64,000 nt of DNA from Stappia stellulata DSM 5886 (GTDB lineage: Bacteria; Pseudomonadota; Alphaproteobacteria; Rhizobiales; Stappiaceae), in NCBI RefSeq assembly GCF_000423705.1, contig NZ_AUIM01000011.1, positions 310,001 to 374,000 of the forward strand, read 5' to 3'. The translations under genes were made by a program, and so were the position numbers. Shown here piece by piece: positions 1 to 64,000 of this stretch. Position 1 is the stretch's first letter; each line of letters starts with the position of its first letter. The notes beneath the pieces are model-generated. The model saw only the letters and a list, made by a program, of their open reading frames with translations. It searched no databases and was not told the origin of the DNA.

Positions 1-2171
1 GTCGTGGTCGCCGCCAGCGAATAGGACGTGTGCACCCGTTTGGTCGTTGGATTGATGTAGCCCGGCAGCGCATCCGAATAGGTCGACTTCAGCTTCGACA
101 TCTGCCGCCACTCGACGATCCGCGCCGGCAGCTCGTGTCCTTCCGCTGCAAGGTCGTCGAGCACCGAGGCCGAGGTCGACCAGGCGCCGGTCTTGGTCTT
201 CTTGCCGCCGGGAAGCTCCATCTTGCCGAACAGGATGTCGCCAAGCTGCTTGGGGCTGCCGAGGTTGAAACTCTCGCCGGCCAGCCCGTGGATTTCCTCC
301 TCCAGCCCCGCCATCGACTGCGCGAAATCGCCGGAAAGGCGCGACAGCATCTGCCGGTCGATGGAGATGCCGCGTTCCTCCATGCGTGCCAGAACCGGCA
401 CCATCGGCCGCTCCAGCCGTTCATAGACGGTGGCCATGCGCTCCGCCGCGAGCCGGGGCTTGAGCACCTGCCAGAGCCGGAGGGTGACGTCGGCGTCTTC
501 GGCTGCATAGGCCGACGCCTTGTCGAGCGCGACCTTGTCGAAGGTGATCATCGACTTGCCGGAGCCGGCCACCTCCTTGAAGGGGATCGGCACATGGCCG
601 AGCCAGCGCTCCGACAGCGCGTCCATGCCGTTGCCGCCCTTTCCGGCGTCGATGGCGTAGGACAAGAGCATGGTGTCGTCGAAGGGGGCGACGGTGATGT
701 CATAGCGACGCAGCACCAGCCAGTCGTACTTCATGTTTTGCGCGATCTTGAGAACCGACGGGTCCTCCAAGAGCGGCTTCAGGACGGCGAGTGCGTCCTT
801 GAGCGCAATCTGCCCCTCGACCAGGGCGCCGCCGCCAAGCAGGTCGCCCTCCCCGTCGACGTGACCGAGCGGGATGTAGCAGGCTTTTCCCGGCGCGGTC
901 GCCAACGACACGCCGACGAGGTCCGCCTGCATGGCGTTGAGCGAGGTGGTTTCCGTGTCGACGGCAACGTGACCGAGCTCGGTCGCCTCCGCCACCCAGG
1001 CCTTGAGCCGGTCGAGATCCATCACGGTTTCATAGGCTGAATGATCGATCGGCGTCGCCTTGGCGGCCTCTGCTGCTGCCTCCGCCACGCTCCGGGCTGT
1101 CCAGCCCGCGCCCGTTTCACCGCTCCCGGCAGAGGCGCTGGCCGTCTCGGCCGGTTCGCTGGCGCTCGCCGGGTCCTTCACCTGTCGGCCCTTGCCGTCG
1201 GGCGTGTCCCAGCCGGGAATGGCGAATGTCGCCGGCTCGATGTCCGTGACATCCGTGTTCGTCGCTTCCGCCACCCGCCGTGTCAAAGTGGAAAACTGCA
1301 TGGCCTTCAGGAAGGCCAGCGTGCGCGTCGCGTCCGGCGTCGTGACGGCAAGCGCATCGACCGGTTCCACCACCGGCACGTCGTCCTTGAGCGTCACGAG
1401 ATCCTTGGAGATGCGGGCCTGATCTGCGAATTCGATCAGGTTCTCGCGGCGCTTGTTCTGCTTGATGGTGTCGGCCTTGGAAAGCAGCGTTTCCAGATCG
1501 CCGAACTCGTTGATGAGAAGCGCGGCCGTTTTCAGGCCGATGCCCGGCACGCCCGGCACGTTGTCGACGCTGTCGCCGGCAAGCGATTGCACCTCGATCA
1601 CCTTGTCCGGTCCGACGCCGAATTTCTCGTGGACGTCATCCACCTCGAAGATCTTGTTCTTCATCGTGTCGATCATGCTGACGCGCGGACCGATGAGCTG
1701 CATCAGGTCCTTGTCGCCCGACACGATGGTGACCCGCGCGCCCGTTGCCGCCGCCGCGCGGGCATAGGTCGCGATCAGGTCGTCGGCCTCGAAGCCTTCC
1801 TGCTCGATGCAATGCACGCAAAAGGCCCGCGTCGCTTCCCGGATCAGGCCGAACTGCGGGATCAGGTCTTCCGGCGGCTCGGGGCGCTGGGCCTTGTACT
1901 CAGGATAGATCTCGCTTCGGAAGGTCTTGCCGGAATGGTCGAAGATCACCGCCATATGGGTGGGCTCGTCGCCCTCTTCCGGCGTAAGCCCCTCCTGCAG
2001 CAGCTTCCACAGCATGTTGCAAAAGCCGGAGACCGCACCGACCGGCAGGCCGTCGGACTTGCGGGTCAGCGGCGGCAACGCGTGGTAGGCGCGGAAGATG
2101 AACGTGGAGCCGTCAACCAGGATCAGGTGGTCGTCGGCGGTGAGGGCGGAGGTGGGAGCGCTGTTCGACAT
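1..2171 (-). CDS. polA: DNA polymerase I (3' end cut off by window edge)
   Basis: DNA polymerase I fills gaps and removes RNA primers in replication and repair. The 723 residues present start at an ATG at 2171 (MSNSAPTSALTADDHL). Residues about 1-300 are the 5'-3' exonuclease, including the helix-hairpin-helix stretch VDNVPGVPGIGLKTA. The 3'-5' proofreading domain follows: DTET near residue 404 and the late YAAEDAD motif are intact, so proofreading is probably active, unlike in some polA proteins. The frame is still open at base 1, in the thumb/palm region (ends HTSYSLAATT), just before where polymerase motif A would lie. About a quarter of a typical 950-1000 residue protein, the catalytic palm and fingers, is outside the window. 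The gene is transcribed leftwards and stands alone. Identity is secure; whether the missing part is intact cannot be seen. Confidence 0.97.
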   Translation of the reverse strand, partial: MSNSAPTSALTADDHLILVDGSTFIFRAYHALPPLTRKSDGLPVGAVSGFCNMLWKLLQEGLTPEEGDEPTHMAVIFDHSGKTFRSEIYPEYKAQRPEPPEDLIPQFGLIREATRAFCVHCIEQEGFEADDLIATYARAAAATGARVTIVSGDKDLMQLIGPRVSMIDTMKNKIFEVDDVHEKFGVGPDKVIEVQSLAGDSVDNVPGVPGIGLKTAALLINEFGDLETLLSKADTIKQNKRRENLIEFADQARISKDLVTLKDDVPVVEPVDALAVTTPDATRTLAFLKAMQFSTLTRRVAEATNTDVTDIEPATFAIPGWDTPDGKGRQVKDPASASEPAETASASAGSGETGAGWTARSVAEAAAEAAKATPIDHSAYETVMDLDRLKAWVAEATELGHVAVDTETTSLNAMQADLVGVSLATAPGKACYIPLGHVDGEGDLLGGGALVEGQIALKDALAVLKPLLEDPSVLKIAQNMKYDWLVLRRYDITVAPFDDTMLLSYAIDAGKGGNGMDALSERWLGHVPIPFKEVAGSGKSMITFDKVALDKASAYAAEDADVTLRLWQVLKPRLAAERMATVYERLERPMVPVLARMEERGISIDRQMLSRLSGDFAQSMAGLEEEIHGLAGESFNLGSPKQLGDILFGKMELPGGKKTKTGAWSTSASVLDDLAAEGHELPARIVEWRQMSKLKSTYSDALPGYINPTTKRVHTSYSLAATT

Positions 2172-2230
2172 GGCGCGGATCATGCCCGCGTTGACGCGGC
2201 GAGGAAAGCCCGCTCGCGCCGTTTTGCCGG

Positions 2231-3274
2231 TTATTCCGCAGCTTGCGTGACGCCGCGCTTGGCCGGTTCCGCTTCCAGTCGTGCCCATGCCGGACGGCGG
2301 AACAGGAAATGACCGAAATCGACGCGGTTGATCGCCCAGAACAGGACCAGCGGCGCGATGACGCCGGCCGCGGTGACCAGGGCGGAGACCGTTCCGATGT
2401 CGGAGATGACCCCGGTCTTCAGCAGGATGATCCGGGTGGCGGCCATGGGAAAGAAGAACGCCAGATAGATCACGATGGAATATTCGCCGCACAGTCGAAG
2501 AAAGCCGTTGAACGAAATCCGCGTTAGAAGTGCCGAGACCAGGATGACGGCAAGCGCGCCCGCGCCGCCGAGCGCCAGCGAGACGAACGGAAGGTCGGCG
2601 TATCCGGCGAAAACCAGCCAGCCGTTGATCCCACCCCAGGCGAGAAGACCGAGGAAGGCCGGCCCCAGGTGATCCTGTGCCCAGGCGGCGAGCCGGAAGG
2701 CGTGCGGCGCGAGCGTGTAGCCTGCGTAGAAGAACACATAGCGTGAGGCAAATTCGTCGATCAGAACGGAGCCGGTGGCAATCGGCGCGATTTGCAGGAG
2801 CGCCGCGCCGGCGAGCACAAGTTGCCAGGGCAGGCGCGTTGCATGCAGCGCCTTGGTGATCACGAACATCACCGGAAGCATGTAGATGAACCAGAGCGTT
2901 CCGAAGGGCTGGACGAAGGCGAGAAGATATTGCGCCAGCGCACCGCCGTAGCCCATTTCGCCGGCCATCATCGGTGCTTTCACGGCGAACTGGATCGTCA
3001 GCCACAAGACATAGAAATAGGCGAAGTGCACGACCTTGCGGTCAAGATAGGTGCGCCAGGGGCGATCGATCACCCGCGCCAGAAAAAGCCCCGAGATCAT
3101 GAAGAAATCCGGCATGCGGAACGGCTTGGCGAAATCGACGACAAGGCCAAGCCAGCCTTCGGCGCCGGCCGCGTTCTGGACGCCCAGCGTAGAGTGCATC
3201 ATCACAACGAAGATGATGCAAAATCCCTTGGCGGTGTCGACCCAGTCGATCCGCTGCGTGCCCTCGGTCGTCAC
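2231..3274 (-). CDS. acyltransferase family 3 integral membrane protein
   Basis: This looks like a membrane O-acyltransferase of the acyltransferase-3 family (OatA/OpgC/NodX type), which moves acyl groups from the cytoplasm onto a surface or periplasmic glycan. The N-terminal signature RIDWVDTAKGFCIIFVVMMH, with its conserved His, is followed by about ten hydrophobic segments, which suits the family. I chose the GTG at 3274 (347 aa) because it sits just before the conserved motif and has a GGGAGTGG stretch upstream; the frame stays open to 3358. It lies 59 bp downstream of polA on the same strand, but nothing suggests a shared role. The glycan target cannot be told from sequence. No SGNH hydrolase domain is attached, so it is the short, membrane-only form. 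Confidence 0.85.
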   Translation of the reverse strand: MTTEGTQRIDWVDTAKGFCIIFVVMMHSTLGVQNAAGAEGWLGLVVDFAKPFRMPDFFMISGLFLARVIDRPWRTYLDRKVVHFAYFYVLWLTIQFAVKAPMMAGEMGYGGALAQYLLAFVQPFGTLWFIYMLPVMFVITKALHATRLPWQLVLAGAALLQIAPIATGSVLIDEFASRYVFFYAGYTLAPHAFRLAAWAQDHLGPAFLGLLAWGGINGWLVFAGYADLPFVSLALGGAGALAVILVSALLTRISFNGFLRLCGEYSIVIYLAFFFPMAATRIILLKTGVISDIGTVSALVTAAGVIAPLVLFWAINRVDFGHFLFRRPAWARLEAEPAKRGVTQAAE

Positions 3275-3423
3275 TCTGTCCCACTCCCACGAAATCCGGC
3301 TCGGCCGGAGATTGCACAGGAGTATGGAGGGGCGGCGTGTACAGCCGGTTAATTTCAACGCTGGATCGGTCCGCGCGCGTCAGCGCGTTCGCCCGGCGGC
3401 CAGCTTGTTCCAGACGCCCCGGG

Positions 3424-3960
3424 TCAGGTCTTGTCCTGCCAGGGCGAGTGTCCGTCGCCGCGGTCGCGTTCGTCGGTGACGTGGATCGTGCCGCCGGCAC
3501 GGCTGCCCGATGTGTCGCCCGGCTTGTCGGACCATTCGCCCTCGTTGAGGTCAACCACGGTCTCCGCTCCGTCGCGGCGCGCTTCGGCCTTGACCACGGT
3601 GACGCGCGCGTTGCGGATCGCGAGGTTGGCCAGCGCGGTGCGCAGCGGCGGCACGAAGAGCAGCAGGCCCACGGCGTCCGTGACAAAGCCGGGAATGAGC
3701 AGCAGGATGCTGGCGACAACAATCAGCGCGCCCTGCACGAGGTCCGAGCCCGGCACGCGGCCGGCGTCCGTCTCGCTGCGGATTTTCATCAGCAGCGAGA
3801 CGCCCTGGAACCTCAGCATGACCGTGCCGGCCAGTGCCGTCAGAACGGTCAGCAGGATCGTCGGAACGGCGCCGATTTCGGAGCCGACCTCGACGAAAAC
3901 GGCGATTTCCAGCAACGGCACGCCGATGAGAAGAAGCAGTATGAGAAGTCCGACAGGCAT
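3424..3960 (-). CDS. fxsA: FxsA family membrane protein
   Basis: FxsA is a small inner-membrane protein, named for the E. coli protein whose overproduction relieves phage T7 exclusion by F plasmid PifA; its ordinary role is unclear. The 178 aa protein has the family layout: an N-terminal hydrophobic pair (MPVGLLILLLLIGVPLLEIA, then a second helix near residues 30-50), the conserved RFQG loop, a further membrane hairpin containing PGFVTDAVGLLLFVPPLR near residues 90-110, and a charged cytoplasmic tail of about 55 residues rich in Asp, Arg and Gly. It is divergent from timA across 348 bp, the usual arrangement in Rhizobiales, where fxsA neighbours timA-mltA. The identification rests on these motifs and the conserved neighbourhood. 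Confidence 0.92.
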   Translation of the reverse strand: MPVGLLILLLLIGVPLLEIAVFVEVGSEIGAVPTILLTVLTALAGTVMLRFQGVSLLMKIRSETDAGRVPGSDLVQGALIVVASILLLIPGFVTDAVGLLLFVPPLRTALANLAIRNARVTVVKAEARRDGAETVVDLNEGEWSDKPGDTSGSRAGGTIHVTDERDRGDGHSPWQDKT

Positions 3961-4308
3961 GGCTCAACACGGTCTGGAGGTGGCGACGGTCGACGCGGGA
4001 ACGCCGCGTGCCGTTGGCGGTTGTTCATGGGGACGCGACGGGGACTTTGCGGTCCCGCTCCGGCATCCGTCTCTTCGAGAGGTAGGAAACAATTGACGGG
4101 AATGCGAGCAATATGTGTGATCGGCAATGCGAAAACGTCGTCGCGCACTTGTGCTAGAGGCTGGATGTTGGTTCAAGAGGACCTTACATACTCCCTTGTC
4201 TGGGAAGTCAGCGGAGCGCCACTCGGCCTGTCGCGTCGCCGCTTTGGGCAATTCATCGCCGCAATGTGCCGTTGCGGCGACTTGTGAAAGTAACCGGCCG
4301 GAAGTGAA
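3961..4308. other. 348 bp divergent intergenic region between fxsA and timA
   Basis: No convincing gene is present. One rightward frame (4102-4287, 61 codons) is open but has no ribosome binding site and no recognisable protein, so I do not call it. A TTGACG at 4093-4098 with TGTGAT 17 bp downstream could be a weak sigma-70-type promoter for timA. An 8 bp perfect stem-loop lies at 4257-4279. In some relatives secB sits near here; it is not present in this window. Confidence 0.5.
4257..4279 (+). promoter_or_regulatory. 5' leader stem-loop ahead of timA
   Basis: CGCCGCAA and TTGCGGCG pair perfectly over 8 bp around a 7-base loop. The hairpin ends 29 bases before the timA start codon and has no following T run, so it is a leader structure rather than a terminator. 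Function unknown; it could affect mRNA stability or translation of the timA-mltA-smr-xre message. Confidence 0.4.
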
Positions 4309-5028
4309 ATGGGTCACATGTTCGACGTCACAACAATCATTTTCCTGGTTCTGGCGGTCGTGATCTTTCTGAGATTGCGCAGCGTTCTGGGCAAGCGGAC
4401 GGGACACGAACGTCCCCCCTTCGACCCCTATTCCGCCCGGGACCGGGACAGCGATGTGACGGGTCCCGCGACGAATTCCGACGACAACGTCATCCCGCTT
4501 CCCGGCCAGACCCCGTCCGGTTCGGCGCCGGCTTCGGAATCCGGCACCCTCGACACGGTTGCCCCTGAAGGCTCCGCCCTCAACGAGGCGCTGCGCAAGA
4601 TCCTTTCCGCCGATCGTTCTTTCGATCCCCAGAGCTTCGTGGAAGGCGCGCGTGCGGCTTACGAGATGATCGTGACGGCCTTTGCCGCCGGTGACCGCAA
4701 GACCTTGAAGAATCTTTTGTCCAAGGACGTCTACGACGGCTTCGTCGCGGCGATCTCGGATCGTGAATCGCGTGGCGAAACGATTGAATCGACCTTCGTC
4801 GGGATCGACAAGGCCGAGATCGTCGAAGCGGCGATGAAGGGCTCGACGGCCCAGGTGACGGTGAAATTCCGCAGTGAGCTGATCTCGGCGACCCGCGACC
4901 GGGACGGCGCCATCGTCGATGGCGATCCGAATGCCGTCAGCGACGTCACCGATATCTGGACCTTTGCGCGCGACACCACATCGCGCGACCCGAACTGGAA
5001 GCTGGTGGCAACCGAATCGGTCGATTGA
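4309..5028 (+). CDS. timA: Tim44/TimA family membrane-anchored protein
   Basis: This protein belongs to the bacterial Tim44-like family (TimA), relatives of the mitochondrial import-motor anchor Tim44. It has one N-terminal membrane helix (TTIIFLVLAVVIFLRL, residues about 7-22), a low-complexity acidic and Pro-rich linker to about residue 85, and a C-terminal Tim44 fold (from ALNEALRKILSADRSFDPQ to the end) with the conserved FxAGDRKTLKNLLSKDVYDGF stretch. An ATG at 4318 (MFDV) is an alternative start. It heads a tightly packed unit with mltA (4 bp gap), smr and an xre regulator, an order seen across Rhizobiales. Its role is probably as an adaptor for membrane or cell-envelope proteins rather than protein import. 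Confidence 0.9.
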   Translation: MGHMFDVTTIIFLVLAVVIFLRLRSVLGKRTGHERPPFDPYSARDRDSDVTGPATNSDDNVIPLPGQTPSGSAPASESGTLDTVAPEGSALNEALRKILSADRSFDPQSFVEGARAAYEMIVTAFAAGDRKTLKNLLSKDVYDGFVAAISDRESRGETIESTFVGIDKAEIVEAAMKGSTAQVTVKFRSELISATRDRDGAIVDGDPNAVSDVTDIWTFARDTTSRDPNWKLVATESVD

Positions 5029-5032
5029 CGCA

Positions 5033-6241
5033 ATGGGTGTGGGTCGCGCGGGGGGCCGCGTTTCTCTTGCGGTCCTCGTGTTGACCGGTCTCGCCCTTGC
5101 GGACATGCGGGCGGGAGCGGACGGGACGCCGATGCGCGCCGGCGCTGCGGAGACAGGCATGCCCCTGCAACCCTTGCGGTTTTCCGAAATTCCGGGCTGG
5201 CAAGACGACGATCACGACGCGGCGCTTGCCGCGTTTCTTCGTCATTGCGAGGACCGCGCCGCGCCGGTCACGGCTGGCCTGTCCGGCGACGACCGTCATG
5301 CGCTTTGCGAGGCAGCCGGGAGCGCGGCTGCATCGAAAAACAGCGGTGCCGCGCGCCGGTTCTTCGAAACCGCCTTCCGGCCGTACCGAATTTCCGACAA
5401 GGGGTTCGTGACGGGGTATTTCGAACCGGAGTTTGCCGGCGCGCGCCAGTCTGATTCCCTTCACGGCACGCCGCTTCTGCGCAAGCCAGCGGAACTCGTG
5501 CCCCTGTCCGACATGCCGCGTCCGGATGGTCTGGCGCCGGATCTGACCCATGCTTTCAGGACTGAGACCGGGCGTCTGGTCGAGGCGCCCGACCGCGGTG
5601 CCATCATGGACGGAGCGCTGGCCGGACGCGGGCTGGAGCTCGTCTGGCTCGCCGATCCGGTCGACGCCTTTTACATTCACGTACAGGGGTCGGCGCGTAT
5701 CCGCCTTGCAGACGGGGGGAGCATGCGGGTCGGTTATGCCGGAAAGACAGGCCACCCCTATTCGCCGATCGGACGGGTGATGATCGAGCGCGGTCTTGCC
5801 GAACCGGGAACCGTCACCATGTCGGTTTTGCGAAAGTGGCTGGCGGACAATCCGCAAGAGATCGACGACGTCCTGCGCCGCAACCGGTCGTATATTTTCT
5901 TTCGCGAGATCGACGAACTCGGCCCCGACGACGGTCCGGTCGGGGCGGCGGGGCTGCCGCTGATCGCCGGGCGCAGCCTCGCGGTCGACGCCTCGCTCCA
6001 TACTTATGGAACGCCGGTCTTCGTGTCGGCGACCTTGCCTGCGGTCGCGGACGGGCAGGAGCGGACATTCCGCCGACTGATGATCGCGGAAGACACCGGG
6101 TCGGCGATTGTCGGGCCCGCACGCGGCGATATCTTTTTCGGAACGGGAGATGCGGCCGGGCGGCAGGCTGGCGGTGTCCAGCATTCGGCGGAGATGATCG
6201 TCCTGCATCCTCACCCTCCGGTTCCGGAGCCCCGGCCGTGA
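5033..6241 (+). CDS. mltA: membrane-bound lytic murein transglycosylase A
   Basis: MltA cleaves the MurNAc-GlcNAc bond of peptidoglycan to give 1,6-anhydromuropeptides. The 402 aa protein has an N-terminal hydrophobic segment (residues about 8-22), then the MltA domain: GYFEPEFAGA, FYIHVQGSARI, GYAGKTGHPYSPIGRVMI and NRSYIFFRE. The C-terminal 3D domain follows (LAVDASLHTYGTPVFV, then AEDTGSAIVGPARGDIFFG), carrying the conserved catalytic-site Asp residues. I see no lipobox Cys after the leader, so it may be periplasmic or held by an uncleaved helix rather than a lipoprotein as in E. coli. The ATG at 5033 is 4 bp after the timA stop. The stop codon overlaps the smr start, so translation is probably coupled. 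Confidence 0.95.
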   Translation: MGVGRAGGRVSLAVLVLTGLALADMRAGADGTPMRAGAAETGMPLQPLRFSEIPGWQDDDHDAALAAFLRHCEDRAAPVTAGLSGDDRHALCEAAGSAAASKNSGAARRFFETAFRPYRISDKGFVTGYFEPEFAGARQSDSLHGTPLLRKPAELVPLSDMPRPDGLAPDLTHAFRTETGRLVEAPDRGAIMDGALAGRGLELVWLADPVDAFYIHVQGSARIRLADGGSMRVGYAGKTGHPYSPIGRVMIERGLAEPGTVTMSVLRKWLADNPQEIDDVLRRNRSYIFFREIDELGPDDGPVGAAGLPLIAGRSLAVDASLHTYGTPVFVSATLPAVADGQERTFRRLMIAEDTGSAIVGPARGDIFFGTGDAAGRQAGGVQHSAEMIVLHPHPPVPEPRP

Positions 6242-6840
6242 CCGTACGGCGGCGGCGCGCGCGGCAGCCGTCTTCGGACGAGCGCAGGCTCTGGGCGCAA
6301 GTGACGGCGGATGTCACGCCGCTTGAGTCCGGCCGCCGGTCGAAACAGGCGGCCACCACCGAAGACCAGGGCGAGACCGCCGCGCCACCGGCGCCGGTGA
6401 TGGGAAGTGAACGTCCGCCCGCGCCGCGCGCCGTCGCGGCCATGCGTCCCAAGGCGCCCCCTGCCCCGCCGCCGCTAACCCCTCTCGCCCCCCTGGAGCC
6501 GCGCCAGCGCCGCAAGCTGGCGCGTGGCACCCGTGCCATCGATGCGCGGATCGACCTGCATGGGCTGACGCAGGCCGAGGCGCATGTGCGATTGCGCGGG
6601 TTTCTCGCCCAGGCGCAGGCGCAGGGCTGTTCGCTGGTTCTGGTGATCACCGGCAAAGGCGGTCCCGGCGGCAGTCTTTCGGCGGACGGACGCGGCGTGT
6701 TGCGGCGGGTGGTACCGCAATGGCTGTCGTTTGCCGAGTTCCGACCGCTTGTCGTCGGCTTCGAGGAGGCGCATGCCGGCCATGGCGGCGGCGGCGCGCT
6801 TTACGTGCGGGTCCGCAAGGCCGGACGGGGGCGCACATGA
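6238..6840 (+). CDS. Smr domain protein
   Basis: A 200 aa protein with a C-terminal Smr (small MutS-related) domain. The first 95 residues are basic and Pro/Ala-rich with no fold I recognise. The domain runs from about residue 97 (ARIDLHGLTQAEAHVRLRGF), through LVLVITGKGGPGG, to ALYVRVRKA at the end. IDLHG and TGKG are the family hallmarks. Smr domains in other proteins cut or nick nucleic acid, and some stand-alone forms act in ribosome-collision rescue; the target here is unknown. I chose the GTG at 6238 because it overlaps the mltA stop by 4 bp; upstream codons in this frame are antisense to nothing useful and lie inside mltA. The stop overlaps the next start by 4 bp. Confidence 0.9.
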   Translation: MTVRRRRARQPSSDERRLWAQVTADVTPLESGRRSKQAATTEDQGETAAPPAPVMGSERPPAPRAVAAMRPKAPPAPPPLTPLAPLEPRQRRKLARGTRAIDARIDLHGLTQAEAHVRLRGFLAQAQAQGCSLVLVITGKGGPGGSLSADGRGVLRRVVPQWLSFAEFRPLVVGFEEAHAGHGGGGALYVRVRKAGRGRT

Positions 6841-7208
6841 CCCCCTTCGGCGCGCGGTTGCGCGAACACCGCCGGAAACGCGGGGTCACCCTGTCGCAAA
6901 TGGCGGCAGCGCTGTCGGTTTCGCCCGCCTATCTGTCGGCACTGGAGCATGGCCGCCGCGGCCGGCCGACGTGGTTCATGGTTCAGCGCATTATCGCCTT
7001 CTTCAATGTCATCTGGGATGAAGCGGAAGAGCTGCAGCGGCTGGCGGAATTGTCGGATCCGAAGATTCCCATCGAAACCGCTGGGCTGGATCCGGAGGCG
7101 ACCGAGCTTGCAAATGTTCTCGCCACCAAGATTTCCGGACTGTCGCGCGACAGCCTGACGCATCTGCTGCATCAATTGAAGGCGGCGGCTGCGCGGGACG
7201 GCGTGTGA
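6837..7208 (+). CDS. XRE-family helix-turn-helix regulator
   Basis: A 123 aa DNA-binding protein. Residues about 5-65 form the XRE/Cro-type HTH: LREHRRKRGVTLSQMAAALS is the first two helices and SPAYLSALEHGRRGRP the recognition helix with its Gly-Arg-rich end. The C-terminal half is predicted helical with no ligand domain seen. The start ATG overlaps the smr stop, so it is the last gene of the timA-mltA-smr-xre unit, and translational coupling is likely. The same smr-xre pairing after mltA is common in Rhizobiales. Its target is unknown; autoregulation of this unit is plausible but nothing in the sequence shows it. Confidence 0.9.
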   Translation: MTPFGARLREHRRKRGVTLSQMAAALSVSPAYLSALEHGRRGRPTWFMVQRIIAFFNVIWDEAEELQRLAELSDPKIPIETAGLDPEATELANVLATKISGLSRDSLTHLLHQLKAAAARDGV

Positions 7209-7247
7209 CCCTGCAGCACGGACTCGACCCTGTCCCGGCCAGCACTT

Positions 7248-7264
7248 AGGGTCGGTGCGACCCT
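7248..7264 (+). terminator. short hairpin between xre and glnD
   Basis: AGGGTCG and CGACCCT form a perfect 7 bp stem with a GTG loop, followed by TCGTCTTTG. The T run is poor, so it is a weak intrinsic terminator at best, but it sits where the mltA-smr-xre message should end and before the glnD start. Confidence 0.4.
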
Positions 7265-7297
7265 TCGTCTTTGAATGCAAAGGACCGAAACGAGACC

Positions 7298-10111
7298 ATG
7301 AACAAGTCAGCGGCAGCGTTTTCCGGTCTTATCGATTCCACGGCGTTGCGCGAGGAACTGACCGCCCTGACGGCGAAGTCGGAGGGCGACGGGTCGGATC
7401 CGGCTATCCGCGCCCGGGTCCTCGCCCGCCTCAAGGAGGTCATGCGCGACGCGCGCAAGGTCGTCGAGGAACGGCTGTTCGATGACGGCGGCGGCACCTT
7501 GTGCGCGCGCCGGCTCAGCCACGTCCAGGACGAGATCCTGCGGGTGATCTACGATTTTGCGATCTACCACGTCTACCGGGCGAAAAACCCCTCGGCCGCC
7601 GAACGCATGTCGGTGGTCGCCGTGGGCGGTTATGGACGCGGGACGCTGGCGCCGGGTTCCGATGTCGACCTGCTGTTCCTGCTGCCCTACAAGCAGACCC
7701 CCTGGGGCGAGCAGATCGTCGAATACATCCTCTACATGCTCTGGGACCTCGGGCTGAAGGTCGGTCACGCGACCCGAAACGTGGAGGAGTGCCTGCGGCT
7801 GTCGAAGGCCGACATGACCATTCGCACAGCGATCCTGGAAGCCCGGCACGTGTGGGGCGACACGGATCTCTACGAGGAACTCGTCGAACGTTTCGACAAG
7901 GACGTCGTCGCCGGAACCGGCCCGGAGTTCATCGCCGCCAAGCTTGCGGAGCGCGACACGCGCCACCGCCGCCAGGGGACGTCGCGTTACCTTGTGGAGC
8001 CCAACATCAAGGAGGGCAAGGGAGGGCTGCGCGATCTCAACACCCTCTTCTGGATCTCGAAATACTTCTATCGGGTGCGCTCCGGCTCGGGGCTGGTAAA
8101 GGCCGGCGTCTTTTCTCGCGGGGATTACAATCGCTTCAAGAAGGGCGAGGATTTTCTCTGGGCGGTGCGCTGCCACCTGCATTTCCTGACCGGGCGTCCG
8201 GAAGAGCGGCTGTCCTTCGACGTCCAGCGCGAGATCGCCATTCGCCTCGGCTACACCCAGCATCCGGGGATGAAGGACGTCGAGCGCTTCATGAAGCACT
8301 ACTTCCTCGTGGCCAAGGACGTCGGCGACCTCACCCGGATCTTCTGTGCCGCGCTGGAAGAGCAGCACGCCAAGCAGCCGCAGCCCTTGTCGCGGCTGAT
8401 CGGCCAGCTCACCGGCAGGCGCAAGCGCCGCGTGCTGTCCGGCCACCCGGATTTCGTGATCGAGAACGGGCGGCTCAATCTGGCGAACGAGGGCGCCTTC
8501 GAGAAGGACCCGGTCAATCTCATCCGCCTGTTCGCCATCGCCGACCGGCATTCGGTCATGCTGCATCCGGAACTGCTGAAACGGGTCCGGCGCTCGCTCA
8601 AGCTGATCACGGCGGCGGTGCGCGAGGACCCGGAGGCCAACCGCCTGTTCCTTCAGGTGCTGACCTCGCGCAGCGATCCGGAGACCATCCTGCGCAAGAT
8701 GAACGAGGTCGGCGTGCTCGGGCGCTTTCTGCCGGACTTCGGCAAGGTGGTCGCGATGATGCAATTCAGCATGTACCACCACTATACCGTCGACGAGCAC
8801 CTGTTGCGTTCGATCGGGGTGCTTGGCGAGATCGAGCGCGGCGAGGCGGGCGACGATCATCCGCTCTCCACCGATCTGATCAAGTCGATCCAGAACCGCA
8901 AGGTGCTCTTCGTGGCGATGTTGATGCATGACATTGCCAAGGGCCGTCCGGAGGATCATTCCATCGCCGGCGCCCGCATCGCACGCCGGCTGTGCCCGCG
9001 CCTCGGCCTGTCGTCTTCAGAAACGGACACCGTCGCCTGGCTGGTCGAGCATCACCTCGACATGAGCACGACCGCGCAGTCGCGCGACCTCGCCGACCGG
9101 AAGACCATCGAGGACTTCGCCCGCGAGGTGCAGAGTCTGGAACGGCTGAAACTGCTGTTGATCCTCACCGTTGCCGACATCCGCGCCGTTGGCCCCAATG
9201 TCTTCAACGGCTGGAAAGGCCAGCTGCTGCGTACGCTCTATTATGAATGCGAACCGCTCCTGACCGGCGGCCACAGCCTGCTGCCGCACGACCAGCGCGT
9301 CGCCGCGGCGAAGGCCGAACTGGTCGAGGCCTTGCCGGACTGGCCGGCCGAGGCGCGCGAAGCCTATCTGGATCGGCATTACCCGGCCTACTGGCTGCGC
9401 GTGCCGCTTGACCGCAAGATTGCCGATGCGCGTCTGATCCGGGAGGCGGATGCGAGCAAGTCGGGGTTCTCCTCCCGCGTTGTCGCCCATGCGTTCGAAG
9501 AGGTCACGGAAATCACCGTGATGGCGGCCGATCACCCGAAACTCCTGTCCACCATCGCCGGCGCCTGTTTCGTCGCCGGGGCGAATATCGTCGACGCGCA
9601 GATCGACACAACCACCGACGGCTTCGCGCTCGACACGATCTTCATGTCCCGGGAATTGCCGGACGACGCCGATGAGCTGCGCCGCGGCGAGCGGATCTGC
9701 CGACTGATCGAGCAGGCCTTGCGCGGTCAGGAGCAGCTGCCGGAGAAGGTTGCGAACAAGGCGGCGGCGCGTGCCCGTGCCAAGCCGTTTCGCGTCGAGG
9801 CCGAGGTGCTGGTGAACAATTCCTGGTCGAACCGCCATACAGTCCTGGAGATTTCCGGCCTCGATCGACCCGGCCTGCTCTACGATCTGACGCGTGCAAT
9901 TTCGGCGTTGAATCTCAACATCAATTCCGCTCATATCGCGACCTTCGGCGAGCGTGCGGTCGATGTCTTCTATGTGACCGATCTGACCGGCCAGAAGGTC
10001 GGCAACATCGGTCGCCAGGAGTTGATCCGCGACCGCTTGCGCGAAGCAGTGAAATCGGAGGCCGGCGACGAACCGGCGAAGCGGCGCAAGCCGCGCCTTG
10101 GAGCGGCGTGA
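7298..10111 (+). CDS. glnD: bifunctional PII uridylyltransferase / uridylyl-removing enzyme
   Basis: GlnD senses glutamine and adds or removes UMP on the PII proteins GlnB and GlnK, setting the nitrogen response. The 937 aa protein has all parts: nucleotidyltransferase motif GGYGRGTLAPGSDVDLLF (residues about 109-126), the GlnD linker with LNTLFWISKYF, an HD domain (MHDIAKGRPEDHS near 542) for UMP removal, and two C-terminal ACT domains (near 738 and 848, DRPGLLYDLTRAIS) that bind glutamine. No catalytic residue is obviously missing. I prefer the ATG at 7298 (MNKSAAAF); an in-frame ATG at 7271 would add nine residues, but neither has a strong ribosome binding site. The glnD-murJ pairing is typical of Rhizobiales. 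Confidence 0.97.
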   Translation: MNKSAAAFSGLIDSTALREELTALTAKSEGDGSDPAIRARVLARLKEVMRDARKVVEERLFDDGGGTLCARRLSHVQDEILRVIYDFAIYHVYRAKNPSAAERMSVVAVGGYGRGTLAPGSDVDLLFLLPYKQTPWGEQIVEYILYMLWDLGLKVGHATRNVEECLRLSKADMTIRTAILEARHVWGDTDLYEELVERFDKDVVAGTGPEFIAAKLAERDTRHRRQGTSRYLVEPNIKEGKGGLRDLNTLFWISKYFYRVRSGSGLVKAGVFSRGDYNRFKKGEDFLWAVRCHLHFLTGRPEERLSFDVQREIAIRLGYTQHPGMKDVERFMKHYFLVAKDVGDLTRIFCAALEEQHAKQPQPLSRLIGQLTGRRKRRVLSGHPDFVIENGRLNLANEGAFEKDPVNLIRLFAIADRHSVMLHPELLKRVRRSLKLITAAVREDPEANRLFLQVLTSRSDPETILRKMNEVGVLGRFLPDFGKVVAMMQFSMYHHYTVDEHLLRSIGVLGEIERGEAGDDHPLSTDLIKSIQNRKVLFVAMLMHDIAKGRPEDHSIAGARIARRLCPRLGLSSSETDTVAWLVEHHLDMSTTAQSRDLADRKTIEDFAREVQSLERLKLLLILTVADIRAVGPNVFNGWKGQLLRTLYYECEPLLTGGHSLLPHDQRVAAAKAELVEALPDWPAEAREAYLDRHYPAYWLRVPLDRKIADARLIREADASKSGFSSRVVAHAFEEVTEITVMAADHPKLLSTIAGACFVAGANIVDAQIDTTTDGFALDTIFMSRELPDDADELRRGERICRLIEQALRGQEQLPEKVANKAAARARAKPFRVEAEVLVNNSWSNRHTVLEISGLDRPGLLYDLTRAISALNLNINSAHIATFGERAVDVFYVTDLTGQKVGNIGRQELIRDRLREAVKSEAGDEPAKRRKPRLGAA

Positions 10112-10166
10112 TGGTTCGAAACTTGAAGGGGGCTCTGGGGGCGGCTGCCGACCGCGGCGCGCCACG

Positions 10167-11732
10167 ATGAGCCTCTTGCGCAATTTCGCGACCGTCGGCG
10201 GCGCGACGATGACGAGCCGTGTGCTCGGCTTCGCCCGCGACGTGATGATCGCCGCCTTTGTCGGTGCCGGACCGGTGGCAGACGCCTTTTTCGTCGCCTT
10301 CCGTCTTCCCAACCTGTTCCGCCGGCTGTTTGCCGAAGGCGCGTTCAACTCCGCCTTCGTGCCGCTCTTTGCCCGCTCGGTCGAGGAAGGCGGCGACGAG
10401 GGGGCAAAAAGGTTCGCCGGCGAGATCCTCGCGGCCTTTTTGTGGACCCTTGTGACGGTCACGCTTCTCGCGCAGGTGTTCATGCCGGCGCTCGTTTATG
10501 TGCTGGCCCCCGGGTTTACGGCCGAGCCGGAGAAGTTCGACCTCGCCGTGCTCCTGTCGCGGATCACCTTTCCCTATCTGCTGTGCATGTCGCTGGTGGC
10601 GTTTCTCTCCGGGATTCTCAACACCTACCGGCGCTTTGCAGCCGCGGCCTTCGCGCCCGTCGTCCTGAACATCGTGATGATCTCGGTGCTTGCCGGCATC
10701 TGGTATGTCAACCTTCAGCCGGGGGTGACACTCGGTGTCGCGCTTGCCGGCGGCGTCACGGTGGCCGGCATTGCCCAGCTTGCGCTTCTCTTCGGTGCCG
10801 TGCGTCACATGGGATTTGTCATTCCCTGGCGACGCCCGCGCCTGACCGCTTCGGTCAAGCGGCTGTGGAAGCTCGGCGTTCCGGGCATCGCCGCCGGTGG
10901 CATCACCCAGATCAACATCGCGGTCGGCACGATCATCGCCTCCGGTCAGGCCGGCGCGGTGTCCTATCTCTATTATGCCGACCGGATCTATCAGCTGCCG
11001 CTCGGCGTCGTCGGCATCGCCATCGGCGTCGTGCTCCTGCCCGATCTGTCGCGGTCTCTGCGGTCCGGGGCGGATGCGAGCGCCAACCATACGCTCAACC
11101 GGGCGATGGAGTTCGCACTGGCGCTCACCTTGCCGGCCACGGTTGCCCTGATCGTCGTGCCGGATGCCATCGTTTCTGTGCTTTATGAGCGTGGCGCCTT
11201 CGGAGCGGAGGCGACGAGCGCAACGACAGCGGCGCTGATTGCCTTCGCCGCCGGCCTGCCCGCCTTCGTGCTCAACAAGGTGTTCTCGCCGGGCTTCTTC
11301 GCGCGGGAGGACACGGTCACGCCAATGTGGTTCGCCGGCATCGGCATGGTGGTCAATGTTGTCGGCGCGCTTGCGCTGGCGCCCTTTCTCGGACATGTCG
11401 GAATTGCGCTTGCAACCACGCTTGCCGGCTGGGTCAACAGCGGCCTTTTGGCGGTGACGCTGTGGCGGCGCGGTCATTTCCGCCTCGACGCGGGGGCTTT
11501 GAAGCGACTTCCGCTTCTGGCACTGGCGAGCGTGCTGATGGGGGGCGGTATCTATGCGGGCGCGCAGCTGCTCGCACCCTGGCTCGGCGGTGCGTCGGTG
11601 TTCGGCCGGTTCGGGGCGCTGGCGCTGCTGGTGCTAGCCGGACTGGTTCTCTTCGCCGCCTTTGTGCATCTGACCGGTGCGGTGGACCTGAAAGCCGCCC
11701 TTCGTGGCCTGCGGTCGCGCCGCGTGAGCTGA
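10167..11732 (+). CDS. murJ: lipid II flippase MurJ
   Basis: MurJ (MviN) flips the peptidoglycan precursor lipid II across the inner membrane. The 521 aa protein begins with MSLLRNFATVGGATMTSRVL and has the family pattern of about 14 membrane segments. The conserved early stretch GAGPVADAFFVAFRLPNLFR and the Arg residues that line the cavity (SRVLGFARD, NLFRRLFAEGAF) are present. The ATG at 10167 fits the family N-terminus; upstream codons to 10098 are an unlikely extension that would overlap glnD. It lies 55 bp after glnD and is probably co-transcribed. In many relatives trpS and a universal-stress gene follow; here a nucleoside transporter does, so this junction is a point of rearrangement. 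Confidence 0.96.
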   Translation: MSLLRNFATVGGATMTSRVLGFARDVMIAAFVGAGPVADAFFVAFRLPNLFRRLFAEGAFNSAFVPLFARSVEEGGDEGAKRFAGEILAAFLWTLVTVTLLAQVFMPALVYVLAPGFTAEPEKFDLAVLLSRITFPYLLCMSLVAFLSGILNTYRRFAAAAFAPVVLNIVMISVLAGIWYVNLQPGVTLGVALAGGVTVAGIAQLALLFGAVRHMGFVIPWRRPRLTASVKRLWKLGVPGIAAGGITQINIAVGTIIASGQAGAVSYLYYADRIYQLPLGVVGIAIGVVLLPDLSRSLRSGADASANHTLNRAMEFALALTLPATVALIVVPDAIVSVLYERGAFGAEATSATTAALIAFAAGLPAFVLNKVFSPGFFAREDTVTPMWFAGIGMVVNVVGALALAPFLGHVGIALATTLAGWVNSGLLAVTLWRRGHFRLDAGALKRLPLLALASVLMGGGIYAGAQLLAPWLGGASVFGRFGALALLVLAGLVLFAAFVHLTGAVDLKAALRGLRSRRVS

Positions 11733-11773
11733 CAACGCTCCGATGGGCGCCGGCACTGAAGACGGCTCAATTT

Positions 11774-11789
11774 TTGACCAAACGATCAA
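11774..11789. promoter_or_regulatory. RutR-like operator box 1
   Basis: TTGACCAAACGATCAA matches 12 of the 14 specified bases of the E. coli RutR consensus TTGACCAnnTGGTCAA. RutR is a TetR-family repressor released by uracil or thymine. The box lies 225 bp upstream of the nucleoside transporter start codon, in a locally AT-rich patch. The assignment to a RutR-type protein is inference. Confidence 0.5.
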
Positions 11790-11792
11790 ACT

Positions 11793-11808
11793 TTGTCCAT
11801 TTGTTCAA
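11793..11808. promoter_or_regulatory. RutR-like operator box 2
   Basis: TTGTCCATTTGTTCAA also matches 12 of 14 specified bases of TTGACCAnnTGGTCAA, with different mismatches from box 1. The two boxes are separated by 3 bp (centres 19 bp apart), which would allow two dimers to bind side by side on nearly the same face. Together they are stronger evidence than either alone. Confidence 0.5.
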
Positions 11809-12013
11809 AAAAATGACGACCGGATGACTGCCCGCGTTGTGAGCATGATCAATTTATGATCCAATTCAGTCGGCGTCCGGTGTGTGAGGCCCTTCTGGCC
11901 TTGGTATTATTTCGGATGCGTGAAACGACAGAAGCGATCAGCTCTTGTGCGTTTGGGCAGTTTGCCTGGCATCGGGCTGATCTCGGCATACGAACAATGC
12001 CAGGGGGAGTCAG

Positions 12014-13018
12014 ATGGAAATCCTGAACCGTATCGCATGGACGCGTCGGGCAGTGCTCGGCCTTGCGGCAGCGATTGTCGTGACGGGCTCCGGCCTGCCG
12101 ACGATGGCCGCAGACGAGCCGCTCAAGGTCGCGGCGATCTACACGGTCCCGGTCGAGCAGCAATGGGTCGGCCGCATTCACAAGGCCCTGACCGCGGCCA
12201 AGGAGCGTGGCGACGTCAGCTACACCTACTCGGAAAACGTGGCCAACACCGACTATGAGCGCGTGATGCGCGAATATGCCGAAGCCGGCATGGACCTGAT
12301 TGTCGGCGAGGCTTTCGCCGTGGAGCGCGCGGCGCGCAAGGTGGCCGCCGAGTATCCGGACACGGCCTTCCTGATGGGGTCGTCCTTCGGCCCGGCCAAA
12401 CCGAATTTCGCCGTCTTCGACAACTGGATCCACGAGCCGAGCTATCTGACCGGCATGATCGCCGGCGAAGCCACGGAATCGAACATCATCGGCATGGTCG
12501 GCGGGTATGCGATCCCCGAGGTCAACCGGCTGATGAACGCCTTCATGGAGGGCGCGCTCGCGGTCAACCCGGACGTCAAGTTCCTCGTGACCTTCATCAA
12601 CTCCTGGTACGATCCGCCCAAGGCCAAGGAATCCGCCTTTGCGATGATCGACAAGGGCGCGGACATTCTCTACGCCGAGCGCTTCGGCGTGTCCGATGCC
12701 GCCAAGGAGCGGGACATTCTGGCGATTGGCAACGTCATCGACACCGCCTCCGATTATCCCGGCACGATCATTTCCAGTGCGCTGTGGCACATGGAGCCGA
12801 CCATCGACCGGGTGATCGAGGACGTCTCCGGCGGCAGCTTCGAGCCCTCCGATTACGGCCAGTACAGCTACATGTCCTATGGCGGCGGCAGCTTTGTCGT
12901 CGACGAGACGCTGGCCGATGCGGCCTCTGTCGAGGCGGCACGCAAGGTCGAGAAGGACATTCTCGACGGGCTCTTCCGGGTCAATGTCAACGACGCCGAA
13001 CCCAAGTCGACGATGTAA
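12014..13018 (+). CDS. BMP-family (basic membrane protein) ABC transporter substrate-binding protein
   Basis: This is the periplasmic binding protein of a nucleoside-type ABC importer (PnrA/BmpA family). The 334 aa protein has an N-terminal leader (TRRAVLGLAAAIVVTGS... cleaved near AMAADEP). The BMP fold then begins with KVAAIYTVPVEQQWVGR and continues through YERVMREYAEAGMDLIVGEAF, NIIGMVGGYAIPEVNRLMNA and YSYMSYGGGSFVVDET. There is no lipobox Cys, as expected in a Gram-negative. A GGGGGA ribosome binding site precedes the ATG. It heads the operon; a 10 bp stem-loop after its stop probably favours high expression of this gene relative to the ATPase. Known relatives bind purine or pyrimidine nucleosides; the actual ligand here is not shown by sequence. 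Confidence 0.92.
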   Translation: MEILNRIAWTRRAVLGLAAAIVVTGSGLPTMAADEPLKVAAIYTVPVEQQWVGRIHKALTAAKERGDVSYTYSENVANTDYERVMREYAEAGMDLIVGEAFAVERAARKVAAEYPDTAFLMGSSFGPAKPNFAVFDNWIHEPSYLTGMIAGEATESNIIGMVGGYAIPEVNRLMNAFMEGALAVNPDVKFLVTFINSWYDPPKAKESAFAMIDKGADILYAERFGVSDAAKERDILAIGNVIDTASDYPGTIISSALWHMEPTIDRVIEDVSGGSFEPSDYGQYSYMSYGGGSFVVDETLADAASVEAARKVEKDILDGLFRVNVNDAEPKSTM

Positions 13019-13025
13019 CCCCCTG

Positions 13026-13057
13026 CGCCGCCGCGGCCCCCTGGCGTCGCGGCGGCG
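13026..13057 (+). promoter_or_regulatory. intergenic stem-loop after the binding-protein gene
   Basis: CGCCGCCGCG and CGCGGCGGCG pair perfectly over 10 bp around a 12-base loop, starting 7 bases after the binding-protein stop. It is followed by TCTCCTTCTT, a pyrimidine stretch that is not a clean T run. Such hairpins in transport operons usually protect the upstream message or let only part of transcription continue. Confidence 0.6.
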
Positions 13058-13126
13058 TCTCCTTCTTGCTTGCCTGTGCGGGCCACGCCCGCCCGCGCCG
13101 TTTCCGGGACATGGGGAAATGCAGAT

Positions 13127-14677
13127 ATGACGGTGCCAGTCGAAGCTCCGCCCGTGGCGTTGTCCTTGTCGGGGATCACCAAGCGGTTCGGCGCGCTGAC
13201 GGCCAACGAGGCGGTCGATCTCGACCTCCATCGTGGTGAGATCGTCGCGTTGCTCGGCGAAAACGGTGCCGGCAAGACCACCTTGATGAACATCCTGTTC
13301 GGGCACTACGTCGCTGACGAGGGCAACGTGCGCGTGGCGCAAGCCGACGGTACGCTGGTTCCGTTGGAGCCGGGATCGCCCCACGCCGCGCTCGAGGCCG
13401 GCATCGGCATGGTACACCAGCATTTCACGCTGGCCGAAAATCTCACCGTCCTTGAAAACATCATGCTTGGCACGGCGGCGCTCTTTTCGACAGGCGGCGG
13501 CGCGCGCGCGGCGCGCGAGAAACTTGACGACCTGATGCGCCGCTCCGGTTTGGTCGTCGACCTCGACGCGCGGATTTCACGCCTGTCGGTCGGCGAAAAG
13601 CAGCGTGTGGAAATTCTCAAGGCGCTGTATCGCGACGCGCGGGTGCTGGTGCTCGACGAGCCGACAGCTGTGCTGACCCCGCAGGAATCCGACACGCTGT
13701 TCGAGACGCTGAAGGCGCTTGCAGCCCAGGGGCTGGCGATCGTCTTTATCTCCCACAAGCTTGCCGAGGTGCTGGCCGCCTCCGACCGCATCGCGGTGCT
13801 GCGTCTCGGGCGCAAGGTCGCGGATCTCCCTTCCGTCGACTGCGACCGTCAGAAGCTTGCCGAACTCATGGTCGGTCACGAGGTGACGATGAGCCGGCGC
13901 GAACCGCAGGCGTCGGGCGAGGTTCTGCTGTCCTTGTCTGCCGTCACCTGCGGCGAGGGTCGCGACACGGTCAGTGACATTGGCTTCGACCTGCACGCGG
14001 GTGAAATTCTCGGCATCGCCGGTGTCTCCGGCAACGGTCAGGCGATGCTCGCACGGCTTCTCTCCGGTCTTGAGCAGCAAACCAGCGGCGACATCCGTCT
14101 CGCCGGCCGCGAGATCCGGGCGCACGACGCGGCCGACATGATCCGCGCCGGTGTGGCGCGCATTCCCGAAGACCGGCACCGCGACGGTGTCGTCGGCGCG
14201 ATGAGCGTCGCGGAAAATCTCGTGATCGAGGAAATCCGCTCGCCCCGCTATCAGCGCTTCGGATTTCTCGACTTTCGCGCCATTGCCGCACGTGCGGTGG
14301 AGGCCATCGCGGGCTACGACATTCGCTGTCCGGGCGGCGATGCCGTTGCGCGGCTGCTGTCGGGCGGCAACATCCAGAAGATCGTTCTGGCGCGTACGCT
14401 CGACGCCGAACCCTCGGTGGTGCTTGCCGCCCAGCCGTCACGCGGTCTCGACATCGGCGCGACCGGCGACGTTCACCGCCGGCTGCTGGAGGCGCGCGGA
14501 CGCGGTGCCGGGGTGATCCTGATTTCCGAAGATCTCGACGAGCTCTTCGCGCTTTCCGACCGCATTGCCGTCATTCATCGCGGACGGCTCAGCCCGCCCC
14601 GCCCGGCCGAGGACCTGAACCGCGCCGCCGTCGGTCTGATGATGGCCGGTCAGCATACGGAGGACGCGGCCGCATGA
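13127..14677 (+). CDS. nucleoside-type ABC transporter ATP-binding protein (two ABC domains)
   Basis: The energising subunit of the BMP-type importer, 516 aa, with two fused ABC domains as in YufO/NupA-type and sugar importers. The first half is canonical: Walker A GENGAGKTT (about residue 44), signature LSVGEKQR (about 153), Walker B LVLDEPTAV (about 173). The second half is the usual degenerate copy: GVSGNGQA in place of Walker A, signature LSGGNIQK (about 411) and AAQPSRGLD in place of Walker B, so ATP hydrolysis probably occurs at one composite site. The ATG at 13127 has GGGGAAA upstream. Its stop overlaps the next start by 4 bp. Confidence 0.95.
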   Translation: MTVPVEAPPVALSLSGITKRFGALTANEAVDLDLHRGEIVALLGENGAGKTTLMNILFGHYVADEGNVRVAQADGTLVPLEPGSPHAALEAGIGMVHQHFTLAENLTVLENIMLGTAALFSTGGGARAAREKLDDLMRRSGLVVDLDARISRLSVGEKQRVEILKALYRDARVLVLDEPTAVLTPQESDTLFETLKALAAQGLAIVFISHKLAEVLAASDRIAVLRLGRKVADLPSVDCDRQKLAELMVGHEVTMSRREPQASGEVLLSLSAVTCGEGRDTVSDIGFDLHAGEILGIAGVSGNGQAMLARLLSGLEQQTSGDIRLAGREIRAHDAADMIRAGVARIPEDRHRDGVVGAMSVAENLVIEEIRSPRYQRFGFLDFRAIAARAVEAIAGYDIRCPGGDAVARLLSGGNIQKIVLARTLDAEPSVVLAAQPSRGLDIGATGDVHRRLLEARGRGAGVILISEDLDELFALSDRIAVIHRGRLSPPRPAEDLNRAAVGLMMAGQHTEDAAA

Positions 14678-15753
14678 TCCGCTTCGAACCGCGCGAGCAT
14701 GTTTCGCCCCTGCGCCGCATCGCAGCCCCCGTCATAGCGGCGGTTGCCGCGCTTGCGGTCGCGAGCCTTGCAATTGCCGCCGCCGGCGCGCCGGTGCTTG
14801 AAGCCTATGGTCTGATGGCCAAGGGCGCCTTCGGCTCGGCCTTCGCCATGTCCGAGCTGCTGGCGCGCGCCACGCCGCTGATCTTCACCGGCCTCGCCGC
14901 CGCAGTCGCCTTTCGCGCCAAGCTCTGGAACATCGGCGGCGAGGGGCAGCTTTATGCCGGTGCGCTCGCCGCGGTTGCCGTCGGCACCGGCGCGCTCGCC
15001 CTTCCCGGCCCCTTGCTGATCCCGACCGTGATCCTGGCCGGGGCGCTGGCCGGCGGTCTCTTGATGCTGATCCCGGCACTCCTGAAGGTCCGGCTCGGCG
15101 CGGACGAGGTGGTGACGACGCTTCTCCTGAACTTCGTCGTGATCCTCTTCGTCCAGATGATGCTGGAAGGCCCGATGAAGGATCCGATGGGCATGGGATG
15201 GCCGCAGTCGGAGCCGATGCTGGACGAGGCAATGCTGCCCAAGCTGATGGACCGCATGCGGGTCCACGCCGGCTTGATCCTGGCGCTGGTTGCCGCTCTC
15301 GGGGTTCACATCGTGCTCAAGCGCACCGTCTGGGGCTTCGAGACCCGGGCCGTTGGCGAAAATCCGGAAGCCGCGCGCCATGCCGGCATTCCCGTTACTG
15401 CGACCTTCCTGCGCGTTGCGCTTCTGAGCGGCGGTCTTGCCGGTCTCGCAGGCGTCGGCGAGGTCGCCGGCCTGAAGGGGTATCTCACCGCCGATCTGTC
15501 GCCCGGCTTCGGTTATGCCGGGATCGTTGTCGCCATGCTTGCCGGACTGTCGCCCGTCGGTGTGGTCGTGGCTGCCCTCTTCATCGCCGGGATCTTTGTC
15601 GGGGCCGACAGCATGAGCCGGGCGATCGGCGTCTCCAATTATCTGGCGGATCTCGTGGTCGCGACCTCGCTGATCTGCGTGCTGGTGTCCGGCCTGTTCG
15701 TGCGCTTCAAGGTGCGTTTCGTTCGTGTCGGGACGGGAAAGGGCGCGGCATGA
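14674..15753 (+). CDS. nucleoside-type ABC transporter permease, first subunit
   Basis: A 359 aa inner-membrane permease of the BPD_transp_2 family (YufP/NupB type). It has about nine hydrophobic segments and the family motifs WNIGGEGQLYAGALAAV (about residues 86-102) and GADEVVTTLLLNFV (about 145-158), then ARHAGIPVTATFLRVALLSG, the cytoplasmic loop that meets the ATPase. It overlaps the ATPase gene by 4 bp and the second permease by 4 bp, so the three are translationally coupled. The two permeases form the membrane channel as a heterodimer. Confidence 0.94.
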   Translation: MIRFEPREHVSPLRRIAAPVIAAVAALAVASLAIAAAGAPVLEAYGLMAKGAFGSAFAMSELLARATPLIFTGLAAAVAFRAKLWNIGGEGQLYAGALAAVAVGTGALALPGPLLIPTVILAGALAGGLLMLIPALLKVRLGADEVVTTLLLNFVVILFVQMMLEGPMKDPMGMGWPQSEPMLDEAMLPKLMDRMRVHAGLILALVAALGVHIVLKRTVWGFETRAVGENPEAARHAGIPVTATFLRVALLSGGLAGLAGVGEVAGLKGYLTADLSPGFGYAGIVVAMLAGLSPVGVVVAALFIAGIFVGADSMSRAIGVSNYLADLVVATSLICVLVSGLFVRFKVRFVRVGTGKGAA

Positions 15754-16694
15754 GCGACATTCTGGACATTCTGCTGGCCGCAAACTTCTGGGCGGCGGCG
15801 CTGCGGATCGCCACGCCGCTGATCTTCGGCGTGCTTGGCGCGCTGCTCTGCGAGCGCGCCGGCGTGCTCAACCTCGGCATCGAGGGCATTTTCACCGCCG
15901 GTGCCATGGCCGGCTGGATGGCCGCCTGGCTCGGCGCGGGACTTTGGGGCGGCGTGATGGTCGCGGCGCTTGCCGGCGCCGCCTTCGGGCTCCTGCACGC
16001 GATCCTGACCGTGCCGCTCGGCCTGTCGCAGCATGTTTCGGGCATCGGCGTGACGCTGTTTGCAACCAGTCTCAGCTACTACACCTACCGTACGGCCCTG
16101 CCCGATGTTTCCTCGCCGCCGCGTATCGAGGCGTTCCAGCCGCTCGACATTCCGGTCCTCTCCGATTTGCCGTTTCTGGGGCCGGCGCTGTTCCAGCAAA
16201 CCGCGCTGACCTTTCTGGCGCTCGCGCTTGTCGTCGCGGTCGGCTTCGTGCTCTATCGCACGCCGCTCGGCCTTGCGATCCGCGCTGTCGGCGACAATCC
16301 GTCGGCCGTCGAGGCGCAAGGCTTGTCGGTGATGGCGCTGAGGATTGGAACCGTCGTCGCCGGATCGGCCCTGATGGCGCTCGGCGGCGCGTTCCTCACG
16401 ATGTCGGCCTTCGACGCCTTCTTCTTCGGTATGGTCAACGGTCGCGGCTGGATCTGTATCGCGTTGACGGTCTTTGCGTCCTGGCGGCCGGGCAAGGCGC
16501 TGATCGGCGCGTTGCTCTTCGGCGCCTTCGATGCCTTCCAGGTGCGTTTGCAGACCGAGGTCGGGTCTTTCGTGCCAGGCCAGGTCTTCCTGATGCTGCC
16601 CTATATCCTGTCGATTGCCGCACTCGTCGTCGTGGCGCGCAAGGCGGATTATCCGCGCGCGCTGCTGAAGCCCTATTTCAAGGGCCAGCGCTGA
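15750..16694 (+). CDS. nucleoside-type ABC transporter permease, second subunit
   Basis: The partner permease (YufQ/NupC type), 314 aa. The family motif LNLGIEGIFTAGAMAGWMAA (residues about 37-56) is the counterpart of the WNIGGEGQ motif in the first permease; VEAQGLSVMALRIG is the coupling loop, and MVNGRGWICIALTVFASWRP is typical of the last third. The ATG at 15750 overlaps the upstream stop (ATGA). It is the last gene of the operon and ends 9 bp from the convergent pcaB stop, so read-through antisense to the pca operon is possible because no terminator is visible in the gap. Confidence 0.94.
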   Translation: MSDILDILLAANFWAAALRIATPLIFGVLGALLCERAGVLNLGIEGIFTAGAMAGWMAAWLGAGLWGGVMVAALAGAAFGLLHAILTVPLGLSQHVSGIGVTLFATSLSYYTYRTALPDVSSPPRIEAFQPLDIPVLSDLPFLGPALFQQTALTFLALALVVAVGFVLYRTPLGLAIRAVGDNPSAVEAQGLSVMALRIGTVVAGSALMALGGAFLTMSAFDAFFFGMVNGRGWICIALTVFASWRPGKALIGALLFGAFDAFQVRLQTEVGSFVPGQVFLMLPYILSIAALVVVARKADYPRALLKPYFKGQR

Positions 16695-16703
16695 GGCTCT
16701 TCG

Positions 16704-18035
16704 TCAGGAGGTGAGCGCGCGGATCTCCGCAAGCCGTGCGTCGGTCATCGCCGCCGCCGGTTCGCAAACGCTGGTCGGATCGGCAAGCGCCCGCCAGTCG
16801 AGAGGCGCATCGCTCAGTTCCGTCAGACAGTCCACCAACGGGCGTCCGCTGGCGCGGGTCTCCATGGCGGCCTGTTTGACCAGCTCCTGTGCCTGCGCGC
16901 GGCCCACATGCGGGACCAACGCGAAGGAAAATCGCTCCGCGAGAGCAAGACCGCCATCACCGAAGGCGATCTCCGACATACGTTCGCACTGGGGTTCAAG
17001 TGCGGTTACGAGATCCTGTGCCCGCAGGAGCGATGCCCCGCAGGCTGCGAAAAGCTGCGGCAGAACCAGCCATTCGCCCATCCACGCGGCGCCGTCGCGC
17101 TCTTCCGTGTGGGCGGGTGCCGTGACGAGCTGCGTCGACAGTGCCGCCGCATGGCGGGTCAGCGCGATCAGCGTTTCAGCGGCGACGGGGTTTTGCTTCT
17201 GCGGCATGGTGGAGGATCCGCCGGCGGCCGAAAGACGCAACTCGCCGATCTCCGAGCGGGTGGAAAGCATCACGTCGGCGCCGATCTTTTCCAGGGCGCC
17301 GACAAGGGCTGCAAGCGCGTTCGCGACGTTTGCCAGCGGCCAGCGATCCGCCATCCAGGGGTGGGCCGGGGCAAGCCCCAGTTCCCCGGCAAGCGCCTTG
17401 CAGACCGCGTTGCCTTGCGGTCCCATCGCGGACAGATCGCCCGATGCGCCACCGAGCTGGACGGTGAGGCCTGTTCGGCAAATGGCGCGCAGATCCGCAA
17501 GGGTCCGTGCCAGCGGCAGGGTCCAGTTCGCGACCCGAAGGCCGAAGCTGACCGGTGTGGACACCTGTCCGCGCGTGCGCCCGGCCATCGGGGTCGCGCG
17601 GTGCTCCACCGCCAGTGCGACGAGCGCATCGACAAGCGCGGCAAGCCGGCGGTCGAACAGCTCGAGCACGCGCTGCAGCCGCAGCATCAGGCCGGTGTCG
17701 ACGATGTCCTGTGAGGTTGCGCCGAAATGCAGGTGATCCGCCCCCGCGCTCGGCAGGTTTTTGCGCAGATGGGCGACGAGCGCGGGAACGGGCACGCCCG
17801 CGGCCGCCGTCCCGGCGCGAATGTTCCCGGCCGTCGGGGCGCAGCCGGCAAGGCCGGCGGCAATCGCCTGTGCCGCGTCTTCGGGAATGACGCCAAGCCG
17901 CCCCTGGACGCGGGCAAGTGCGACTTCCACGTCCACCATCGCGGCGATCTCCGCCGACGCCTCAAAGTGACGCGCCGTGTCGGGATCGCCGAAGAGATCG
18001 GCGTAGAGCGGAGAATCCAGCGGCGAGATCGCCAT
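16704..18035 (-). CDS. pcaB: 3-carboxy-cis,cis-muconate cycloisomerase
   Basis: PcaB closes 3-carboxy-cis,cis-muconate to gamma-carboxymuconolactone, the step after ring cleavage in the protocatechuate pathway. The 443 aa protein belongs to the fumarase/aspartase superfamily: SPLYADLFGD near the start, LHFGATSQDIVDTGLML near residues 101-117, GRTRGQVSTPVSFG, and the signature GGSSTMPQKQNPVAAE near 273-288 carrying the flexible catalytic loop. It is the last gene of pcaDCHGB, 26 bp after pcaG. It is about 90 residues longer than the shortest homologues and similar to Pseudomonas PcaB. Confidence 0.95.
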   Translation of the reverse strand: MAISPLDSPLYADLFGDPDTARHFEASAEIAAMVDVEVALARVQGRLGVIPEDAAQAIAAGLAGCAPTAGNIRAGTAAAGVPVPALVAHLRKNLPSAGADHLHFGATSQDIVDTGLMLRLQRVLELFDRRLAALVDALVALAVEHRATPMAGRTRGQVSTPVSFGLRVANWTLPLARTLADLRAICRTGLTVQLGGASGDLSAMGPQGNAVCKALAGELGLAPAHPWMADRWPLANVANALAALVGALEKIGADVMLSTRSEIGELRLSAAGGSSTMPQKQNPVAAETLIALTRHAAALSTQLVTAPAHTEERDGAAWMGEWLVLPQLFAACGASLLRAQDLVTALEPQCERMSEIAFGDGGLALAERFSFALVPHVGRAQAQELVKQAAMETRASGRPLVDCLTELSDAPLDWRALADPTSVCEPAAAMTDARLAEIRALTS

Positions 18036-18061
18036 GTGTCGGTCTTTCGGTGAGGGCCTTG

Positions 18062-18613
18062 TCAGATGTCGAAGAACACCGTTTCGTTCGGCCCCTGAAG
18101 ATGGATGTCGAAGCGGTAGGTCTCTCCCTCCGTCCGTTTCGCGATCAGCGTGTCCCGGGCCTCCGGCGAGAGTCGCGCGAAGTCGGGATCGGCTGCGATC
18201 CGGTCCGCATCTTCGGGGAAATAGACCCGCGTGTGCAGGTGGATGTTGATGCCGCGCGCGAAGATCAGCAAGGCGATATGCGGGGCGTGGCCTTTCGCGT
18301 GGGGGCCGGGTTTCACGGTCTGGAAGCGGTAAAGGCCGCTGCCGAAGTCCGCGACCGCGCGGGCAAAGAGGCCGTGAGGACCGACACGCCCGTCGCCGTC
18401 GGCCTGCCAGATTTCCAGCATGGCGTCGCGCACGGGCGCGCCGGCGCCGTCGTGGACGACGCCCTCGAGCGTGATTGCGGCACCGGTGTCGCTTTCGATC
18501 ACGGGGCCGGGTTGACCGGAAAGCGCGGGGCGGCCGATGGACTGCGGTGCCGTGCCGATATGCACATAGGGACCGGCGGTCTGCGACGGGGTTTCAAAGA
18601 GTTTCTCGCGCAT
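18062..18613 (-). CDS. pcaG: protocatechuate 3,4-dioxygenase alpha subunit
   Basis: The alpha chain of the iron(III) intradiol dioxygenase that opens protocatechuate to 3-carboxy-cis,cis-muconate. The 183 aa protein starts MREKLFETPSQTAGPYVHIG, the conserved alpha-subunit opening, and contains LEIWQADGDGRVG, FQTVKPG and APHIALLIFARGINIHLHTR. Alpha subunits lack most of the iron ligands but shape the active site with PcaH. The ATG at 18613 overlaps the pcaH stop by one base (TGATG), so the two chains are translationally coupled and made in equal amounts. The frame is open further upstream, but that would be inside pcaH. Confidence 0.96.
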   Translation of the reverse strand: MREKLFETPSQTAGPYVHIGTAPQSIGRPALSGQPGPVIESDTGAAITLEGVVHDGAGAPVRDAMLEIWQADGDGRVGPHGLFARAVADFGSGLYRFQTVKPGPHAKGHAPHIALLIFARGINIHLHTRVYFPEDADRIAADPDFARLSPEARDTLIAKRTEGETYRFDIHLQGPNETVFFDI

Positions 18614-19335
18614 CACGCACCCTCCGGCCGGGTTTCGAAGTGGGTCTGGCGCTGCCCGCGCAACACGATGTCGAAGCGATAGGCCAGGCAGTCGAAGGGC
18701 TCCTGGTTGCGCATGTCGAGGCGCGCGACCAGGCGGTCGATCACAGTCGCATCGGGGATCGTGTTGACGATCGGGCACAGGGGGATCAGCGGGTCGCCCT
18801 CGAAATAGAGCTGCGTGACAAGGCGCTGGGTGAAGGCCTCGCCGAAGATCGACAGGTGGATATGCGCCGGCCGCCAGTCGGAGCCGTTGTTGGGCCAGGG
18901 ATAGGGGCCGGGCTTGATGGTGCGGAAGAGATAGCGTCCTTCAGCGTCGCTGACGCAGCGCCCGCAGCCGGAAAAATTCGGATCGAGCGGCGCCAGATAG
19001 CCGTCCTTCACATGCGCATAGCGCCCGGCGGCGTTGGCCTGCCAGACCTCGATCAGCGCATTGGGCACGGGTTTTGCGTTTTCATCGAGCACCTGGCCGA
19101 ACAGGTAGATGCGCTCGCCCAGTGCATCGCCGTCGACGGCGGCATTGCGGATCAGGTCGTGGTCGAGCGGGCCGACCGGAGCATGGCCGAGCGCGGGACC
19201 GCTGCGTTCGAGCGACGTCTGTTCCAGCGAGTGCAGCGGCCGGAACGGTGCGCGCAGAACGCTGCTCTTGTAGCCCGGCGCGTAGGCCGGCGGATGCGCG
19301 CTGCGGTCGCGTCTGTAGAAATCCGGTGCCGTCAT
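18613..19335 (-). CDS. pcaH: protocatechuate 3,4-dioxygenase beta subunit
   Basis: The beta chain carries the non-haem iron. The 240 aa protein begins MTAPDFYRRDRSAHPPAY, and has the PcaH features LIEVWQANAAGRYAHVKD, GPYPWPNNGSDWRPAHIHLS (the Trp-Arg-x-x-His-x-His stretch with iron-binding His) and LYFEGDPLIPLCPI. Tyr residues expected as the other iron ligands are present (AAGRYAH, GPYPW). Start at 19335 overlaps the pcaC stop by 4 bp. With PcaG it forms the (alpha-beta) multimer. Confidence 0.97.
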   Translation of the reverse strand: MTAPDFYRRDRSAHPPAYAPGYKSSVLRAPFRPLHSLEQTSLERSGPALGHAPVGPLDHDLIRNAAVDGDALGERIYLFGQVLDENAKPVPNALIEVWQANAAGRYAHVKDGYLAPLDPNFSGCGRCVSDAEGRYLFRTIKPGPYPWPNNGSDWRPAHIHLSIFGEAFTQRLVTQLYFEGDPLIPLCPIVNTIPDATVIDRLVARLDMRNQEPFDCLAYRFDIVLRGQRQTHFETRPEGA

Positions 19336-19751
19336 TCTTCCCCCCGGTTGTTCGTGTCCGCCGCGCGGGCGGCGCCTTCCATTTCGGCGAAGACCGCCTT
19401 GGCGATCTTGATGGCCCGGTTCGCGGCCGGAACGCCGGCATAGACCGCCACATGCAGCAGTGCCTCGCAGACATCCTCGGCGCTCGCGCCGGTGCGGGCC
19501 GTCGCCCGGCAATGCATGGCAAGCTCCTCGTCATGACCGAGCGCCGCAAGCAACGCGATGGTGATCATCGAGCGTTCGCGGTGGCTGATCGTATCGCGCG
19601 ACCAGACCCCGCCCCAGGCGCCCCGGGTGATATAGTCCTGGAACGGCGCGTCGAACGCTGTCGTGGCGGCTTGCGCGCGCGCAACATGGGCCTCGCCCAG
19701 AACGGCGCGCCGTGTGGCGAGACCCGCCTCGTCAAGATCCCGCCGGGTCAT
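19332..19751 (-). CDS. pcaC: 4-carboxymuconolactone decarboxylase
   Basis: PcaC decarboxylates gamma-carboxymuconolactone to beta-ketoadipate enol-lactone. The 139 aa protein is a typical single-domain carboxymuconolactone decarboxylase: RRAVLGEAHVARA near the start, GGVWSRDTISHRERSMITIA (residues about 47-66), then ELAMHCRATARTGASAEDV and LLHVAVYAGVPAANRA. It is not fused to PcaD, unlike in some actinobacteria. It overlaps pcaD and pcaH by 4 bp each. Confidence 0.96.
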   Translation of the reverse strand: MTRRDLDEAGLATRRAVLGEAHVARAQAATTAFDAPFQDYITRGAWGGVWSRDTISHRERSMITIALLAALGHDEELAMHCRATARTGASAEDVCEALLHVAVYAGVPAANRAIKIAKAVFAEMEGAARAADTNNRGEE

Positions 19752-20539
19752 GCGATTGTCTCCGACACGAAGCGCGAAATCAGATCCGCCATGGCGCCCG
19801 GAGCCTCGATACAGGGCAGATGGCCGACATCGGGGATCTCCTCAAAGCGTGCCTGCGGGATGGCGTCGGCCATGGCATGCACGACGGCAGGCGTGGTCGC
19901 GCTGTCGTGCGTGCCGGCAATGCACAGTGTCGGCACCGAAATGCGTGCGGCCGCCCTGCTGTAGTCGGCATCGCGAATGGCAAGGCCAAGATCGATGTAG
20001 CCGGTCGGCGGGGTATGCGCCAGCATGGTGCGCCAGAGTTGCAGCGCCTCCGGCTTTCCCTCGCGAAAGCGCGGTGAGAACCAGCGCTCCATCGTCGGAT
20101 CGGCAATCGCCTCCATCCCGCCTGTGCGGATCGCCTCGGCGCGCGCGTTCCAGATCTCGGCCGTTCCGATCGTCATGCCCGTATTGGAGAGGATCAGCCC
20201 GGCAACGCGCTGCGGCGCGCGCTGCGCCAGGGCCTGTGCGATCAGTCCGCCAACCGACAGACCCACGACAACGGCACGGTCGATCTCCTTGGCGTCGAGC
20301 AGCGTTGCCAGGTCGTCCGCGTGAGCGTCGATGGACATCGCTCCGCCGGACGGCGAAAGCCCGTGGCCGGCCGTATCGTAGCGCAGGACGCCGAGGTCCT
20401 TCGGCAGGCGCGCGACAACGGCGTCCCAGATCCGAAGGTCCGTGCCCAGGGAGTTGGAGAAGGCCAGTGTCGGCGCTTGCCCGGCCGCGCGGCGGTGGTC
20501 GGCATGCAGGATCCGTTCGTTTCTCTTGACTGCGTCCAC
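19748..20539 (-). CDS. pcaD: 3-oxoadipate enol-lactonase
   Basis: PcaD hydrolyses beta-ketoadipate enol-lactone to beta-ketoadipate. The 263 aa protein is an alpha/beta hydrolase with nucleophile elbow VVGLSVGGLI (Ser95), a late acidic residue in CIAGTHDSATTP (about 213), and His in VGHLPCIEAP (about 241). SNSLGTDLRIWD and LRYDTAGHGLS are typical PcaD sequences. It is the first gene of the leftward pcaDCHGB operon and faces pcaQ across about 100 bp. The next steps (pcaIJ, pcaF) are not in this window. Confidence 0.95.
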   Translation of the reverse strand: MDAVKRNERILHADHRRAAGQAPTLAFSNSLGTDLRIWDAVVARLPKDLGVLRYDTAGHGLSPSGGAMSIDAHADDLATLLDAKEIDRAVVVGLSVGGLIAQALAQRAPQRVAGLILSNTGMTIGTAEIWNARAEAIRTGGMEAIADPTMERWFSPRFREGKPEALQLWRTMLAHTPPTGYIDLGLAIRDADYSRAAARISVPTLCIAGTHDSATTPAVVHAMADAIPQARFEEIPDVGHLPCIEAPGAMADLISRFVSETIA

Positions 20540-20595
20540 AAAAAGCCTCGTCTGACTGGCGATTGAGGTTCAGGATGACTGTGATGATTGGTAAT

Positions 20596-20632
20596 GTAAA
20601 ATGAGATTTTCACGGATTTGTATAACTGAAAA
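20596..20632. promoter_or_regulatory. candidate PcaQ operator in the pcaD-pcaQ gap
   Basis: Two overlapping dyads lie in the AT-rich divergent gap. TTTTCA (20607-20612) and TGAAAA (20627-20632) are 14 bp apart; GTAAAAT (20596-20602) pairs imperfectly with ATTTTCAC. The second dyad overlaps the pcaQ ribosome binding site, which would fit self-repression by a LysR protein. I do not see a clear match to the Sinorhizobium PcaQ box ATAACC-N4-GGTTAA. Confidence 0.4.
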
Positions 20633-20640
20633 GGATGTGC

Positions 20641-21576
20641 ATGCGGATCGCCTCGGGTATCAAGCTCCGTCATCTCGAGGCATTTCTGGCCATCGCGCGA
20701 CTGCGCAGCCTGACGGATGCCGCAGCCGACCTGGGCGTGACCCAGCCGGCGATCTCCAAGACGCTGAAGGAACTGGAGAGCCTGTTGGGGGCGGTGCTGA
20801 TGGAGCGCGGCCGTGCCGGGGTGTCGCTGACCGCGGAGGGGGAAATCTTCCGGCATTACGCCAGCCTGTCGCTCGCGGCTCTTCGCGAGGGGCTCGACGG
20901 GCTCGAACAGGCGCGCATGGGCAGCGACCGGTTGTTGCGCGTCGGGGCGCTGCCGAGCGTGGCGGCGAGCATTATCCCGCGCGCCGCCGAGTTGCATCTG
21001 GAACACGGTCGCGGTGCGACGCTCGACATCGTGACGGGGCCGAACGGCCATATGCTCGACCAGTTGCGCGCCGGCGCACTTCATGTGGTGATTGGCCGCC
21101 TCGGTCAGCCCGAAGCGATGCAGGGGCTGAGTTTCCAGCAGCTCTACACCGAACAGGTTGCGCTGGTCGTGCGTCCAGGGCATCCGCTGCTCGGCTCGGG
21201 TGATCTCGCCCGGCTGCCGGAGTTTCCGGTGCTTTTTCCCAATCGCGCCGCCGCGATCCGCCCGCTGGTTGAGCGGTTGATGGTCGCCAATGGCATCGGC
21301 CAGATCCCGCGCCGGATCGAGACGGTGTCGAATGCCTTCGGCCGGGCCTTCACGCTGGGCTGCGATGCGGTCTGGATCATCTCGCAAGGGGTCGTCGCCC
21401 GCGATCTCGCCGACGGAACGCTGCATGCCCTTCCCGTCGATACGCGGATCACGCTCGGCCCGGTCGGCATCTCGACGCGGGCGGGAGAGGCGCCGGCGCC
21501 GGACCTGGTGCTGTTTGCAGCCGTCGTGCGCGATGTCGTCGCGCAACTGCGGCCGTCGCATCCGGCGAGGAGCTGA
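20641..21576 (+). CDS. pcaQ: LysR-family activator of the pca operon
   Basis: PcaQ activates pcaDCHGB when beta-carboxymuconate or the lactone accumulates (known from Agrobacterium and Sinorhizobium). The 311 aa protein has an N-terminal winged HTH (IKLRHLEAFLAIARLRSLTDAAADLGVTQPAISKTLKELE in pieces, residues about 6-50) and a LysR substrate domain. I prefer the ATG at 20641 because AAAAGGA ends 5-6 bases before it; an ATG at 20635 would add two residues but sits on the ribosome binding site. Divergent position next to pcaD is the classic rhizobial arrangement and supports the name. Confidence 0.93.
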   Translation: MRIASGIKLRHLEAFLAIARLRSLTDAAADLGVTQPAISKTLKELESLLGAVLMERGRAGVSLTAEGEIFRHYASLSLAALREGLDGLEQARMGSDRLLRVGALPSVAASIIPRAAELHLEHGRGATLDIVTGPNGHMLDQLRAGALHVVIGRLGQPEAMQGLSFQQLYTEQVALVVRPGHPLLGSGDLARLPEFPVLFPNRAAAIRPLVERLMVANGIGQIPRRIETVSNAFGRAFTLGCDAVWIISQGVVARDLADGTLHALPVDTRITLGPVGISTRAGEAPAPDLVLFAAVVRDVVAQLRPSHPARS

Positions 21577-21605
21577 AAGGCCCGTCCGTCAGCCGTGCGC
21601 AGCCG

Positions 21606-22502
21606 TCATGCCTGCGGGTCCGGCGGAGCCTCCTCGGTTGTTTCGCCCTGCCTGCCGCTGCGGCGCTTGGGGTCGTCGTCGTCCCGGTAAACCTCGAGCA
21701 TCGAGATGCGGCGCTTGCTTCGCTCGGGGTCCGTGGCAGTGACGCCGGCGATCAGCGTCTCGGCGATAACCATCAGCGCGGCCGAACTGTCCCAGGGCGA
21801 GGGCACGGAGACCCGTGCCGGCAACACATGGGTGGCAACGCTGGCGATTGGCGACAGCCAGCTGTCGGTGACAAGCACGATGGTGACGCCGAGATTGGCG
21901 GCGGCCACCGAAAGGCGTGCCAGGTCAGACTGGTAGCGGCGGATGTCGAAGACGATGAGCACGTCCTTGCGGCCCATGTCGACGAGATAGTCGCGCCAGT
22001 TGCCTTCCTGACCGGCAACATGCACGACCCGGCCGCGCAGGATGCGCAGATGCGCAGCCATGTAGCGCGCGAGCGCGTCGGTGAACCGGCCGCCGAGCAG
22101 ATAGAGGGTTCGCCGTTCGTCACCGAGCAGAGCGACCACGGCTTCGAGTTCCGTATTGGGAAGCTGGCGAAACGTGTCGCCGATGTTGGCACAGGCGATA
22201 TCGGCGAAATCGAGGACGCCGGGCTCTGCCGGGCTTTCCGGCCCCTTGGCCAGCGGCGACTTGAGCTGATCCTCCAGTTCCGTGCGCAACCGGGTCTGCA
22301 GGGCGGCATAGGTGGGAAATCCCATCCGCGCGGCAAAACGCAGGATCGTGGGCGAGCTGACGCCGGCGGCGGCGGCGAACTGGGCGACCGTACCGAGACC
22401 GAGCACCGGATAATTCGCAAGCAATGCGAGAGCGGCCCGACGCTCCGTCGCGGTGCAGGATTCAAGCCTTTCGCGAATGTCCTCGGCCAGGGATTTGGTC
22501 AT
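21606..22502 (-). CDS. MurR/RpiR-family transcriptional regulator
   Basis: A 298 aa sugar-phosphate-type regulator. The N-terminal RpiR HTH spans residues about 1-75: LAEDIRERLESCTATERRAA, then TVAQFAAAAGVSSPTILRFA as the recognition part. A SIS domain follows (LYLLGGRFTDALARYMAAHL, VLIVFDIRRYQSDLARLSVA), which in relatives binds a phosphorylated sugar or related metabolite. The last 30 residues are a charged, low-complexity tail. The gene is divergent from the hydrolase-TRAP-ligase cluster and is its likely regulator. An 8+8 bp inverted repeat lies in the shared control region. The ligand is not known. Confidence 0.9.
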   Translation of the reverse strand: MTKSLAEDIRERLESCTATERRAALALLANYPVLGLGTVAQFAAAAGVSSPTILRFAARMGFPTYAALQTRLRTELEDQLKSPLAKGPESPAEPGVLDFADIACANIGDTFRQLPNTELEAVVALLGDERRTLYLLGGRFTDALARYMAAHLRILRGRVVHVAGQEGNWRDYLVDMGRKDVLIVFDIRRYQSDLARLSVAAANLGVTIVLVTDSWLSPIASVATHVLPARVSVPSPWDSSAALMVIAETLIAGVTATDPERSKRRISMLEVYRDDDDPKRRSGRQGETTEEAPPDPQA

Positions 22503-22523
22503 GCGTTTCGCGGAGCCTCCGGT

Positions 22524-22563
22524 TTTGATACCCGATTGACATCTGTCACGCGAGTGTATCAAA
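22524..22563. promoter_or_regulatory. candidate RpiR operator: 8+8 bp inverted repeat
   Basis: TTTGATAC (22524-22531) and GTATCAAA (22556-22563) are perfect inverted repeats with centres 32 bp apart, about three helical turns. They bracket a TTGACA at 22536-22541 that could be the -35 element of the rightward operon. The left arm is 21 bp from the regulator start, so binding could control both directions. Confidence 0.55.
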
Positions 22564-22681
22564 TCATACAGAAGGATCTCTGTCGCGCAATTCTGTAATA
22601 AATGGAACAGGCGGCGAGCTCCGGTCCGACTGGGAGGTCGCCGCGCGGTTCGCGTGGAATGCGGAATACAGGGGGGTGAGT

Positions 22682-23476
22682 ATGGCGTCGCCAACGACCG
22701 GGGAGACGGGGGCGAATTCCGTGATCCAGACGGAAAACGGCAGCGGACGTGGTCCGTTCGTGATCCTCTGCGATCACGCCTCGCGCCATCTGCCCGACGA
22801 CCTCGGCACCCTCGGTCTCGACGAAGCGGCGCTTCGCGCGCATATCGCCTGGGATCCGGGAGCCCTTGGCGTGTCGCGCGGATTGAGTCGACGGCTCGAC
22901 GCGCCGCTGATCTATCCGGATATGTCGCGCCTGGTGATCGACTGCAATCGCGACACAGCCGCGCACGACCTGATCCCGAGCGTCAGCGAAATCACCGAAA
23001 TCCCGGGCAACCAGGGCCTGAGCGAGGCGGCGCGTGCCGCGCGCATTGCGCGGGTTCATGTGCCGTTCCATTCAGCGATTGCGGAGCTGCTCGACGCCCG
23101 CGCAGCCGAAGGGCTGGAAACGGCGGTTGTGTCCATCCACAGTTTCACGCCGGTCTACAAGGGGATCGCGAGGCCCTGGCCGATCGGCATCCTGTCGAAC
23201 ACCGACCGCCGGTTTGCCGAGGGCATGCTCGCCGATCTTGGCGAACAGGACGTCGGGCCGCTTGGCGACAACGAACCCTATGCGCCTTCCGACGGGGTCT
23301 ATTACACGCTGGCGCGGCATGGCGAAGCGCGTCGCCTGCCCTGTGCGATGGTCGAGATCCGCAATGATGAACTGACCACCGCGTCGGCCGAGGAAATCTG
23401 GGCGGCGCGGCTTGAGCAGGCGATGCACGCGGCGCGCGACCGTCTGCACGCCAGGCAGGGGGGCGAACATGCTTAG
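22682..23476 (+). CDS. N-formylglutamate amidohydrolase family protein
   Basis: A 264 aa hydrolase of the FGase/HutG-type family, zinc-dependent enzymes that cut an amide bond on glutamate or a similar amino acid. Family stretches seen are FVILCDHASRHLPDDLGTLG (residues about 22-41), IAWDPGALGVSRGLS, YPDMSRLVIDCNRD, VVSIHSFTPVYKG and CAMVEIRNDELT. There are no hut genes nearby, so histidine degradation is unlikely. Next to a ligase of the glutamine synthetase family, a more likely job is cleaving an N- or gamma-glutamyl or formyl conjugate; that is inference. I chose the ATG at 22682, five bases after a GGGGGG; GTG at 22676 is possible. It overlaps the next gene by 8 bp. Confidence 0.85.
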   Translation: MASPTTGETGANSVIQTENGSGRGPFVILCDHASRHLPDDLGTLGLDEAALRAHIAWDPGALGVSRGLSRRLDAPLIYPDMSRLVIDCNRDTAAHDLIPSVSEITEIPGNQGLSEAARAARIARVHVPFHSAIAELLDARAAEGLETAVVSIHSFTPVYKGIARPWPIGILSNTDRRFAEGMLADLGEQDVGPLGDNEPYAPSDGVYYTLARHGEARRLPCAMVEIRNDELTTASAEEIWAARLEQAMHAARDRLHARQGGEHA

Positions 23477-24065
23477 CGCCATGCGCCTCTACATTCGCGC
23501 GGTGGATGGCTTCAACCGTCGGCTCGGCCGGCTGATCATGTTCGGTATTTTCGTGATGATCGGCATTCTGCTCTGGTCGTCGATTTCCAAGACCTTCTTC
23601 CTGCCGTCTATGTGGACCCTCGAACTCGCGCAATTCGCGATGGTTGCCTATTACATTCTCGGCGGCCCCTATTCGATCCAGCTCGGGTCGAACGTCCGCA
23701 TGGACCTGTTTTATGCTTCCTGGTCGCTGAAGAAACGCGCCTGGGTCGACGCCTTCACGGTGTTCCTTCTGATCTTCTACCTCGCCGTGCTTCTGTATGG
23801 CGGTCTTGGATCGACCGCCTATTCGCTGGGCTATTTCGGCAGCGAACCCTTTGTCTTCTTCAAGGATCTGGTCGTCGCCTTCGTCACCGGCGGGCCGGAC
23901 GCGGCCTCCGAGGTGATCGGCTACATCGAGCGCAGCCCGACGGCCTGGCGCCCGTACCTCTGGCCGATCAAGTTCATCATGATTTTCGGCTTTTTCCTGA
24001 TGCTGCTGCAGGCCGTTTCCGAACTCTTCAAGGATATCGTGCGGATTCGCGGAGAAGAGATCTGA
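23469..24065 (+). CDS. TRAP transporter small permease (DctQ type)
   Basis: The four-helix small membrane subunit of a TRAP importer, 198 aa. Hydrophobic segments lie near residues 20-38, 55-72, 95-118 and 165-185. The motif VRMDLFYASWSLKKRAWVDA after the second helix is the DctQ signature. It is longer than the smallest DctQ proteins, with a loop between helices 3 and 4, as in the mannitol/chloroaromatic-type TRAP systems. The start overlaps the preceding hydrolase stop by 8 bp (in-frame ATG at 23481 is an alternative), and its stop overlaps the DctM start by one base, so all three are coupled. That coupling ties the hydrolase to uptake. Confidence 0.93.
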   Translation: MLSAMRLYIRAVDGFNRRLGRLIMFGIFVMIGILLWSSISKTFFLPSMWTLELAQFAMVAYYILGGPYSIQLGSNVRMDLFYASWSLKKRAWVDAFTVFLLIFYLAVLLYGGLGSTAYSLGYFGSEPFVFFKDLVVAFVTGGPDAASEVIGYIERSPTAWRPYLWPIKFIMIFGFFLMLLQAVSELFKDIVRIRGEEI

Positions 24066-25387
24066 TGTCGTATGAGATGATCGCTCTTCTCATGTTCGCC
24101 TCGATGATGCTGATGCTGATGACCGGTCAGCGGGTGTTCGGCGCCATCGGTGGCGTTGCCGCGTTCGCCGCGCTGACGCTCTACGGCACCGGGGGATCGG
24201 ACATACCCTTTTCGGCTGCCATGAAGCTCATGAAATGGTATCCGCTCCTCACGCTGCCGATGTTCATCTTCATGGGCTACGTGCTGTCGGAATCGAAGAT
24301 CGCCGACGATCTCTACAAGATGTTCCACGTCTGGATGGGGCCGGTCTCGGGCGGCCTTGCCATCGGCACCATCGGGCTGATGGTGCTCGTCTCGGCGATG
24401 AACGGCCTGTCGGTCGCGGGCATGGCCATCGGTGCGACCATCGCGCTGCCGGAACTGCTCAGGCGCGGCTACGACAAGAAGATGGTGACCGGCGTGATCC
24501 AGGCGGGGTCCTCGCTCGGGATCCTCGTTCCGCCCTCTGTCGTGCTTGTTCTCTATGCGATGATCGCGCGTGCGCCGGTTGGACAGCTCTGGCTCGCCGG
24601 TGTGGTCCCGGGCCTGATGATGGCGACGATGTTTATCGCCTATATTTATGTCCGGTGTCGGCTCAATCCGAAGCTCGGCCCCGCATTGCCGCCGGACGAG
24701 CGGGATGTGTCCACGGCCGAGAAGTACCGCCTGCTCGCCTCCGGCATCCTGCCGCTGGTGATCTTCGCAGCCATGATGGTGCCATTCGTCAACGGCTGGA
24801 CCTCGCTCGTCGAAAGCTCCGCCATCGGCGCGATGACGGCCTTTGCGGCCGCGATCCTCAAGCGGCGCATGACCTGGACGGTGTTCGAGACCTGTGTGCG
24901 CCAGACGCTCGCGATCTCCTGCATGTTCATGTGGATCATTCTTGCAGCACTTGGCTTTGGGGCCGTGTTCGACGGTCTGGGCGCGGTCAAGGCGATCGAG
25001 GACCTCTTCACCGAGCAGCTTGGCCTCAGCCCGTGGATGATCCTCATCCTGATGCAGCTTTCGTTCCTGCTGATGGGGACCTTCCTGGACGATACGGCGA
25101 TGCTGGTCATTGTCGCGCCGCTCTATGTACCGCTGGTGCAGGCGCTGGGCTTCGACCTCGTGTGGTACGGCGTGCTCTACACGATCACCACGCAGATCGC
25201 CTATATGACGCCGCCCTTCGGCTACAATCTGTTCCTGATGCGCGCGATGGCGCCTCCCGAAATCACGTTGCGAGACATCTACGGATCGATCGCGCCCTTT
25301 GTGGCGGTGATGGTGCTGGCGCTTGCGATGATCATGATCTTTCCGCAGATCGCACTCTGGCTTCCGGAGTACGTCTATGGACGCTGA
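24065..25387 (+). CDS. TRAP transporter large permease (DctM type)
   Basis: The 12-helix ion-coupled transport subunit, 440 aa. Typical motifs are LTLPMFIFMGYVLSESKIAD (early), AMNGLSVAGMAIGATIALPE, GVIQAGSSLGILVPPSVVLV, and LMGTFLDDTAMLVIVAPLYV followed by QIAYMTPPFGYNLFLMRAMA near the end. Uptake is driven by a sodium or proton gradient, with the binding protein delivering substrate. The longer SLGILVPPS-type elements resemble the large-type TRAP (TRAP_mannitol/chloroaromatic) group. It is separated from the binding-protein gene by 140 bp containing three hairpins. Confidence 0.95.
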   Translation: MSYEMIALLMFASMMLMLMTGQRVFGAIGGVAAFAALTLYGTGGSDIPFSAAMKLMKWYPLLTLPMFIFMGYVLSESKIADDLYKMFHVWMGPVSGGLAIGTIGLMVLVSAMNGLSVAGMAIGATIALPELLRRGYDKKMVTGVIQAGSSLGILVPPSVVLVLYAMIARAPVGQLWLAGVVPGLMMATMFIAYIYVRCRLNPKLGPALPPDERDVSTAEKYRLLASGILPLVIFAAMMVPFVNGWTSLVESSAIGAMTAFAAAILKRRMTWTVFETCVRQTLAISCMFMWIILAALGFGAVFDGLGAVKAIEDLFTEQLGLSPWMILILMQLSFLLMGTFLDDTAMLVIVAPLYVPLVQALGFDLVWYGVLYTITTQIAYMTPPFGYNLFLMRAMAPPEITLRDIYGSIAPFVAVMVLALAMIMIFPQIALWLPEYVYGR

Positions 25388-25392
25388 CATCG

Positions 25393-25492
25393 CCTTGCGC
25401 GCTGCGCCAAGGCGCAAGGGTGCGGATCGCCGCGCCAATGATCTTCACCCCGCTCAAGCGGGGGGACAACAAGAAGAAGCGCTTTCAAGCGC
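25393..25492 (+). promoter_or_regulatory. three tandem stem-loops between dctM and dctP
   Basis: In order: CCTTGCGC/GCGCAAGG (8 bp, 25393-25419), CCCCGC/GCGGGG with a TCAA loop (25448-25463), and GCGCT/AGCGC with a TTCA loop (25479-25492). None has a T run. Binding-protein genes of transporters are often expressed above their permeases, and such hairpins could set RNA processing or stability on the 5' side of dctP. Confidence 0.5.
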
Positions 25493-25527
25493 ACAAGATG
25501 CAGTCAACCAAAAGGGGACTTGATGCC

Positions 25528-26577
25528 ATGACAAACAGACGCGATTTCCTCAAGAAGGCCGGTCTTGGAACCGTCGCCGCAGCCGGCGCCTCGACGCTGG
25601 CGGCCCCCGCCGTTCTCGGCCAGGCGCCGATCAAGTGGCGCCTGCAGACCTATGCCGGGCCGGCGCTCGCCGAACACGTCATCAAGCCGCATATCGATGC
25701 CTTCAACAAGGCCGCGAACGGCGACATGGAGATCGAGCTCTTCTTCGCCGATCAGCTCGTTCCCACCGGCGAATTGTTCCGCGCCATGCAGCGCGGCACC
25801 ATCGATGCCGTGCAGTCGGACGACGATTCCATGGCTTCGCCGACGGAGGTCACCGTCTTCGGCGGCTACTTCCCCTTCGCCAGCCGCTATTCGCTGGACG
25901 TGCCGGTGCTGTTCAACCAGTACGGCCTGAAGGAGATCTGGGAGGAGGAATACGCCAAGGTCGGCGTCAAGCATATCTCCGCCGGTGCGTGGGATCCCTG
26001 CCACTTCGCCACCAAGACCCCGATCCGCTCGCTGGAAGACCTGAAGGGCAAGCGCGTCTTCACCTTCCCGACCGCGGGTCGCTTCCTGTCGCAATTCGGC
26101 GTCGTGCCGGTCACGCTGCCCTGGGAGGACATCGAGGTCGCCGTGCAGACCGGCGAACTCGATGGCGTTGCCTGGTCGGGCATCACCGAGGACTACACGG
26201 TCGGCTGGGCCGATGTGACCGACTACTTCCTGACCAATAACATCTCGGGCGCCTGGGCCGGCTCCTTCTTCGCCAACATGGAGAAGTGGAACGAATTGCC
26301 CGACCACCTCAGGACCATGCTGCAGCTCGCCATGGATGCGTCGCACTATTATCGCCAGTGGTGGTACTGGGGCGGCGAGGCGTCCTTGCGCGTCAACGGC
26401 ACCAAGATGCAGCTGACCTCCATTCCCGATGACGAATGGCAGACGGTCGAGGAGGCCGCCATGGTGTTCTGGGACGAAATCGCGGCTCAGTCGGAAACCA
26501 AGGCGAAGGTCGTCGAGATCTTCAAGAAGTACAACAAGGACATGCAGAAGGCCGGACGGCCCTACCGCTATACCTGA
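25528..26577 (+). CDS. TRAP transporter substrate-binding protein (DctP type)
   Basis: The periplasmic binding protein of the TRAP system, 349 aa. It has a Tat-type leader (NRRDFLKKAGLGTVAAAG, cleaved near VLGQAP). The DctP fold follows: HIDAFNKAANGDMEIELFF, TGELFRAMQRGTIDAVQS, LKGKRVFTFPTAGRFLSQFG (the domain with the conserved Arg-type carboxylate contact) and AVQTGELDGVAWSG. The last motif and YYRQWWYWGGEASLRVNG near the end place it in the large, mannitol/chloroaromatic-like group. Tat export suggests folding before export. I chose the ATG at 25528 with AAAGGGGA upstream; one at 25498 is possible. The ligand is unknown but presumably contains a carboxylate or is recognised through a metal. 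Confidence 0.93.
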   Translation: MTNRRDFLKKAGLGTVAAAGASTLAAPAVLGQAPIKWRLQTYAGPALAEHVIKPHIDAFNKAANGDMEIELFFADQLVPTGELFRAMQRGTIDAVQSDDDSMASPTEVTVFGGYFPFASRYSLDVPVLFNQYGLKEIWEEEYAKVGVKHISAGAWDPCHFATKTPIRSLEDLKGKRVFTFPTAGRFLSQFGVVPVTLPWEDIEVAVQTGELDGVAWSGITEDYTVGWADVTDYFLTNNISGAWAGSFFANMEKWNELPDHLRTMLQLAMDASHYYRQWWYWGGEASLRVNGTKMQLTSIPDDEWQTVEEAAMVFWDEIAAQSETKAKVVEIFKKYNKDMQKAGRPYRYT

Positions 26578-26585
26578 TCGTGCTT

Positions 26586-26611
26586 GCCGGAGCCGCACTG
26601 GCGGTTCCGGC
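26586..26611 (+). promoter_or_regulatory. stem-loop after dctP
   Basis: GCCGGAGCC pairs with GGTTCCGGC (9 bp with one G-U pair) around an 8-base loop, 8 bases after the dctP stop. It has no T run and is the first of two tandem hairpins in the gap before the ligase gene. Confidence 0.5.
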
Positions 26612-26620
26612 CCAGGGTCT

Positions 26621-26656
26621 GCGGTCCGCATGCAAGCGTGCGGACCGCGTCTTTTC
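26621..26656 (+). terminator. intrinsic-terminator-like hairpin between dctP and the ligase gene
   Basis: GCGGTCCGCA and TGCGGACCGC form a perfect 10 bp stem with an 8-base loop, followed by GTCTTTTCC. This looks like a partial intrinsic terminator: it would reduce, but not abolish, transcription into the glutamine-synthetase-family gene 17 bases downstream. Confidence 0.55.
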
Positions 26657-26672
26657 CGCTCAAACGAGACCG

Positions 26673-28049
26673 ATGGATCCCATGGCTGGCAATCTCACCT
26701 TTGACGCCCTCAAGCGGGCGGTCGCCGACGGCGAAATCGATACCGTCCTGACCTGTATCGTCGACATGCAGGGTCGGCTGATGGGAAAACGCTATCACGC
26801 CCAGATGTTCGTCGATCACGCCTATGCCGAGACGCATTGCTGCAACTACCTGCTGGCGACCGATCTGGAGATGTATACGGTCGAGGGATACCGCGCGACG
26901 AGCTGGTCCGGCGGCTACGGCGACTATGTGATGCGCCCCGACCTGACGACGTTGCGCCTGGTGCCCTGGCTCGAGGGCACCGCGATGGTGCTTTGCGACG
27001 TGCTGGATCACCACACCCACGAAGAGGTGTCGCATTCGCCGCGCACGATGCTGAAGCGTCAGATTGCGCGGCTGGAAGACATGGGCCTGGTCGCCAAGAC
27101 GGCGACCGAGCTGGAGTTCTTCCTGTTCGAGAAGAGCTTCGACGAGATCCGCCGCTCGGGCTTCCGCGACCTGGAACCGATCTCAGCCTACAACGAGGAT
27201 TACAATATCTTCCAGACGACCAAGGAGGAGGTGGTGCTGCGCCCGCTGCGCAATCATCTCTATGCCGCCGGCATCCCGGTCGAGAACTCCAAGGGCGAGG
27301 CGGAGACCGGCCAGGAAGAGCTGAACATCCGCTACGCAGAGGCGATGGATTGCGCCGATTACCACACCATCGCGAAACATGCGACGAAGGAGATCGCCTG
27401 GCAGAACGGGCGCGCCGTCACCTTCCTGCCGAAGTGGCACCGCGACAAGGTTGGCTCCTCGTCGCATGTGCATCAGTCGCTGTGGACGAAGGCCGGCGAC
27501 AGCGTTTTCTTCGACGCGGACGCCGAGCACGGCATGTCCGACAGGATGCGTCACTACATGGCGGGTCTGATCAAATACGCGCCCGACTACACCTACTTCC
27601 TGGCGCCCTATGTCAACAGCTACAAGCGCTTTCAGAAGGGCACCTTCGCGCCGACCAAGACCGCCTGGTCGGTGGACAATCGCACGGCCGGATTCCGGCT
27701 TTGCGGAGAAGGCACCAAGGGTGTACGGGTCGAATGCCGCATCGGCGGATCGGACCTCAACCCCTATCTGGCCCTTGCCGTCCAGCTTGCCGCCGGGATG
27801 CGCGGCCTTGAGGAAAAGCTGGAGCTCGAGGCGCCGATCACCGGCGACATCTATCAGGCCAAGCGGCTGAAGGAGATCCCGGGAACGCTGCGCGACGCGA
27901 GCCGGTCCCTGAAGACGTCGAAGTTCCTGCGCGAGGCGCTCGGCGACGAGGTGGTCGACCATTATGTGCGCGCGGCCGAATGGGAACAGGAAGAGTTCGA
28001 CCAGGTGGTGACGGACTACGAAATCGCCCGCGGTTTCGAACGCTGCTGA
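26673..28049 (+). CDS. glutamine synthetase family ligase (likely gamma-glutamyl-amine synthetase)
   Basis: A 458 aa ATP-dependent ligase of the glutamine synthetase family. Metal and ATP residues are present: ELEFFLFE, then GQEELNIRY, HATKEIAWQNG and KVGSSSHVHQSLW (the His-x-His of the active site). The C-terminal third has NSYKRFQKGTFAPT, DNRTAGFRL and VECRIGGSDLNPYLA. The tail SLKTSKFLREALGDEVVDHY resembles PuuA-type gamma-glutamylpolyamine synthetases, and I see no adenylylation-site Tyr context as in GlnA. Such enzymes join the gamma-carboxyl of glutamate to an amine. With the flanking dehydrogenases and hydrolase, the substrate is probably an imported amine or amino alcohol. ATG at 26682 is an alternative start. 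Confidence 0.88.
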   Translation: MDPMAGNLTFDALKRAVADGEIDTVLTCIVDMQGRLMGKRYHAQMFVDHAYAETHCCNYLLATDLEMYTVEGYRATSWSGGYGDYVMRPDLTTLRLVPWLEGTAMVLCDVLDHHTHEEVSHSPRTMLKRQIARLEDMGLVAKTATELEFFLFEKSFDEIRRSGFRDLEPISAYNEDYNIFQTTKEEVVLRPLRNHLYAAGIPVENSKGEAETGQEELNIRYAEAMDCADYHTIAKHATKEIAWQNGRAVTFLPKWHRDKVGSSSHVHQSLWTKAGDSVFFDADAEHGMSDRMRHYMAGLIKYAPDYTYFLAPYVNSYKRFQKGTFAPTKTAWSVDNRTAGFRLCGEGTKGVRVECRIGGSDLNPYLALAVQLAAGMRGLEEKLELEAPITGDIYQAKRLKEIPGTLRDASRSLKTSKFLREALGDEVVDHYVRAAEWEQEEFDQVVTDYEIARGFERC

Positions 28050-28063
28050 GCGACACCGCCACG

Positions 28064-28092
28064 CGGCATCCGGCCCGCCGGGTCGAATGCCG
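28064..28092 (+). promoter_or_regulatory. stem-loop between ligase and aldehyde dehydrogenase genes
   Basis: CGGCAT and ATGCCG form the outer stem, with an inner CCGG/CCGG pairing around a 4-base loop. It starts 14 bases after the ligase stop and has no T run. It is weaker than the hairpins at the neighbouring junctions. Confidence 0.35.
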
Positions 28093-28158
28093 GAAACTAC
28101 ACTCAATTGACGGATCGCGTCCCGCGCCCCTCGCGGAGACGTTTTCAAAAGGTGCAAA

Positions 28159-29547
28159 ATGTCGGAAACGATCAAGCTGATTTCCCCGGTCGACGGGTCG
28201 GTCTATGCCGAACGCCCGGTGATCGCGGATGCTGAACTCAACCGGGCCGTGACCCTCGCGCGCACCGCCCAGGTCGATTGGGCGGCGCGGCCCATCGCCG
28301 AGCGCTGTGCGGCGGTGGGCGCTGCCATCGACGCGCTCGAGGCAATGAACGACGAGATCGTGCCGGAGCTTGCCTGGCAAATGGGCCGTCCGGTCCGCTA
28401 CGGCGGCGAAATGGGCGGCACGCGCGAGCGCGCCGACCATATGATCAAGATCGCCGAGGAGGCGCTTACCCCCCGCCGGCACACGGACCGTCCGGGCTTT
28501 ACCCGATACGTGAAGCCGGAGCCGCTCGGTATCGTCATGGTCATCGCGCCGTGGAACTATCCCTTCATGACCGCGATCAACACCGTCGTTCCGGCTCTCA
28601 TCGCCGGCAATACGGTGATCCTCAAGCATGCCGCGCAGACGCTGCTCGTCGGCGAGCGCCTCGATGCCGCCTTCAGGAAGGCGGGGCTGCCCGAGGGCGT
28701 GTTCCAGAACGTCGTTCTGACCCACGGCCAGACCGAGACTTTGCTCAAGTCGGGTGCCATCGACCACATCAATTTCACCGGCTCCGTCGGTGGCGGCCGC
28801 GCAATCGAGAAGGCGGCTGCGGGAACCTTCGCTTCGCTGGCGCTGGAGCTTGGCGGAAAGGACCCGGCCTATGTACGGGCCGACGCGGATGTCGATTTCG
28901 CCGTGGCGGGTCTCGCCGATGGCGCCTTCTTCAATTCCGGACAGTGCTGCTGCGGCATCGAGCGGGTCTATGTGCATGAAAAGCACTTTGACGCCGTGGC
29001 CGAAGGACTCGCCGCGGCCGGTCGCGCCTTCGTGCTCGGCAATCCGCTGGAGGAGGCGACGACGCTCGGGCCGATGGCACAGGCGCGCTTTGCGGCGCAC
29101 GTGCGCGAACAGACCGACGAGGCGCTGCGCAAGGGAGCGAAGGCGCTGGTCGATCCCTCCGCCTTTACCGCCAACGCGCCGGGCACTGCCTATCTCGCGC
29201 CGCAGGTGCTTGTCGATGTCGATCACCAGATGTCGGTGATGCGCGAGGAAAGCTTCGGTCCGGTCGTCGGCGTCATGAAGGTGCGCAACGACGAGGAAGC
29301 GCTGGCGCTGATGAACGACAGCCCCTATGGCCTGACCGCCTCGATCTGGACGGCGGACGAGGAGGCCGCGATTGCGCTCGGCGACAGGCTGGAGACGGGT
29401 ACCGTCTTCATGAACCGCTGCGACTATCTCGACCCGGCGCTGGTGTGGACCGGTGTCAAGGAAACCGGCAAGGGCGCGGCCCTTTCGGAGCTTGGCTATC
29501 TGTCGCTGACGCGTCCCAAGTCCTATCACCTGCGCCTCAAGACCTGA
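28159..29547 (+). CDS. NAD(P)-dependent aldehyde dehydrogenase
   Basis: Oxidises an aldehyde to its acid. The 462 aa protein is a standard ALDH: APWNYPFMTAINTVVPALIA (residues about 131-150), cofactor-binding FTGSVGGGRAIEKAA, catalytic Glu in ALELGGKDPAYV and catalytic Cys in NSGQCCCGIERVYV (three Cys in a row), then EESFGPVVGVMKV and the C-terminal PKSYHLRLK. It differs from betaine- and succinate-semialdehyde enzymes that I would recognise. Between a gamma-glutamyl ligase and an alcohol dehydrogenase, the likely substrate is an aldehyde derived from the imported amine or amino alcohol, possibly as its glutamyl conjugate; that is inference. Confidence 0.93.
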   Translation: MSETIKLISPVDGSVYAERPVIADAELNRAVTLARTAQVDWAARPIAERCAAVGAAIDALEAMNDEIVPELAWQMGRPVRYGGEMGGTRERADHMIKIAEEALTPRRHTDRPGFTRYVKPEPLGIVMVIAPWNYPFMTAINTVVPALIAGNTVILKHAAQTLLVGERLDAAFRKAGLPEGVFQNVVLTHGQTETLLKSGAIDHINFTGSVGGGRAIEKAAAGTFASLALELGGKDPAYVRADADVDFAVAGLADGAFFNSGQCCCGIERVYVHEKHFDAVAEGLAAAGRAFVLGNPLEEATTLGPMAQARFAAHVREQTDEALRKGAKALVDPSAFTANAPGTAYLAPQVLVDVDHQMSVMREESFGPVVGVMKVRNDEEALALMNDSPYGLTASIWTADEEAAIALGDRLETGTVFMNRCDYLDPALVWTGVKETGKGAALSELGYLSLTRPKSYHLRLKT

Positions 29548-29556
29548 GGCCCGGGA

Positions 29557-29582
29557 CCGGCGGGGCTCCAGGGTTCCGCCGG
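29557..29582 (+). promoter_or_regulatory. stem-loop between aldehyde and alcohol dehydrogenase genes
   Basis: CCGGCGG and CCGCCGG pair perfectly over 7 bp around a 12-base loop, 9 bases after the aldehyde dehydrogenase stop. No T run follows. It continues the pattern of hairpins at each junction of this cluster. Confidence 0.45.
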
Positions 29583-29647
29583 CACCAACCCATCCCGTCT
29601 TCTCGTTCTCCCGCCGCGAAGAGCGGCGCTTTCAGGGTTCAAAACTC

Positions 29648-30811
29648 ATGACGTCCACTCCTTCCGCAAACTGGTCCTATCCAACCTCCGTGCGTTTCGG
29701 CGCCGGCCGCATCAAGGAGCTTGGCTCCTGCGCCACGGCCGTTGGCATGAAGCGCCCGCTGCTCGTGACCGATCCGGGCCTTGCGAAGCTTCCCATGACC
29801 GAGGCGACCCTTGAGGCCCTTCGCGATGCGGGGCTCGAGCCGGGCATCTTCAGCGAGATCAAGCCCAATCCGACCGGCGCCAATGTCGAGGCGGGCGTCG
29901 CCGCCTATCGTGCCGGCGGCCACGATGGTGTGATCGCCTTTGGCGGCGGATCGGGCCTGGATGCGGGCAAGGCGATTGCCTTCATGTCCGGCCAGACCCG
30001 ACCGATGTGGGATTTCGAGGATGTCGGTGACTGGTGGAAGCGCGCAGACCCGGACGGCATCGCGCCGATCATCGCGGTTCCGACCACCGCCGGCACAGGC
30101 TCCGAGGTCGGGCGTGCCAGCGTCATCACCAACGAGGAAACCCACACCAAGAAGGTGATCTTCCACCCGAAGATGCTGCCGGAGATCGTCATTTGCGATC
30201 CCGAACTGACCGTTGGCATGCCGCGCTACTTCACGGTCGGCACCGGCATGGACGCGCTGGCGCATTGCCTGGAGGCCTATTCCTCGACTTTCTACCATCC
30301 GATGGGCGACGGCATCGCGCTGGAAGGCATCCGCCTGGTGTTTGAAAATCTCAAACGCGCCGCCGATGTGCCGGACGATCTCATTGCGCGCGGCAATCTG
30401 ATGTCGGCGGCCGCCATGGGGGCGGTCGCCTTCCAGAAAGGCCTTGGCGCGATCCACGCCTTGTCACATCCCGTCGGCGCGCTCTACGACACCCACCACG
30501 GCATGACCAATGCGGTCTTCATGCCCTACGTTCTGGCTTTCAACCGCCCGGTGATCGAGCAGAAATTCGAGCGCCTTGCCGGTTTCCTCGGCCTCGACGG
30601 CGGTTTCGACGGCGTGATGAAGGCGGTTCTGGAGCTTCGCGATGAACTGGATGTGCCGAACACGCTGGCCGGCCTCGAGGTCGATGGCGCGCAAGCCGCG
30701 AAGATCGCCGAGATGGCTGTGGTCGATCCGACCGCCGGCGGCAATCCGCTGGAACTGACCGTGGACGGCGCCCGTGCGATCTTCGACGCGGCGCTGGAAG
30801 GCCGCCTCTAG
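29648..30811 (+). CDS. iron-containing alcohol dehydrogenase
   Basis: A 387 aa type-III (metal-dependent) alcohol dehydrogenase that interconverts an alcohol and an aldehyde with NAD. The cofactor motif AFGGGSGLDAGKA (about residues 97-109) and the metal ligands in GMDALAHCLEAY and IHALSHPVGALYDTHHGMTN (His residues about 260-280) are all present, so it should be active. It is the last gene of the cluster. It is a relative of the broad group that includes butanol, lactaldehyde and choline-type enzymes. Paired with the aldehyde dehydrogenase, it would oxidise an alcohol in two steps to the acid. Confidence 0.93.
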   Translation: MTSTPSANWSYPTSVRFGAGRIKELGSCATAVGMKRPLLVTDPGLAKLPMTEATLEALRDAGLEPGIFSEIKPNPTGANVEAGVAAYRAGGHDGVIAFGGGSGLDAGKAIAFMSGQTRPMWDFEDVGDWWKRADPDGIAPIIAVPTTAGTGSEVGRASVITNEETHTKKVIFHPKMLPEIVICDPELTVGMPRYFTVGTGMDALAHCLEAYSSTFYHPMGDGIALEGIRLVFENLKRAADVPDDLIARGNLMSAAAMGAVAFQKGLGAIHALSHPVGALYDTHHGMTNAVFMPYVLAFNRPVIEQKFERLAGFLGLDGGFDGVMKAVLELRDELDVPNTLAGLEVDGAQAAKIAEMAVVDPTAGGNPLELTVDGARAIFDAALEGRL

Positions 30812-30886
30812 GACCCGCGAGCGAACAATAGCGCGCAAGCCTGCGTGTGAAAGGGGGTGGCGGGCCGGTTCCGCCGCCCTCGTCGA

Positions 30887-30915
30887 TTGACACAGGGTCG
30901 CTTCCGCCCCTACAT
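30887..30915 (+). promoter_or_regulatory. sigma-70-type promoter for trpA-accD-folC
   Basis: TTGACA (30887-30892), a 17 bp spacer, and CTACAT (30910-30915). The -35 element is a perfect consensus match and the spacing is ideal. It lies 55 bp upstream of the trpA start and gives trpA its own promoter, separate from the catabolic cluster before it. Confidence 0.65.
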
Positions 30916-30969
30916 CCTTGGCGCGCCCGCAGCCGGCGGGTGCCATGATCACAAGCGGGACGAGGCACT

Positions 30970-31803
30970 ATGACGACAACGCGGATCGACCGTCGCTTTG
31001 CGGCGTGCAAGGCGGCGAACAGACCGGCGCTGGTGACCTTCGTGACCGCCGGCGACCCCGATCTTGCGACCTCGCAGGCGATCCTTGATGCCCTCCCCGC
31101 GGCGGGAGCGGATGTGATCGAGCTCGGGATGCCGTTTTCGGATCCCATGGCCGAGGGCATTCCGATCCAGCTCGCCACGCAGCGGGCGCTTGCCGCCGGC
31201 CAGACCATGGACAAGACGCTGGACATGGTGCGGGCCTTCCGCAAACACGACAACGACACGCCCATCGTGCTGATGGGCTATTACAATCCGATCTATGTGC
31301 GCGATCCGGCCGTCTTCGTGAAGACGGCCGTCGACGCCGGCGTGGACGGACTGATCATCGTCGATGTTCCCCCCGAGGCCGACGACGAACTGTGCCTGCC
31401 CGCGCTGGGCGCCGGCCTCAACTTCATTCGCCTGACAACGCCGACGACCGACGACAAGCGCCTGCCGGCCGTGCTCGCCAATACTTCCGGTTTCGTCTAC
31501 TACGTTTCCGTGACCGGGATCACCGGCGCGACGATCGCCAACCGCACCCGGGTCGGTGAGGCGGTGCAGCGCATCAAGTGCCACACCGATCTGCCTGTCG
31601 CGGTCGGCTTTGGCGTGAAGACGGCGGAAGACGCGGAAGTCATCGGGCGCGATGCCGACGGCGTCGTGGTCGGTTCGGTTCTCGTCGAAGCAGTGCGCAA
31701 CAGCCTTGATGATGCCGGAAAAGCGACCGATAAGACGGTGAGCGCGGTGAGCGATGTTGTAAGAAGTCTTGCCGAAGGCGCGGCGCGCGCGCGACAGGGT
31801 TAG
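30970..31803 (+). CDS. trpA: tryptophan synthase alpha chain (catalytic Asp replaced by Glu)
   Basis: TrpA splits indole-3-glycerol phosphate into glyceraldehyde 3-phosphate and indole, which passes to TrpB. The 277 aa protein is a TIM barrel with the family stretches [37 protein letters not shown] and [12 protein letters not shown]. The first catalytic Glu (E51, matching E. coli Glu49) is present. The second catalytic acid, E. coli Asp60 in the motif PLADGP, is Glu here (PMAEGI, residue 62, codon GAG at 31153), and the following Pro is Ile. Unusually for Rhizobiales, trpF and trpB are not upstream; the gene has its own promoter. It may still be functional, but activity could be lowered or altered. 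Confidence 0.92.
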
Positions 31804-31819
31804 AACGGCTAGGCTCAAC

Positions 31820-31847
31820 GGCTGCGCGGCGCAATCCGCGCGCAGCC
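31820..31847 (+). promoter_or_regulatory. stem-loop between trpA and accD
   Basis: GGCTGCGCG and CGCGCAGCC form a perfect 9 bp stem around a 10-base loop, without a T run. It lies 17 bases after the trpA stop and 28 before the accD start, and may set the ratio of the two proteins or mark an RNA processing site. Confidence 0.5.
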
Positions 31848-31875
31848 TGGACACGAGAAACGGACGGTAGTCACC

Positions 31876-32850
31876 TTGAACTGGATCAACAACCTCGTTC
31901 GCCCGAAGATCCGCGGTCTGCTGCAGAAGCGGGACGTGCCGGAGAACCTCTGGATCAAGTGCCCCGAAACCGGGGAAATGGTGTTCCACCGCGATCTCGA
32001 GGCCAACCAGTGGGTCGTACCGACGTCCGGCCATCACATGCGCATCGCCGGCAAGAAGCGGCTTGAACTGTTTTTCGATGGCGGAACCTACGAGACGGTC
32101 AAGACGCCGGAGGTGGCCGCGGACCCGCTGAAGTTCCGCGATGAAAAACGCTACACCGACCGGCTGCGCGACGCCCGCGCCAAAACCGGCCTGGACGATG
32201 CCGTGACGGTTGCGACCGGCCTGCTCAAGGGCATGCCGATGACGGCGGCGGTGCAGGATTTCGCCTTCATGGGCGGGTCGCTCGGCATGGCGGCGGGCGA
32301 GGCAGTGCTGACCGGAATGGAAACGGCTGTCGAGCGAAACACGCCTTTCGTTCTGTTCGTGGCCTCCGGCGGGGCACGCATGCAGGAAGGCATCCTGTCC
32401 CTGATGCAGATGCCGCGCACGACTGTCGGCGTCCAGATGCTGCGCGAAGCGGGCCTGCCCTTCATCGTGGTCTTCACCAATCCCACGACCGGTGGCGTGA
32501 CGGCCTCCTACGCCATGCTCGGCGACGTGCATCTGGCCGAACCGGGCGCCCTGATCGGCTTCGCCGGTCCGCGGGTCATCGAGCAGACAATCCGCGAAAA
32601 ACTGCCCGAAGGCTTCCAGCGCTCCGAATATCTGTTCGATCACGGCATGATCGACATGGTGGTCCACCGCCATGAGCTGCCGGAAACGATTTCCCGCATT
32701 TGCGGCATCCTGACAAAGACGCCGGTGGGCGTTCCGGACCCCGAAGAGCTTGCGGCCGACATCGCTGCGTCCGACGAGACTGCGGATCTGGACACGCCGG
32801 CGGAGAGCGAAACGGAAGCCTCTGACGGTGCGGACGCGCCGCGCAGCTGA
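31876..32850 (+). CDS. accD: acetyl-CoA carboxylase carboxyltransferase beta subunit
   Basis: AccD with AccA transfers CO2 from carboxybiotin to acetyl-CoA, the first committed step of fatty acid synthesis. The 324 aa protein has the carboxyltransferase fold: [20 protein letters not shown] (about residues 130-149), [17 protein letters not shown] and [16 protein letters not shown], then [17 protein letters not shown]. Translation starts at a rare TTG (31876), fixed by the conserved N-terminus [13 protein letters not shown]. The N-terminal zinc ribbon of E. coli AccD is degenerate: only one of the four Cys remains ([10 protein letters not shown]), which I believe is usual in this group. The last 35 residues are an acidic tail. 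trpA-accD-folC is a conserved order. Confidence 0.96.
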
Positions 32851-32935
32851 CCAAACGCTGGCCGGCTCTGCCGTGATTGCGGCGTCTGGCTGTCTTCAAG
32901 GCGACACGCGGCGTCGCGGTCCCGCCAAAGCCCTT

Positions 32936-32952
32936 GCGCGCCGGCGGCGCGC
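32936..32952 (+). promoter_or_regulatory. stem-loop upstream of folC
   Basis: GCGCGCC and GGCGCGC form a perfect 7 bp stem with a GGC loop in the 157 bp gap between accD and folC. No T run follows. Role unknown. Confidence 0.35.
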
Positions 32953-33007
32953 CTCATAACAGATCCGCAAACGGGGCGCAGTCGCGCCGGGCCGCACGGG
33001 CAGAGAC

Positions 33008-34318
33008 ATGGATCAGGTAACGGCGATACTCGACCGGCTTCTTGCGCTTCATCCGCGCGAGATCGACCTCTCGCTCGGACGCATGGAGCGCCTTCTGGAG
33101 GCGCTCGGCCGCCCCCAGGACAGGTTGCCGCCAACGATCCACATCGCGGGGACCAACGGCAAGGGCTCGACCACTGCCTTCATGCGCGCGATCCTGGAGG
33201 CGGCCGGCCTCAAGGTTCATGTCTATACCTCACCGCATCTCGTCGCTTTCAACGAGCGCATCCGCATTGCCGGACGGCTCGTCGACGATGCGCGGCTGAT
33301 CGGCGCGCTCGACGCCTGCGAACAGGCGAATGCCGGGGCCGAGATCACTTTCTTCGAGGTGACGACGGCTGCGGCCATGTTGCTTTTTTCAGAAGAACCG
33401 GCCGATGTCCTGCTGCTGGAGGTCGGGCTTGGCGGGCGGCTGGACGCCACCAATGTCATCGACGCGCCGCTCGCCAGCGTCATCACCCCGATTTCGATGG
33501 ATCACGAACGGTATCTGGGCGAAACCCTGGCCGGCATTGCGGCGGAAAAGGCGGGCATCCTGAAAGCGGGCGCGCCGGCGGTGATTGCGCCGCAGGCGGA
33601 GGCCGCCCGAGCCGTCATCGAGCAGCTCGCCGGCACACTCGGCGCGCCGCTGGCCGCATTCGGAGAAGCCTTTCTGGCGTGGGAAGAAAACGGCCGGCTG
33701 GTTTACCAGGACGAGGAAGGCCTGATGGATCTGCCTCATCCCCGGCTGACCGGACGCCATCAGGCGGTGAATGCGGGCATGGCCATTGCCGCGCTGCGCC
33801 AGGCGGGACGCTTGCCGGACCCGGACACGATCGGCCGTGGCCTGCTGTCCGTCGACTGGCCCGGCCGCTTGCAGCCGCTGATGCATGGCCCTGTGCTGGA
33901 TCTTTGCCCGCCGGATGCCGAACTGTGGCTCGATGGTGGGCACAATCCGGGCGCCGGGGCTGTGATTGCGGCGGAAATGGCCTTGCAGGAAGAACGCTGC
34001 GACCGGCCGCTCTATCTCGTCAGCGGCATGCTCAAGACCAAGGATCCGGTTGGCTTCTTTCAGCCCTTTGCAGGCCTTGCCCGGCATGTGGCGACCATTC
34101 CGCTGGCCTCGACCGACGCCTACCGCACGCCGCAGGACCTGGCCGCAGCGGCGACGGATGCCGGCCTGTCGACAACCGCGTTTTCATCGCTGGAGGGGGC
34201 ATTGGCGAATGTGCGCGCGCGCGCGGAGGAAGATGGCACCGCGCCGCGTGTGCTGATCTGCGGGTCGCTCTATCTTGCCGGAGAAATTCTCTCGAAGAAC
34301 GGCATGCGCCCGGTCTGA
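33008..34318 (+). CDS. folC: bifunctional dihydrofolate synthase / folylpolyglutamate synthase
   Basis: FolC adds glutamate to dihydropteroate and then extends the glutamate tail of folates. The 436 aa Mur-ligase-family protein has P-loop IAGTNGKGSTTAFM (about residues 45-58), YTSPHLVAFNERIRI, the ATPase motif LLEVGLGGRLDATNV, and ISMDHERYLGETLAGIAAEK. The second domain contains WLDGGHNPGAG and LVSGMLKTKD. It lies downstream of trpA-accD and ends 10 bp from the convergent coaA stop. A weak ribosome binding site (CAGAGAC) precedes the ATG at 33008. Confidence 0.96.
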   Translation: MDQVTAILDRLLALHPREIDLSLGRMERLLEALGRPQDRLPPTIHIAGTNGKGSTTAFMRAILEAAGLKVHVYTSPHLVAFNERIRIAGRLVDDARLIGALDACEQANAGAEITFFEVTTAAAMLLFSEEPADVLLLEVGLGGRLDATNVIDAPLASVITPISMDHERYLGETLAGIAAEKAGILKAGAPAVIAPQAEAARAVIEQLAGTLGAPLAAFGEAFLAWEENGRLVYQDEEGLMDLPHPRLTGRHQAVNAGMAIAALRQAGRLPDPDTIGRGLLSVDWPGRLQPLMHGPVLDLCPPDAELWLDGGHNPGAGAVIAAEMALQEERCDRPLYLVSGMLKTKDPVGFFQPFAGLARHVATIPLASTDAYRTPQDLAAAATDAGLSTTAFSSLEGALANVRARAEEDGTAPRVLICGSLYLAGEILSKNGMRPV

Positions 34319-34328
34319 CCGCCGCCGA

Positions 34329-35294
34329 TCAGAGTTTCCTCAGCCGCACTTCGTTGATCGCGTGATCGGAGCCCTTGCTCAGGATCAGGTCGGCGCGCGG
34401 GCGTGTCGGCAGGATGTTTTCCTGCAAATTGATGAGGTTGATCTCGCTCCAAAGCCCTTCTGCTATGGCAAGGGCATCCTCGTCGCTCGACAGCGCGTAT
34501 TTGTTGAAATAGGAGCCGGGATCCTGGAACGCAGTCTCGCGCAGGCGCATGAAGCGCGACACATACCAGTTGTGCAGCACTTCCTCATCGGCGTCGATGT
34601 AGATCGAGAAATCGAAGAAATCGGAGACGAAGGGCACTTCCTTGCCGTCGCGCGGCAGGTTGCTCGTCTGGAGAACGTTCAGCCCTTCGAGGATCAGGAT
34701 GTCCGGACGGTCGACGGTGACCGACTGGCCGGGCATGACATCGTAGTAGAAATGCGAATAGACCGGTGCGGCAACATGACGGCGGCCGGCTTTCAGGTCT
34801 GACAGGAATTTCAGCAGCGCCGGCCGGTCGTAGCTTTCGGGAAAGCCCTTGCGTCGCATCAGCCCTTCCGTCTCCAGCACGGCATTGGGGTAGAGAAACC
34901 CGTCGGTGGTCACCAGATCGACCTTGGGGCTGGCCGGCCAGCGCGCGAGCAGTGCCTGCAGCAGGCGGGCGGTGGTCGATTTCCCCACCGCGACGGACCC
35001 GGCGATGCCGATGATGAAGGGGTTCTTGACCTCGTTGCTGCCGAGAAAGCGGTTGGTCGCCCGATGCAGCTGCTGGGTCGCCTCGACATAATAGGCGAGC
35101 AACCGCGACAGCGGCAGCAGGATCGATTCCACCTGGGCGATGGAAACCGGGTCGTTCAGGCTTTGCAGTCGTCGCACCTCTTCCGCGCGAAGCGTCATCG
35201 GCGTGTCTGCCCGAAGCCGCGCCCATTCGGCTTCGGTGAACACACGGTAGGGCGACAGTTCGTCCTCGATGATTTTACTAAGACTGTGTTCCAT
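34329..35294 (-). CDS. coaA: pantothenate kinase (type I)
   Basis: CoaA phosphorylates pantothenate, the first and controlling step of coenzyme A synthesis. The 321 aa protein is the prokaryotic type I form with P-loop [20 protein letters not shown] (about residues 95-114), [33 protein letters not shown] and [19 protein letters not shown] and the Tyr/His feedback-site region near residues 170-190 look normal. It is the last gene of the leftward his cluster, 139 bp after hisE, as is usual in Rhizobiales. Confidence 0.97.
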
Positions 35295-35433
35295 GACCTA
35301 AGTGACGTCCCGATCCCCTGTCCGAACGGTTCCCGCGTCCGGATCGACCCCCGCGCGTCCGTCGGTCGCCGCGTTGGTCATGTCAGCCCCGGCGCCTATC
35401 CGGCATCCGTTGCGGCCTCGAAATCGCGGCCGC

Positions 35434-35757
35434 TCAGTCGCGCGGTCGCGACGCCTTTTCTTCAAGCCCCGTTTGGGCGGTGCGTCTCGCGAGCTCGTCC
35501 ATTACCGCCGCAAGCGGAACGTCGCGGGCACGCAACAGCACAAGCAGATGATACAAGAGATCAGCGGCCTCTCCGGTCAGGCCCCGAGGATCGTTCTCGA
35601 CGGCGGCGATCGCAGCTTCCACCGCTTCCTCGCCGACCTTCTGGGCGATCTTGGAGACGCCCTTGTCCATAAGCTTGCGGGTGTAGGACGAGGCGTCGTC
35701 GCTGGCCGCCCGCGTTCCGATAATGCGGTCGAGATCGTCAAGTGTGAAGCCGGTCAT
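35434..35757 (-). CDS. hisE: phosphoribosyl-ATP pyrophosphatase
   Basis: HisE removes pyrophosphate from phosphoribosyl-ATP, step two of histidine synthesis. The 107 aa protein is the stand-alone form: [13 protein letters not shown] at the start, [20 protein letters not shown] with the metal-binding Glu run ([12 protein letters not shown], about residues 41-52), and [16 protein letters not shown]. In many other bacteria HisE is fused to HisI; here it is separate, as in other Rhizobiales. Confidence 0.96.
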
Positions 35758-35814
35758 TGGTCGAAACGAGGTCCCTTGCCCGTGTCAGGCAGCCGTGCGC
35801 GCTGTCGGTGCGCC

Positions 35815-36591
35815 TTACGCATCGAGGCGCATCGCTATGCCGTTTGCCGCCATATGCGTTTTGGTTTCGCGGATCGTATGTGTGCCGAAGTGAAAGATCG
35901 AGGCGGCGAGAACCGCGGTCGCGTGTCCGTCGCGCACCCCTTCGACCATGTGATCGAGTGTGCCGACACCGCCCGATGCGATCACCGGAACGGGCACGGC
36001 ATCGGCGATGGCGCGCGTCAGCGCGATGTTGAACCCGAGCCGCGTGCCGTCGCGGTCCATGGAGGTGACGAGCAGCTCGCCCGCCCCCAGCTCCACGGCC
36101 GTTCGCGCGAAGTCGACCGCATCGATCCCGGTTTCCGTACGTCCGCCATGAGTGAAGATTTCGAAGCGTTCCGGCTCGCCGGGCGCATTGACCTGTTTGG
36201 CGTCGATGGAGACGACAATGCATTGCGCGCCGAATTTCTCCGCCGCCTGGCGGATGAAGTCGGGGTTCTTCACGGCGGCGGTGTTGATCGACACCTTGTC
36301 GGCACCGGCGATCAGCAGCTTGCGGATGTCGTCCACCGTGCGCACGCCGCCGCCGACGGTCAGCGGCATGAAACAGGCCTCCGCCGTCCGGCGCACCACG
36401 TCGTAGATCGTGTCGCGGCCCTCGTGACTGGCGGTGATGTCGAGGAAGCACAATTCGTCCGCGCCCGCCGCGTCATAGGCCTTGGCGGCCTCCACGGGAT
36501 CGCCGGCATCGACCAGATTGACGAAATTGACGCCCTTGACGACACGGCCGTCCTTTACGTCAAGGCAGGGAATGACACGGGCTTTCAACAT
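35815..36591 (-). CDS. hisF: imidazole glycerol phosphate synthase cyclase subunit
   Basis: HisF uses ammonia from HisH to turn PRFAR into imidazole glycerol phosphate and AICAR. The 258 aa TIM barrel starts [20 protein letters not shown], with catalytic Asp11 in the LDVKDG motif and the second catalytic Asp in [13 protein letters not shown] (about residue 132). Both phosphate sites (LTVGGGVRT and [13 protein letters not shown]) are present. The frame is open upstream to 36663, but the family N-terminus fixes the ATG at 36591. It lies between hisA and hisE. Confidence 0.97.
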
Positions 36592-36696
36592 CTTGGCAAC
36601 GCCTCGGGCGATTTTCGCGGGTGCAGCATAACGACAAGGCCGCGAAACTGCAAAGCCGGGCAACGCCCGGAACGGGACAGTCTAGCGCAGGAACTG

Positions 36697-37428
36697 TCAG
36701 GCGGATTTCAGAATGGCAATGGCCTCGGCCGGATCGAGCCGCCCGTCGTAAAGCGCACGGCCGGAGATTGCGCCGGCAAGGATCGCGCATTCGGGCGAGG
36801 CCAGTCGGCGGACATCGTCGATGGAGGCCAGTCCGCCCGATGCGATCACCGGGATCGAGGTTGCCTTTGCAAGGTCGAGCGTCGCGTCCCAGTTGATTCC
36901 GGCGAGTACGCCGTCGCGGTCGATGTCGGTGTAGATGATTGCGGAAACGCCTGCATCCGCGAAGCGGGACGCCAGTTCGCTTGCGGCAAGCTCGGAGGTC
37001 TCCGCCCAGCCTTCGACCGCGACCTTGCCGCCGCGCGCGTCGATGCCGACCGCAATGCGTCCGGGAAAGGCCGCGCAGGCGTCCTTCACCAGTTGCGGGT
37101 CGCGCACGGCAACCGTGCCGAGGATCACCCGGGAAATGCCCTTGGCAAGCCACGCCTCGATATGGGCGAGGCTGCGGATGCCGCCGCCGAGCTGCACCGG
37201 GTTGGACGTCGCGGCCAGAATTGCGTCGACCGCGTCGCCGTTGCGGCTTTCACCGGCGAAGGCGCCGTCGAGGTCGACCACATGCAGCCAGTCGAAGCCC
37301 TGGTCCTGAAAGGTCTTGGCCTGGGCGCCGGGGCTGTCGTTGAAGACGGTCGCCTGGTCCATGTCGCCGAGCTTGAGACGGACGCACTGGCCGCCCTTGA
37401 GGTCGATGGCGGGAAAGAGTGTGGGCAT
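36697..37428 (-). CDS. hisA: phosphoribosylformimino-5-aminoimidazole carboxamide ribotide isomerase
   Basis: HisA isomerises ProFAR to PRFAR in histidine synthesis. The 243 aa TIM barrel begins [18 protein letters not shown], with catalytic Asp8 in AIDLKGG and the second Asp in [15 protein letters not shown] (about residue 130). Phosphate sites [10 protein letters not shown] and [14 protein letters not shown] are intact. It sits directly between hisH and hisF. Confidence 0.97.
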
Positions 37429-37466
37429 GGGAAAAAGGGTCCGGTGTTGACGGTCGGTCGGGTGCC

Positions 37467-38117
37467 TCAGGGCGCCCAGTCGAGGAAATTGGCGATCAGC
37501 TCCAGCCCGAGCCGCTGGCTCTTTTCGGGGTGGAATTGTGTTCCGATCATCGTGTCGCGGCCGACGATCGCGGTGATCGTGTCGCCGTAGTCGGTGGTGG
37601 CGAGCACATGTGCTGGATCCTGGGCGGCAAGGTGGTAGGAGTGCACGAAATAGGCGTGCAGCCCGTCCGGACCGGTGTCGAGCCCGTCGAGCACCGGATG
37701 CGAGCCGGTCACGGAGATCGTGTTCCAGCCCATGTGCGGGATCTTCAGCGCCGGATTGTCGGGCGTGATCGCGGTGACGTCGCCGGGGATCCAGCCGAAT
37801 CCCTCGGTTGTCTCGAATTCAAGCCCGCGGCTCGCCATCAGTTGCATCCCGACGCAGATGCCGAAGAACGGTCGCCCCTTGATTTCCACCGCTTCGATCA
37901 GGGCCTCGGCCATGCCGTCGACGGCCTTGAGGCCGCGCGAACAATCTGCGAAGGCGCCGACGCCGGGCAGCACGATCCGGTCGGCGCGCGCGACAACATC
38001 CGGGTCTGCGGTGACGCGCACCTGCGGTGTATGCGCATGGGCCCGTGCCGCATGCTCGAACGCCTTTTCGGCGGAGCGCAGGTTGCCGGATCCATAGTCG
38101 ATGATGGCGATCAGCAT
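37467..38117 (-). CDS. hisH: imidazole glycerol phosphate synthase glutaminase subunit
   Basis: HisH releases ammonia from glutamine and channels it to HisF. The 216 aa class I amidotransferase starts [15 protein letters not shown]; the catalytic Cys lies in [15 protein letters not shown] (about residue 90), and the His-Glu pair in [13 protein letters not shown] (about 196-198). PGVGAFADC is the oxyanion region. ATG at 38117 is fixed by this N-terminus; the longer open frame upstream is not credible. Confidence 0.97.
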
Positions 38118-38146
38118 GGTCTGTGTTTTCCGATTGTCGTTTGGTG

Positions 38147-38647
38147 TCAGCCCTGTCGGGGGGCCGGTGTCAGGCCGACGACATGCGTGCTGGCGAAACG
38201 CGGGGCATTGGCAGGGCCTGTGCGCAGGGCGGGGGCGGGAGCCGCCGGTGCGGGCATGGTCTGCCGGGCCGAAAGGGCGGAGAAGAACCTTTGTTCGGCA
38301 TCGGCGAGCGTGCTGCCCTCGACCGTTGCAACAAAATGCCAGCCGCGTCGTTCCATCGTCCACCGGCGCAGGCCGTTGGCTTCGAGCGCAACGAGCACGG
38401 CAAACAGGAACCCGCCGAGCAGCGGGGCAACGCCGCCGATCTGGCGTGTCACGAATTCAAGCAGCAGTGCCAGCACCAGATAGACGATCACGACCAGCCA
38501 GAGCCGGCGGAACAGCATCCAGATCACGGCGAAGAACAGTGCCGGCCAGCAGAACCCCTCCTTGATGAAGGCGATGCGCTCGATATCCTTTTCACGCAGG
38601 GCTTCCAGCCTCGTATCCGGCGGTATCAGCACCGTGTAGATGGTCAT
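38147..38647 (-). CDS. DUF2628 membrane protein in the his cluster
   Basis: A 166 aa protein of unknown function. The N-terminal region ([33 protein letters not shown]) leads into hydrophobic segments near residues 33-60 and 70-88, followed by a soluble tail that mentions the motif [20 protein letters not shown]. This matches the DUF2628 pattern, and the gene sits between hisB and hisH as in many Rhizobiales. The consistent place in the his cluster suggests linked expression rather than a known role in histidine synthesis. Confidence 0.85.
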
Positions 38648-38680
38648 GCGGCGCGCCTCCCAGCGCTCGTGCGGTGCGCA

Positions 38681-39274
38681 TTAGCCGCCGAGCTGGCCCT
38701 TGGTGGACGGCACCCGTCCCGACTGCCTCGGATCGGCCTCGACCGCCTTGCGCAGGCAGCGTGCCACCGCCTTGAAACATGTTTCGGCGATGTGATGGCA
38801 GTTGCGTCCGGTGAGATTGGCGACATGCAGTGTGATGCCGGCGTTCATCGCGAAGGCGCGGAAGAACTCCTCGAAGAGCTCCGTGTCGAAGTCGCCGATC
38901 TTGTCGCGATCGAAGGCCACGTCCCAGACGAGAAAGGGACGTCCCGAGACGTCCATCGCGCAGCGCGTCAAAGCCTCGTCCATCGCCAGGTGGCAATCCG
39001 CATAGCGGGTGATGCCGGTCATGTCGCCGAGCGCGCTTTTCAGAGCCTGTCCGAGCGCGATACCGACATCTTCCGTCGTGTGGTGAGCGTCGATATGCGT
39101 GTCGCCGGTGGCGCGCACCGTGATGTCGATCAGGGAATGCCGGGCAAGCTGCTCGAGCATGTGGTCGAGAAACCCGACGCCGGTCGTCACCTGATAGGCT
39201 CCGGTGCCATCAAGCGTGAGGCTGACGGAGATGTCCGTTTCCTTGGTCGTGCGCGAGATCGTCGCGGTGCGCAT
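38681..39274 (-). CDS. hisB: imidazoleglycerol-phosphate dehydratase
   Basis: HisB dehydrates imidazole glycerol phosphate to imidazole acetol phosphate with bound manganese. The 197 aa single-domain form starts [19 protein letters not shown]. Metal ligands are in [14 protein letters not shown] and [21 protein letters not shown] (about residues 60-80) and in [23 protein letters not shown] near 160-175. It is not fused to the phosphatase seen in E. coli HisB. In relatives, hslV lies upstream; here pyrF does, so this boundary has been rearranged. Confidence 0.97.
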
Positions 39275-39489
39275 AAGCAGCTTTTTCCTGTGGCGGCCTT
39301 GTGATCGGTGCGGGCCGGTGATCGCGAACCGGTGGCGAGGACTTCGCGGACCTGTTTCGCAGGTTGATGATTTTGCCTTGTATCAGGGCGCCGTGTTCAT
39401 GGAAATACCTCGCTTCCGATCTGGTCAAGACCGCTGCCCTTGGCGTAAGAGTGCGAAAAGACAGCCAGTGACGCACGGAGACCCGCAAA

Positions 39490-40224
39490 ATGCCCGATGA
39501 CGCCTCGCCTGCTTCCTTCGCGCCCGCAAACGCCCGCGATCGTCTGATCGTCGGACTTGACGTTCCAACGGTGGACGAAGCCCGCGACATCGTGCGGCGG
39601 ACGGAAGGCGCGGTCGGTACCTACAAGATCGGCATGCAGCTGCAGTTCGCCGGCGGGCTGGAGTTTGCCCGCGAGCTGGCGGAGGCCGGTCATTCCATTT
39701 TCCTCGACGTCAAGCTTCTCGATATCGACAATACGGTGGCAAAGGCGGTGGAGAACATTGCCCGCATGGGCATGCGCTTCGTCACGATCCATGCCTACCC
39801 GAAGGCGATGGCTGCTGCTGCCGATGCGCTGGCGGCCTCCGGCGCCAACCTGTGCCTTCTCGGGGTAACGGTGCTTACCTCGATGGACGAGGACGATCTT
39901 CATGCCGCCGGCTACGCCGGATCGGTTCCGGATCTGGTGCGCGCACGCGCCGCCAATGCAAGGGCCGCCGGCATGGGGGGCATCGTGTGTTCGCCGCAGG
40001 AAGTTTCCGACCTGCGCGAGGTTCTGGGCGAGGAGCTTGTGACCGTAACGCCGGGCATTCGACCCGCAGGCGCCCAGGCGGGCGACCAGAAGCGGATCAT
40101 GACCCCGACGGATGCGATCAAGGCGGGAGCCGACTATCTCGTCGTCGCCCGTCCGGTGGTGATGGCATCCGATCCGCGCGCAGCGGCAGAGGCGATCGTG
40201 GCGGAGATCGACGCGGCCCTCTAG
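39490..40224 (+). CDS. pyrF: orotidine 5'-phosphate decarboxylase
   Basis: PyrF decarboxylates OMP to UMP, the last step of pyrimidine synthesis. The 244 aa TIM barrel has [18 protein letters not shown] (residues about 18-35) and the active-site array [11 protein letters not shown] near 73-83 with the catalytic Lys and Asp pair, then [17 protein letters not shown] carrying the phosphate-gripper loop. It is a short, bacterial group I form. A GGAG ribosome binding site is present. It stands alone, divergent from hisB and ending 17 bp from the convergent aminotransferase gene. Confidence 0.95.
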
Positions 40225-40241
40225 CCACTGCTCTTTTCGGC

Positions 40242-41468
40242 CTATCCGGCCGCAGCAGCTGGCACTTTGCCGGTTCCGGCGCTGTCCCCGCGCAGCGCAT
40301 TTGCCAGATGGTCCGTCGCCGCCTGCAGGCCACCGGCGCCATGCGGGATCGACAGGGCCGAAAGCCCCATTTCGATGACGGCGAGCGCGCCGAGCACGGC
40401 CGGCGCGTTGACGTGCCCCATATGGCCGATGCGAAACCCGGTCCCGGTGATTTCTCCGATGGTCTCGCCAATGGTCAATCCGCAGGCGTCGAGACAAAAG
40501 CGCCGCAGCGCGGCCGGATCCCGGCCGGGCGTGAGAACGACCGTCACGGAATCGGCGCGCGTGTCCGGGTCGAGGATGTTGAATTCCAGCGCGCCGGCCT
40601 TCGACCAGACACCGACGCAGGCGCGCACTGCCTCCGCCAGCAGCCTGTGGCGCCTGTGCGCGCCATCGAGGCCTTCCGCCAGCAGCAGGTCGAGCGCCTT
40701 GCGAAAGGCAAAGATCATCTGCACGGGCGGGGTTCCGCAGTATTTCTTGTAATGCGCCTCGCCCTGGCGGAACGTCCAGTCCCAGTAGAGCGTCCTGAGG
40801 TTTGCGGTCGCGTGCGCCTCCATGGCGCGGCTGCCCGCGGCGATGAAGGAGAGACCTGGAGGGGTCATCAGGCCTTTCTGCGAGCCGCTCAGGGCGAGAT
40901 CCACGCCCCAGGCGTCCATGTGGAACGGAACGCAGGCCAGCGAGGCGATGGTGTCGACCATGAACAGCGCCGGATGGCCGGCTGCATCAATGGCCGCGCG
41001 CAGGGCCGGGACGTCGTTGATCACCCCGGAGGCGGTGTCGATCTGAACCGTGAGGATCGCCTTGATGCGATGGCCGGTGTCGTGCTTCAGCCGCTCTTCC
41101 AGTGCCGCCGGGTCGACCGCGCGGCGCCAGTCGCCGGCAAGGATCTCGACGTTGAGGCCAAGCATTCCGGCGATCTCGCCCCAGCCTCTTGCAAAGGCAC
41201 CCGATTCCAGTACCAGCACGGTGTCGCCGCGCGAGAGCGTGTTGCTAAGGGCCGCCTCCCAGGCTCCGTGACCGTTTGCGGCATAGATGAAAGTGTCGCC
41301 GGTCGTGTCGAAGATCGCTTGCAGATCGGACAGGCACCGGTCGGTCATGCCGACAAGCTCGCCCTCGCGAATGTCGATGGCCGGGCGGTGCATGGCCTGG
41401 AGGACCTCGTCGGGGACGGTCGTCGGCCCCGGGATCATGAGGATCTTTCTGCCGTTCGCAAGCGTCAT
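40242..41468 (-). CDS. class V aminotransferase (alanine/serine-glyoxylate type)
   Basis: A 408 aa PLP enzyme of the alanine-glyoxylate / serine-pyruvate aminotransferase group. ILMIPGPTTVPDEVLQAMHR at the start, ANGHGAWEAALSNTL (about residues 67-81), VDTIASLACVPFHMDAWGVD and the Schiff-base Lys in SGSQKGLMTPPGLSF (about residue 200) are clear. The last third has TGFRIGHMGHVN, typical of the family. It probably moves an amino group from alanine or serine to glyoxylate or a related oxo acid. It lies 96 bp downstream of the FAD amine-oxidase-like gene on the same strand, so the two could process the same amine, but that is not shown. Confidence 0.88.
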   Translation of the reverse strand: MTLANGRKILMIPGPTTVPDEVLQAMHRPAIDIREGELVGMTDRCLSDLQAIFDTTGDTFIYAANGHGAWEAALSNTLSRGDTVLVLESGAFARGWGEIAGMLGLNVEILAGDWRRAVDPAALEERLKHDTGHRIKAILTVQIDTASGVINDVPALRAAIDAAGHPALFMVDTIASLACVPFHMDAWGVDLALSGSQKGLMTPPGLSFIAAGSRAMEAHATANLRTLYWDWTFRQGEAHYKKYCGTPPVQMIFAFRKALDLLLAEGLDGAHRRHRLLAEAVRACVGVWSKAGALEFNILDPDTRADSVTVVLTPGRDPAALRRFCLDACGLTIGETIGEITGTGFRIGHMGHVNAPAVLGALAVIEMGLSALSIPHGAGGLQAATDHLANALRGDSAGTGKVPAAAAG

Positions 41469-41564
41469 GGATGTCTCTCCCGGACAGGAGCGGGGCGCGT
41501 TCGGGCACCTCGTCTGCAATGGATAAAAGAATGGGACGGCGGATCGCCCCCGTCGGGGACGAGT

Positions 41565-42746
41565 TTAAACGACGTTGAGCTCCTGGACAGGTCGATTTTC
41601 GGCCATGCGACCATGGGCCAGCGCACTTAGATCCAGCGTTCGATAGTCTCCATGCACAATCAGTTCGGCGAGGCCCCGCCCAACCGCCGGCGCCTGTTGA
41701 AGGCCATGACCGGAAAAGCCGGCGCAAAGGAGCAGCCCCGGCATGTCCTCGACCGGGCCGACGAAGGCATTGTGATCGAAAAGGTTCATGTCGTAATGCC
41801 CGGCCCAGGCAGCCCCGGGCTTGATCGCCTCGAAGGCGGGGATGCGATGGGCGAGCGTCGGCCACAGGTGCTCTTCGAAGAAGCCGTGATCGACGTCGAA
41901 CTCCTGGCTTTCCGGGTCGGCCGTTTCCGGTGGCGCCGAGCCGCACAGGAAACCGGTCCCCTCGGGGCGCACATAGGTGCCGTTCGGGTCGATGAGCAGC
42001 GGACAGCCCTCGACCGCATCGCGGCAGTCGAAGGTGAAGATCATTCGCTTGCGGCTTTCCACCGGAAACGGGATCTCAAGGTCGGTGGCAATCGCGGCGG
42101 CGCCGCTTGCGCCGGCCGCATTCACCAGCCGATCGCAGGAGACGGTCGTGCCATCGCCAAGCGTTAGACGAAATCCGCCACCTTTGCGCTCGGTGCGGAC
42201 CACCTGGGCCGCGAGATACGGCACGTCGCGCGCGCGTGCCGCCTTGCGAAACGCCTGCATCAGACCGTAGCCGTCGAACCAGCCTTCGCCCGTTCGCCCC
42301 CAGCAGCCGGCGGAGATGTCCTCGGTGTTGAGCCAGGGAAAGCGCCTGGCGAGGGCCTCTGGTTCGAGAAAGGCGATATCCGCCCCCATGCGGGTCTGCA
42401 GGGCGTGGTTTTCCTCAAGGATGGAACGCTTGTCGGGCGTCGCCAGGAACAGGTAGCCGCCTTCGTGCAGGTCGATTTGCGGCCGGTCGTTACCAACGGC
42501 GAGGCGGGCACCGATCTCGCGCAGGAAATCGATTCCGTAGAGCGAGATCTCGATGTTCACGGGGCAGGAAAACTGCTGGCGGATAGAGGCGGCGGAAAGC
42601 GCGGACGCGCATTTCGCGTAGGACGGATCCTTCTCGATCACCAGAAGGGACCCGGTGAAACCGGGGTCCGTCGCCAGGTGGCAGGCGATGGAGGATCCCA
42701 TCACAGCGCCGCCGACAATGGCGACGTCCACGGTATGATCGCTCAT
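41565..42746 (-). CDS. FAD-dependent amino acid oxidase-like protein (DAO family)
   Basis: A 393 aa flavoprotein of the D-amino acid oxidase / sarcosine oxidase / glycine oxidase fold. The N-terminal FAD site is VDVAIVGGAVMGSSIACHLA with the acidic end of the second strand at VIEKDPSY. The middle contains QQFSCPVNIEISLYG, and the C-terminal region has AWAGHYDMNLFDHNAFVGPV and FSGHGLQQAPAVGRGLAELI, the second FAD stretch. It most resembles secondary-amine-type oxidoreductases, which oxidise N-methyl or similar groups, but the substrate is not defined. It sits between gcdH and the aminotransferase gene on one strand, about 80-95 bp apart each. Confidence 0.87.
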   Translation of the reverse strand: MSDHTVDVAIVGGAVMGSSIACHLATDPGFTGSLLVIEKDPSYAKCASALSAASIRQQFSCPVNIEISLYGIDFLREIGARLAVGNDRPQIDLHEGGYLFLATPDKRSILEENHALQTRMGADIAFLEPEALARRFPWLNTEDISAGCWGRTGEGWFDGYGLMQAFRKAARARDVPYLAAQVVRTERKGGGFRLTLGDGTTVSCDRLVNAAGASGAAAIATDLEIPFPVESRKRMIFTFDCRDAVEGCPLLIDPNGTYVRPEGTGFLCGSAPPETADPESQEFDVDHGFFEEHLWPTLAHRIPAFEAIKPGAAWAGHYDMNLFDHNAFVGPVEDMPGLLLCAGFSGHGLQQAPAVGRGLAELIVHGDYRTLDLSALAHGRMAENRPVQELNVV

Positions 42747-42827
42747 GAAACCCTTTTGTGTGCGATGCGTCGGAAGTGCGGGCGCGCGTTCAGCGCACCC
42801 GCCGCGTCGGTGTCGACCCTGTCTCGA

Positions 42828-44051
42828 TCAGAAAAATGCCTGAAGGCCGGTCTGGGCGCGGCCCAGGATCAGTGCATGGACGTCATGCGTGCCCTCGTAG
42901 GTGTTCACCGTCTCCAGGTTCTGCGCATGGCGCATGACGTGATATTCCTCCTGGATCCCGTTGCCGCCGTGCATGTCGCGGGCCTGACGGGCGATATCCA
43001 GTGCCTTGCCGCAGTTGTTGCGCTTGACGATGGAGATCATTTCCGGCGCGACGCGGCCCTCGTCGAACAGCCGGCCGACACGAAGCGAGCCCTGCAGGCC
43101 GAGCGCGATTTCGGTCTGCATGTCGGCGAGCTTCTTCTGGAAGAGCTGCGTCTGGGCCAGCGGCTTGTTGAACTGCTTGCGTTCCAGGCCGTAGTCGCGG
43201 GCGCGGTGCCAGCAATCTTCTGCCGCGCCCAACGCCCCCCAGGAGATGCCGTAGCGCGCGCGATTGAGACAGCCGAACGGTCCCTTCAGACCGGACACAT
43301 TGGGCAGCAGCGCATCCTCGCCAACTTCCACATTGTCCATGACGATCTCACCGGTGATCGAGGCGCGAAGGGAGAGCTTGCCGCCGATTTTCGGGGCGGA
43401 GAGGCCCTTCATGCCCTTTTCCAGCACGAAGCCGCGAATGGCGCCGTCATGGGCGTCGGACTTGGCCCAGACCACGAAGACGTCGGCGATGGGGGAATTG
43501 GAGATCCACATCTTGGATCCCTTGAGCCGGTAGCCGCCGTCGATCTTTTCCGCCCGGGTGCGCATCCCGCCCGGGTCTGAGCCTGCGTCCGGCTCGGTCA
43601 GGCCGAAGCAGCCGACGTGTTCGCCAGAGGCGAGCTTCGGCAGGTACTTCTTGCGCTGGGCTTCGTCGCCATAGGCATAGATCGGATACATCACCAGCGA
43701 CGACTGCACGGAGTTCATCGACCGGTAGCCGCTGTCGACGCGTTCGATCTCGCGCGCGACCAGGCCGTAGGCCACATAGGACGCCTCTGCGCAGCCGTAG
43801 GCTTCCGGCAGGGTCACGCCGATCAGGCCGAGTTCGCCCATCTCGTTGAAGATCTCGCGGTCGGTGCGCTCATCGGCATAAGCGGACAGGACACGCGGCT
43901 GGAGCTTTTCCTGCGCATAGGCGCGGGCGGTCTCCATGATCAGGATTTCATCCTCGTTCAGCTGGTCGCGCAGCAGGAACGGGTCGTCCCAGGCGAAACT
44001 GCCGCCGCCGGCGGGGTCGGATTTTCGGGTCGTCGCAGCGGTTGCAGTCAT
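42828..44051 (-). CDS. gcdH: glutaryl-CoA dehydrogenase
   Basis: GcdH oxidises and decarboxylates glutaryl-CoA to crotonyl-CoA in lysine, tryptophan and glutarate breakdown. The 407 aa acyl-CoA dehydrogenase starts [19 protein letters not shown] and has the family markers [70 protein letters not shown] and the catalytic Glu in [17 protein letters not shown] (about residue 384). [15 protein letters not shown] is characteristic of GcdH. A clear AAGGAGA precedes the ATG at 44051. A divergent LysR gene is the likely regulator, as in pseudomonads (gcdR). Confidence 0.95.
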
Positions 44052-44163
44052 GATCTCTGTCTCCTTGCGGCTCATCCGGACGGCGGGTTTTGCTGGCGGT
44101 TCCCGCATCTCCAGCGGCGCGCGCCCCGGCCCGGTGCCTGTGTTCGATGTGGCCGAAGTCTCC

Positions 44164-44177
44164 GGTCTGTGCAGACC
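44164..44177. promoter_or_regulatory. candidate LysR operator between gcdH and the LysR gene
   Basis: GGTCTG and CAGACC form a perfect 6+6 bp inverted repeat with a 2 bp spacer in the 175 bp divergent gap. It is followed by an AT-rich TTAAAGTGATATG stretch. The position suits an operator for the divergent LysR protein, but the link is inference. Confidence 0.4.
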
Positions 44178-44226
44178 ATCTTAAAGTGATATGTTGTCCC
44201 CACTTCATGAGCAAATGGAATAGGTT

Positions 44227-45123
44227 TTGAAACGCGGTTTCGTTCCCCATGCCGACAGTCTGATCGCCTTCGAATGCGCGGCCCGTCACGGCAGTTTCAC
44301 CCGGGCGGCCGAAGAGCTTCACCTGACACAGGGCGCGATCTCCAAACAGGTTCGCCATCTGGAAACCCGGCTGGGGGTCGAGCTCTTCAAGCGCGTGCGT
44401 CAGCGCATCGTCCTGACCGATGCCGGGCGGCTGTATCTGCACGACGTGCGCGGCGCGCTGGAAAGTCTGACGGCGGCGACCCGGCAGGTGATGTCTTTTG
44501 CCGGGAACGCCGACGTGCTGAACCTGGCGACCTTGCCCTCCTTCGGCACCCGCTGGCTGGCCCCGCGGCTGGCGCGCTTCGTTGCCGGTTATCCGGCCGC
44601 AAGTTTCAATCTTGCGGTTCGCCTGCGACCGTTCGATTTCGCCAAGGAGCCTTTCGACGCGGCCATTCACTACGGCGATCCGGTCTGGGCGGGCGCGATT
44701 GCCGAGCCCTTGTTTCGCGAGGATGTCGTCGCCGTCGCCTCTCCCGGTTTCCGTGACCGGCATCGCATCGAGACGCCTGGCGACCTCGCGCCCGTCATGC
44801 GCCTGCACCAGTCAACGCGTCCGCTTGCCTGGCGACAATGGTTTGAACTGGCCGATGTCGAGACGGAGCTGGCGTTCCAGGGGCCACGGTTCGAGCAATT
44901 CGTCATGATGGCGCAGGCCGCGGCGAATGACTTCGGTGCAGCACTCGTGCCCCGTTTTCTGGTCGACGACGAACTGGCGGACGGACGGCTCGTGCAACTC
45001 TTCGATGTCGTGCTGCGCCTGCCGTCCGCTTATCACATCGTCTATCCGGAAAACCGGACGCTCAGACCGGTGGCCTCGGCATTTCGCGACTGGCTGCACC
45101 TGGAGGCGGCGCAATCGGGATGA
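44227..45123 (+). CDS. LysR-family regulator divergent from gcdH
   Basis: A 298 aa regulator of the GcvA-like LysR group. Residues about 8-70 are the winged HTH (LIAFECAARHGSFTRAAEEL, then LTQGAISKQVRHLETRLGVE). The C-terminal ligand domain has LATLPSFGTRWLAPRLARF and MAQAAANDFGAALVPRFLVD. The start is a TTG at 44227: a stop codon lies 6 bp upstream in frame and no ATG is available before the HTH. It probably acts like GcdR, which responds to glutarate or glutaryl-CoA. The stop is followed by the intrinsic terminator near 45243. Confidence 0.87.
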   Translation: MKRGFVPHADSLIAFECAARHGSFTRAAEELHLTQGAISKQVRHLETRLGVELFKRVRQRIVLTDAGRLYLHDVRGALESLTAATRQVMSFAGNADVLNLATLPSFGTRWLAPRLARFVAGYPAASFNLAVRLRPFDFAKEPFDAAIHYGDPVWAGAIAEPLFREDVVAVASPGFRDRHRIETPGDLAPVMRLHQSTRPLAWRQWFELADVETELAFQGPRFEQFVMMAQAAANDFGAALVPRFLVDDELADGRLVQLFDVVLRLPSAYHIVYPENRTLRPVASAFRDWLHLEAAQSG

Positions 45124-45242
45124 GGCCGGTCTCACGGTCTGCGGACCCGCGCAGAAAACGAATGTCGCCTGGCGGCAAATAAGGGTTTGCACACCCGGCG
45201 AATCCTGTTCGTATCTGTGTGTCTTCTTTATGGAGATGCGGC

Positions 45243-45294
45243 GGTCCTGGCCGTGAGGTTCCCCCCTCCCTCCTTGCGGTCAGGACCATTTTTC
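45243..45294 (+). terminator. intrinsic terminator after the LysR gene
   Basis: GGTCCTG (45243-45249) pairs with CAGGACC (45281-45287), and the inner CCG/CGG adds to the stem; ATTTTTCTT follows on the + strand. The T run is on the + side only, so it ends rightward transcription, 120 bases past the LysR stop, and prevents read-through into the convergent rlpA-like gene. A short RNA from this gap could also use it. Confidence 0.65.
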
Positions 45295-45328
45295 TTTCGC
45301 CGCGATGGCGCGGATCGCAGTTGCCGTC

Positions 45329-45703
45329 CTAGCCGCAGGATGCGGTTGTGCCTTTGCCCCCGACCGACACATGCACCCGTGTAATGCCGCGGCTGAGAAA
45401 CGCCAGCTCACGGGCCGCGCGTCGCGAGACGTCGATGACACGGCCGCGTACGAAGGGCCCGCGATCAACGATGGTGAGGTCGATCTTGCGTCCGTTGGCG
45501 AGGTTGGTGACGGTGACCTTCGTCCCGAACGGCAGGGAGCGATGCGCCGCCGTATAGGCCTCCGGATCCGCCATGACACCGCTGGCGGTACGCCCGGTGA
45601 GTTCGTACCAGGACGCCTTGCCGCATTCCGCCGATGCCGGAAGGCCAGCGGCAAAGGTCAGAATGCTCGTCAAAAGAACGTAGTTGAAAAGCTTGCGAAT
45701 CAC
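45329..45703 (-). CDS. small RlpA-like septal-ring/peptidoglycan protein (double-psi beta-barrel)
   Basis: A 124 aa secreted protein. A clear signal peptide (MIRKLFNYVLLTSILTFAAG, cut after PASA) is followed by an RlpA-type domain: CGKASWYELTGRTASGVMAD, AAHRSLPFGTKVTVTNLANG, then LTIVDRGPFVRGRVIDVSR (with the key Asp in DRGPF) and a final Cys that could pair with the first one. No SPOR domain is present and no lipobox, so it is a free periplasmic form. RlpA proteins cut glycan strands free of stem peptides near the septum; activity of this small form is unproven. Confidence 0.9.
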   Translation of the reverse strand: MIRKLFNYVLLTSILTFAAGLPASAECGKASWYELTGRTASGVMADPEAYTAAHRSLPFGTKVTVTNLANGRKIDLTIVDRGPFVRGRVIDVSRRAARELAFLSRGITRVHVSVGGKGTTASCG

Positions 45704-45891
45704 CGAATCACGTCCATAGTTTTAAAAAACACATTTTTAGCGGGCATTTTTGTCGAGTCTTTCGGCAGATTGAAGTGTCAATGTAAGACATGGCGTTTAT
45801 TCATGACATTCTTGAGGCAGAAACGAAGGAAGCACCCTAGCGGAAAGGGATGGTGAGGCCTTCGTGTTCAGCCACGTGACGGGACGGGGAT

Positions 45892-47973
45892 ATGACGGAT
45901 TTCGATGAGGAGGGCGATTCGGTCCTGGAGTGCGCCGATACTCCTGCATGTCTTCATGCCGCGATCATCATCGCGGCACGCGATCCGATCTATTTCTGCA
46001 CGCCGGACTATGTGATCCGAGAAGCAAATCAGCCCTATAGCGAGATCGGCGGATACACCCGCGAACAGGCGATCGGTGAGACAGTCCCGACCATCGCCGG
46101 CGCACGAGCCTTCGAAAACAGAAAGCACTTTCTTGATAAGGCGCTCGCCGGTGAACCTGTGTCGCTTCAAGCCTGGGTCGTGATTCCGGGCAAGGGGCGG
46201 CGGTTTTTCGATGTTTCCTATCAGCCGGTGCGCGGAGCCGACAACACGGTCCTCGGCGTGGCCGCCTTCGGGCGCGACATCACAGACTTGAAGCGGGCCG
46301 ACGAGGTTCTGCGGATGTACAAGAGCGTCATCTCGCAGATGAGCGACCGGATCTTCATCATCAGTCGCGAATTCCTGTACAAGCTGACCAACGAGAGCAA
46401 CGCTGGCTGGTATGGCCACACGCCGTTGGAACTCATCGGCCGGCATGTCGCCGAATTCGTCGGGGCGCGCCGGTTCGAAACCGAGGTGCGTCCAACGCTC
46501 GAGCGCTGTTTCAAGGGACAGACGCTGGAGTATGATTTCGAGGATACCGACCCCTGCGGCCGCCCGGTGATTGTCGGTGCGCGTCTGGAACCGTTTCGCG
46601 ATGGGGAAGGGGACATCGAAGGCGCGGTGGTGACCTTGCGCGACGTCACCGAGACGCGCCGCCTGTCGGAACGGCTCGAGCGACTTGCGCTTGCCGACGA
46701 TCTTACCGGCCTTGCAAACCGGCGGGCATTCGAGACCTGGCTCGACACGCGCCTGCAATCGCTGGCCCAGGACGATGTGGCGCTGCGCGGTTTCAGTGTC
46801 GTTTTCATCGATCTCGACGACTTCAAGATCGTCAACGACACGGTCGGGCACGGGGCCGGCGACCGCTTTCTGGGCGGGATCGCCGAGCGACTTGGGGAAT
46901 TCGGCTCCGACACGGTTCATGTCGCGCGCATTGGCGGGGACGAGTTCGGCATGGTCATCGACGGCGACGACCGGGAGACCGCGCGTGCCGTCTGTGCCAG
47001 GGTTCTGGCGATGTTCGACGGACACAGTTTCACGGCCGATGGCACCACGTTTCGCGGCGGGGCGAGCCTTGGCCTTGCCACGATCACGCCGGACCTGATC
47101 CGGGATGCGACATCCCATGTCGGCAGTGTGCTCCAATGGGCGGATCATGCCTGCATGCAGGCCAAGGCGGCTGGCGGACGCCAGATGGTCGAACACAGCG
47201 CCTTCGACCGGATCACTGCGCACCGCCGGGCAGAGATCCACCATCTGGCGATCATCGAACAGGCGCTGAATGATCCCGAACTGCTCTCGCTCCAGCGAAT
47301 GCCGGTGAGCGACGTCGAGACCGGCGCGATCGTCATGCATGAGGCGCTCCTGCGGTTGCGCATGCCGGATGGATCCCTTCAGGGGCCGTCCATGATCCTG
47401 GCGACCGCGGAGCGGCACGGGATCATGCGCAATGTCGATCGCTGGGTCGTCAAGGCGGTCCTGGAGCGGCTGGAGGTCGCTGGGGCGGACTTGCCGGTCG
47501 CGTTCAACCTGTCATCCGATTCGCTTGGAAGTCCCGACTTCACGCGTGCCCTGCTGCACCGGCTGTCAGAGACACGCGGGGTCGCGCCAATGCTGGTCTT
47601 GGAGGTTTCGGAACGCTCGATCACCCAGCTCAATGCCTCGGCCTGGAAGTGTCTGGCCGATCTGCGCGGGCTGGGGTGTCGCATCGCCCTCGACGACTTC
47701 GGAAAGGGTTTTGCATCCTTCTCGCAGCTGCGGGAAAACACCTTCGACCTCATCAAGATCGACCGGGTGCTGACCGCGCAGATCGCCGGGGATCCGGTCA
47801 AGAAGGCCGCAATCTCGGGCATTGTCGGCCTGGCGGATGCGCTCAACCTGCCGACGGTGGCGGAATATGTGCAGGACGCGGAGACATTTGCGCCGCTGAA
47901 GGACCTCGGCGTGCGCTATGCGCAGGGGCATTTCATCGGCCGCCCCGAGCGCTGGCCGCTGCCAAGGGGCTGA
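45892..47973 (+). CDS. PAS-PAS-GGDEF-EAL cyclic-di-GMP turnover protein
   Basis: A 693 aa soluble signalling protein with no membrane segment. Two PAS domains lie near residues 20-135 (RDPIYFCTPDYVIREANQPY) and 140-265 (MSDRIFIISREFLYKLTNES). A GGDEF domain follows (LADDLTGLANRRAFETWL, active motif GGDEF near 348) and an EAL domain (EAL near 483, LALDDF-type motif IALDDFGKGFASF near 598, then QGHFIGRPE). The RxxD feedback site before GGDEF is absent. In the EAL domain, the VAEGVE motif reads VAEYVQ, with its second Glu replaced by Gln, so phosphodiesterase activity may be reduced. The gene has a GGGG ribosome binding site and is monocistronic. Confidence 0.94.
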   Translation: MTDFDEEGDSVLECADTPACLHAAIIIAARDPIYFCTPDYVIREANQPYSEIGGYTREQAIGETVPTIAGARAFENRKHFLDKALAGEPVSLQAWVVIPGKGRRFFDVSYQPVRGADNTVLGVAAFGRDITDLKRADEVLRMYKSVISQMSDRIFIISREFLYKLTNESNAGWYGHTPLELIGRHVAEFVGARRFETEVRPTLERCFKGQTLEYDFEDTDPCGRPVIVGARLEPFRDGEGDIEGAVVTLRDVTETRRLSERLERLALADDLTGLANRRAFETWLDTRLQSLAQDDVALRGFSVVFIDLDDFKIVNDTVGHGAGDRFLGGIAERLGEFGSDTVHVARIGGDEFGMVIDGDDRETARAVCARVLAMFDGHSFTADGTTFRGGASLGLATITPDLIRDATSHVGSVLQWADHACMQAKAAGGRQMVEHSAFDRITAHRRAEIHHLAIIEQALNDPELLSLQRMPVSDVETGAIVMHEALLRLRMPDGSLQGPSMILATAERHGIMRNVDRWVVKAVLERLEVAGADLPVAFNLSSDSLGSPDFTRALLHRLSETRGVAPMLVLEVSERSITQLNASAWKCLADLRGLGCRIALDDFGKGFASFSQLRENTFDLIKIDRVLTAQIAGDPVKKAAISGIVGLADALNLPTVAEYVQDAETFAPLKDLGVRYAQGHFIGRPERWPLPRG

Positions 47974-47986
47974 GCGCTGCCGTCTT

Positions 47987-49063
47987 TCAGTCCGGTGCGT
48001 CTGTGTCTGAGGCGTCGTCGCGAGCAAAGGTTGCGTCCTCGGGAAAGCGTGACCGGGCTTCCTGGCGAAGGGTTGTAAACCCGCGTCTGTCGCCCGCAGC
48101 CCTGCGCGCCGACATGCGCAGCCGCCAGACATGTTTGCGCCAACGTTTCGGCAGGCCGCGAAGCACGGGGTCGCGATCAATGCGTGCCTGCGTGGCCGCC
48201 AGCTGCGTCTCCGCCCTGTCGAAATGCCGCGTCTGGATCAGGGCTTCGGCGGCAAGCAGGGCAAGCCCGGGATTGCGCGTCATGTAGGGATCGCCGTCCA
48301 GCGCCAGGGCGGCTTCCGGGCGCCCGACGGCGAATTCGGCGCCAGCCCGGGCGAAACGGGCGATGTCCTCCGGTGCATTTTCGCCGATAAGTCCGCGTTC
48401 GGCACAAAGCGCACCGAGGTCGCGATCAAAGCGGGTGATGAGTTTTCGGATGATGTTCAAGCTGTAGAGGTGGTCGTGACTGGCGTGGGACGAGCGCAGG
48501 ATCAGCGTTCTTGCACGCGTCGGAAGACTGTCATGAAGGCATCGGGCCGCACCCTCTGCGTCGACGGCATCGAATATCCCGAACAGGAGGTGCACCAGGG
48601 GGCCGTCGCGGTTGTCTTCAAGCATCGACAGGGGATCGCGGGCGTCCGGATCCGCGTCCATCACCAGCCCGCTTTGGGTGCCGGGTCGTCCGAGGCGAAA
48701 CTCCGGTCCGAAAGCATGGATCTCGCCGTCGCCTCGTCGAAGACCGGTCACAAGCGCGCCATAGGCGCCTTTCGAAGCGCCATAGTAGACGATGCGGGCG
48801 GGCCGCGACCCGTCGCAGGCCCGTGCGATGACGCGGTCGATCGCGTCGTCGCAGTTCCTGTACCAGTCGGCATCGGGGCCTTTCAGGAACAGGCAAGCGT
48901 GGCGCGTCTGCGCGAAAAGCCGTTCCAGACCGAAACGCCCATCGGCCACCCGCGCCTGCGAGAAAACGACGACGAGGATCTTTTCGCCCGTGCCTGCCAC
49001 CTCTGGCGCAGGGCGGTAACGCCAGACAAGGCCGGTTTGCGGATCGATGCCGTCTTCGCGCAA
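47987..49063 (-). CDS. unrecognised protein with hydrolase-like N-terminal half
   Basis: I do not recognise this 358 aa protein. The N-terminal half contains KILVVVFSQARVADGRFGLE and RIVYYGASKGAYGALVTGLR (about residues 92-111), where YGASKGAYG resembles the Gly-x-Ser-x-Gly elbow of alpha/beta hydrolases and is followed by HAFGPEFRLG. LILRSSHASHDHLYSLNIIR (about 189-208) could hold the catalytic His. The C-terminal 120 residues are helical with a repeat-like pattern (AALALDGDPYMTRNPGLALL, ETQLAATQARIDRDPVLRGL), suggesting TPR-like helices. It has no leader, so it is probably cytoplasmic. Start at 49063 is the first available Met and is uncertain. A family member linked to surface polysaccharide handling is possible. 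Confidence 0.6.
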   Translation of the reverse strand: MREDGIDPQTGLVWRYRPAPEVAGTGEKILVVVFSQARVADGRFGLERLFAQTRHACLFLKGPDADWYRNCDDAIDRVIARACDGSRPARIVYYGASKGAYGALVTGLRRGDGEIHAFGPEFRLGRPGTQSGLVMDADPDARDPLSMLEDNRDGPLVHLLFGIFDAVDAEGAARCLHDSLPTRARTLILRSSHASHDHLYSLNIIRKLITRFDRDLGALCAERGLIGENAPEDIARFARAGAEFAVGRPEAALALDGDPYMTRNPGLALLAAEALIQTRHFDRAETQLAATQARIDRDPVLRGLPKRWRKHVWRLRMSARRAAGDRRGFTTLRQEARSRFPEDATFARDDASDTDAPD

Positions 49064-49101
49064 GGCCGGGCTTCCTCGTCTTGGCAGTCTTGCCTTGCGT
49101 C

Positions 49102-50889
49102 CTAGATCTGTGGGCCGATCCAGTAACTCGACTGCGTCTGTTTGCGCGGGGTCCGGGATTCCGCGAGATGGGCCGTCTCGGGATCGAGCGTGGCGATGGC
49201 CTCGTATTGGGTCAGGAACACCTTGCCGGTCAAGTGGCGCAGGAATTCGGTGCCCTCCAGCCGGTCCATGACCGGGCCCTTGACCTCCGACAGGTGAAAC
49301 GACACGCCCGAATCCGACAGCCGGCGGTTGATTTCCTCAAGGCTTTCCAGCGCGGAGGCGTCGATCTCGTTGACAGCCGGGCACATCAGCACGACGTGTT
49401 TCAACGCCGCCCGCTCGGCGACGAACTCCAGGATCCTGTCCTCGAGATAGCGGGAATTGGCGAAGAACAGGCTTTCGTCGACCCGGACGGACAAAACGGT
49501 TTCACCGGTCACGACGGCGTGGCGCTTGATGTTTCGAAAATGCTCCGTGCCCGGAACGATGCCGACGATGGCCATATGGGGGCGGGAATTTCGATAGAGA
49601 TACAAGGCGATCGAGACACCGACACCGGTCACGACGCCGGTTTCCACGCCGAAGCCGAGCGTGACCAGAATGGTGCCGGCCATCGCCGCGAAATCGCTTT
49701 TCGAATAGTCCCAGACTTGGCGCAGGGCCTTCAGGTCGACCAGCGACAACACCGCGACGATGATCGTCGCGGCAAGCGTTGCCTGAGGCAGATTGGCAAG
49801 AAGAGGCGTCAGGAACAGGGTCGCAAGAGCAATTCCGACGGCGGTAAAGGCGCCGGCCGCCGGGGTGCGCGCGCCCGCATCGAAATTCACCACCGAGCGG
49901 GCAAAGCCGCCGGTTACCGGATAGCCGCCCGAGACTGCCGAGGCGATGTTGGAGGCACCCAGTCCGATCAGCTCCTGGTCGGGAACGATGCGCTGGCGGC
50001 GTTTTGCGGCAAGTGTCTGGGCCACCGAAACGGATTCCACGAAGCCGATCACAGAGATCAGCAGGGCGGGAACGGCAAGCTGCGTCCACAGGTCGAGGCT
50101 GAACGGCGGCAGGGTCGGCATCGGCAGGCCGGTTGGAATGTCTCCGATCAGCCGCACGCCCTTGTCGCCGAGAGAAAACACGACGGCTGCAAGTGTCGTC
50201 ACAGCCACAGCGGCGACCGGCCCGGCCTTGGCGAGGATGTCGGACAGGCGAGGGCCGAGGCCGATTCCGACAAGCGCGGGCTTCAACCCCTTGCGCACCC
50301 AGAACAGAAAGGCAGTCGCCGGCACTCCGACCGCCAGCGTATAGGGGTTGATCTCCGGCAGGGCGCGCAGCAGCGCGGTGACGATTTCCAACAAGTTGTG
50401 ACCGCTTGCCGAAACGCCGAGCAGGTGCTTGAGCTGGCTTGCTGCAATGATCAGGCCGCTGGCGGTGATGAAGCCGGAAATCACGGGATGGCTGAGAAGA
50501 TTTGCCAGAAAGCCGAGCCGGAAGATCCCCATCGCCATCAGCATGAGACCGGAAAGGAACGCAAGCGCGATCGCCGCGCCGAGATACTCGGCCGTTCCCT
50601 GGGCCGCCAGATTGCCGACGGCCGATGCGGTCATCAGCGAGACCACGGCCACAGGCCCGACAGCCAATGCCCGGCTCGTCCCGAACACGGCATAGGCGGC
50701 GAGTGGCAGGATCGAGGCGTAGAGGCCGATCTCCGGCGGGAGCCCCGCCAGCAGGGCATAGGCGAGCGATTGCGGAATGAGCATGATCGTGACGATCAGT
50801 GCCGCGATCAGATCGTCGGCGGCGGTGTCACGGGTATAGCTGCGACCCCAATCGAGGATCGGCAGGTATCTGGCCAGCTGTTTCATCAT
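49102..50889 (-). CDS. SulP-family anion transporter with STAS domain
   Basis: A 595 aa inner-membrane transporter of the SLC26/SulP family. The N-terminal signature AALIVTIMLIPQSLAYALLA (about residues 26-45) and about 11 hydrophobic segments form the transport domain (VPALLISVIGFVESVSVAQT, NIASAVSGGYPVTGGFARS, with the family's conserved Ser and Gly). A C-terminal STAS domain (from about residue 470, DESLFFANSRYLEDRILEFV) follows. SulP proteins move sulfate, bicarbonate or other anions. Next to the sulfide/persulfide module on the same strand, sulfate or sulfite is a plausible substrate, but the 141 bp gap leaves co-transcription open. Two adjacent ATGs (50889, 50886) could serve as start. 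Confidence 0.92.
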   Translation of the reverse strand: MMKQLARYLPILDWGRSYTRDTAADDLIAALIVTIMLIPQSLAYALLAGLPPEIGLYASILPLAAYAVFGTSRALAVGPVAVVSLMTASAVGNLAAQGTAEYLGAAIALAFLSGLMLMAMGIFRLGFLANLLSHPVISGFITASGLIIAASQLKHLLGVSASGHNLLEIVTALLRALPEINPYTLAVGVPATAFLFWVRKGLKPALVGIGLGPRLSDILAKAGPVAAVAVTTLAAVVFSLGDKGVRLIGDIPTGLPMPTLPPFSLDLWTQLAVPALLISVIGFVESVSVAQTLAAKRRQRIVPDQELIGLGASNIASAVSGGYPVTGGFARSVVNFDAGARTPAAGAFTAVGIALATLFLTPLLANLPQATLAATIIVAVLSLVDLKALRQVWDYSKSDFAAMAGTILVTLGFGVETGVVTGVGVSIALYLYRNSRPHMAIVGIVPGTEHFRNIKRHAVVTGETVLSVRVDESLFFANSRYLEDRILEFVAERAALKHVVLMCPAVNEIDASALESLEEINRRLSDSGVSFHLSEVKGPVMDRLEGTEFLRHLTGKVFLTQYEAIATLDPETAHLAESRTPRKQTQSSYWIGPQI

Positions 50890-51029
50890 CACGGTATGGG
50901 GGTTCCGGCCGTGGCGGGATGCGACGGCGCCGAGGCGGGGCGGCACACGGGAGCGCAAGACGGTTCCGCGTGCCGCGCCACGAAATATGGACGATCCGGC
51001 CGGGGGGCGCGTGGCAGCCCCGCCCCGAG

Positions 51030-51458
51030 CTATCCGGCCTGATTCATCCGCGAAAGGACAGGGCGCAGGCCGGACAGATCGTAGCCGGCTTCGCCCGCCC
51101 GGTTCACAAGCGTGTCCGCGTCCTGCGTCGCGGCCTGGGACAGGGCCCAGAGGTTGATCGAGCGCGTGCCCGTCCGGCAGTAGGCGAAGACAGGGCCGCC
51201 GGCCTCTTCCATCACCCGCCGGAAGCCGTCCACCAGTTCCGGGCCGATACCATCGCGTCCCACCGGCAATGCGGCATAGGTGAGGCCTGCCGCGCTGGCG
51301 GCCGCCTCGACAGCGGCGCCGGACGGCTGGTCCGGCGCCTCGTTGTCGGGACGGTTGTTGACAATGGCGACAAATCCGGCGTCGCGGATGGCCGCGACGT
51401 CTTCCGGCTGGATCTGGTGCGCGACGGTGATCGTTCCGTCAACCTTTGCGCTTTGCAT
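51030..51458 (-). CDS. DUF442/TIGR01244 sulfur-transferase-like phosphatase-fold protein
   Basis: A 142 aa protein of the beta-lactamase-hydrolase-like (BLH) phosphatase-fold family. Features are ITVAHQIQPEDVAAIRDAGF, the short VNNRPDNEAP loop, and the Cys-containing signature PVFAYCRTGTRSINLWALSQ (Cys-x5-Arg, about residues 93-112). In Xylella and Agrobacterium, this domain is fused to a persulfide dioxygenase in Blh, part of the BigR operon; here it is a separate gene 10 bp from the dioxygenase-like gene. Its job is probably sulfur transfer from glutathione persulfide. AAGGA precedes the ATG at 51458. Confidence 0.9.
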   Translation of the reverse strand: MQSAKVDGTITVAHQIQPEDVAAIRDAGFVAIVNNRPDNEAPDQPSGAAVEAAASAAGLTYAALPVGRDGIGPELVDGFRRVMEEAGGPVFAYCRTGTRSINLWALSQAATQDADTLVNRAGEAGYDLSGLRPVLSRMNQAG

Positions 51459-51468
51459 GCATGTGTCC

Positions 51469-52365
51469 TTACAATTGATTGACCGGGACCTTCAGGAAGG
51501 TCTTGCCGCTCTCGTCCTCCGAAGGCAGCTTTCCGGCGCGCATGTTGACCTGTATCGAGGGGATGATCAATTTCGGCATGTCGAGGGTGGCGTCGCGCTC
51601 GGTGCGCATGGACACGAATTCCTCTTCGCTGATGCCGTCGCGGGCGTGAATGTTGTGCTCCCGCTCCTCGCCGACCGTCGTTTCCCAGCGGATGTCGCGG
51701 CCGTTCGGTCCGTAGTCGTGACACATGAACAGGCGGAAGGCTTCGGGCAGGCTCAGAACCTTCCGGATCGACCGGTAAAGCTCCGCTGCATCGCCACCGG
51801 GGAAATCGGCGCGCGCCGTCCCTCCGTCGGGCATGAACAGCGTGTCGCCGACGAAGGCGGCATCGCCCATCACGTGGGTCATGCAGGCCGGCGTATGGCC
51901 GGGCGTGTGCATGGCGAAACACGTCATTTCGCCGACCCGGTAGGTGTCGCCATCCTTGAACAGGCGGTCGAACTGGGACCCGTCGCGCTGGAACTCCGTG
52001 CCTTCGTTGAACACCTTGCCGAACATGTCCTGAACGACCTTGATGTTCTCGCCGATGCCGATCTTGCCGCCGAGTTTGTCCTGGATGTAGGGGGCGGCGG
52101 AAAGGTGATCCGCGTGAACGTGGGTCTCGATGAGCCAGTCGACCGTCAGGCCGTTCTCGCGAACATGGGCGACAATCCGGTCGGCGGATTCAAACGAGAT
52201 CCGGCCGGCGGCGTAGTCGATGTCCATCACGCTGTCGACGATCGCGCAGGCCTTCGAGGCCGGGTCCTTGACCACATAGGAAATGGTGTTGGTTTCCGGG
52301 TCGAAGAACGCGGTGACGTCCGGACGGGTTTCGGCGTCGATCGGATAAGTCGCTTCGGTGGTCAT
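51469..52365 (-). CDS. persulfide dioxygenase-like MBL-fold hydrolase
   Basis: A 298 aa metallo-beta-lactamase fold protein of the ETHE1/Blh group, which oxidises glutathione persulfide to sulfite and glutathione. The metal site is THVHADHLSAAPYIQ (about residues 77-91), with HTPGHTPACMTH (about 145-156), GDTLFMPDGGTARADFPGG (about 164-182) and LFMCHDYGPNGRD. The Asp/Arg pattern GGTARADFPGG is typical of persulfide dioxygenases and not of glyoxalase II. AAAGGAGGT is a near-perfect ribosome binding site for the ATG at 52365. It works with the DUF442 protein and the YeeE/YedE pair under the ArsR repressor upstream. Confidence 0.93.
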   Translation of the reverse strand: MTTEATYPIDAETRPDVTAFFDPETNTISYVVKDPASKACAIVDSVMDIDYAAGRISFESADRIVAHVRENGLTVDWLIETHVHADHLSAAPYIQDKLGGKIGIGENIKVVQDMFGKVFNEGTEFQRDGSQFDRLFKDGDTYRVGEMTCFAMHTPGHTPACMTHVMGDAAFVGDTLFMPDGGTARADFPGGDAAELYRSIRKVLSLPEAFRLFMCHDYGPNGRDIRWETTVGEEREHNIHARDGISEEEFVSMRTERDATLDMPKLIIPSIQVNMRAGKLPSEDESGKTFLKVPVNQL

Positions 52366-52407
52366 GTCGGACCTCCTTTTCCGGTGAATGGTGTGTGTCA
52401 ATGCATG

Positions 52408-52848
52408 TCAGCCTGCTGGCTTCGCCGCGCGCAACCGGGCGGCATCGATCAGCTTGACCAGCATCATGCCCGCAATCAGCGCAGTGACAAATATGACCGG
52501 TTCCGAACGCCCCAGGCCAAGCGCCGGGACAGCGCCCCCGGGGCAGAAACCGGCAATGCCCCAGCCCACGCCGAAAACAGCGGCGCCGCCAAGCAGCCTG
52601 ACGTCGATGTCGTGTCTGGTCGGCAGGGAAAAGCCGCCGGCCAGCAGCGGATGTGATCGCGACAGGACCAGTCGGAAACCGATGGCAGTCACGATCAGCG
52701 CGCCGCCCATAACGAACGCCAGGCTCGGGTCCCAGGTTCCGGCGATGTCGAAAAAATTCAGTATTTTCGCCGGATTGGCCATGCCGGAAACAAGAATGCC
52801 GATGCCGAACACCAGGCCGATCGCGAATGAAAAGACAATCCGTTTCAT
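52408..52848 (-). CDS. YeeE/YedE sulfur-transport family protein, C-terminal-half type
   Basis: A 146 aa membrane protein, the DUF6691/YeeE-C half. It has four or so hydrophobic segments and the conserved Cys motif WGIAGFCPGGAVPALGLG near residues 80-98. YeeE proteins import thiosulfate or related sulfur species through conserved Cys residues. In E. coli, YeeE is one long protein; here the two halves are separate genes, 4 bp apart, which presumably form one channel. ATG at 52848 has GAGG upstream; a TTG at 52863 would lengthen it by five residues and overlap the upstream gene. Confidence 0.92.
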   Translation of the reverse strand: MKRIVFSFAIGLVFGIGILVSGMANPAKILNFFDIAGTWDPSLAFVMGGALIVTAIGFRLVLSRSHPLLAGGFSLPTRHDIDVRLLGGAAVFGVGWGIAGFCPGGAVPALGLGRSEPVIFVTALIAGMMLVKLIDAARLRAAKPAG

Positions 52849-52852
52849 GGCC

Positions 52853-53281
52853 TCAGCCTCCAATCACATGGCGAATGACGAAGACCGTAACGCCTGTCGT
52901 CAGCATGAACGTCAGTGTCGCGGCAATCGAGCGCGCCGACAGCCGGGCCATGCCGCAGACGCCGTGGCCCGATGTGCAGCCGCTGCCGTAGGAAACGCCG
53001 ATGCCGACGAGGAGACCGCCGATCACCAGCATTCCGGTGGAGGATGGCACCTCGATGGCGGGCATGGAGCCCGTGGCAGCCAGCAGCACGGCGGGGGCGG
53101 TGATCATTCCCGCCAGGAAGGCGAGGCGCCAGCCCCATTCGCCAGAGGTTGGCGGCGGCAGCAGGCCGCCGATCATGCCGCTGATACCGGCAATGCGCCC
53201 AAGGGTCGCCATCAGCATCACCGATGCCAATCCGATCAGGATTCCGCCGGTGAGCGACAGAACGGGTGTGAATTCAGTCAT
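52853..53281 (-). CDS. YeeE/YedE sulfur-transport family protein, N-terminal-half type
   Basis: A 142 aa membrane protein, the partner of the half-size gene downstream. The signature GVSYGSGCTSGHGVCGMARL (about residues 93-112) carries the two Cys of the family. Hydrophobic segments lie near 5-25, 48-70, 78-95 and 115-140. It is the first gene of the leftward sulfide/persulfide operon, and GAGGAG precedes the ATG at 53281. It faces the ArsR repressor across 143 bp containing the palindrome at 53409. Confidence 0.93.
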   Translation of the reverse strand: MTEFTPVLSLTGGILIGLASVMLMATLGRIAGISGMIGGLLPPPTSGEWGWRLAFLAGMITAPAVLLAATGSMPAIEVPSSTGMLVIGGLLVGIGVSYGSGCTSGHGVCGMARLSARSIAATLTFMLTTGVTVFVIRHVIGG

Positions 53282-53408
53282 GTCTCCTCGCGCCCCACGT
53301 TCGGAGGCGCCCCTTTTTGATCGCGGTGCCGAGGGGGCGGCCGCGCGTATCGATCACTGTCGAGCCGGGGGTGCTGCCGGCGTCCTTGATTGCAAATATA
53401 TGAGACTA

Positions 53409-53421
53409 TGCTAATTTAGCA
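53409..53421. promoter_or_regulatory. palindromic operator for the BigR/SqrR-like repressor
   Basis: TGCTAATTTAGCA is a perfect 6+6 bp palindrome with a central T, in an AT-rich patch 4 bp before the repressor start. It overlaps a TATGCT that could be the -10 element. BigR and SqrR bind AT-rich palindromes in similar divergent gaps. Binding would block the repressor gene and, at a distance, the sulfur operon. Confidence 0.65.
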
Positions 53422-53424
53422 AGT

Positions 53425-53718
53425 ATGAATATTCAAAAGATGGAAATAAGCGCCGACAGAGCGGCGTCGATGCTGGCCTCCATGGCCAACTCCCGCCGTT
53501 TGATGACGTTGTGCCATCTTGTGGACGGGGAATGCAGTGTCGGGGTTCTCGCGCAACGGGTCGGCCTGAGCCAGTCGGCGCTGTCCCAGCATCTTGCCAA
53601 GATGCGGGCGCTGGGCCTCGTCGAGGCGCGGCGGCAGGGACAGACGGTTCACTACCGACTTGCCAGCAAGGAGGTCAAGACGGTGCTGGAGACCCTGCAC
53701 GCGCTCTATTGCCCGTAG
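53425..53718 (+). CDS. ArsR-family sulfide/persulfide-responsive repressor (BigR/SqrR-like)
   Basis: A 97 aa winged-helix repressor. The HTH is VGVLAQRVGLSQSALSQHLA (residues about 39-58) and VHYRLA is the wing. Cys30 (LMTLCHLVDG) and Cys96 (LHALYCP) match the pair that forms a disulfide or tetrasulfide bridge in BigR and SqrR when sulfide or persulfide is present. An extra Cys37 (DGECSVG) is not part of the usual pair. No metal-binding ELCVCDL motif is present, so it is not an arsenic or metal sensor. Divergence from the YeeE/YedE-MBL operon supports the role. An ATG at 53440 is an alternative start. Confidence 0.9.
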   Translation: MNIQKMEISADRAASMLASMANSRRLMTLCHLVDGECSVGVLAQRVGLSQSALSQHLAKMRALGLVEARRQGQTVHYRLASKEVKTVLETLHALYCP

Positions 53719-53739
53719 GGGCGCGGATCGGTCAGTCGG

Positions 53740-55773
53740 TCAGCGCTGCGGGGCGATCGGCGACCCGCCGAGCACGACGCTCGACCCGTCGTCGCGCGTG
53801 CGTGTCACAACGCCTGGCAGTCTGGGAAGCGGGTTTTCCCCGTCGTGGGGAAGATCCCTGTCGGCACGCGGCGTCGACAGTTCGTTCAGCGGGCGCAGGA
53901 TCCGTTCGTGGATCAGCGATCCGACGTGAATGCGGGCCGAGGACATGCCGTCGGTCTCCACCCGGAACTGGCTCGGCCAGAGCCGCAGCACCCAGCGTCC
54001 ACCGGGCGTGCCTTCCGGAGTCTCGAGACTGTCGTCGCGTTTGATCAGCACAAGCTCCGCGCCGCGTCCATTCTGGATTCGCGGCAGGGCAGGCAGGTCC
54101 TCCGGCGGTGTCTGTCCTGCCAGAAAGCCGGCGAATGTCGCAAGCGACCAGGCCGGCGCCGGAACGTAGCCTTCCGGTGCCAGCGCACGTGCGAGTGCGT
54201 CCGGATCTCCGGCCCATTGCACGATCAGGGGTTCCTCTCGTTCGCCGTTAAGCTCGATCCGGTGGGCAGGCAGTTCCCGCCAGCGCGTTTCGAGCCATGC
54301 GTCGCGACCAAGGACAATGGTGGGGCTGACCGGTTGATACATTGCCAGCCCGGATTCGAAATTGCGCATGACATGCGCGCTTCCGACGGAAATCATGGTG
54401 ACGCTCACCAGGCCGGCCAGGGCCCAGCGGCCGATCTTCTCGTTGTGGATCGACCCGAACACAAAGGCGAAGGCCGCGACCATGGCCGTGCCGAAGGCAA
54501 GCCCGCCGATCACGTCGCTGACCCAATGCGCCCCGAGATAGACCCGCGAGAAGGCGATCGACCCGATCAGCGCAACGGCGACGGAGAAAACCCCGGCCTT
54601 GATCAGCGGCGAACGGTCGTGGGCGACGAGCACGGCGATGATGCCGTAGAGAACGGTGTTCAGTGTCGCGTGTCCCGAGGGAAACGACAGCGCGTCGGCG
54701 CCGGTATAGAGATCGATGGGCCGCGCGCGGTGGAGCAGGAGTTTCAGCAACGGCACGAAGACCGCAGCGCCGGCGATGGCGATCAGGAAGCCGGTTGCCC
54801 GTCGCCACGCCCGCCGAATGAACAGATAGACGATCACCACGCAGGCGACGACGGAGGTCACGATTCCGTCGCCGAGCATCGTCATCGTCGTCATGAACCC
54901 GTCGGCGGCCGGTGTCCGCAAGCCCTGGAAGAGGTTGCGCATTGCCGTGTCGGCCCGTTGCAATCCGTTGTCGGGCGAAATCGCCGCGGCCAGGGCGACA
55001 AACACCGGTACGGTGATCAGCAACAAGGTGGCGGAGACCAGCATGCCGGCGGAGCGCGGGTGGGCGGGGTCGAGCATGCGTGCAAACCATTTGGAAAAGC
55101 GGGACTTGCGCTGGGCAAGCCGCGCGACGATGCGGGACCGGCTGCCGGCATAGAGCGGCAGCACGATCAGGATCAGCCAGCGCGCCAGCATGACGGCAAC
55201 GAACAGCACGACAAGGAAGATGCCGAGCACGGTGGCAAGTCGGCCGCTGATCTCGCCCAGCGCCCCGAACGCCGTGCCGGCCACGACGCCTGGCCCCAGA
55301 TGGACGATCGTCCAGGCGATCGCGGAGGTGACGTTGATGACGGTAAAGCGGGTCGCATTCATGCCGACCATGCCGGCGATGCCGGGCACGATCGCTTTCA
55401 CGCCGGGAACGAAGCGGCCGATGAACACACTCTTTCCGCCGTGCCGGAGGAAATAGGCTTCGCCACGTTCCACCAGCGTACGGTACCGGCTGAACGGCCA
55501 GACCGACTTGATCCGGTCCTTGTAGACATGTCCGATCCAGTAGGAAATGGCATCGCCGGCGATCGCTCCCAGCATCGTCCAGATGAAGATCGGCCAGGGA
55601 TCGAGCTTGCCAAGTCCGACCAATGTGCCGGCGCCGACCAGAACCACCGTCGAGGGCACGACCATGCCAATCAGGAACAGGGCCTCGCCCATGGCGATCA
55701 GAAACACCACCGCATTGGCAAGCGTGGGGTTTTCGCCGATGAAGGTGACGAGTTGATTCAGGAGATCGGTCAC
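53740..55773 (-). CDS. DedA - PAP2 phosphatase - LssY C-terminal fusion membrane protein
   Basis: A 677 aa fusion. Residues about 1-210 are a DedA/SNARE-associated domain (GEALFLIGMVVPSTVVLVGA, GAIAGDAISYWIGHVYKD, GRFVPGVKAIVPGIAGMVGM), often tied to lipid recycling across the membrane. Residues about 280-470 are a PAP2 phosphatase: KLLLHRARP, SFPSGHATLN and SRVYLGAHWVSDVIGG are the three catalytic motifs, all intact. The last 170 residues resemble the LssY C-terminal domain. A lipid-pyrophosphate phosphatase linked to a DedA flippase-like unit is a sensible pairing, for example undecaprenyl pyrophosphate recycling. A GTG at 55773 is the chosen start because the domain begins there; it has only a weak ribosome binding site. 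Confidence 0.9.
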   Translation of the reverse strand: MTDLLNQLVTFIGENPTLANAVVFLIAMGEALFLIGMVVPSTVVLVGAGTLVGLGKLDPWPIFIWTMLGAIAGDAISYWIGHVYKDRIKSVWPFSRYRTLVERGEAYFLRHGGKSVFIGRFVPGVKAIVPGIAGMVGMNATRFTVINVTSAIAWTIVHLGPGVVAGTAFGALGEISGRLATVLGIFLVVLFVAVMLARWLILIVLPLYAGSRSRIVARLAQRKSRFSKWFARMLDPAHPRSAGMLVSATLLLITVPVFVALAAAISPDNGLQRADTAMRNLFQGLRTPAADGFMTTMTMLGDGIVTSVVACVVIVYLFIRRAWRRATGFLIAIAGAAVFVPLLKLLLHRARPIDLYTGADALSFPSGHATLNTVLYGIIAVLVAHDRSPLIKAGVFSVAVALIGSIAFSRVYLGAHWVSDVIGGLAFGTAMVAAFAFVFGSIHNEKIGRWALAGLVSVTMISVGSAHVMRNFESGLAMYQPVSPTIVLGRDAWLETRWRELPAHRIELNGEREEPLIVQWAGDPDALARALAPEGYVPAPAWSLATFAGFLAGQTPPEDLPALPRIQNGRGAELVLIKRDDSLETPEGTPGGRWVLRLWPSQFRVETDGMSSARIHVGSLIHERILRPLNELSTPRADRDLPHDGENPLPRLPGVVTRTRDDGSSVVLGGSPIAPQR

Positions 55774-56013
55774 GTGGTGTTGCTCGGCGTCACTGCGCTG
55801 CGGGGCGTCTGAAGAGACCGCGCGAGGCGGCGATTTCCGTCTACATGTACGCGCTCGCGCCCGTCGCGCCAATCCTCGACGGGCGGGATTTTCCGATCCG
55901 GTCCGTCAGAGCGTATCATCGACATGATTGCCCCGGCGTCCGCGCCGCGTCACTCTGGGGCTGTTCCGGTGCCTGTCGGGCGCAGGGCCGGCCGGTTTGA
56001 AGGAGTTTTGAGC

Positions 56014-57483
56014 GTGTTCAAGTCAGCCTCTGTGTCCGTTTCCCTGTCCAAGGCGGATTTCAAGAAGCGCGAACCGGCACTGCGCAGCGCGCTTCTGGAC
56101 GCGCAGCAGGAGATGATCGCCTCGCGCGCCTTTTCCACGCTGATCGTGATTGCCGGGGTCGATGGCGCTGGCAAGAACGATGCGGTCGCGCGGCTTCACG
56201 AGTGGATGGATGTTCGCCATGTCGTATGCAACGCCTATGGGCCGCCCACCCGGGTGGAACGTCACCGGCCGGAAATGTGGCGCTACTGGCGGGACCTGCC
56301 GCCCCGCGGCAAGACCGCCATTGTCGTTTCCTCCTGGTACAACGATCCCTTGCGCGACCGGGTGCTCGGCCGCGACGACCAGTGCACCTTCGAGCAGCGT
56401 CTGGCCCGGATAAACCGGTTCGAGGCTTTGCTTGCCCATGAGAAGGTGCTGGTGCTGAAATTCTGGTTTGCGCTCGACGCAAAGGTACAAAAACAAAGAC
56501 TGGATGCCCTGCGCGGTGGCAAGGCGCGCGCCCGGCGGATTCTCACCGAATGGGCAGACATCGAGCATTCGCCCGATGCCCAGGCCGTTTTTCAGGAGGC
56601 CGCGCTGACCACATCGACGGTCTCCGCCCCCTGGATGGTCATTCCCTCGGAGGACGCGGAAGCACGCGATCTGGCGCTTGGGCGCAGCGTCGAGCTTGCC
56701 ATGACCCATCGCCTCGCGGCGGAGCCGGGCGAACCTGTTGCGGTACCCGCGGCGCTCGCCCGGCTGGAGCGGCCCAGTTCGGTCGAGGCGATCGACCTGG
56801 GAAAGCGGCTCGCCAAGGACCGCTATGAGGAGGAACTCGAGCACTGGCAACGCAAGCTTGCGCATCTCGTCGATCGCAAGGCCGCCCGCAAGCTGCCGCT
56901 GGTGGTCGTCTTCGAGGGCAACGATGCGGCCGGAAAAGGCGGCGCGATCCGTCGCCTGACCCGTCCAATGGATCCGCGGCGCTACCGGGTGCACCGCATC
57001 GGTGCGCCGAGCGATGAGGAACTGGCCCGTCCCTATCTGTGGCGCTTCTGGCGCAATGTCCCGCGAAAAGGTCAGACGGCGATTTTCGACCGGTCCTGGT
57101 ACGGACGGGTTCTCGTCGAACGGGTGGAGGGGTTTTGCTCGGAGGCCGACTGGGCGCGCGCCTACAATGAAATCAATGCGTTCGAGGCGGATCTGCAGGA
57201 GGCGGGAACCCTTGTCGTGAAATTCTGGCTGGCGATCAGCAAGGAAGAACAGCTCGCTCGGTTCGAGGCCCGGCAGGAGACGCCTTACAAGCGTTTCAAG
57301 ATCACCGACGAGGACTGGCGCAACCGGTTGAAATGGGATGCCTATGCCACGGCGGCGGGCGACATGATCGACCGGACCTCGACGGCCGGGGCGCCCTGGC
57401 ATCTCGTGTCCGCGGAAGACAAGCGCCATGCGCGCGTGACCGTCCTGAAAACCCTGTGCAAGCGGCTGAAGGCGGCGTTGTAA
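56014..57483 (+). CDS. pap: polyphosphate:AMP phosphotransferase (two-domain PPK2)
   Basis: A 489 aa class with two PPK2 domains in tandem that phosphorylates AMP (or ADP) from polyphosphate. The C-terminal copy is canonical: Walker A FEGNDAAGKGGAIRRL (about residues 298-313), lid MDPRRYRVHRIGAPSDEE and Walker B IFDRSWYGRVLVERVEG. The N-terminal copy keeps GVDGAGKNDAV and PPTRVERHRPEMWRYWRDLP, but its Walker B reads VVSSWYND without the DR pair, so it is probably a structural or inactive half. I chose the GTG at 56014, 8 bases after AAGGAG; in-frame codons run up to 55924. It ends one base from the convergent pobR stop. Confidence 0.92.
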   Translation: MFKSASVSVSLSKADFKKREPALRSALLDAQQEMIASRAFSTLIVIAGVDGAGKNDAVARLHEWMDVRHVVCNAYGPPTRVERHRPEMWRYWRDLPPRGKTAIVVSSWYNDPLRDRVLGRDDQCTFEQRLARINRFEALLAHEKVLVLKFWFALDAKVQKQRLDALRGGKARARRILTEWADIEHSPDAQAVFQEAALTTSTVSAPWMVIPSEDAEARDLALGRSVELAMTHRLAAEPGEPVAVPAALARLERPSSVEAIDLGKRLAKDRYEEELEHWQRKLAHLVDRKAARKLPLVVVFEGNDAAGKGGAIRRLTRPMDPRRYRVHRIGAPSDEELARPYLWRFWRNVPRKGQTAIFDRSWYGRVLVERVEGFCSEADWARAYNEINAFEADLQEAGTLVVKFWLAISKEEQLARFEARQETPYKRFKITDEDWRNRLKWDAYATAAGDMIDRTSTAGAPWHLVSAEDKRHARVTVLKTLCKRLKAAL

Positions 57484-57484
57484 C

Positions 57485-58393
57485 TCAACGCGCGCGGGGC
57501 GCCGGCATGACGACATTGTTGCTGGCGGTGTTGGTGAACCCTCGCCGGAATTCCCTGGGCGCGACGCCGGTGTGTCCGGCGAACACACGCGAGAAATACG
57601 CAGGATCGGAATAGCCAAGCTGGAAGGCGACCTCGGCGATGCGGATCTGCGTGTAGGCCAGAAGGCGGCGCGCCTCCAGCATCTGCCGGTCCCGGATCAG
57701 CGCCGACGCCGACCTGCCGCGTGCCTGGCGGCAGACGCGGCTGAGGTGGGGCGCGGTGACAGAAAGGCGTTGTGCATAAGCGTCGACGGAGTGAAGGCGG
57801 GTATACTCGCTGTCCAGCAAGCCCTGAAAGCGGGCAAACAGCCGTCCGCCTGCCGTTGCGTGATGCGCTCCGCGCTCCGAGGCGGGCGGGCCATGACGCA
57901 GGATCCAGATCAGCAACAGGGTCACCTGCGCATGCAGCGCCTCCGTTCTGTGCGGCGCCGGCGTGCCATGCTCGCGCGCCAGCGCCTCGAGTGAAGGCGG
58001 TGCCTCGCCCGGATTGGTGAGGAGGAGGGGGTGCATCAGCTGGTGGACGCGGTCCACGGCCAGCCGGATCGGATTGAAAACGATATCGGGGAGGGTCACC
58101 ACGACCCCTTCGGTGCCGGCTGTGAAATGAAACCCGTGGACGAGTCCCGCCGGAATACTCGCCAAAGTGCTGTCGTGCAGCTCATGAAGCGTGTCGCCGA
58201 GACGGATGCTGCCGCCGCCGCGGTCGATCCAGAAGATCTGGTGAAGCGCGGGGTGGCGGTGCGCCGCGATGCGCCATCGGCGAGGCCCGCTCCGCTCGTG
58301 CAAACGTTCGATATGCACAAGATCAGGAAAGCCCGCTTGGGCTGGCTCTCCCAGAAGGCCGTAGTCTGGCGCTGGATCAATCGTTCGGTTCAT
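57485..58393 (-). CDS. pobR: AraC-family regulator adjacent to pobA (PobR-like)
   Basis: A 302 aa AraC-type protein with an N-terminal cupin-like sensor (AAHRHPALHQIFWIDRGGGS, residues about 42-61) and two C-terminal HTH motifs (YAQRLSVTAPHLSRVCRQAR near 220 and IRIAEVAFQLGYSDPAYFSR near 265, the usual AraC signature). It is divergent from pobA and should activate it with 4-hydroxybenzoate, as AraC-type PobR or PobC proteins do in other alphaproteobacteria and pseudomonads. ATG at 58393 is preferred because the sensor begins there; the frame is open upstream to 58570, which would overlap the pobA start region. Confidence 0.88.
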   Translation of the reverse strand: MNRTIDPAPDYGLLGEPAQAGFPDLVHIERLHERSGPRRWRIAAHRHPALHQIFWIDRGGGSIRLGDTLHELHDSTLASIPAGLVHGFHFTAGTEGVVVTLPDIVFNPIRLAVDRVHQLMHPLLLTNPGEAPPSLEALAREHGTPAPHRTEALHAQVTLLLIWILRHGPPASERGAHHATAGGRLFARFQGLLDSEYTRLHSVDAYAQRLSVTAPHLSRVCRQARGRSASALIRDRQMLEARRLLAYTQIRIAEVAFQLGYSDPAYFSRVFAGHTGVAPREFRRGFTNTASNNVVMPAPRAR

Positions 58394-58395
58394 CC

Positions 58396-58414
58396 AAATA
58401 TTAGAGCGATATTT
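58396..58414. promoter_or_regulatory. AT-rich dyad upstream of pobR
   Basis: AAATAT and ATATTT are perfect 6+6 bp inverted repeats with a 7 bp spacer, directly upstream of the pobR start codon (58393), in otherwise GC-rich DNA. It could be part of the pobR promoter or an operator; no further evidence is seen. Confidence 0.35.
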
Positions 58415-58448
58415 CCATTCCCTTGTCCAGTCGCATGTCGCAAGGTGA

Positions 58449-59738
<1,290 letters not shown>

Positions 59739-59880
59739 AGGGGCGCCTTCAGCAAGGGGCCGGTTGCGACCGCCTTCATGCGCGGGCCGCGGTCTCATTG
59801 ACCGGCGAAGGGGCTTGAGGTGACTGGGGTTTTTGCCGACACTCGCGCTCCTGCTTGTCTCCCGTGCAATGAGTCGTCTC

Positions 59881-61170
59881 ATGTTCCTTGATCTGCTCGT
59901 GAAAAACGCCACCCTGCCCGACGGCCGTTCCGGCGTCGACATCGCCTGTTCGAAGGGGCGGATCACGGCGGTCGAGCCCGGGATCGCGGCCGAGGCCGCG
60001 CGCGTGATCGATGCGGGCGGACGTCTGGTCTCGCCGCCCTTCGTCGACAGCCATTTTCACATGGACGCGACCCTGTCGCTCGGCCTCCCGCGGATGAACG
60101 AGAGCGGCACGCTGCTGGAAGGCATCGCGCTTTGGGGCGAGCTCAAGCCCCTGCTCACCGTCGAGGCGGTGGTGGAGCGGGCGCTGCGCTATTGCGATCT
60201 CGCGGTTGCCCAGGGTCTGCTCGCCATCCGCAGCCATGTCGACGTCTGCGACGATGCACTGACCGGGGTCGAGGCGCTGCTTGAGGTGAAAAAGCAGGTC
60301 GCGCCCTATCTCGATCTCCAGCTTGTCGCCTTTCCGCAGGACGGGCTCTATCGCTCCGCGACGGCGGAGCGCAATCTGCTGCGCGCGCTCGACATGGGCG
60401 TCGATGTCGTTGGCGGTATTCCCCATTTCGAACGCACGATGGACGACGGGGCCCGCTCGGTTCGGGCCTTGTGCGAGATCGCCGCCGAGCGCGGGTTGAT
60501 GGTCGACCTGCATTGCGACGAAAGCGACGACCCGCAGTCGCGTCATATCGAGACGCTGGCCTATGAGACACAGCGTCTCGGACTGCAGGGGCGGGTCGCC
60601 GGGTCGCATCTCACTTCGATGCATTCCATGGACAACTACTATGTGTCCAAGCTGCTGCCCCTGATCGCCGAGGCCGGGGTGCAGGCCATTGCCAACCCGT
60701 TGATCAACATCACCCTTCAGGGCCGTCACGACACATACCCCAAGCGGCGCGGCCAGACCCGGGTGCCGGAAATGCGCAGCCAGGGCATCAATGTCGCCTT
60801 CGGCCACGACTGCGTGATGGATCCCTGGTATTCCATGGGGTCCGGCGACATGCTGGAAGTGGCCTCCATGGGAATGCATGTCGCGCAGATGATGAGCCGC
60901 GATGCGATGCGCTATGCCTTTGACTGCGTGACCGTTCAGCCGGCCAGGATCCTCGGGCTTGAGGGATATGGCGTGGAGGTCGGCTGCAACGCCGACTTCG
61001 TCCTGCTGCAAGCGGCCGATACGATCGAGGCGATCCGGCTGCGCGCGCGTCGGCTGGCGGTCGTTCGGCGCGGCCGGGTGATCGCGGAGAGCGCTCCGGC
61101 GGTCACGCGTCTTGCAATCGAAGGCCGCCCGGACATGGTGGACGCGGCCGCCTATGCGCCGGGGCGCTAG
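59881..61170 (+). CDS. codA: cytosine deaminase (amidohydrolase superfamily)
   Basis: CodA deaminates cytosine to uracil and ammonia. The 429 aa protein matches E. coli CodA in length and in its metal site: HFHMD (the HxH, about residues 59-63), VDLHCDESDDPQSRHIETLA (about 205-224, metal His and catalytic Glu), SHLTSMHSMDNYY (about 240) and FGHDCVMDPWYSMG (about 305-318, with the catalytic Asp). NPLINITLQGRHDTYPKRRG is almost diagnostic of CodA. Start is uncertain: ATGs at 59881 and 59869 and a TTG at 59833 all lack a good ribosome binding site. No codB transporter is adjacent; a P450 gene follows after 42 bp. Confidence 0.9.
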   Translation: MFLDLLVKNATLPDGRSGVDIACSKGRITAVEPGIAAEAARVIDAGGRLVSPPFVDSHFHMDATLSLGLPRMNESGTLLEGIALWGELKPLLTVEAVVERALRYCDLAVAQGLLAIRSHVDVCDDALTGVEALLEVKKQVAPYLDLQLVAFPQDGLYRSATAERNLLRALDMGVDVVGGIPHFERTMDDGARSVRALCEIAAERGLMVDLHCDESDDPQSRHIETLAYETQRLGLQGRVAGSHLTSMHSMDNYYVSKLLPLIAEAGVQAIANPLINITLQGRHDTYPKRRGQTRVPEMRSQGINVAFGHDCVMDPWYSMGSGDMLEVASMGMHVAQMMSRDAMRYAFDCVTVQPARILGLEGYGVEVGCNADFVLLQAADTIEAIRLRARRLAVVRRGRVIAESAPAVTRLAIEGRPDMVDAAAYAPGR

Positions 61171-61212
61171 ACGCCTGCGTTGGCTGAGAATTCGAGCAAG
61201 CAGGACACGGCA

Positions 61213-62625
61213 ATGAGCGAGGAAAGCGACGAGAGGCAGACGGTGTCCGGCACGGGCGGGAGCTTCGTTCCGCCCTATCCCGCGCGGCCGGAACTCGAAC
61301 CCTCCGTGCTTGAACTGATTCAACTTGCTCGACAAAGCCTTCTGTCCGTGTGGACACAGCGCTCCTTCACCCGGCCCTGGTTGAAGCTCACCGTGCTGCG
61401 TCGCCTGCTCTTCATCTGCAACAGTCCCCAGACGGTGCAGGAAGCCTTTGTGCGCAAGCATGCGATCTATGAGCGCAAGAGCCCGCAGATGCGCCACGCG
61501 CTGGAGCCGTTGATCGGCGACGGCTTGTTCGTCTCGGACGGGGAAACCTGGCGCCGTCGCCGGCAGATTGTCGCGCCGATCATTCATGCCTCGCGGGTTC
61601 CGGCCTTCTTTCCGGTGATGGCGGAGACGATTGCCGAGCGGCGGGCTGCCTGGTCCGTGCGCGGCGATGGCGCTTCCGTCGACATGCTGGAGGAGATGGC
61701 GCATCTGACGGCGGAGATCATCTGCCGCACGATCTTCGGGCGCGAGCTCGGTCGCGACTATGCCGCCGAGGTCGTGGAGAGTTTTACCGCCTACCAGCGC
61801 CATATCGACCAGATCGACATTCTGTCGCTGCTGGGCCTGCCGGACTGGATTCCCCGGTTTCGCAGCCGGGCGATCAAGCGAGCGGTCAAGCGCATCGATA
61901 CGGTGCTCGAGGAGATCATCAGCAGTTACGAAAGCCGTGCGGGCGGCGGCGAGACCTCGGTGATCGGCGGGCTGCTCGACGCTCGTGACGAAGACGGCCG
62001 CCCCCTGTCGCGTCAGGCAATCCGCAACGAGGCCGCCGTCATCTTCATGGCGGGCCATGAAACCACCGCCAACACGCTTGCCTGGGCCTGGTTCTTGCTA
62101 TCCCAGGCACCGGCGGTGCGCGCCAAGCTGCATGCCGAGGTCGACGCGGTCAGTCCGGACGGGGATCCGGCGTTTGAAGACGTATCCCGCCTGACCTATA
62201 CCCGCGCGGTGATCGAGGAGACCTTGCGGCTTTACCCGCCCGTTCCCATTCTGGCGCGCGAGGCCGGTCAGGACGACAGGATCGCCGGCGTCGAGATCCC
62301 GAAGGGATCGATCGTCATGGTCGTGCCATGGCTGTTGCACCGCAATCCGACGCTTTGGGATCGCGCCGATCATTTCGAGCCGGAGCGCTTCCTGGGAGCC
62401 GCCCGGGGCGGCCAGTCGAAGTTCGGCTATGTTCCCTTCGCCATCGGTCCGCGCATTTGCGCGGGTCTTTCCTTCGGTCTGACGGAATCGATCCTTTCGC
62501 TTGCCATGCTCGCGCGCGCCTTCGATCCCCAATTGGAACCGGGTACAGACATCCAGCCGGTCAGTCGCCTGACCCTGCGCCCCGGCGAGCGACTGCCGAT
62601 GCGGTTGCGCGCGCGTGGTGGATAG
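61213..62625 (+). CDS. cytochrome P450
   Basis: A 470 aa soluble P450. The haem-thiolate loop is FAIGPRICAGLSF (Cys about residue 416), the I-helix is FMAGHETTANTLAWAW (about 278-293) and the ExxR helix is ETLRLYPPVPILAREA (about 336). GDGLFVSDGETWRRRRQIVA (about 105-124) is the C-helix with the haem-contact Trp and Arg. There is no fused reductase. It looks like a CYP group related to bacterial P450s that hydroxylate fatty acids or terpenes, judged from the haem loop. AGGA sits upstream of ATG 61213, and a TTG at 61180 is possible. It nearly overlaps the next gene, an acyltransferase, suggesting lipid substrate. Confidence 0.93.
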   Translation: MSEESDERQTVSGTGGSFVPPYPARPELEPSVLELIQLARQSLLSVWTQRSFTRPWLKLTVLRRLLFICNSPQTVQEAFVRKHAIYERKSPQMRHALEPLIGDGLFVSDGETWRRRRQIVAPIIHASRVPAFFPVMAETIAERRAAWSVRGDGASVDMLEEMAHLTAEIICRTIFGRELGRDYAAEVVESFTAYQRHIDQIDILSLLGLPDWIPRFRSRAIKRAVKRIDTVLEEIISSYESRAGGGETSVIGGLLDARDEDGRPLSRQAIRNEAAVIFMAGHETTANTLAWAWFLLSQAPAVRAKLHAEVDAVSPDGDPAFEDVSRLTYTRAVIEETLRLYPPVPILAREAGQDDRIAGVEIPKGSIVMVVPWLLHRNPTLWDRADHFEPERFLGAARGGQSKFGYVPFAIGPRICAGLSFGLTESILSLAMLARAFDPQLEPGTDIQPVSRLTLRPGERLPMRLRARGG

Positions 62626-62635
62626 GGAGTTCACG

Positions 62636-63679
62636 ATGGAGCGGCGCGTTCCGGACGTCTCCTTCGAGGAAACATGCGCCCCGGTCCCGGTCGCACCGCC
62701 TTACCTTGGCGTCTTCGCGGGGGGAGAGCCCGGTCGCCAGGCCCGCCGATACCACCTCGTCGAGACGCCGTCCGGCCTCTTCAAGACCGCTCTTCATGAG
62801 CTCCTGCGCCGCTGTCCTGTGTGGCTTGCGCCGCTGATTGCCCGTCGTCTCGCGCCGCTGTCCCGTTTCCGGTGCCGCCGGCGGATCTTTGCCCGCCGGA
62901 TCGATTTCAATCTGGCCGAGCTTCATCCCCGGGCGCCGCTTGATGCCGCGGATCTTGAGGCGGCCTCGCGCAGGTGGTGGACAGGAGCGGGCGAGGTCCT
63001 TGCCGAATATGCCACGCTCGAACGGTTGCGGTCTGCTGGCCGGGTGGAGATCGAAGGCTGGGAGGAGATTCGCGCCCGATTGCCCATCGGCATGCCCGTC
63101 GTGTTCGCCGCGGTGCATCTTGGGCCATTCGAGTTGGTATTCGAGGTCGTGCGCAATGGCCTGGGGCGAAATATCGTCGCGACCTGGCAGCCAGAACCCT
63201 CACGTCATGCAAACGAGATCTTGTCGCGTCTGCGGGGCCGTTATGGCTGTCACATCTTCCCGCCGGGGCAGCGTGCGGCGCGCCACCTGCGCCGGCTGGT
63301 CGTCGGCGAAGGGTTCGATGCGCTGCTGTTTGTCGATGAGGTGCGCGACCGGCAGATCCATTTGCCTGCCTTCGGCCGCGACTTGCCAACGCGTGGCAAC
63401 GCCGTCATCGCGGTGAAGCTTGCGTTGAAAACGGGCGCGCCGCTGGTGCCCGTCCATGTGCTTCGCATCGCCCCGGCACGCTACCGCTTCGTGGCCTCGG
63501 CGCCGCTCGATTTCGACCGCGACGGGGCGGGCAGCGACCCGCTCGCGTGCGGTGTCGCTGCCCTCGACTGCCATTTCGCTCCCATCGTCCGCGCAAACCT
63601 CGAGCAATGGTGGATGCTTTCGCAGGTGCGTTTGCCTGACTTCGTCGCCCGGCCGAAGCGTACCGCCCGCGATCAATAA
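62636..63679 (+). CDS. lysophospholipid/lipid A-type acyltransferase (LpxL/HtrB-like)
   Basis: A 347 aa membrane-associated acyltransferase. The HX4E motif AVHLGPFELVFEVVR (His about residue 160) and the later GAPLVPVHVLRIAPARYRFV resemble the LpxL/LpxM (late lipid A acyltransferase) family. The N-terminal 100 residues are hydrophilic and basic rather than a membrane helix, which is not typical of LpxL. ATG at 62636 has GGGAG six bases upstream. It begins 10 bp after the P450 stop and probably shares its message. A lipid-modification role together with the P450 is possible. It overlaps the end of the convergent TRAP gene by 7 bp. Confidence 0.8.
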   Translation: MERRVPDVSFEETCAPVPVAPPYLGVFAGGEPGRQARRYHLVETPSGLFKTALHELLRRCPVWLAPLIARRLAPLSRFRCRRRIFARRIDFNLAELHPRAPLDAADLEAASRRWWTGAGEVLAEYATLERLRSAGRVEIEGWEEIRARLPIGMPVVFAAVHLGPFELVFEVVRNGLGRNIVATWQPEPSRHANEILSRLRGRYGCHIFPPGQRAARHLRRLVVGEGFDALLFVDEVRDRQIHLPAFGRDLPTRGNAVIAVKLALKTGAPLVPVHVLRIAPARYRFVASAPLDFDRDGAGSDPLACGVAALDCHFAPIVRANLEQWWMLSQVRLPDFVARPKRTARDQ

Positions 63680-64000
63680 AGCCAGCGTACCAGGAAGAGC
63701 GTGAGCGAGGGAAACAGCACCAGGATCGCCACGCGCGCGATGTCACTGGCGATGAAGGGAACGACGCCCTTGAACGTCTGGCTGAGCGGGATGTCCGGGG
63801 CCATCGAGTTGATGACGAAGAGGTTCATCCCCACCGGTGGCGTTATCAGTCCCACCTCCACGACGATCAGCACGATGATGCCGAACCAAAGGGCGAATTC
63901 CTCCGGCGGCAGGCCGAAGTCGAGCACCGAGACGATCGGGAAGAAGATCGGAATCGTCAGCAGGATCATCGACAGCGAATCCATGATGCAGCCGAAAATC
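63673..64000 (-). CDS. TRAP transporter large permease (5' end cut off by window edge)
   Basis: The C-terminal 108 residues of a second DctM-type permease. MDSLSMILLTIPIFFPIVSV, then VEVGLITPPVGMNLFVINSM and the closing ILVLFPSLTLFLVRWL are the standard last helices (compare LIxPPVGxNLF of the family). It is read leftwards and continues past base 64000, where the upstream residues fit the family motif before DSLSM. Its sequence differs from the large permease at 24-25 kb, so it is a separate TRAP system. Its stop overlaps the end of the acyltransferase gene. Substrate unknown. Confidence 0.9.
   Translation of the reverse strand, partial: IFGCIMDSLSMILLTIPIFFPIVSVLDFGLPPEEFALWFGIIVLIVVEVGLITPPVGMNLFVINSMAPDIPLSQTFKGVVPFIASDIARVAILVLFPSLTLFLVRWLY

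Follow-up and report, generated by a model that had tools for sequence, protein, structure and literature searches.

The window, the whole stretch of 64,000 nucleotides that was analyzed, contains a compact block of eight genes (Table 1). A gene for an RpiR-type regulator is divergent from the other seven, which encode a hydrolase of the FGase family, the three components of a TRAP transporter, a ligase of the glutamine synthetase (GS) family, an aldehyde dehydrogenase, and an iron-containing alcohol dehydrogenase. The regulator gene has the same position and orientation in the related loci. All eight genes are complete open reading frames with the domains named for them in the preliminary description, and the genes flanking the block look unrelated to it. 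A start of rpiR at position 22502 was preferred over the TTG at position 22694. The start of the hydrolase gene had been claimed to overlap dctQ; it is actually its end that covers the start of dctQ (positions 23469 to 23476), with an overlap of 8 bases if dctQ begins at 23469. The aldehyde dehydrogenase stayed below every NCBIfam cut-off among the best 25 of the 44 aldehyde dehydrogenase families. The upstream LysR-type gene was rejected as part of the operon because its product is PcaQ (376 bits, cut-off of 304). Downstream of the block, reading frames resembling trpA, accD, and folC were recognized by eye.

Table 1. Features of the eight-gene block, with positions in the window and the evidence for each assignment
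Feature	Position	Strand	Evidence
rpiR-type regulator	21606..22502	-	HTH_6, 36.5 bits, and SIS, 62.7 bits (Pfam), both above cut-off
Candidate RpiR operator TGTATCAAATCATACA	22555..22570	.	Sole exact copy in the 4.6-Mb genome; next best site with 2 mismatches
FGase-family hydrolase, proposed gamma-glutamylglycine amidohydrolase (GGAH)	22682..23476	+	PF05013, 141.7 bits
dctQ/EtoV, TRAP small permease	23469..24065	+	PF04290, 56.6 bits; ATG at 23469 or 23481
dctM/EtoW, TRAP large permease	24065..25387	+	PF06808, 223.4 bits
dctP/EtoX, predicted ethanolamine-binding protein	25528..26577	+	TAT signal above cut-off; 82.2% identity to 4uab
GC-rich 13-pair stem-loop in the dctP-gs gap	26620..26649	+	Predicted stem; position conserved
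GS-family ligase, proposed ethanolamine gamma-glutamylase (ETAGA)	26673..28049	+	72.5% identity to PDB 5dm3; residues; tree
Aldehyde dehydrogenase, proposed gamma-glutamylacetaldehyde-amide dehydrogenase (GAADDH)	28159..29547	+	PF00171, 381.9 bits
Iron-containing alcohol dehydrogenase, proposed gamma-glutamylethanolamide dehydrogenase (GETADH)	29648..30811	+	PF00465, 179.1 bits; PF25137, 141.6 bits

Two noncoding elements of this region, the candidate RpiR operator and the hairpin in the dctP-gs gap, may be unreported so far. The pattern TGTAT-N6-ATACA, which was picked from the sequence of the window itself, was present with 0 or 1 mismatch in 17 of the 69 rpiR-ggah intergenic regions, the window included, compared to 0.55 expected from mononucleotide shuffles, and 14 of these 17 regions belonged to the window or to its closest relatives, which are Stappiaceae-like. 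Of the 73 dctP-gs intergenic regions, counting that of the window, 53 were predicted to form a stem of at least 9 pairs, compared to only 17 of 365 mononucleotide shuffles. Between positions 21500 and 31000, the number of terminator-like sites, this hairpin among them, was 3 versus an average of 6.0 in the shuffles, so that the scan by itself is no evidence for the hairpin. A scan of the same region for sigma-70 promoters gave none, with 1.5 in the shuffles.

The binding protein DctP was 82.2% identical to the chain of PDB entry 4uab over 314 aligned residues. According to the available part of PMC12410723, this entry is Csal_0678 crystallized with ethanolamine, with the ligand held by Glu220. 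Most DctP proteins carry a carboxylate-binding arginine where the protein of the window possesses a phenylalanine. At this Arg-147 position, Phe178 in the window, a phenylalanine was also found in 4uab, and 120 relatives of DctP contained either phenylalanine (114 proteins) or tyrosine (6 proteins). Csal_0678 has been described as being without this arginine, with phenylalanine as its most frequent replacement (PMC4646407). Glu221 of the window protein, present in 119 of the 120 relatives with a gap in the remaining one, probably corresponds to Glu220 of Csal_0678, judging from an offset of 3 in the numbering. The substrate had been left open before, with an amino alcohol as an example; this example was a good guess, but the close relationship of DctP to ethanolamine-binding proteins speaks against an open substrate and for ethanolamine, the substrate in the published reading.

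The ligase was about 72.5 to 73% identical to PDB entry 5dm3, which we take to be the product of Csal_0679. It retains the catalytic residues of glutamine synthetases, E129, E131, E212, E220, H269, R321, R339, E357, and R359, while E327 of the ammonia site is replaced by phenylalanine. The catalytic glutamate, histidine, and arginine residues and the phenylalanine at position 327 were found in all 75 members of the ligase group. The D50 position, located in a poorly aligned stretch, was occupied by aspartate in 29 of the 75. In a quickly built tree, the ligase and 5dm3 formed a group (support of 98) separate from the Escherichia coli enzymes GlnA and PuuA as well as from the GlnA of this genome; the grouping with ammonia-using GlnA that would have refuted the preliminary description was not observed. 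An assignment as PuuA was rejected because of its separate branch and a score of 201 bits, compared to a cut-off of 650.

Conservation of the gene order was evaluated in two sets of loci. Set A contained 80 loci, the best 80 of at least 583 DctP matches ranked by closeness to the DctP of the window, so that near relatives are over-represented; set B contained 46 further loci, and at least two set A loci repeat loci of set B (L122/L038 and L131/L039, with identical ligases). Genes were labeled by tblastn (E ≤ 1e-8), and only loci with full flanks of at least 4.7 kb on each side of dctP were considered, leaving out 22 of the 80 loci in set A and 8 of the 46 in set B for their short flanks. The complete order and orientation of the eight genes recurred in 41 of 58 set A loci and in 7 of 38 set B loci. 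The gene set, the conservation of which had been suggested for verification, is thus conserved, though not everywhere, and the block is far from a chance arrangement. Within 7 kb of dctP, with hydrolase and ligase both scored above 100 bits and the ligase also above 45% identity, a ligase gene was found in 60 of the 96 full-flank loci, 52 of which also contained the hydrolase gene, whereas it was present in 8 of the 36 loci without the ligase; the ligase thus occurred without the hydrolase in 8 loci as well. Ten genes beside EtoX or the hydrolase at eight ligase-poor loci (no ligase nearby in seven of them, a distant GS in L059) revealed no shared alternative enzyme in a Pfam scan: they encoded an amine oxidase, an MFS protein, a phosphatase, AmiC/AmiR-like proteins, a glutamate-synthase domain, an M81 peptidase, a zinc alcohol dehydrogenase, and one protein without a family.

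EtoX and the ligase occurred together in 23 of 385 genomes of the class, with EtoX in 47 and the ligase in 42 of them (one-sided Fisher p of 3.5e-13, the genomes not being independent). Counted among the 47 genomes are five DctP sites with one in-frame stop and one genome in which the gene is split into two fragments. At E ≤ 1e-120, the ligase had no match in 24 of the 47 EtoX-bearing genomes, and at 1e-60, EtoX had none in 19 of the 42 ligase-bearing genomes, indicating that the two are not linked everywhere. EutB was encoded in 5 of the 47 EtoX-bearing genomes but was absent from the genome studied here, and the ethanolamine ammonia-lyase route of the eut type was rejected for this reason.

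The gene set with its conserved order, the residues of the binding and active sites, and the kinship to a solved binding protein and a solved ligase indicate that the block is very probably an ethanolamine utilization operon of the eto type, comprising import, glutamylation, two oxidations, release of glutamate, and repression by RpiR. This operon type is already known in print and does not constitute a new system. Ethanolamine, a cation, would be imported by the TRAP transporter through its binding protein and coupled by the GS relative to glutamate, yielding gamma-glutamylethanolamide. In this organism, the iron-containing alcohol dehydrogenase would subsequently oxidize the hydroxyl group to the aldehyde, the aldehyde dehydrogenase would convert the aldehyde to gamma-glutamylglycine, and the FGase-family amidohydrolase would split this compound into glutamate and glycine. 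RpiR may repress the operon via the palindrome in the divergent promoter region. The sequence of import, gamma-glutamylation, alcohol-to-acid oxidation, and glutamate release put forward in the preliminary description is the published reading of the operon.

It is unlikely that the hydrolase is an N-formylglutamate deformylase of the ordinary kind, or only a bystander, and that glutamate is freed by another enzyme. The family name of the hydrolase agrees with a deformylase function, and FGase-family proteins were present in 203 of the 385 class genomes (1e-25), so that the hydrolase alone is weak evidence. It matched PDB entry 2odf at 1.5e-55; since 2odf and own_L004 were located inside the operon hydrolases in the FGase tree, labels follow this tree inexactly. 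Among the operon hydrolases, 25 were just 33 to 67% identical to that of the window, the hydrolase gene adjoins EtoX genes without a ligase in 8 of 96 loci, and no published assay of an operon hydrolase was found in the available parts of the sources. An assignment as HutG was nevertheless rejected, with 22.4 bits in the HutG model compared to a cut-off of 278.75, and the HutG of this genome is encoded elsewhere (347.6 bits). Moreover, the hydrolase accompanies the ligase far more often than it occurs without it (52 of 60 versus 8 of 36 loci), and its counterpart in Phaeobacter sp. MED193 was upregulated on phosphorylethanolamine (PMC10132767). The releasing enzyme from the FGase family had been regarded as a novelty; however, a gamma-glutamylglycine amidohydrolase of this family had been proposed earlier in the available part of PMC6529630 and is so named in PMC10132767.

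There is next to no probability that the ligase works as an ammonia-using glutamine synthetase within an operon for general nitrogen uptake. GlnA was the best NCBIfam model for the ligase, but the 246 bits reached were below the cut-off of 429, and the assignment as type I GlnA was rejected from this score, the phenylalanine at position 327, and the other branch; moreover, the genome possesses its own GlnA (L162), which carries D50 and E327. In an operon of the same type, L-alaninol (2-amino-1-propanol) or a different small 2-amino alcohol may be the main natural substrate, with alanine released instead of glycine, but this is very improbable. A second PDB entry, 4xf5, has the same binding-protein sequence as 4uab, presumably with 2-amino-1-propanol as the ligand. 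On the other hand, it is general knowledge that ethanolamine is an abundant natural amino alcohol. An unrelated ethanolamine receptor with a site like that of Csal_0678 binds 2-amino alcohols in one mode, according to the available part of PMC12410723, whereas EtoX of MED193 has a micromolar Kd for ethanolamine and its operon responds to phosphorylethanolamine (PMC10132767).

With an ethanolamine operon of the eto type, a Stappia-like alphaproteobacterium would join the bacteria in which ethanolamine, the headgroup of a phospholipid, can be utilized independently of the eut route, and a published pathway was recoverable almost exactly from the bare sequence. A wider proposal, which is probably not correct, is that the operon serves 2-amino alcohols generally, that the hydrolase acts on several gamma-glutamyl amino acids to release glutamate, that the conserved hairpin behind dctP keeps the amount of binding protein high relative to that of the enzymes, and that RpiR senses a gamma-glutamyl intermediate.

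Among the closest known systems is the operon for ethanolamine from Phaeobacter sp. MED193, MED193_10021 to MED193_10056, with the arrangement RpiR-GGAH-EtoV-EtoW-EtoX-ETAGA-GAADDH-GETADH (PMC10132767). Its eight gene functions and their order agree with those of the window, as does the kind of binding protein, without a difference in gene content or order as far as the legend to Fig. 5 of PMC10132767 describes it. EtoX of MED193 binds ethanolamine with a Kd of 7.9 µM, and phosphorylethanolamine raises the levels of the hydrolase, EtoX, the ligase, and the two dehydrogenases, while EtoX also rises without any phosphorus source (PMC10132767). For comparison at the sequence level, Leisingera and other Roseobacteraceae loci were used in place of MED193. 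The Csal_0678 region of Chromohalobacter salexigens is related by identities of 82% between the binding protein of the window and 4uab and 73% between the ligase and 5dm3. This region and its counterpart in Agrobacterium tumefaciens were reportedly treated by Vetting et al. in 2015. The pathway of Vetting et al. is called demonstrated in PMC10132767, and the C. salexigens pathway is called an in silico prediction in the available part of PMC6529630. According to the same part of PMC6529630, the GlnA4 pathway of Streptomyces coelicolor (SCO1611 to SCO1615) resembles the window in comprising a ligase, a pair of predicted dehydrogenases, and, as the predicted releasing enzyme, a member of the formylglutamate amidohydrolase family, but uptake is ascribed to permeases instead of a TRAP transporter. 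As proposed for the window, the Puu pathway of E. coli puts a glutamate handle onto an amine and removes it later, although PuuA shares just 30% identity with the ligase and is located on a different branch. The Ipu pathway for isopropylamine is likewise similar in that glutamylation of the amine is followed by oxidation of an alcohol. The 10-kb puu region encodes the oxidase PuuB, the aldehyde dehydrogenase PuuC, and the hydrolase PuuD with no iron-containing alcohol dehydrogenase annotated, whereas the window encodes such a dehydrogenase together with the FGase-family hydrolase.

The compact gene block claimed in the preliminary description was confirmed in the window. The divergently oriented rpiR gene is followed by the genes for a hydrolase of the FGase family (ggah), for DctQ, DctM and DctP of a TRAP transporter, for a GS-family ligase, for an aldehyde dehydrogenase and for an iron alcohol dehydrogenase. 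The overlap between the hydrolase gene and dctQ exists, but it is the end of the hydrolase gene, not its start, that meets the start of dctQ; eight bases are shared, given a dctQ start at position 23469, and the last base of dctQ is overlapped by the start of dctM. Read by eye, the frames at 16.7 to 20.5 kb look like pca genes, and those downstream of the operon resemble trpA, accD and folC.

Positions of the operon, the adjoining regulator and the predicted sites in the window
Feature	Position	Strand	Remarks
PcaQ regulator	20635-21576		Profile score 376 bits; adjoins the operon upstream, separate from it
Eight-gene block	21606-30811	rpiR (-), rest (+)	Complete open frames
Palindrome, candidate RpiR operator	22555-22570		rpiR-ggah intergenic region, 53-68 bases upstream of the rpiR start
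GC-rich stem-loop, 13 pairs	26620-26649		Between dctP and the ligase gene

The top PDB match of DctP was 4uab/4xf5 with 613 bits, the next match reaching only 59 bits. DctP is 82.2% identical to 4uab over 314 aligned residues, and its closest relatives among the matches listed were Stappia proteins with 94 to 95% identity. According to the available part of PMC12410723, 4UAB shows the Chromohalobacter salexigens protein Csal_0678 with its bound ethanolamine held by Glu220. The accessible text of PMC4646407 assigns to Arg-147 the role of binding the substrate carboxylate, reports an arginine at this place in 96.8% of the full-length TRAP binding proteins of the family, and gives Phe as the commonest substitute and Csal_0678 as a protein without Arg-147. 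This place is occupied by Phe178 in the window DctP and by Phe (114) or Tyr (6) in 120 relatives. Glu221, which from a numbering offset of three would correspond to Glu220 of Csal_0678, is kept in the window DctP, and also in 119 of the 120 relatives, with a gap in one.

The ligase, regarded before as an enzyme that can attach glutamate to an amine, shares 72.5% identity with PDB 5dm3 and 60.5% with 11zs; identity is only 27 to 30% with GlnA and PuuA of Escherichia coli and with three of this genome's four further GS-family proteins. In a quick maximum-likelihood tree, calculated without IpuC, GlnA4 and GMAS, it grouped with neither GlnA nor PuuA; it was found within a group of 75 rows with a support of 98, with both PDB chains inside and GlnA, PuuA and the genome's own GS paralogues all outside. 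The alignment of these 75 members (window, two PDB chains, 72 loci; GlnA numbering) contained E129, E131, E212, E220, H269, R321, R339, E357 and R359 in all of them. The place of E327, an ammonia-site residue of GlnA, was Phe in all 75, Tyr in E. coli PuuA and Glu in the genome's own GlnA; the poorly aligned D50 place was left unscored. A further pair of GS-family genes, L163 and L165, is located on contig C6 of the genome at about 195.8 to 199.5 kb. Because L165 groups with E. coli PuuA in the tree, the genome probably possesses a polyamine glutamylation route as well.

The hydrolase is a member of PF05013 that reached 22 bits with the HutG model (cut-off, 279). The genome contains five FGase-family genes, one of them a true HutG with 348 bits. 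A quick tree separated the operon hydrolases from HutG and from two other copies of this genome, but placed PDB 2odf (Atu2144) and own_L004, another FGase-family copy of the genome, among them, own_L004 on the same 7-row branch as the window hydrolase. This means that the substrate of the hydrolase is unproven by sequence alone.

Conservation was evaluated in loci where dctP is flanked by 4.7 kb or more on each side. Of the closest-relative loci, taken from the best 80 of at least 583 DctP matches, 41 of 58 contained all eight genes in the same order and orientation, as did 7 of the 38 loci from a second set of 46, so that the gene set does occur together in other genomes. Near dctP, 52 of these 96 loci had both hydrolase and ligase, 28 had neither, 8 had only the hydrolase and another 8 only the ligase. 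Among 385 genomes spread across the class, window genome included, the binding protein (E <= 1e-60) was found in 47, the ligase (1e-120) in 42 and both in 23 (one-sided Fisher p 3.5e-13, a rough value since the genomes are related). Speaking against a strict link, the ligase was missing from 24 of the 47 and the binding protein from 19 of the 42. EutB was present in 5 of the 47, all of them among the 24 without ligase, and was not found in the window genome.

L051 (genome G364) and L052 (G286) contain the hydrolase, the TRAP genes and both dehydrogenases in operon order with no ligase between dctP and the aldehyde dehydrogenase gene, and neither genome gave a ligase match at 1e-120. Seven loci (L040, L042, L043, L111, L144, L150 and L153) carry rpiR, hydrolase and TRAP genes, L150 without rpiR; the ligase was not found in their examined stretches, L144 being short downstream, nor genome-wide at 1e-120 in three of these genomes (G335, G041 and G168). 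At L057 (G001, 4.9-11 kb), where the hydrolase and TRAP genes occur without ligase, the next genes encode a periplasmic-binding-fold protein like AmiC and an ANTAR regulator like AmiR. At L059 (G176, about 2 to 7.5 kb), the neighbours of an EtoX-like TRAP transporter are a glutamate-synthase-domain protein and a GS-family protein with 30% identity to the window ligase; this arrangement resembles the N-methylglutamate methylamine clusters.

The candidate operator TGTATCAAATCATACA occurs as a single exact copy in the whole genome. Of 69 rpiR-ggah intergenic regions, 17 contained the pattern TGTAT-N6-ATACA, picked from the window after the palindrome was seen, with no more than one mismatch (0.55 expected). 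Since 14 of these 17 regions come from the window itself or from the Stappiaceae-like relatives closest to it, the recurrence owes much to shared ancestry. Terminator-like sites numbered three between positions 21500 and 31000, the hairpin behind dctP included, compared to 6.0 in shuffles. A stem of at least nine pairs, differing in sequence, was predicted in 53 of 73 dctP-ligase intergenic regions, compared to 17 of 365 mononucleotide shuffles, and this conserved position is better evidence than the site scan. Because such a stem was followed by at least four T within the next 10 bases in only 21 of the 73 regions, the predicted hairpin would more likely have a processing or stabilising role behind the binding-protein gene than that of a plain terminator.

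The substrate had been left open and an FGase-family protein as the releasing enzyme considered new. A literature search for RpiR, ethanolamine and TRAP transporter together matched solely PMC10132767. Its available part describes an operon of Phaeobacter sp. MED193 for RpiR, a gamma-glutamylglycine amidohydrolase, EtoV, EtoW, EtoX, an ethanolamine gamma-glutamylase and two dehydrogenases, with a Kd of EtoX for ethanolamine of 7.9 uM; phosphorylethanolamine raised five of the operon proteins, and EtoX was up also without any phosphorus source. The same text credits Vetting et al. 2015 with having demonstrated the pathway in both C. salexigens and A. tumefaciens; for C. salexigens, the accessible part of PMC6529630 speaks of a pathway predicted in silico, and it proposes a protein of the formylglutamate amidohydrolase family as gamma-glutamylglycine amidohydrolase. 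Ethanolamine is thus already assigned to this operon type, and an FGase-family protein has been put forward before as the releasing enzyme, so that neither point is new. An assay of this hydrolase was not seen in these parts of the papers.

The TRAP system would import ethanolamine, which would be glutamylated, two oxidations would yield gamma-glutamylglycine, and its cleavage would free glutamate and glycine. For the specificity of uptake and for the ligase step, the close relation to proteins already studied gives good support; what the two dehydrogenases do, the cleavage by the hydrolase and the control of the operon are deduced from the published scheme and family chemistry. The observation in the preliminary description was borne out and its reasoning was good, and the system in the window is an ordinary member of an already described operon type.
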